This document shows positions 1-13,593 of a DNA stretch of 13,593 bases, in pieces; within the stretch, counting starts at the first letter, position 1; every line of letters begins with the position of its first letter. Source of the DNA: Gemmatimonadaceae bacterium (GTDB lineage: Bacteria; Gemmatimonadota; Gemmatimonadetes; Gemmatimonadales; Gemmatimonadaceae); contig JANYKY010000086.1 in the NCBI GenBank assembly GCA_025357975.1, positions 1-13,593 on the forward strand. Reading direction: 5' to 3'. The notes under the pieces were generated by a model. The model was not told the DNA's origin. It made no database searches and saw only the letters and a program-made list of their open reading frames with translations. Made by a program: the position numbers and the translations under genes.

Positions 1-1287
1 GCCGCCTCTCACGTCCGCGAACACGGCGCGTGAAGGCACGCCGATCTTCTTGCCGTCAACGACGATCTGGCGGCCGTCCTCATAGGTGATGTTCGCCGGT
101 CGCATGACTGCACGAAAGCCGAGTGAGTCGACGAGGTAAACAAACAACGGATTCTGGCGTCCATTCTGATCAGGACCGAGCACCCTACCATATAGTAGTG
201 TGTACGCGCCTGCCCGCGCCGCGCCCCAATCCCAGGTCACTCCACGCCACACCCCCCAGTTGTGATCGTGGTACGATTGCGCGTTCGAGTACGTCTCGCA
301 CTTCTCACTGATGCAGATTTTACCGCTGGCACTCGATCGCAACCCGGGTACGGTGTATCCGGAGACAAAGGTGCCCGAGCTCAACGAAGCTCCAGGGAAG
401 TACGCACGGTGGGCGGGCGCGACTACGAGATCGATTTTCATTGGTGCGCCATTATCGAGTGCGCGCACGTCAGCATGCACAGCATACTCACCGTCAGGCA
501 TCACGCGAACCATCGACGACCCCAGAGTGAGATCGGCATTCGCAGTAGAGAACTGCACTGCCTGATGAGGAATGTACGAAGCGAACTTTCGTGACGCTCC
601 TCCTTCATCGCGCAGAGTTACCGTGACGCTGCCTCCCCACTCGCTACTGCTCACGTCACCAGCAACGATGAACGAAATAAATGCCCAATGCTTCTTGTCC
701 TGGGACAACAAGTTGAAGTAGTGCCATTCTGCCCAGCTCGACTTGTTCGCCGCGCTATCCGGCGGCATGTGGAAGTGGTCGATCTGATTTCGGAGCTCGA
801 ATAGCGAGGGCGTCACCCACATTCTGTCACCATCATCGCTGGCCCATTTTCCCGCGCCGATCAACACTGGTCCGTGCACAGACTTCGTCTTGTCGGGAAT
901 CTCGCCGCTCGCGCGCACTGGATACTCCGTTCCGCGCGCAGTTCGCAGGTAGACGAGCCGCCCATCGATCTGAGGCGCAACGGCACTCACGGACGATGCC
1001 AGACGAGGAGATGAAAGCAGCTGGTCGTAGACGAATCGCGCGTGGTCGATGGAAAAAAACAGGCCGCCGACTCCGCCGGTTTTCATCACTTCGACATCGA
1101 GCCCTTGCGGCAGGACAGTGATCGCGCCACCGCCGACAAGCTTCTCATCTTTCGCCTGCGTGAGGAGTGCTTCGCCGATCGATAACAGGACGATCATCAC
1201 GGAAACGCCAACTCCGTATCCGAAGAACAGCAGCACCGAGCGCCACGGCCGGTATATGATATTTCGAAACGCGAGAAGCCGGATCAT
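1..1287 (-). CDS. Permease-like membrane anchor fused to CrtC/AttH-type lipocalin domain (3' end outside window)
   Basis: The frame is open for 429 codons from an ATG at 1287 to the left edge, so the C-terminus is missing. Residues 1-42 look like the start of a MacB/FtsX permease: a basic N-terminus (MIRLLAFRNIIYRPWRS), then a hydrophobic segment at about 17-42. Residues 43-140 resemble the first part of a MacB-type periplasmic domain. From about 160 the protein changes to a two-part lipocalin-like fold of the CrtC/AttH family (COG5621-like). SWAEWHYF (184-191) fits the first half-barrel, and YHDHNWGVW (339-347) is the hallmark of the second. The start overlaps the ATPase stop by 4 nt (ATGA), so it is probably translationally coupled. 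Known AttH/CrtC relatives are secreted lipocalin-like proteins or carotenoid hydratases. I infer that it binds or modifies a lipophilic substrate handled by the ABC exporter. No second to fourth membrane segments are seen before the edge. The domain call is fairly sure; the function is not known. Confidence 0.8.
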   Translation of the reverse strand, partial: MIRLLAFRNIIYRPWRSVLLFFGYGVGVSVMIVLLSIGEALLTQAKDEKLVGGGAITVLPQGLDVEVMKTGGVGGLFFSIDHARFVYDQLLSSPRLASSVSAVAPQIDGRLVYLRTARGTEYPVRASGEIPDKTKSVHGPVLIGAGKWASDDGDRMWVTPSLFELRNQIDHFHMPPDSAANKSSWAEWHYFNLLSQDKKHWAFISFIVAGDVSSSEWGGSVTVTLRDEGGASRKFASYIPHQAVQFSTANADLTLGSSMVRVMPDGEYAVHADVRALDNGAPMKIDLVVAPAHRAYFPGASLSSGTFVSGYTVPGLRSSASGKICISEKCETYSNAQSYHDHNWGVWRGVTWDWGAARAGAYTLLYGRVLGPDQNGRQNPLFVYLVDSLGFRAVMRPANITYEDGRQIVVDGKKIGVPSRAVFADVRGG

Positions 1288-2009
1288 TCGTCGACGATCG
1301 ATCCGTCGCGCATGTGAATCCTTCTGTGCGCAGCGCGGGCGAGGACTTCGTCATGCGTAACGACAATAATCGTCGTACCATCACCGTTCAGCCTCTCGAA
1401 CAGCGAAATCACTTCACCGCCGGTTTTTGCATCCAGCTCACCGGTGGGCTCGTCGGCTAACAGAATCGCGGGGTTGTTCGCGAGAGCCCGCGCAATCGCC
1501 ACACGCTGCTGCTCTCCGCCGGAGAGCTGCGATGGACGATGACGCTCACGGTGACCGAGCCCCACGTACGCAAGCAGCTCGCGCCCTCTCGCAACTCGTT
1601 CGCCCTTTTTCTTCCCCGCTTCCGCCATCGGGAGCTCGATGTTCTCGAGAGCCGACAGCGTGGGCATGAGATAAAAGCGCTGGAACACGAAGCCGATGTT
1701 GTGCAGGCGAAAGCTCGTTGCCTCTCTGTCCCGCATCGATCCAACGTCATGACCTCGGATTCTCACCGTGCCCTGACTCGGCGAGTCAACGACACCAAGA
1801 AGGTTGAGCAGCGTGGACTTGCCGCAGCCCGATGGGCCGACAACGGCCACATAGTCCTTCTCGCCAACGTCGAAGGTCACGCCCTTCAAAGCATGAATGC
1901 TCTCTTCGCCGAATTTGTAGTCACGTCCGAGATTGCGCGCCTCGACAACGGCCGCGGAGGGAGTCCCACGCCGGACGTCGCTTCTGTGAACATCCTCGAT
2001 AGTGGTCAT
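1284..2009 (-). CDS. ABC exporter ATPase, MacB/LolD type
   Basis: This 241-residue protein is the cytoplasmic ATPase that powers the adjacent FtsX-type permeases. All motifs are intact: Walker A GPSGCGKST (58-66), Q-loop Gln110, signature LSGGEQQRVAIARAL (162-176), Walker B ILLADEP (182-188), D-loop around 191-195, and H-loop His219. FQRFYLMP after the Q-loop and the length of about 240 residues are typical of the MacB/LolD/FtsE group, which mechanically drives periplasmic permeases and does not import solutes. The frame is open further upstream (to 2120), but the ATG at 2009 overlaps the TGA of the preceding permease (ATGA) and begins the conserved region sensibly, so I chose it. The ATPase stop overlaps the next start in the same way. 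The substrate cannot be read from this subunit. AttE of the Agrobacterium attEFGH operon is a plausible analogue. Confidence 0.93.
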   Translation of the reverse strand: MTTIEDVHRSDVRRGTPSAAVVEARNLGRDYKFGEESIHALKGVTFDVGEKDYVAVVGPSGCGKSTLLNLLGVVDSPSQGTVRIRGHDVGSMRDREATSFRLHNIGFVFQRFYLMPTLSALENIELPMAEAGKKKGERVARGRELLAYVGLGHRERHRPSQLSGGEQQRVAIARALANNPAILLADEPTGELDAKTGGEVISLFERLNGDGTTIIVVTHDEVLARAAHRRIHMRDGSIVDE

Positions 2010-3193
2010 GCAATCGCGTCCTGTCGGAGAGTCGTCGCAATAGGAAGCGATGCCGCACGGAATGACGGGTACACTCCTGCCGCAATTCCAGACAGAGCGA
2101 GTAGTCCCAGCGCCGTCCATGCCGACGACGGCTGGAACAGAAAGAAATTGATCGCCACCGGAAGTCCGGGAAAGCTTGAAAGAATCGCGTTGAGATAGTG
2201 TCCCGTTGCGAGCCCAAGCCCAAGCCCCGCGATCGAACCTGTGATCATGAGCGCAGTCGCTTCCATCACGATTTGTTGAACGATGTGGCTACGCGACACG
2301 CCGAGAGCACGCATGACTGTGATCTCGCCTATGCGCTCGTTGACCGAAACGGTTACGAGCGTCGTAACCAGGAGAAATCCGACAAAAAGGCTGACAGATC
2401 CCAGAATCACGGCGAGTTGCCTGAAATAGCTGAGACGTTGATCGACCTGAACGAGAGCGGTCGCGGTAGAGATGCCGCTGACGCCGGGAATCATCCGCTC
2501 GGTCCAGCGGCGAACTCCCTCCACCTCGGAATCGTTTCGAATCCTGATCATGAAAAGCGAAGCATCGTTTGCGTGCTCGGTGCCGCTCAGTTGCTGAAGT
2601 GTGCCTAGTCTCATTGCTGTTGCGAGCTGATCCGCCGCGCCATAAAGAAATCGCACGCGACCGGTGAGAACCATTTTTCGCGACGCTGCATAGGTGCGGA
2701 GCTCCGGATCGTAGCCACTGGCAATATCCAGCGTGTCTCCGATGCGCGCTCCCGTCGCCTTCAGGAAATCATCGTTTCCGACAATGGCGTCGTCAGCCAG
2801 CGGATCCTTACCGGCGAGCAACTCGTAGTCGCCTTGCACGAGCGGGTTTATCCCGAGCGCAGAGCTCGTGACGACACGATTCCCGCGCGGAATCTGGATG
2901 GTTCCGCCAAGTACCGGGCTTACTGTAGTAATGGCTGGGTTGGTCCGGAGGATGGTAAGGATTCCGCTCGTGTTCTTGATCGTCGCATCTGTGTCGAACG
3001 GAAGCGTTCCCTTCGGCGCGAGGCGCAGCTGAAATCCGCGCGACAGCAGCAGCTCACGAAAGGATTCGCGCATTCCGGTCGACATCATCACCATGTCGAG
3101 CAGCATCGCAGCGGCAACGGCGACTCCGAGTGTTGCGAGCAACGTGCGCGTTGTATGTCTTCGAAGCGATGACCATGCGAGAGCGAATCTCAT
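2006..3193 (-). CDS. FtsX/MacB-family ABC permease, full length
   Basis: This 395-residue inner-membrane permease has the standard FtsX layout. It has a basic N-terminus and TM1 (about 17-38), then a periplasmic domain (about 40-255). TM2 (about 258-283) is followed by the cytoplasmic coupling helix NERIGEITVMRALGVSRSH (285-303), and then come TM3 (about 305-335) and TM4 (about 356-378). The E-I-x-V-M-R-A-L-G segment is the family hallmark that contacts the ATPase. The start is the ATG at 3193, which overlaps the upstream permease stop as TGATG. A longer in-frame extension to 3532 exists, but it runs antiparallel inside the neighbouring permease and is unlike any permease, so I rejected it. 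It should form a heterodimer, or pair in another way, with the short permease encoded immediately upstream. The periplasmic domain (for example AGKDPLADDAIVGND, 127-141) shows no recognisable substrate signature. Confidence 0.9.
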   Translation of the reverse strand: MRFALAWSSLRRHTTRTLLATLGVAVAAAMLLDMVMMSTGMRESFRELLLSRGFQLRLAPKGTLPFDTDATIKNTSGILTILRTNPAITTVSPVLGGTIQIPRGNRVVTSSALGINPLVQGDYELLAGKDPLADDAIVGNDDFLKATGARIGDTLDIASGYDPELRTYAASRKMVLTGRVRFLYGAADQLATAMRLGTLQQLSGTEHANDASLFMIRIRNDSEVEGVRRWTERMIPGVSGISTATALVQVDQRLSYFRQLAVILGSVSLFVGFLLVTTLVTVSVNERIGEITVMRALGVSRSHIVQQIVMEATALMITGSIAGLGLGLATGHYLNAILSSFPGLPVAINFFLFQPSSAWTALGLLALSGIAAGVYPSFRAASLPIATTLRQDAIA

Positions 3194-3996
3194 CAGCGGC
3201 CGAACAGAGAAATCGGTGGGGTTCGCGCGAGGCGTAGCGATGCGAGCAGGCCGGCTCCGATTCCGAGAACGAGCGAGAGAACGACGGCGAGAGTGAGAAT
3301 TGGTGGCGTTATAAGCGAGAAGTACAGAGGTGTGCGGTACACTCCCTGGTAGTACCAGTTGATGAACGTCGATGCGATGTAACTGAGAGCGATGCCGAGT
3401 GCACTCCCTACCAGCGCGAGCAACGCAGCTTCCGCGACGACAGAGAGGACGACTGTGTATCGAGAGATGCCCATCAATCGAAGTGCAGCTATGTCGCGCC
3501 TGCGCTCTTCGACTTTGAGCAGCATGATGCAAAGCAGGAAGATCGCACTCGCGACAATCGTGATGAAGCCGATCGCTTTGTGAAATCGGCTGACTACCTG
3601 AAACGTCTTGGAAGTCTCGACCGCAATGTCGCGCGAACGGTGTGCTTCGAATCCGAATGCGGAAGCGTTGATTTCGGCGAGCGCTTTTTCTGTTGCCGCT
3701 GGACCGCGTGTCGCAACTGCGAATCGATCGACTCTGTCACCGTAACCAGCGAGCGACTGCAGTTGATCCAGATGCATCCGCACTCTGTATTCGCTTCGCG
3801 CAATCTCGGCGGGATCGGCTCCGCGTTTGACGATCGCAGAGACGATTACGGTGTCGCCCATCGTTGCGTTTGGTGCACCGGATACTACGACACGATCTCC
3901 AATCCGGATGTGCGCGTCTTCGGCAAGTCGCTCATCGATTGCGATCGTTCGCTGCAACGGATGCTGAATCAACAATAAGGCGGCAAGAAGAGGCAT
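3193..3996 (-). CDS. FtsX-family ABC permease, N-terminally short
   Basis: This 267-residue protein has the C-terminal part of an FtsX permease: TM2 (about 141-161), coupling segment KVEERRRDIAALRLMGISRY (161-180), TM3 (about 181-210) and TM4 (about 230-256). Residues 16-40 resemble positions about 127-155 of the neighbouring full-length permease. Roughly 110-125 residues expected at the front, including a proper TM1, are therefore absent. The N-terminus (MPLLAALLLIQ) has only about ten hydrophobic residues and no basic residues before them, which makes a poor signal or anchor. I chose the ATG at 3996 because AGAAGAG lies at a suitable distance. A GTG at 4002 is also possible, and an in-frame TAG lies a few codons further up, so no longer form exists. 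The gene lies about 30 bp after the repressor gene and overlaps the next permease by one base. It may be a genuine short subunit or an old N-terminal deletion. Confidence 0.82.
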   Translation of the reverse strand: MPLLAALLLIQHPLQRTIAIDERLAEDAHIRIGDRVVVSGAPNATMGDTVIVSAIVKRGADPAEIARSEYRVRMHLDQLQSLAGYGDRVDRFAVATRGPAATEKALAEINASAFGFEAHRSRDIAVETSKTFQVVSRFHKAIGFITIVASAIFLLCIMLLKVEERRRDIAALRLMGISRYTVVLSVVAEAALLALVGSALGIALSYIASTFINWYYQGVYRTPLYFSLITPPILTLAVVLSLVLGIGAGLLASLRLARTPPISLFGR

Positions 3997-4025
3997 GAAC
4001 ACTCTTCTAACCTAGCTGGACAATG

Positions 4026-4751
4026 CTAGTGCGCGGGTGCCTCGAGATCGGTCAGCGGTTCCACCATCACCTGCGACGCGAGCTGGGGCCCAATCGCCAG
4101 CATCGTTCCGGAAACGGCCAGGGCAATCGGCCCTTCGTACGGCGCCTTCGAGATCACAATCAGCTCGGCTCCCGGCATGATCTGAAGCTCACCGAGGTAT
4201 CGCAGCATCTCAGGATCCTCATCGCTCACTCTCACAACTCGAGCTCCGTACCCCGCGCCTAGCTCCGCGAGAGACAAATACTCGGTCTCATCCATGTCGC
4301 CTTCGCGGGACGGAATCGGCGCTCCATGCGGATCGGTCAACGGCTCGCCAATGGCCGCCGCCATTCTATCCACCAACTCGTCCGACGCCGCATGCTCCAG
4401 ACGCTCGGCCTCAGCATGCACGCGATCCCAGGGGTAGTTCAGCGCACCTGACAGGTATGCTTCGATCACCCGGTGCCGGCGGAGAGTGCGAAGTGCTGCC
4501 CGCCGGCCGAGGTCCGTGAGTGTGACACCACGATATCTCTCATATGAAAGAAATCCGTGACCCGCGAGGCGCCGAACCATTCCGCTGACAGACGCAGGAG
4601 TGAGGTCGAGGCGCTGCGCGATGTCGTTGGTGGCGACCGATACGCTGCCTCGCCCAAGCGCGTAAATCGCCTTCAGATAGTCTTCAACCGCACCGGTCAG
4701 CGGCTCTTCGGACGAGTCGGTGATGCTCAGATGAGGGCGTTTGCCTTTCAT
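4026..4751 (-). CDS. mntR: DtxR-family metal-dependent repressor, manganese (MntR) type
   Basis: This 241-residue protein has three parts. A winged helix (about 18-82; recognition region TPASVSGMVRRL, 51-62) is followed by a metal-binding dimerisation domain (about 83-135) and a C-terminal FeoA/SH3-like domain (about 155-230), as in long DtxR/IdeR-type proteins. Aligning by eye on HRVIE (93-97) and VHAEAERLEH (111-120) gives ligands Asp24, His93, Glu97, His112, Glu116, Glu119 and His120. DtxR has Met10 and Cys102 where this protein has Asp24 and Glu116. Asp and Glu at these sites are the manganese-type choice of MntR. The residue matching MntR Glu11 is Lys27, which is odd. The start overlaps the universal stress gene (ATGA). 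It probably represses its own operon through the dyad upstream of mntH. Family assignment is firm; Mn specificity is inferred. Confidence 0.9.
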   Translation of the reverse strand: MKGKRPHLSITDSSEEPLTGAVEDYLKAIYALGRGSVSVATNDIAQRLDLTPASVSGMVRRLAGHGFLSYERYRGVTLTDLGRRAALRTLRRHRVIEAYLSGALNYPWDRVHAEAERLEHAASDELVDRMAAAIGEPLTDPHGAPIPSREGDMDETEYLSLAELGAGYGARVVRVSDEDPEMLRYLGELQIMPGAELIVISKAPYEGPIALAVSGTMLAIGPQLASQVMVEPLTDLEAPAH

Positions 4752-5197
4752 TTGCGAGGGCCCGAACGTCCGCGCGAGCTTCCGCGAACAAGCAGGACTG
4801 GAACGGTGGAAGAATGCCGAACCGTATTCGATACGCTCCCGTGGACCAGGTCAGCGATACCCTTGTGACCGTGAGTACCCATCGCAATGAGGTCGCAGCC
4901 TTCCCGAGCTGCGGCCTCTGCGATCTCCGAGGCCGGATCACCCGAGGCAAGCAAGGCTTCAGCGTCGAGGCCGTCGGCTTCCAGCGTCCCGGAAAGCTTC
5001 TCGATATAATCGCGGTCTGTCTTCATCTCTTCGCTCTCGCGGAGCTTGAGTTGCGAGATGTTGCGCGCGGCCCATCCATCGGCAACATGAATGAGCACGA
5101 TTGACGAGTTGCACACCTTCGCAAGCTCGCGGACGTGATCGACGATCGCGTCATCGTAAGGCGAATTCTCTACCGGCATCAGTATTTTTTTGTACAT
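4748..5197 (-). CDS. Universal stress protein, ATP-binding UspA family
   Basis: This is a 149-residue single Usp domain, of typical length. It begins with the usual beta strand MYKKILMPVENS and ends with strand VPVLLV. The ATP-binding signature G-2x-G-9x-G-S is intact (GTHG, nine residues, then GS; about 107-121), so it is the nucleotide-binding kind. The mntH stop (5201-5203) abuts a possible GTG start at 5200. I prefer the ATG at 5197, which begins the conserved domain directly. The last codon overlaps the mntR start by 4 nt. Its place between an NRAMP transporter and its repressor suggests that it modulates transport or signals stress in the same regulon. That link is inferred from position only. 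Confidence 0.9.
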   Translation of the reverse strand: MYKKILMPVENSPYDDAIVDHVRELAKVCNSSIVLIHVADGWAARNISQLKLRESEEMKTDRDYIEKLSGTLEADGLDAEALLASGDPASEIAEAAAREGCDLIAMGTHGHKGIADLVHGSVSNTVRHSSTVPVLLVRGSSRGRSGPRK

Positions 5198-5200
5198 CAC

Positions 5201-6565
5201 TTAGTGTCCGCGAAAGAACTGTACGACCAGCCAGAGATTCAACACGAGAATAACTATCGCAACCACATAAGCGACAGTCTTGAGCCACGTCGCATTGGCG
5301 AACTCTCCCATCTTCGCCTTGTCCGACGTAAATGCGACCAGCGGAAATACGGCAAACGATAGCTGCATGCTGAGAATTACCTGGCTCAATATCAGAAGCC
5401 TGGCCGTTCCGCTCTCGCCATACATCACGGCCACCACTGCTGCAGGGACGATTGCAATGCCCCGCGTGATGAGTCGCCGCACCCACGGACGAAGGCGAAT
5501 GCTGAGAAATCCTTCCATCACGATCTGCCCCGCCAATGTCCCCGTCAGGGTCGAATTCTGGCCAGACGCGAGAAGCGCGAGCGCGAACATGGTGCTCGCA
5601 CCCGCTCCCAGCAATGGAGTCAGCAGCTTGAACGCATCCTGAATCTCAGCCACTCCGGTATGACCGCTGCTGTGAAACGTGGCCGCTGCAACGATAAGAA
5701 TCGCCGCATTAATGAACAACGCGAATGTTAGCGCGAGGGTCGAATCGATAAAAGCAAACCTCACAGCTTCGTGTTTTCCTTCGGCTGTCTCCTCGTAGCG
5801 TCGAGTCTGAACGATCGACGAGTGCAGGTAAAGGTTATGCGGCATCACAGTCGCGCCTAGTATGCCGACGGCGACATAAAGCATGGCCGGGTTCGCGATG
5901 ACCTGGCCTCGCGGAATGAATCCCGCCATCACCGCTCCAAAAGGCGGGCTCGAGAGAACTATCTCGAACAGAAAACAAAGACCAACTGTTGCGACCAGAG
6001 TGATGACGAGCGCCTCGAGCACCCGGAATCCCTTGTTCTGCAGATAAAGGACGACCATCACGTCCAATGCCGTGAGCCCGATTCCGATGGCGAGCGGAAT
6101 ATGAAAGAGAAGGTTCAGCGCGATAGCGGACCCGATTACTTCTGCCAGGTCGCAGGCGGCAATCGCAAGCTCACAGATGACCCACAGGAAATAGGCGACA
6201 GGCGCGGGGTAGTGATCCCGGCACGCCTGCGCGAGATCTCGCCCGGTGACAATTCCAAGCTTGGAGGCAAGTCCCTGGAGGAGGATTGCCATCAGGTTGG
6301 AGATGAGGATGACGCTCAAAAGCGTATATCCGAACTGCGATCCGCCTGCGAGATCGGTTGCCCAGTTGCCCGGATCCATGTATCCCACGGCTACCAGGTA
6401 GCCCGGACCCGCGAAGGCGAGCATCTTCCGCCACCACGTGCGCCCCGTAAGCGGAACAGACCTGTAAACCTCTGCGAGAGAGGGAGTTACACGCGCTTTA
6501 CGCCAGCCTTTTTCGGGACGACCAGGCTCGTCTACATTAGTTGGAGGGGTTAGTTGTGTTGCCAC
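5201..6565 (-). CDS. mntH: NRAMP-family proton-coupled Mn(II)/Fe(II) transporter
   Basis: This is a polytopic inner-membrane protein of 454 residues with about 11 membrane segments, which imports divalent metal with protons. The two metal-site signatures are present: DPGN at 64-67 in TM1, inside the conserved [20 protein letters not shown] block, and MPH at 241-243 in TM6 ([13 protein letters not shown]). The NRAMP loop [19 protein letters not shown] is also clear. The start is GTG at 6565, with a weak GGA about 5 nt upstream. Residues 1-45 form a poorly conserved hydrophilic tail. An alternative start inside the gene would be Met48, which would leave little before TM1. The gene heads the seven-gene minus-strand unit and lies 50 bp below a DtxR-like dyad. 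A second, degenerate dyad covers its start codon. Mn(II) as the main substrate is inferred from the paired MntR-type repressor. Confidence 0.94.
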
Positions 6566-6568
6566 TAA
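6550..6568 (-). promoter_or_regulatory. Possible second, degenerate repressor dyad over the mntH start codon
   Basis: On the plus strand TTAGT at 6550-6554 is mirrored by ACTAA at 6564-6568. The interior contains TGTTGCC, which also occurs (reverse strand) within the strong dyad upstream. The mntH GTG (6563-6565) lies inside the site, so bound repressor could block initiation or elongation. The arms are short and two inner pairs fail, so this is a weak call. Confidence 0.35.
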
Positions 6569-6615
6569 GATCCGATGTTTGACCCGCGAAATTGAGGAGT
6601 GTCGTGATGTAGTAA

Positions 6616-6643
6616 GATTAAGTTAGGCAACACTAACTTAATC
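6616..6643 (-). promoter_or_regulatory. DtxR/MntR-like operator upstream of mntH
   Basis: A perfect inverted repeat with 11-bp arms, GATTAAGTTAG and CTAACTTAATC, is separated by 6 bp (GCAACA). The nine inner bases of each arm (TTAAGTTAG) differ at one position from the classic DtxR/IdeR half-site TTAGGTTAG. The classic site has a 1-bp centre, whereas this one has 6 bp. The dyad lies 51-78 bp upstream of the mntH start, in the only gap of useful size in front of the operon. It most likely overlaps the promoter, and the MntR-type protein encoded two genes downstream is the obvious ligand. I could not pick convincing -35 and -10 hexamers around it. Confidence 0.75.
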
Positions 6644-6687
6644 GCAAGTGCGGAGTTCATGCCCCGCTTCATCGGGTTCGCCTGGTG

Positions 6688-7281
6688 CTAGCCGACCAAG
6701 GCCAGCATACCCGAAAGTATCCGCTCCGTCATCCCCCAGACGACAAAGTCTCGATGATGAAACGCAACCGTGCTCACCTCCCTGCCGCCAGCCCGCACCG
6801 TTGCATTTCTCCACATCGATCGGTCGAGGAGCGCCGTCATCGGCACCCAGAAACAGTCCGCCACCTCCGAGCTCAAGACCAAATCGGCACAACGGGCCAC
6901 AAGAAAAACGAACGGCCGCACCACAATCGAAGGCAAGCGAACTATCTGTGAGTGCAGGTCATCGAGAACACCAATGAGCTCGCCGCATTCCCCTAAATCG
7001 ATACCGGTTTCCTCCAGTGTCTCTCGCATTGCCGTAGCGGCCAGGGTGTCGTCCTGATTTTCCTCGCGGCCGCCGGGGAAGGCTATCTGGCCGCTCCACG
7101 GATCCCCCTCGAAAGTGGCACGCCGGATAAAAAAAACCTCCGGCTCGTCACCGTCACCGAGACGAACCAGTATCGCGACGGCAGCCCTCTGAGCCGACGG
7201 ATTGTCCACCTCGACCGCACTACGCGATCCCAGCTCAGCTCCAAGCTTTGCAACCCGAGGCTCACTCCGAACTGCATCCAA
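6688..7281 (-). CDS. Nudix hydrolase, CoA pyrophosphatase (NudL/YeaB)-like
   Basis: This is a cytoplasmic metal-dependent pyrophosphohydrolase of about 197 residues. It has SGQIAFPGG followed by the Nudix box RETLEETGI. The acidic residue six positions after the second Gly of FPGG, and the eight residues before RE, match the NudL/CoA-pyrophosphatase spacing and not the plain MutT one. The upstream part of the NuCoA motif is degenerate (FFIRRATFEGDPWSG), so CoA specificity is probable but not proven. The start is uncertain. The frame opens with TTG at 7317 inside the preceding hydrolase gene, has a GTG at 7290 and a TTG at 7281. I chose 7281 because GGGGTGA lies about 5 nt upstream. The gene follows the hydrolase closely and probably ends that operon. 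A 122-bp gap with the metal-repressor dyad follows. Confidence 0.85.
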   Translation of the reverse strand: MDAVRSEPRVAKLGAELGSRSAVEVDNPSAQRAAVAILVRLGDGDEPEVFFIRRATFEGDPWSGQIAFPGGREENQDDTLAATAMRETLEETGIDLGECGELIGVLDDLHSQIVRLPSIVVRPFVFLVARCADLVLSSEVADCFWVPMTALLDRSMWRNATVRAGGREVSTVAFHHRDFVVWGMTERILSGMLALVG

Positions 7282-7297
7282 CGAGGTCACCCCGCCG

Positions 7298-8131
7298 TCA
7301 CGCCATATTGGCGGCAAAGAAATCGACAGTCTCGCTCGTTACCATTGCGAGCATTGGCGTTAAGTCGCCGAGGGGATGCTTTCCTCCAAGCGAATGATTG
7401 GTCCCCTTGACCACTCGAAGCTTGCTGGACCTCGGCGCCAGTCTGCTGAGTTGCTCCGCTTCCGCGACCGGCACTGTCTCGTCGTCCGCGCCATGCACAA
7501 TCAACCAGGGAACGCTGATACGCGACGCGGCCAGAGGGATATTGAGGCTGGTCTGGGCGAACTTCTCGACTTCATCGAGGAGCCCCGTGCTGACTGGAAT
7601 CGTCTGCTTCGTTCGCGAATTCTCTATATCCATGAATCCCGTCTTCCGCCAGTTCGCTACTGTCTCTCCGGACCATCGGTTGACGCTCGCAATTGCCGCC
7701 CATGTGACGAGCGCCTTTACGTGCCGGTCCTTCGACGCGTGAAGAATCGCGACTCCGCCCCCACGTGAATGGCCAAAGAGGCCGTAATCGCCAGTGATCC
7801 AATCGCGGACGCGCGCCTCGTCGACGACCACCTCTACGTCCTCCAGTTCCTGGAGAAACGTGTTATGGGTGAACGCCTCGGGATTGGTGAAATTTTCCCG
7901 ATCTTCGCCAATACCGCTGCCGGAAAAATCAAACGTGATCGCCGTGATGCCCGCATTCGCAAGCTGCTCAGCGAGATATGGGAAGAAGGAGAAATGCGCG
8001 AATCCCTTGAATCCATGACAAATCACGACGGTGCCGTGTGCTTCTGCTGGCAGTCGCGCCTCGCCTCTGATGATAAGAGGCCTCTCGTCTCCACGGTCGC
8101 GCCGGAGCTCGAACTCTTCGATGGATGTCAT
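7298..8131 (-). CDS. Alpha/beta hydrolase (serine esterase/peptidase fold)
   Basis: This 277-residue protein has no signal peptide and is probably cytoplasmic. The catalytic triad is visible: nucleophile Ser122 in GHSRGG (120-125), acid Asp216 or Asp217 in HGADDETVP, and His246 in GTNHSLGG. HGFKGF (39-44) forms the oxyanion-hole turn, as in dienelactone-hydrolase/acyl-peptidase-like relatives. An insert of about 60 residues between strand 6 and the acid (about 150-205) would be the cap that sets substrate choice. The substrate cannot be named. The ATG at 8131 overlaps the rhodanese stop as TGATG, so the two are probably translated together. GFKGF followed by HFSFF is typical of a common bacterial family annotated only as hydrolase. 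Confidence 0.88.
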   Translation of the reverse strand: MTSIEEFELRRDRGDERPLIIRGEARLPAEAHGTVVICHGFKGFAHFSFFPYLAEQLANAGITAITFDFSGSGIGEDRENFTNPEAFTHNTFLQELEDVEVVVDEARVRDWITGDYGLFGHSRGGGVAILHASKDRHVKALVTWAAIASVNRWSGETVANWRKTGFMDIENSRTKQTIPVSTGLLDEVEKFAQTSLNIPLAASRISVPWLIVHGADDETVPVAEAEQLSRLAPRSSKLRVVKGTNHSLGGKHPLGDLTPMLAMVTSETVDFFAANMA

Positions 8132-8484
8132 CAGTCTACTTCGCCTCCCGCATCCACCCAGCCAGCAATGCCCTGCGACATCGAAACAACGTCTTCATAT
8201 CCCATTTCCTGTAGCGTTGCGGCCGCAAACGCAGACCGATTTCCACTCTGGCAATAAATGATCAAATGCGTTTCGCGAGGAACCAGGGCCTCGATTTTCG
8301 TTTCCATGGACCCGCGCGGAATGTGAATCGCGTTCGGCAGATGTCCGAGATTCCACTCGTTTCTCTCACGCACATCGAGGAAGACGAGATTCGGAGTCGA
8401 GTCGCTCATCGCCTCGTCGGGGGTCACCTCCCGAATTTTTGCCTTCGCCTCAGCGACTAGGTCAGCTCCCGATTTGATCGCCAT
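8131..8484 (-). CDS. Single-domain rhodanese (sulfurtransferase-like)
   Basis: This is a 117-residue protein made of one rhodanese domain. The active-site loop is CQSGNRS (78-84), with catalytic Cys78 and a six-residue cradle, which suits persulfide transfer. The N-terminal VFLDVRERNEWNLGHLPNA (34-52) is the standard CH2A region, and GYEDVVSMSQGIAGW (95-109) is the standard end. There is no signal peptide. A good Shine-Dalgarno (GGGAG) precedes the ATG at 8484. The gene starts 50 bp after ldcA and overlaps the next hydrolase by one base, so it is the second gene of a four-gene set. It may supply sulfane sulfur or act in thiol repair. The physiological acceptor cannot be inferred. Confidence 0.92.
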   Translation of the reverse strand: MAIKSGADLVAEAKAKIREVTPDEAMSDSTPNLVFLDVRERNEWNLGHLPNAIHIPRGSMETKIEALVPRETHLIIYCQSGNRSAFAAATLQEMGYEDVVSMSQGIAGWVDAGGEVD

Positions 8485-8534
8485 CGATCTCCCGATTGTT
8501 GATTACTTAATGATAAAGGCTCTCGTCGCGCCGA

Positions 8535-9449
8535 TCACACGACATCCACTCGTAGCGAAAGATTCGACGTGTCGAGATCTGCAACGGCTCCCAGGGGAAT
8601 GGTCCACTGATCGGGGATGTGTCCGATGGGAGCGCCCGCAAGGCACGGTATGCCGGCAGCGTCAGCAGCTTCAGCGATGACCTCGTCGATCGTTCGATTG
8701 TCCCCATCAGTGTCGTCCGGGGCCGGGCGAAAATCTCCCGCGACAATCGCCGCACAGCGCTGCAGCGACCCACAAAGCAGAAGCTGTCGCAACATGCGGT
8801 CGACGCGGTAGACTGCCTCGCCGATATCCTCGATGATCAGGATCGCTCCATCGAAATCGACAGAGTAAGGCGTACCCTGAAGGGCCACTATTAGAGAGAG
8901 ATTTCCTCCTGCGAGACGTCCCCTCGCCTTTCCGGCCCGCAGCACTCGCCCGTTTGGCGCAATACCACAGGAGTCTCGTTGGTCAGCAAGAGCAGCAACG
9001 ACTGACGCTCGCGAAAAATCAGTGAGGCTTCGGCGCGCGGTTGGGCCATGGAATGAGACGAGGCCGCACTCGCGATGAATTGCCGCGTGAAGAGCCGTTA
9101 TGTCAGAGAAGCCGATCAGTGGCCGAGTGTTTTCGGAAAAGGCACTGTAGTCGATGCCAGAGAGAAGACGCATTGCGCCGTAACCACCGCGGATGCACCA
9201 GATCGCATCGATCGACTCATCGCGAATCGCCGTGTTGAGATCTTCGAGCCGCTCTTCATCCGTGCCCGCGAGGTAGGCATTTGCCGAACCGACATGGGCA
9301 CCCATCACTGGAATCCAGCCGAGTGAACGTACGTTGTCCTCTGCCTGCCGAAGATGTGCAGCGTCGCGCAGAACGCCCGACGGCGCGACGAGCGCGACTT
9401 TCGAGCCGGGAACGAGCGGTTTGATCGAGCGGAATGGCTTCGTTGTCAT
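8535..9449 (-). CDS. ldcA: Murein LD-carboxypeptidase, peptidase family S66 (LdcA-like)
   Basis: This 304-residue cytoplasmic enzyme removes the terminal D-Ala from murein tetrapeptides during cell-wall recycling. The Ser-Glu-His triad of family S66 is readable: Ser115 in GFSD (113-116), Glu207 in IIED, and His277 in APIGH (273-277). CIRGGYGAMRLL (85-96) and GGNLSLI (181-187) are further family blocks, and length is normal. No Shine-Dalgarno sequence precedes the ATG at 9449. A promoter-like pair lies so close that the transcript would have almost no leader. The gene is first of the minus-strand set running through rhodanese, hydrolase and Nudix genes. The enzyme class is clear. Some S66 members instead cleave microcin-like adenylates (MccF), but the neighbourhood gives no sign of that. 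Confidence 0.9.
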   Translation of the reverse strand: MTTKPFRSIKPLVPGSKVALVAPSGVLRDAAHLRQAEDNVRSLGWIPVMGAHVGSANAYLAGTDEERLEDLNTAIRDESIDAIWCIRGGYGAMRLLSGIDYSAFSENTRPLIGFSDITALHAAIHRECGLVSFHGPTARRSLTDFSRASVVAALADQRDSCGIAPNGRVLRAGKARGRLAGGNLSLIVALQGTPYSVDFDGAILIIEDIGEAVYRVDRMLRQLLLCGSLQRCAAIVAGDFRPAPDDTDGDNRTIDEVIAEAADAAGIPCLAGAPIGHIPDQWTIPLGAVADLDTSNLSLRVDVV

Positions 9450-9460
9450 GGGAGAATCGC

Positions 9461-9489
9461 AACGTACCAGGGCGAAATGGAGGCGTCAA
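9461..9489 (-). promoter_or_regulatory. Putative sigma70-type promoter of ldcA, near-leaderless
   Basis: Reading on the minus strand, TTGACG (9489-9484) is followed after 17 bp by TACGTT (9466-9461). A TG one base upstream of the second hexamer gives an extended -10 look. The -35 matches the consensus at five of six positions, the -10 at only three. The expected start of transcription would lie about 4 nt before the ldcA ATG, which fits the absence of a Shine-Dalgarno site there. Confidence 0.4.
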
Positions 9490-9551
9490 TCAATTGGCGG
9501 TGGTATATGCATTGCACCCTCTGCTCATCGACGCACACCAGGGAGACAGGA

Positions 9552-9755
9552 ATGACGAAGCGAGACAGCAATGAAACATCTGGCACCAAGCGGAATGCGG
9601 CGGCGTCGCCGCCGGGCAGTGTGACCACATCCGACAAAAACGACCTCGGCCATCAACACGCGGCTGAAAGCGGAACAGTCTCCCTCGGCGACGAAGCGTC
9701 GCAGTCAGGAAAGAGCTCACCCGGTGGAGTCGAAGGCACGGGTGGCGCCAGTTAA
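9552..9755 (+). CDS. Small hydrophilic, probably disordered protein
   Basis: This is a 67-residue ORF beginning MTKRDSNETSGTKRN and rich in Ser, Gly, Thr, Asn, Asp and Lys. It has no hydrophobic segment, Cys residues or recognisable fold, so it is likely intrinsically disordered. AGGGAG about 6 nt upstream of the ATG at 9552 is one of the better ribosome sites in the window and supports translation. The frame stays open upstream to 9354, but that part overlaps ldcA antisense and was not used. The ORF is divergent from ldcA, and the next gene begins 39 bp downstream on the same strand, so they may be co-transcribed. I do not recognise a family. It may be a stress or desiccation-type hydrophilin or a chance ORF. 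Confidence 0.5.
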   Translation: MTKRDSNETSGTKRNAAASPPGSVTTSDKNDLGHQHAAESGTVSLGDEASQSGKSSPGGVEGTGGAS

Positions 9756-9794
9756 GCCGAATCGCCGCGTCGAGTCCCGCCCAAAAAAGTGACG

Positions 9795-10733
9795 ATGCGA
9801 ATTTTTGTTGCTGGCGCTACTGGTGTGATCGGGCGGAGGCTGATTCCGCTTCTCATCGATGCAGGCAGTGAAGTAACCGCCGTTGCGAGAACGGCAGAAA
9901 AAGGGAGTCACCTGAAAAAACAGGGAGCCAATCCCGTTACGGTGAACCTCTTCGAGCCACGTGAAGTGAATGACGCCGTGGCTGGCCACAACACGGTCAT
10001 AAACGTCGCTACTCACATTCCGTCGGGATTGCGCGCATTAATGCCTGGTGCATTCACCGAGAACATCAGGATTCGGCGGGAGGCATCGAAAAACCTCGCT
10101 AACGCGGCGATAGCTGCCCGAGCGCAGCGATTCGTTCAGGAATCGTTCGCACCCGCATATCCCGATTGCGGCGACGAGTGGATCGACGAAGACGTCCCGA
10201 TAATGCCCGGCAGCTATATCGAATCGGTTCGTGAGGCCGAGTCGTCGGCAGCGTCATTCACGCGAAGCGGGGGAGCTGGAATCGTTCTCAGGTTTTCGAA
10301 CCTGTACAGTCCAGACTCATCGCTCACCATCGACATGGTCAATGCGGTCAAACGAGGGATTGCCCCGGTTTTCGGCGGCCCTGATGCATTCATGTCGTCG
10401 ATCTGGGCGGACGATGCAGCGGCCGCAGTCTTCGCCGCGCTCCGGGTGCCTGCGGGTTGTTACAACGTGACTGACAATGTACCAATGCGAAGACGCGAAG
10501 TATTCCAGAGTCTCGCTAAAGCACTCGGCGTAAAGACACCTCGCATTCCGCCCCGATGGCTCCTGAAAATATCCGGCGCACTCGGCGACACTCTCGGTCG
10601 GTCACACCGATTATCGAATGCGCGGTTTCGGCGGGCTTCGGGCTGGCTTCCCCGCGTTCCGAGCGTACGAGAGGGCTGGCAGATCCTTGCAAGGGAATTG
10701 AATGCCGGGGCGCTTGGGCACGCTCGCGCCTGA
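9795..10733 (+). CDS. NAD-dependent epimerase/dehydratase-family protein (atypical extended SDR)
   Basis: This is a 312-residue Rossmann-fold protein. The N-terminal MRIFVAGATGVIGRRL carries the GxxGxxG nucleotide-binding motif of extended short-chain dehydrogenases. The usual catalytic YxxxK is not intact: at the expected position the protein reads SYIESVREAE, with Tyr141 but Val145 in place of Lys. FVQESFAPAYPD and WIDEDVPI before it are typical of a group of SDR proteins annotated only as NAD(P)-dependent oxidoreductases. It may bind the cofactor and another ligand without classic epimerase chemistry. I prefer the ATG at 9795; a GTG at 9789 adds two residues, and neither has a clear Shine-Dalgarno site. 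The GT2 gene starts 9 bp after the stop, so the pair probably acts in one pathway, such as lipid or polysaccharide modification. Confidence 0.85.
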   Translation: MRIFVAGATGVIGRRLIPLLIDAGSEVTAVARTAEKGSHLKKQGANPVTVNLFEPREVNDAVAGHNTVINVATHIPSGLRALMPGAFTENIRIRREASKNLANAAIAARAQRFVQESFAPAYPDCGDEWIDEDVPIMPGSYIESVREAESSAASFTRSGGAGIVLRFSNLYSPDSSLTIDMVNAVKRGIAPVFGGPDAFMSSIWADDAAAAVFAALRVPAGCYNVTDNVPMRRREVFQSLAKALGVKTPRIPPRWLLKISGALGDTLGRSHRLSNARFRRASGWLPRVPSVREGWQILARELNAGALGHARA

Positions 10734-10742
10734 GTTTGCGAA

Positions 10743-11903
10743 GTGAACGGAACAGCTCTGGCCGGCATCGCATCGATTCCGTGGATCGTGATGCCTGTCC
10801 TTACGGCAATCCGAGGGCAGGATTCAACATCGCTAGACGGCGAGAGCGCTGAGCCGCCGGCGCAGCCACCGCTCGTCAGCATCGTTGTCCCCGCCCGCAA
10901 CGAAGCGGGGAATATTGAGCGATGCGTGCGTTCGATACTGTCCTCGAGCTATCCACATATCGAAGTAATCATCGTGGATGATCATTCGACGGACGGAACT
11001 GGGGACCTCGCTCGTGCGATCGCCACCGAGGATCCGCGAGTTCACATTGTCGAGAACTCGCTGCTGCCCGCAGGCTGGTTCGGGAAGCAGTGGGCTTGCC
11101 AGAACGGGGCCCGCGCTGCGAAGGGTGAGATTATTTGCTTCGCGGACGCAGATACGACGCAATCGTCAGATCTAATCACGCGTTGTGTGAATGCTATTCT
11201 GCGCCGGAATGCGGATCTCTTCTCGGTTGCCGGGCGACAGGAATTTGGCGGATTCTGGGAAAAGTTGATTCAACCCCAGATATTCGGATTTCTCATCATG
11301 CGCTACGGTGGCACTGAGACAGTCAATAATTCCCGTCGCGTTAAGGACAAGATCGCGAACGGGCAGTGCTTACTTGTGCGAAAGGATGCTTACAACGCTC
11401 TCGGAGGTCACGAGCTCGTGAGATCGCACGTGGCGGACGACATGATGATGGCGCAACGATTCTTTGCGGCGGGGAAAAACGTTGTGCTCGAGACAGGCAT
11501 AAATCAGCTCTCGACTCGCATGTACACGTCGCTCAGCGAGCTCATTCATGGTTGGGGCAAGAATGTGTTTGCGGGCGGGAGGGATTCGGTTCCGATGGGC
11601 TGGGTTGGGCAGCTCGCATTCCCGTTCATGCTACTGCTCGGGCCGATGATCGTCTTTGTGCCACCCTTTGTTCTCGCGGCGGGCGTTTTCACTCATTTAC
11701 CGCACGCATTGATGCTCTGGGCGACAATCACGAGCATTATGCTCCTTTTGTGGTGGGCCGCGATTTACAAGCTGTCTGAGCAGTCGCCGTTCTTCGCACT
11801 GCTGAGCCCCGTCGGCGCACTGATCGTGTTTTACATATTCGTTCGGGCCGTTTGGCGAGGCAGCAGGGTGACCTGGAAAGACAGGGACTATTTGTCAGCC
11901 TGA
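10743..11903 (+). CDS. Membrane-anchored family 2 glycosyltransferase (HpnB/carotenoid-GT-like)
   Basis: This 386-residue protein has a weak N-terminal membrane segment (about 3-22) and then a GT-A domain. VSIVVPARNEAGNIERCVRS (45-64) and VIIVDDHSTDGT (75-86) are GT2 nucleotide-sugar blocks. FADADT (133-138) holds the DxD metal motif, and ADDMMMAQ (231-238) is the likely catalytic-base region. LLPAGWFGKQWACQNGA (107-123) is typical of the subgroup containing HpnB and lipid or carotenoid glycosyltransferases. Two or three C-terminal membrane segments (about 291-315, 320-341 and 348-370) end in WKDRDY. It therefore probably glycosylates a membrane lipid on the cytoplasmic face; hopanoid or carotenoid partners are not in this window. 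The start is GTG at 10743, 9 bp after the SDR gene; the next candidate (ATG, 10792) would delete most of the first membrane segment. The 3' end overlaps the convergent mscS-type gene by 16 bp. Confidence 0.87.
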   Translation: MNGTALAGIASIPWIVMPVLTAIRGQDSTSLDGESAEPPAQPPLVSIVVPARNEAGNIERCVRSILSSSYPHIEVIIVDDHSTDGTGDLARAIATEDPRVHIVENSLLPAGWFGKQWACQNGARAAKGEIICFADADTTQSSDLITRCVNAILRRNADLFSVAGRQEFGGFWEKLIQPQIFGFLIMRYGGTETVNNSRRVKDKIANGQCLLVRKDAYNALGGHELVRSHVADDMMMAQRFFAAGKNVVLETGINQLSTRMYTSLSELIHGWGKNVFAGGRDSVPMGWVGQLAFPFMLLLGPMIVFVPPFVLAAGVFTHLPHALMLWATITSIMLLLWWAAIYKLSEQSPFFALLSPVGALIVFYIFVRAVWRGSRVTWKDRDYLSA

Positions 11904-12802
11904 TTCTTGTCTTCGTCACCGAGTCCATCCGCTTTGACCGGCCCGGGTCCCGTTGACTCGGTGCGCTTGGGGACGATGGTTTGTTGAAGATTTGTCTGCG
12001 CGGTGGACGATGAAAGATCGATGCTCGCCCCCGCCAGTGCCTTCCGCACTGATGAGAGGACGTGATCCTGCGCAATGAGAACGTCGCCCACACGAGACTT
12101 GCTCCACCACCGCGCCTTGAGACTCACGCTCGTGTCATCGAATGCCGTAACGACTACTTCTGCCTTCGGATCAGGTAACACGCCTTCGGTATCCTGAAGA
12201 ACCTTCGCGATCACCCTCTTTGCCTCCTCGATGTCGCCGCCCTGCTTGATCCTGAATTCATACTCGAGCCGGCGAGTGCCAAAGGCCGTGTTAACTGTGA
12301 CTGCATGCGTGAACAGGTCCGAATTTGGGATCACTACGCGACGACCATCGTAGCTCTTTAACCACGTTGCGCGAATGTGGATGTCCTCAACCGTGCCCTC
12401 GTACTTGTCGTAGATGATCTGATCGCCAATGCGGAACGGGCGCGTGATGAGGATCAGCACCCCTGCAAGAAAATTCTCGAAGATATCCTTGAAGGCAAAT
12501 CCGATTGCGATTCCGCCGACACCGAGTGCGCTGACAACGTTGGCAGCTGAAAAGTTCGGAAAGGCCATTGCGACGGCAATGAGAATGCCGACAGCGACGA
12601 TTGAACCATGAGCGATTCTCCCGAGGGCGATGCTGAGTGTTTCACGTGAGGCATCGTTCCTCGAGGTGCGCCTTATCGTCCGTGCAACGAGCCTGCCGAT
12701 AAGGTAGAAGATCAGTCCCACGACGACCGCGAGTGTCAGCCGGGGCAGCGAGCCGATGAACCCACGAGCCATTTCGTCGATGCTCTTCCATGCGTCATTC
12801 AT
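11888..12802 (-). CDS. Small-conductance mechanosensitive channel, MscS family
   Basis: This 304-residue protein opens under membrane tension to release solutes after hypo-osmotic shock. It has TM1 (about 20-42), TM2 (about 62-82) and pore helix TM3 (about 88-120), whose Gly/Ala pattern SALGVGGIAIGFAFKDIFEN (91-110) is the MscS hallmark. RPFRIGDQI (121-129) begins the beta domain, and VVIPNSDLF (156-164) is the usual next block. A C-terminal alpha/beta domain ends near 275. The last 30 or so residues are a hydrophilic, Pro/Lys/Asp-rich tail. AGGA upstream of the ATG at 12802 supports the start. The gene stands alone on the minus strand. It is convergent with the glycosyltransferase and divergent from the restriction-like gene across a 116-bp gap. 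Confidence 0.93.
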   Translation of the reverse strand: MNDAWKSIDEMARGFIGSLPRLTLAVVVGLIFYLIGRLVARTIRRTSRNDASRETLSIALGRIAHGSIVAVGILIAVAMAFPNFSAANVVSALGVGGIAIGFAFKDIFENFLAGVLILITRPFRIGDQIIYDKYEGTVEDIHIRATWLKSYDGRRVVIPNSDLFTHAVTVNTAFGTRRLEYEFRIKQGGDIEEAKRVIAKVLQDTEGVLPDPKAEVVVTAFDDTSVSLKARWWSKSRVGDVLIAQDHVLSSVRKALAGASIDLSSSTAQTNLQQTIVPKRTESTGPGPVKADGLGDEDKNQADK

Positions 12803-12918
12803 ATTTCATTTCCTGTAATCGCTGGTGGAAAGCGTTGTACCGCTCACGTGAAGCAAATGTCCGTCACGCGAAGAGTAATGATGCCGGGTAGAGTGGGCTC
12901 TCGCTCTAGAGTCATCGC
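12803..12918. promoter_or_regulatory. Divergent intergenic region with a phased 10-bp direct repeat
   Basis: This 116-bp gap must hold the promoters of the MscS gene (minus) and the restriction-like gene (plus). Two near-identical decamers, TCACGTGAAG (12844-12853) and TCACGCGAAG (12864-12873), are spaced exactly 20 bp apart, about two helical turns. This suggests a regulator binding on one face of the DNA. I could not assign convincing promoter hexamers in either direction. Confidence 0.3.
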
Positions 12919-13593
12919 GTGCAATCGCTCGCGGCCGCCGCAAAACTCCTCGAAAACGCGCTGGAAGCAACGGGTGCGCTCGCACTCCTCGCCGACCTCG
13001 GGTTTGCCGACACGCCGCTGCCGCTTTCCGGAAGTGAAGCGGAGTCGATAGGTCTTCCGCACGATGGAGGACCATATGCGATAGTCGAGGGTGTTGGCGC
13101 ACTGAGAGCGCTCATAGTCGGCGTCAAAGTTCCAGGCGCGTTGAGGCCCGAGGTGGCGCGCATCGCCTCTCGATTGAGCACCTGCGCCCCGCATCTGCTT
13201 TGGACCATCGTCGCTCGTGATGATGCCACCGGTGAGTTGGCGATCGCCGCGTGTGACACGGGCAAAGCGAGGGCGCATGTCGCAGCGCTAGTCGTCAGGC
13301 CGGGTCACATCGCCGCAAGCGATGCGGAGACCGTCTGCGCGCTCGCCGCGATCCGTTGCGAATCTGACCTGCTTCTGCACGCGAGATGGCTTGAAATTCT
13401 TGGTCGCGAAAGTGTAAATCGGCGCTTTTTTCGCGCGCTCGAGGCCTCGATCAGCTGTCTCGCGCTCGACGTTACGCCGACGCAAGGTTCTGAAGATGCG
13501 TCTGAGCTTGCGCTTCTATATGCATCCCGACTGCTGTTTCTCTCCTTCCTTGAAACGAAGGGCTGGCTGGATCGCGACCACGGATTTCTTGGC
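12919..13593 (+). CDS. N-terminal part of an Eco57I/type IIG-like restriction-modification protein (3' end outside window)
   Basis: The frame is open for 225 codons from GTG 12919 to the right edge. An in-frame TAG at 12907 makes this GTG the first possible start. No clear Shine-Dalgarno site is seen. The useful evidence is at the end. VNRRFFRALE (166-175), then after a variable linker LALLYASRLLFLSFLETKGWL (197-217) and DRDHGFLG, is the pattern at the head of large Eco57I-type or type IIG DNA methyltransferase/endonuclease proteins and related phage-defence methylases. Those usually run to about 1000 residues. The catalytic NPPY and SAM-binding motifs would lie beyond the window, so activity cannot be judged. 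The first 150 residues, with LLWTIVARDDATGELAIAAC and ALVVRPGHIAASD, have no motif I recognise. It is probably the first gene of a defence locus, as no restriction gene lies to its left. Confidence 0.65.
   Translation, partial: MQSLAAAAKLLENALEATGALALLADLGFADTPLPLSGSEAESIGLPHDGGPYAIVEGVGALRALIVGVKVPGALRPEVARIASRLSTCAPHLLWTIVARDDATGELAIAACDTGKARAHVAALVVRPGHIAASDAETVCALAAIRCESDLLLHARWLEILGRESVNRRFFRALEASISCLALDVTPTQGSEDASELALLYASRLLFLSFLETKGWLDRDHGFLG

Follow-up and report, generated by a model that had tools for sequence, protein, structure and literature searches.

Type VII ABC transporters are typically paired with a separate periplasmic partner (PMC12646458). LolCDE passes lipoproteins to LolA, and for YbbAP, also of Type VII, the proposal is that it pulls out hydrophobic molecules and offers them to the periplasmic hydrolase TesA (PMC12646458). 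For AttH-type proteins, a link with ABC transporters was drawn from genome context in 2009 (PMC2954199). The locus described here shares with MacB and LolCDE the ATPase type, the FtsX domain and a permease with a periplasmic core, one of its genes encoding a full subunit of that kind; it differs in that its second subunit appears to be cut midway through the periplasmic domain and a lipocalin is fused within the operon. We know of no demonstrated joint function of AttH-type proteins and ABC transporters, and among the titles that searches of the open-licence PMC literature listed, none concerns a fusion of a lipocalin with half a permease.

The window, the whole 13,593-nucleotide stretch analysed, is one entire contig of a 3.13-Mb, 527-contig Gemmatimonadaceae genome. 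Four genes at positions 1–4002 of its minus strand, named PERM2, PERM1, ATPase and LIP, overlap by one to four bases, and mntH, usp and mntR lie just upstream of PERM2 on the same strand:

5201–6565, minus strand: MntH, an NRAMP Mn2+ transporter (NF001923, 638 bits against a cut-off of 430)
4748–5200, minus strand: a small protein, presumably UspA-like (named from its sequence)
4026–4751, minus strand: an MntR/DtxR-type regulator, 23 nt upstream of PERM2
3193–4002, minus strand: PERM2, permease C-half, 269 aa, overlapping the PERM1 start (TGATG)
3952–4002, minus strand: PERM2 residues 1–17, a short hydrophobic, signal-peptide-like start
2006–3193, minus strand: PERM1, an intact MacB/LolC-type permease, 395 aa
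1284–2009, minus strand: ABC ATPase of MacB/LolD type, its start ATG at 2009 overlapping the PERM1 stop (ATGA)
1–1287, minus strand: LIP, a permease N-half fused to an AttH-fold double lipocalin (fold from the relative L057), its start ATG overlapping the ATPase stop (ATGA)
823–1287, minus strand: LIP residues 1–155, cytoplasmic start, TM1 and first half of a MacB-type periplasmic domain (boundary approximate)
1–810, minus strand: LIP residues 160–429, double lipocalin, its last strands beyond the contig

The starts of PERM1 (3193) and ATPase (2009) are inferred from these overlaps and from relatives, the longest frames beginning further upstream. Scanned as the longer frame to 2120, the ATPase matches ABC_tran (E 5e-33, 114.9 bits). 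Its best NCBIfam models, MacB (231 bits) and LolD (227 bits), both score under their equivalog cut-offs, and it is therefore assigned by type and not by identity. PERM1 contains an FtsX domain over the cut-off (E 4e-18) and a sub-threshold match to MacB_PCD positions 1–143; its profile matches in the PDB are MacB and LolC/E. TM1, periplasmic domain and TM2–TM4 stand on one chain in PERM1, and not in the second subunit: PERM2, with FtsX over the cut-off (E 1e-18) and three hydrophobic peaks, comprises the second half of the periplasmic domain and TM2–TM4, without TM1. We saw no separate MacA- or LolA-like partner in the operon. A scan of positions 1–7400 returned no promoter-like sites where 2.5 were expected and 10 terminator-like ones against an expectation of 6.1 (sd 2.8); both counts were set aside.

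The contig end truncates LIP, leaving 429 of about 510 aa; full-length relatives mostly have about 475–520 aa. The sequence-only reading had described a permease-type anchor with the first part of a MacB-type periplasmic domain, followed by a two-part lipocalin-like domain that would be physically tied to an exporter. Its interpretation is partly supported: the anchor, the first part of the periplasmic domain and a two-part lipocalin of AttH fold are borne out, and LIP shares one operon with the ABC transporter genes. The N-half covers positions 1–103 of the MacB_PCD profile, below threshold. It aligns with PERM1 locally over 1–62 (E 9e-5, probability 60%) and globally over 1–156 (E 8e-7, probability 84%). 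Against PDB sequences, the LIP profile finds residues 5–47 of 5xu1_M, a TM1 piece (E 0.012); two further matches (E 0.14 and 0.35) look like chance. That reading had overlooked that the anchor resembles a permease's N-terminal half, the matching C-terminal half being encoded separately as PERM2 at the opposite end of the operon.

We collected 201 LIP loci, duplicates included; their 175 complete operons come down to 134 once collapsed at 98% identity. All 199 LIP genes that have a 5' end contain the N-half: the fusion of a permease part and a lipocalin is real. TM2–TM4, which might have followed the lipocalin, do not, as only 2 of the 192 LIPs with a stop codon run on for more than 100 aa, and both end in a beta-lactamase-type domain. 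These two, from Gemmatimonadota MAGs (L111:3049-5361 and L114:3387-5702), carry an extra C-terminal serine-hydrolase domain (PF13354, Beta-lactamase2, E about 1e-50) and are 771–772 aa long, made up of half permease, double lipocalin and hydrolase. The added domain is a possible clue that the partner acts as an enzyme.

Lipocalins are cup-like domains familiar from proteins that handle lipids. The lipocalin part of LIP contains the motifs SWAEWHYFN, C..C, YHDHNWGVW and WDWG, with HDHNW invariant among LIP lipocalins. A model of the relative L057 fits both barrels of the duplicated AttH fold, which places LIP with the AttH double lipocalins by structure comparison; it is not a strict lipocalin with a single calycin barrel, since both barrels of the duplicated fold are matched. 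The solved chain of AttH fold, NE1406 (2ich), has no permease part and shares 13% identity over the structural alignment. With or after AttH, the nearest folds are the Diels-Alderases Fsa2, CghA and Phm7, 25-phosphosteroid lyase and kievitone hydratase, enzymes whose solved chains likewise differ from LIP in having no permease part.

Pfam and NCBIfam scans gave no lipocalin match in the window LIP, PF00061 is not among the Pfam matches of 22 LIP members, and CrtC/hydroxyneurosporene synthase gave no sequence match to LIP over the cut-off. The CrtC/AttH name given earlier from the letters is thus not borne out by those Pfam models, and of the lipocalin-type match expected after residue 150 nothing appears at Pfam level; here the structure comparison overrides the scans, and the domain itself stands. 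CrtC and Lipocalin_9 were not found in the window's own genome either, in a search that is weak because 14 control genomes also gave no match. A profile of the LIP lipocalin runs collinearly with 16 AttH frames for 280 columns, pairing EWHYF with EWWY and HDHNW with DREW, but reaches only E 0.011 and a probability of 3.7%; we therefore do not claim homology to AttH from sequence alone.

Among the closest counterparts is AttEFGH, whose four gene letters follow the literature. Loci of the same phylum that we label AttEFGH-like from their domains and order resemble the window operon in that they combine an ATPase with two permease units of FtsX type and a double lipocalin of AttH fold. They differ from it in that AttH is a separate protein of ~400 aa, whereas the lipocalin of the window operon is fused to half a permease; in that their permeases form one double protein of ~850 aa, whereas the window has one complete and one split unit; and in the order ATPase-permease-AttH, against PERM2-PERM1-ATPase-LIP. 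Both phylum AttH proteins scanned match PF07143 (E 1e-60) and PF17186, models that match neither the window LIP nor, in the weak search above, anything in its genome. The earlier statement that AttH stands alone in AttEFGH is borne out: the LIP N-half profile finds nothing in the 16 same-phylum AttH frames (those with a longer lead were cut back to start 110 aa ahead of the EWWY motif).

Lipocalin_9 occurs in 18 of 200 phylum genomes, and an ATPase lies upstream of its gene in 16 of the 18 loci (none at L175, a short contig, and L184). The eight loci inspected have an open frame of 848–903 aa between ATPase and AttH, L173 having two that overlap; three of these frames were scanned and contain two FtsX stretches each, with two MacB_PCD stretches as well in two of the three. 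Lipocalin_9 and LIP occur together only in genome G031, where we found no ATPase beside the Lipocalin_9 gene. An overlap of at most one genome has P 0.0017 if genomes are independent, which they are not. Since only G031 has both, it looks as if one arrangement replaces the other.

Of 61 genomes, 37 gave a LIP match, and at E<=1e-3 so did 183 of 395 genomes of the phylum. Many of the weak matches are probably ordinary TM1 matches, so we rely on the stricter count at E<=1e-50: 75 of 200 phylum genomes have LIP and 125 do not, and LIP is common but not universal in this draw. The same 75 genomes, with an empty symmetric difference, have PERM2 (E<1e-90), shared genome labels being our ground for taking the 200-genome draw as identical for the Lipocalin_9, LIP and PERM2 searches. 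The next PERM2 match, in G200 (E 1e-32), is a fragment next to mntR where the contig ends, and for that position we reject it as a PERM2 without LIP. Two other PERM2 matches (G069:C1:1151346-1152146 and G128:C108:3460-4248) contain one in-frame TAG each, a codon that could either be the normal stop where the match ends or truly interrupt the gene.

In a set of 100 loci, five of them present twice, LIP is preceded by 3.3 kb or more of sequence in 78, and 77 of these 78 show PERM2-PERM1-ATPase-LIP; L118 was struck from an initial 78/78 because an assembly gap interrupts its operon. In the 201-locus set PERM2 was called upstream of LIP in 164 of 164 loci, a count that includes L118, wrongly, and L275, correctly but for a wrong reason, its true PERM2 lying at the edge of the sequence piece. 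L118 does not lack PERM2: a run of N breaks the operon, and PERM2 and the PERM1 start lie at another such run of the same assembly. In L118 and L286 (CP070670.1 / G154) the two parts are far apart, likely because a MAG chromosome was wrongly scaffolded.

Among named relatives, a Gemmatimonadaceae MAG comes closest (L056, LIP identity 81%). The best 80 of 282 confirmed named matches come almost all from Gemmatimonadota or its groups, with Armatimonadetes (L131, L133) and Abditibacteriales (L132) also represented; further source names from the protein databases are Armatimonadota, Bacillati bacterium ANGP1 and Candidatus Eisenbacteria. In L131 the four genes keep the order PERM2-PERM1-ATPase-LIP, with a clear signal-peptide-like PERM2 start, so the arrangement is old or has been passed between phyla. 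Of the roughly 8000 candidates scored in each of two protein database searches, 2877 and 2138 match at E<=1e-3. Among the best 120 of each search, the readable source names are hypothetical or uncharacterized protein, except for P0055 (lipoprotein-release permease component). The same assembly has a second LIP copy, 56% identical, that starts at the edge of a different contig (L051, G000:C193, 3-1100), either as a paralogue or on a foreign contig in the MAG. L072 contains a LIP operon like those of Gemmatimonadota (55% identity) although its record is titled Candidatus Kuenenia stuttgartiensis; it is probably a misbinned contig.

The neighbouring Mn-uptake genes were considered as a clue to the substrate. 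Of 40 closer loci, 36 have MntR upstream of the operon and 27 have MntH; of 17 distant ones, 3 have MntR and 4 have MntH. Because these neighbours are absent from most distant loci, Mn was rejected as the general substrate. They suggest shared regulation at most, in the closer relatives. Downstream of LIP, about 40 of 100 clustered loci have a conserved protein within a few kb, which we take from its sequence to be DUF72-like. In the window, an open frame at 12919-13593 (plus strand) runs off the right contig end and has no Pfam match up to E 1.

From gene order, the complementary permease coverage of LIP and PERM2, the lipocalin fold and co-occurrence, all drawn from sequence and models, the genes at 1–4002 probably encode a single Type VII (MacB/LolCDE-type) transporter with a split permease and a built-in lipocalin. 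PERM1 would be one normal permease subunit. The second would consist of two chains assembling together, LIP giving TM1 and the first periplasmic half, and PERM2, exported by its own signal peptide and cleaved at its start, giving the second half and TM2–TM4. The double lipocalin would sit on the N-half at the break point of the permease, and the periplasmic partner would therefore be covalently part of the pump, unlike in LolCDE, YbbAP and AttEFGH. By analogy with LolCDE and YbbAP, PERM1 and LIP/PERM2 could use ATP to lift a hydrophobic molecule, possibly isoprenoid- or quinone-like, from the inner membrane into the lipocalin, which, being tethered, would act as an on-the-spot acceptor or enzyme and not as a shuttle. 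More tentatively, and at somewhat less than an even chance, TM1 and the half-domain of LIP may dock on PERM2 in trans, so that ATP-driven motion directly opens and closes the lipocalin acceptor or enzyme, in a machine that apparently replaces AttEFGH. Covariation between the LIP N-half and PERM2 showed no excess over mixed blocks (regularised inverse covariance, 134 operons; the positive control was weak).

The enzyme version of this transporter, which overlaps with the preferred reading, can also be framed as an alternative: a relative of AttEFGH whose lipocalin is a cyclase-, hydratase- or lyase-type enzyme for a membrane-derived isoprenoid- or steroid-like substrate fed by the transporter. 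Model-based fold neighbours (Diels-Alderases, the phosphosteroid lyase, the hydratase) weakly favour it, a common fold not showing activity. Weak Tocopherol_cycl matches (5 of 22 LIP members, best E 0.025), an AsqO_C match in L125 (E 0.0039, under the cut-off) and the invariant HDHNW point the same way, as does YbbAP-TesA, a Type VII transporter proposed to feed a hydrolase (PMC12646458), which differs in that TesA is separate and YbbP forms a single chain, some 800 residues long (9ge6). Taken on its own, we doubt it somewhat more than we credit it.

It is unlikely that the transporter is PERM1 plus PERM2, with the PERM2 start as an uncleaved substitute for TM1 and LIP as only a helix-anchored partner lipocalin. 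A hydrophobic 11-mer in 81 of 82 PERM2 starts would fit, as would the local LIP-PERM1 match, which spans little beyond the helix. The segment is short, however: the window copy, where the signal-peptide-like character is weaker than in many relatives, has no 19-residue hydrophobic peak, and 69 of the 82 starts have an A-x-A-like motif after the hydrophobic stretch (crude criteria for both counts). LIP moreover retains the periplasmic half-domain missing from PERM2, not a helix alone.

A sensor that transports nothing and signals ligand binding on the fused lipocalin through the permease is more improbable still: Type VII does include the non-transport mechanotransmission of FtsEX and the sensing BceABS (PMC12646458), but no kinase was noticed among the recurring neighbour clusters, viewed without naming them singly, which argues weakly against it. 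That the fusion is an assembly or fusion artefact, as a window ending inside LIP might suggest, can be dismissed given the universal N-half and complete operons in many assemblies, some titled chromosome (e.g. CP070722).

If the more tentative docking in trans is true, Gemmatimonadota and, by named matches, Armatimonadota and some other bacteria have a Type VII machine with its partner inside the moving permease. LIP belongs to a large family, with 2877 of the 8000 candidates scored matching its profile at E<=1e-3, and the names shown are nearly all hypothetical protein. With the partner inside the permease and the permease cut in two, the operon is a natural experiment on which periplasmic half bears the partner. 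The covalent fusion is strong evidence that an AttH-type lipocalin and an ABC transporter act together, a joint function that becomes testable with one operon, and it suggests a lipid acceptor or enzyme built into the pump.
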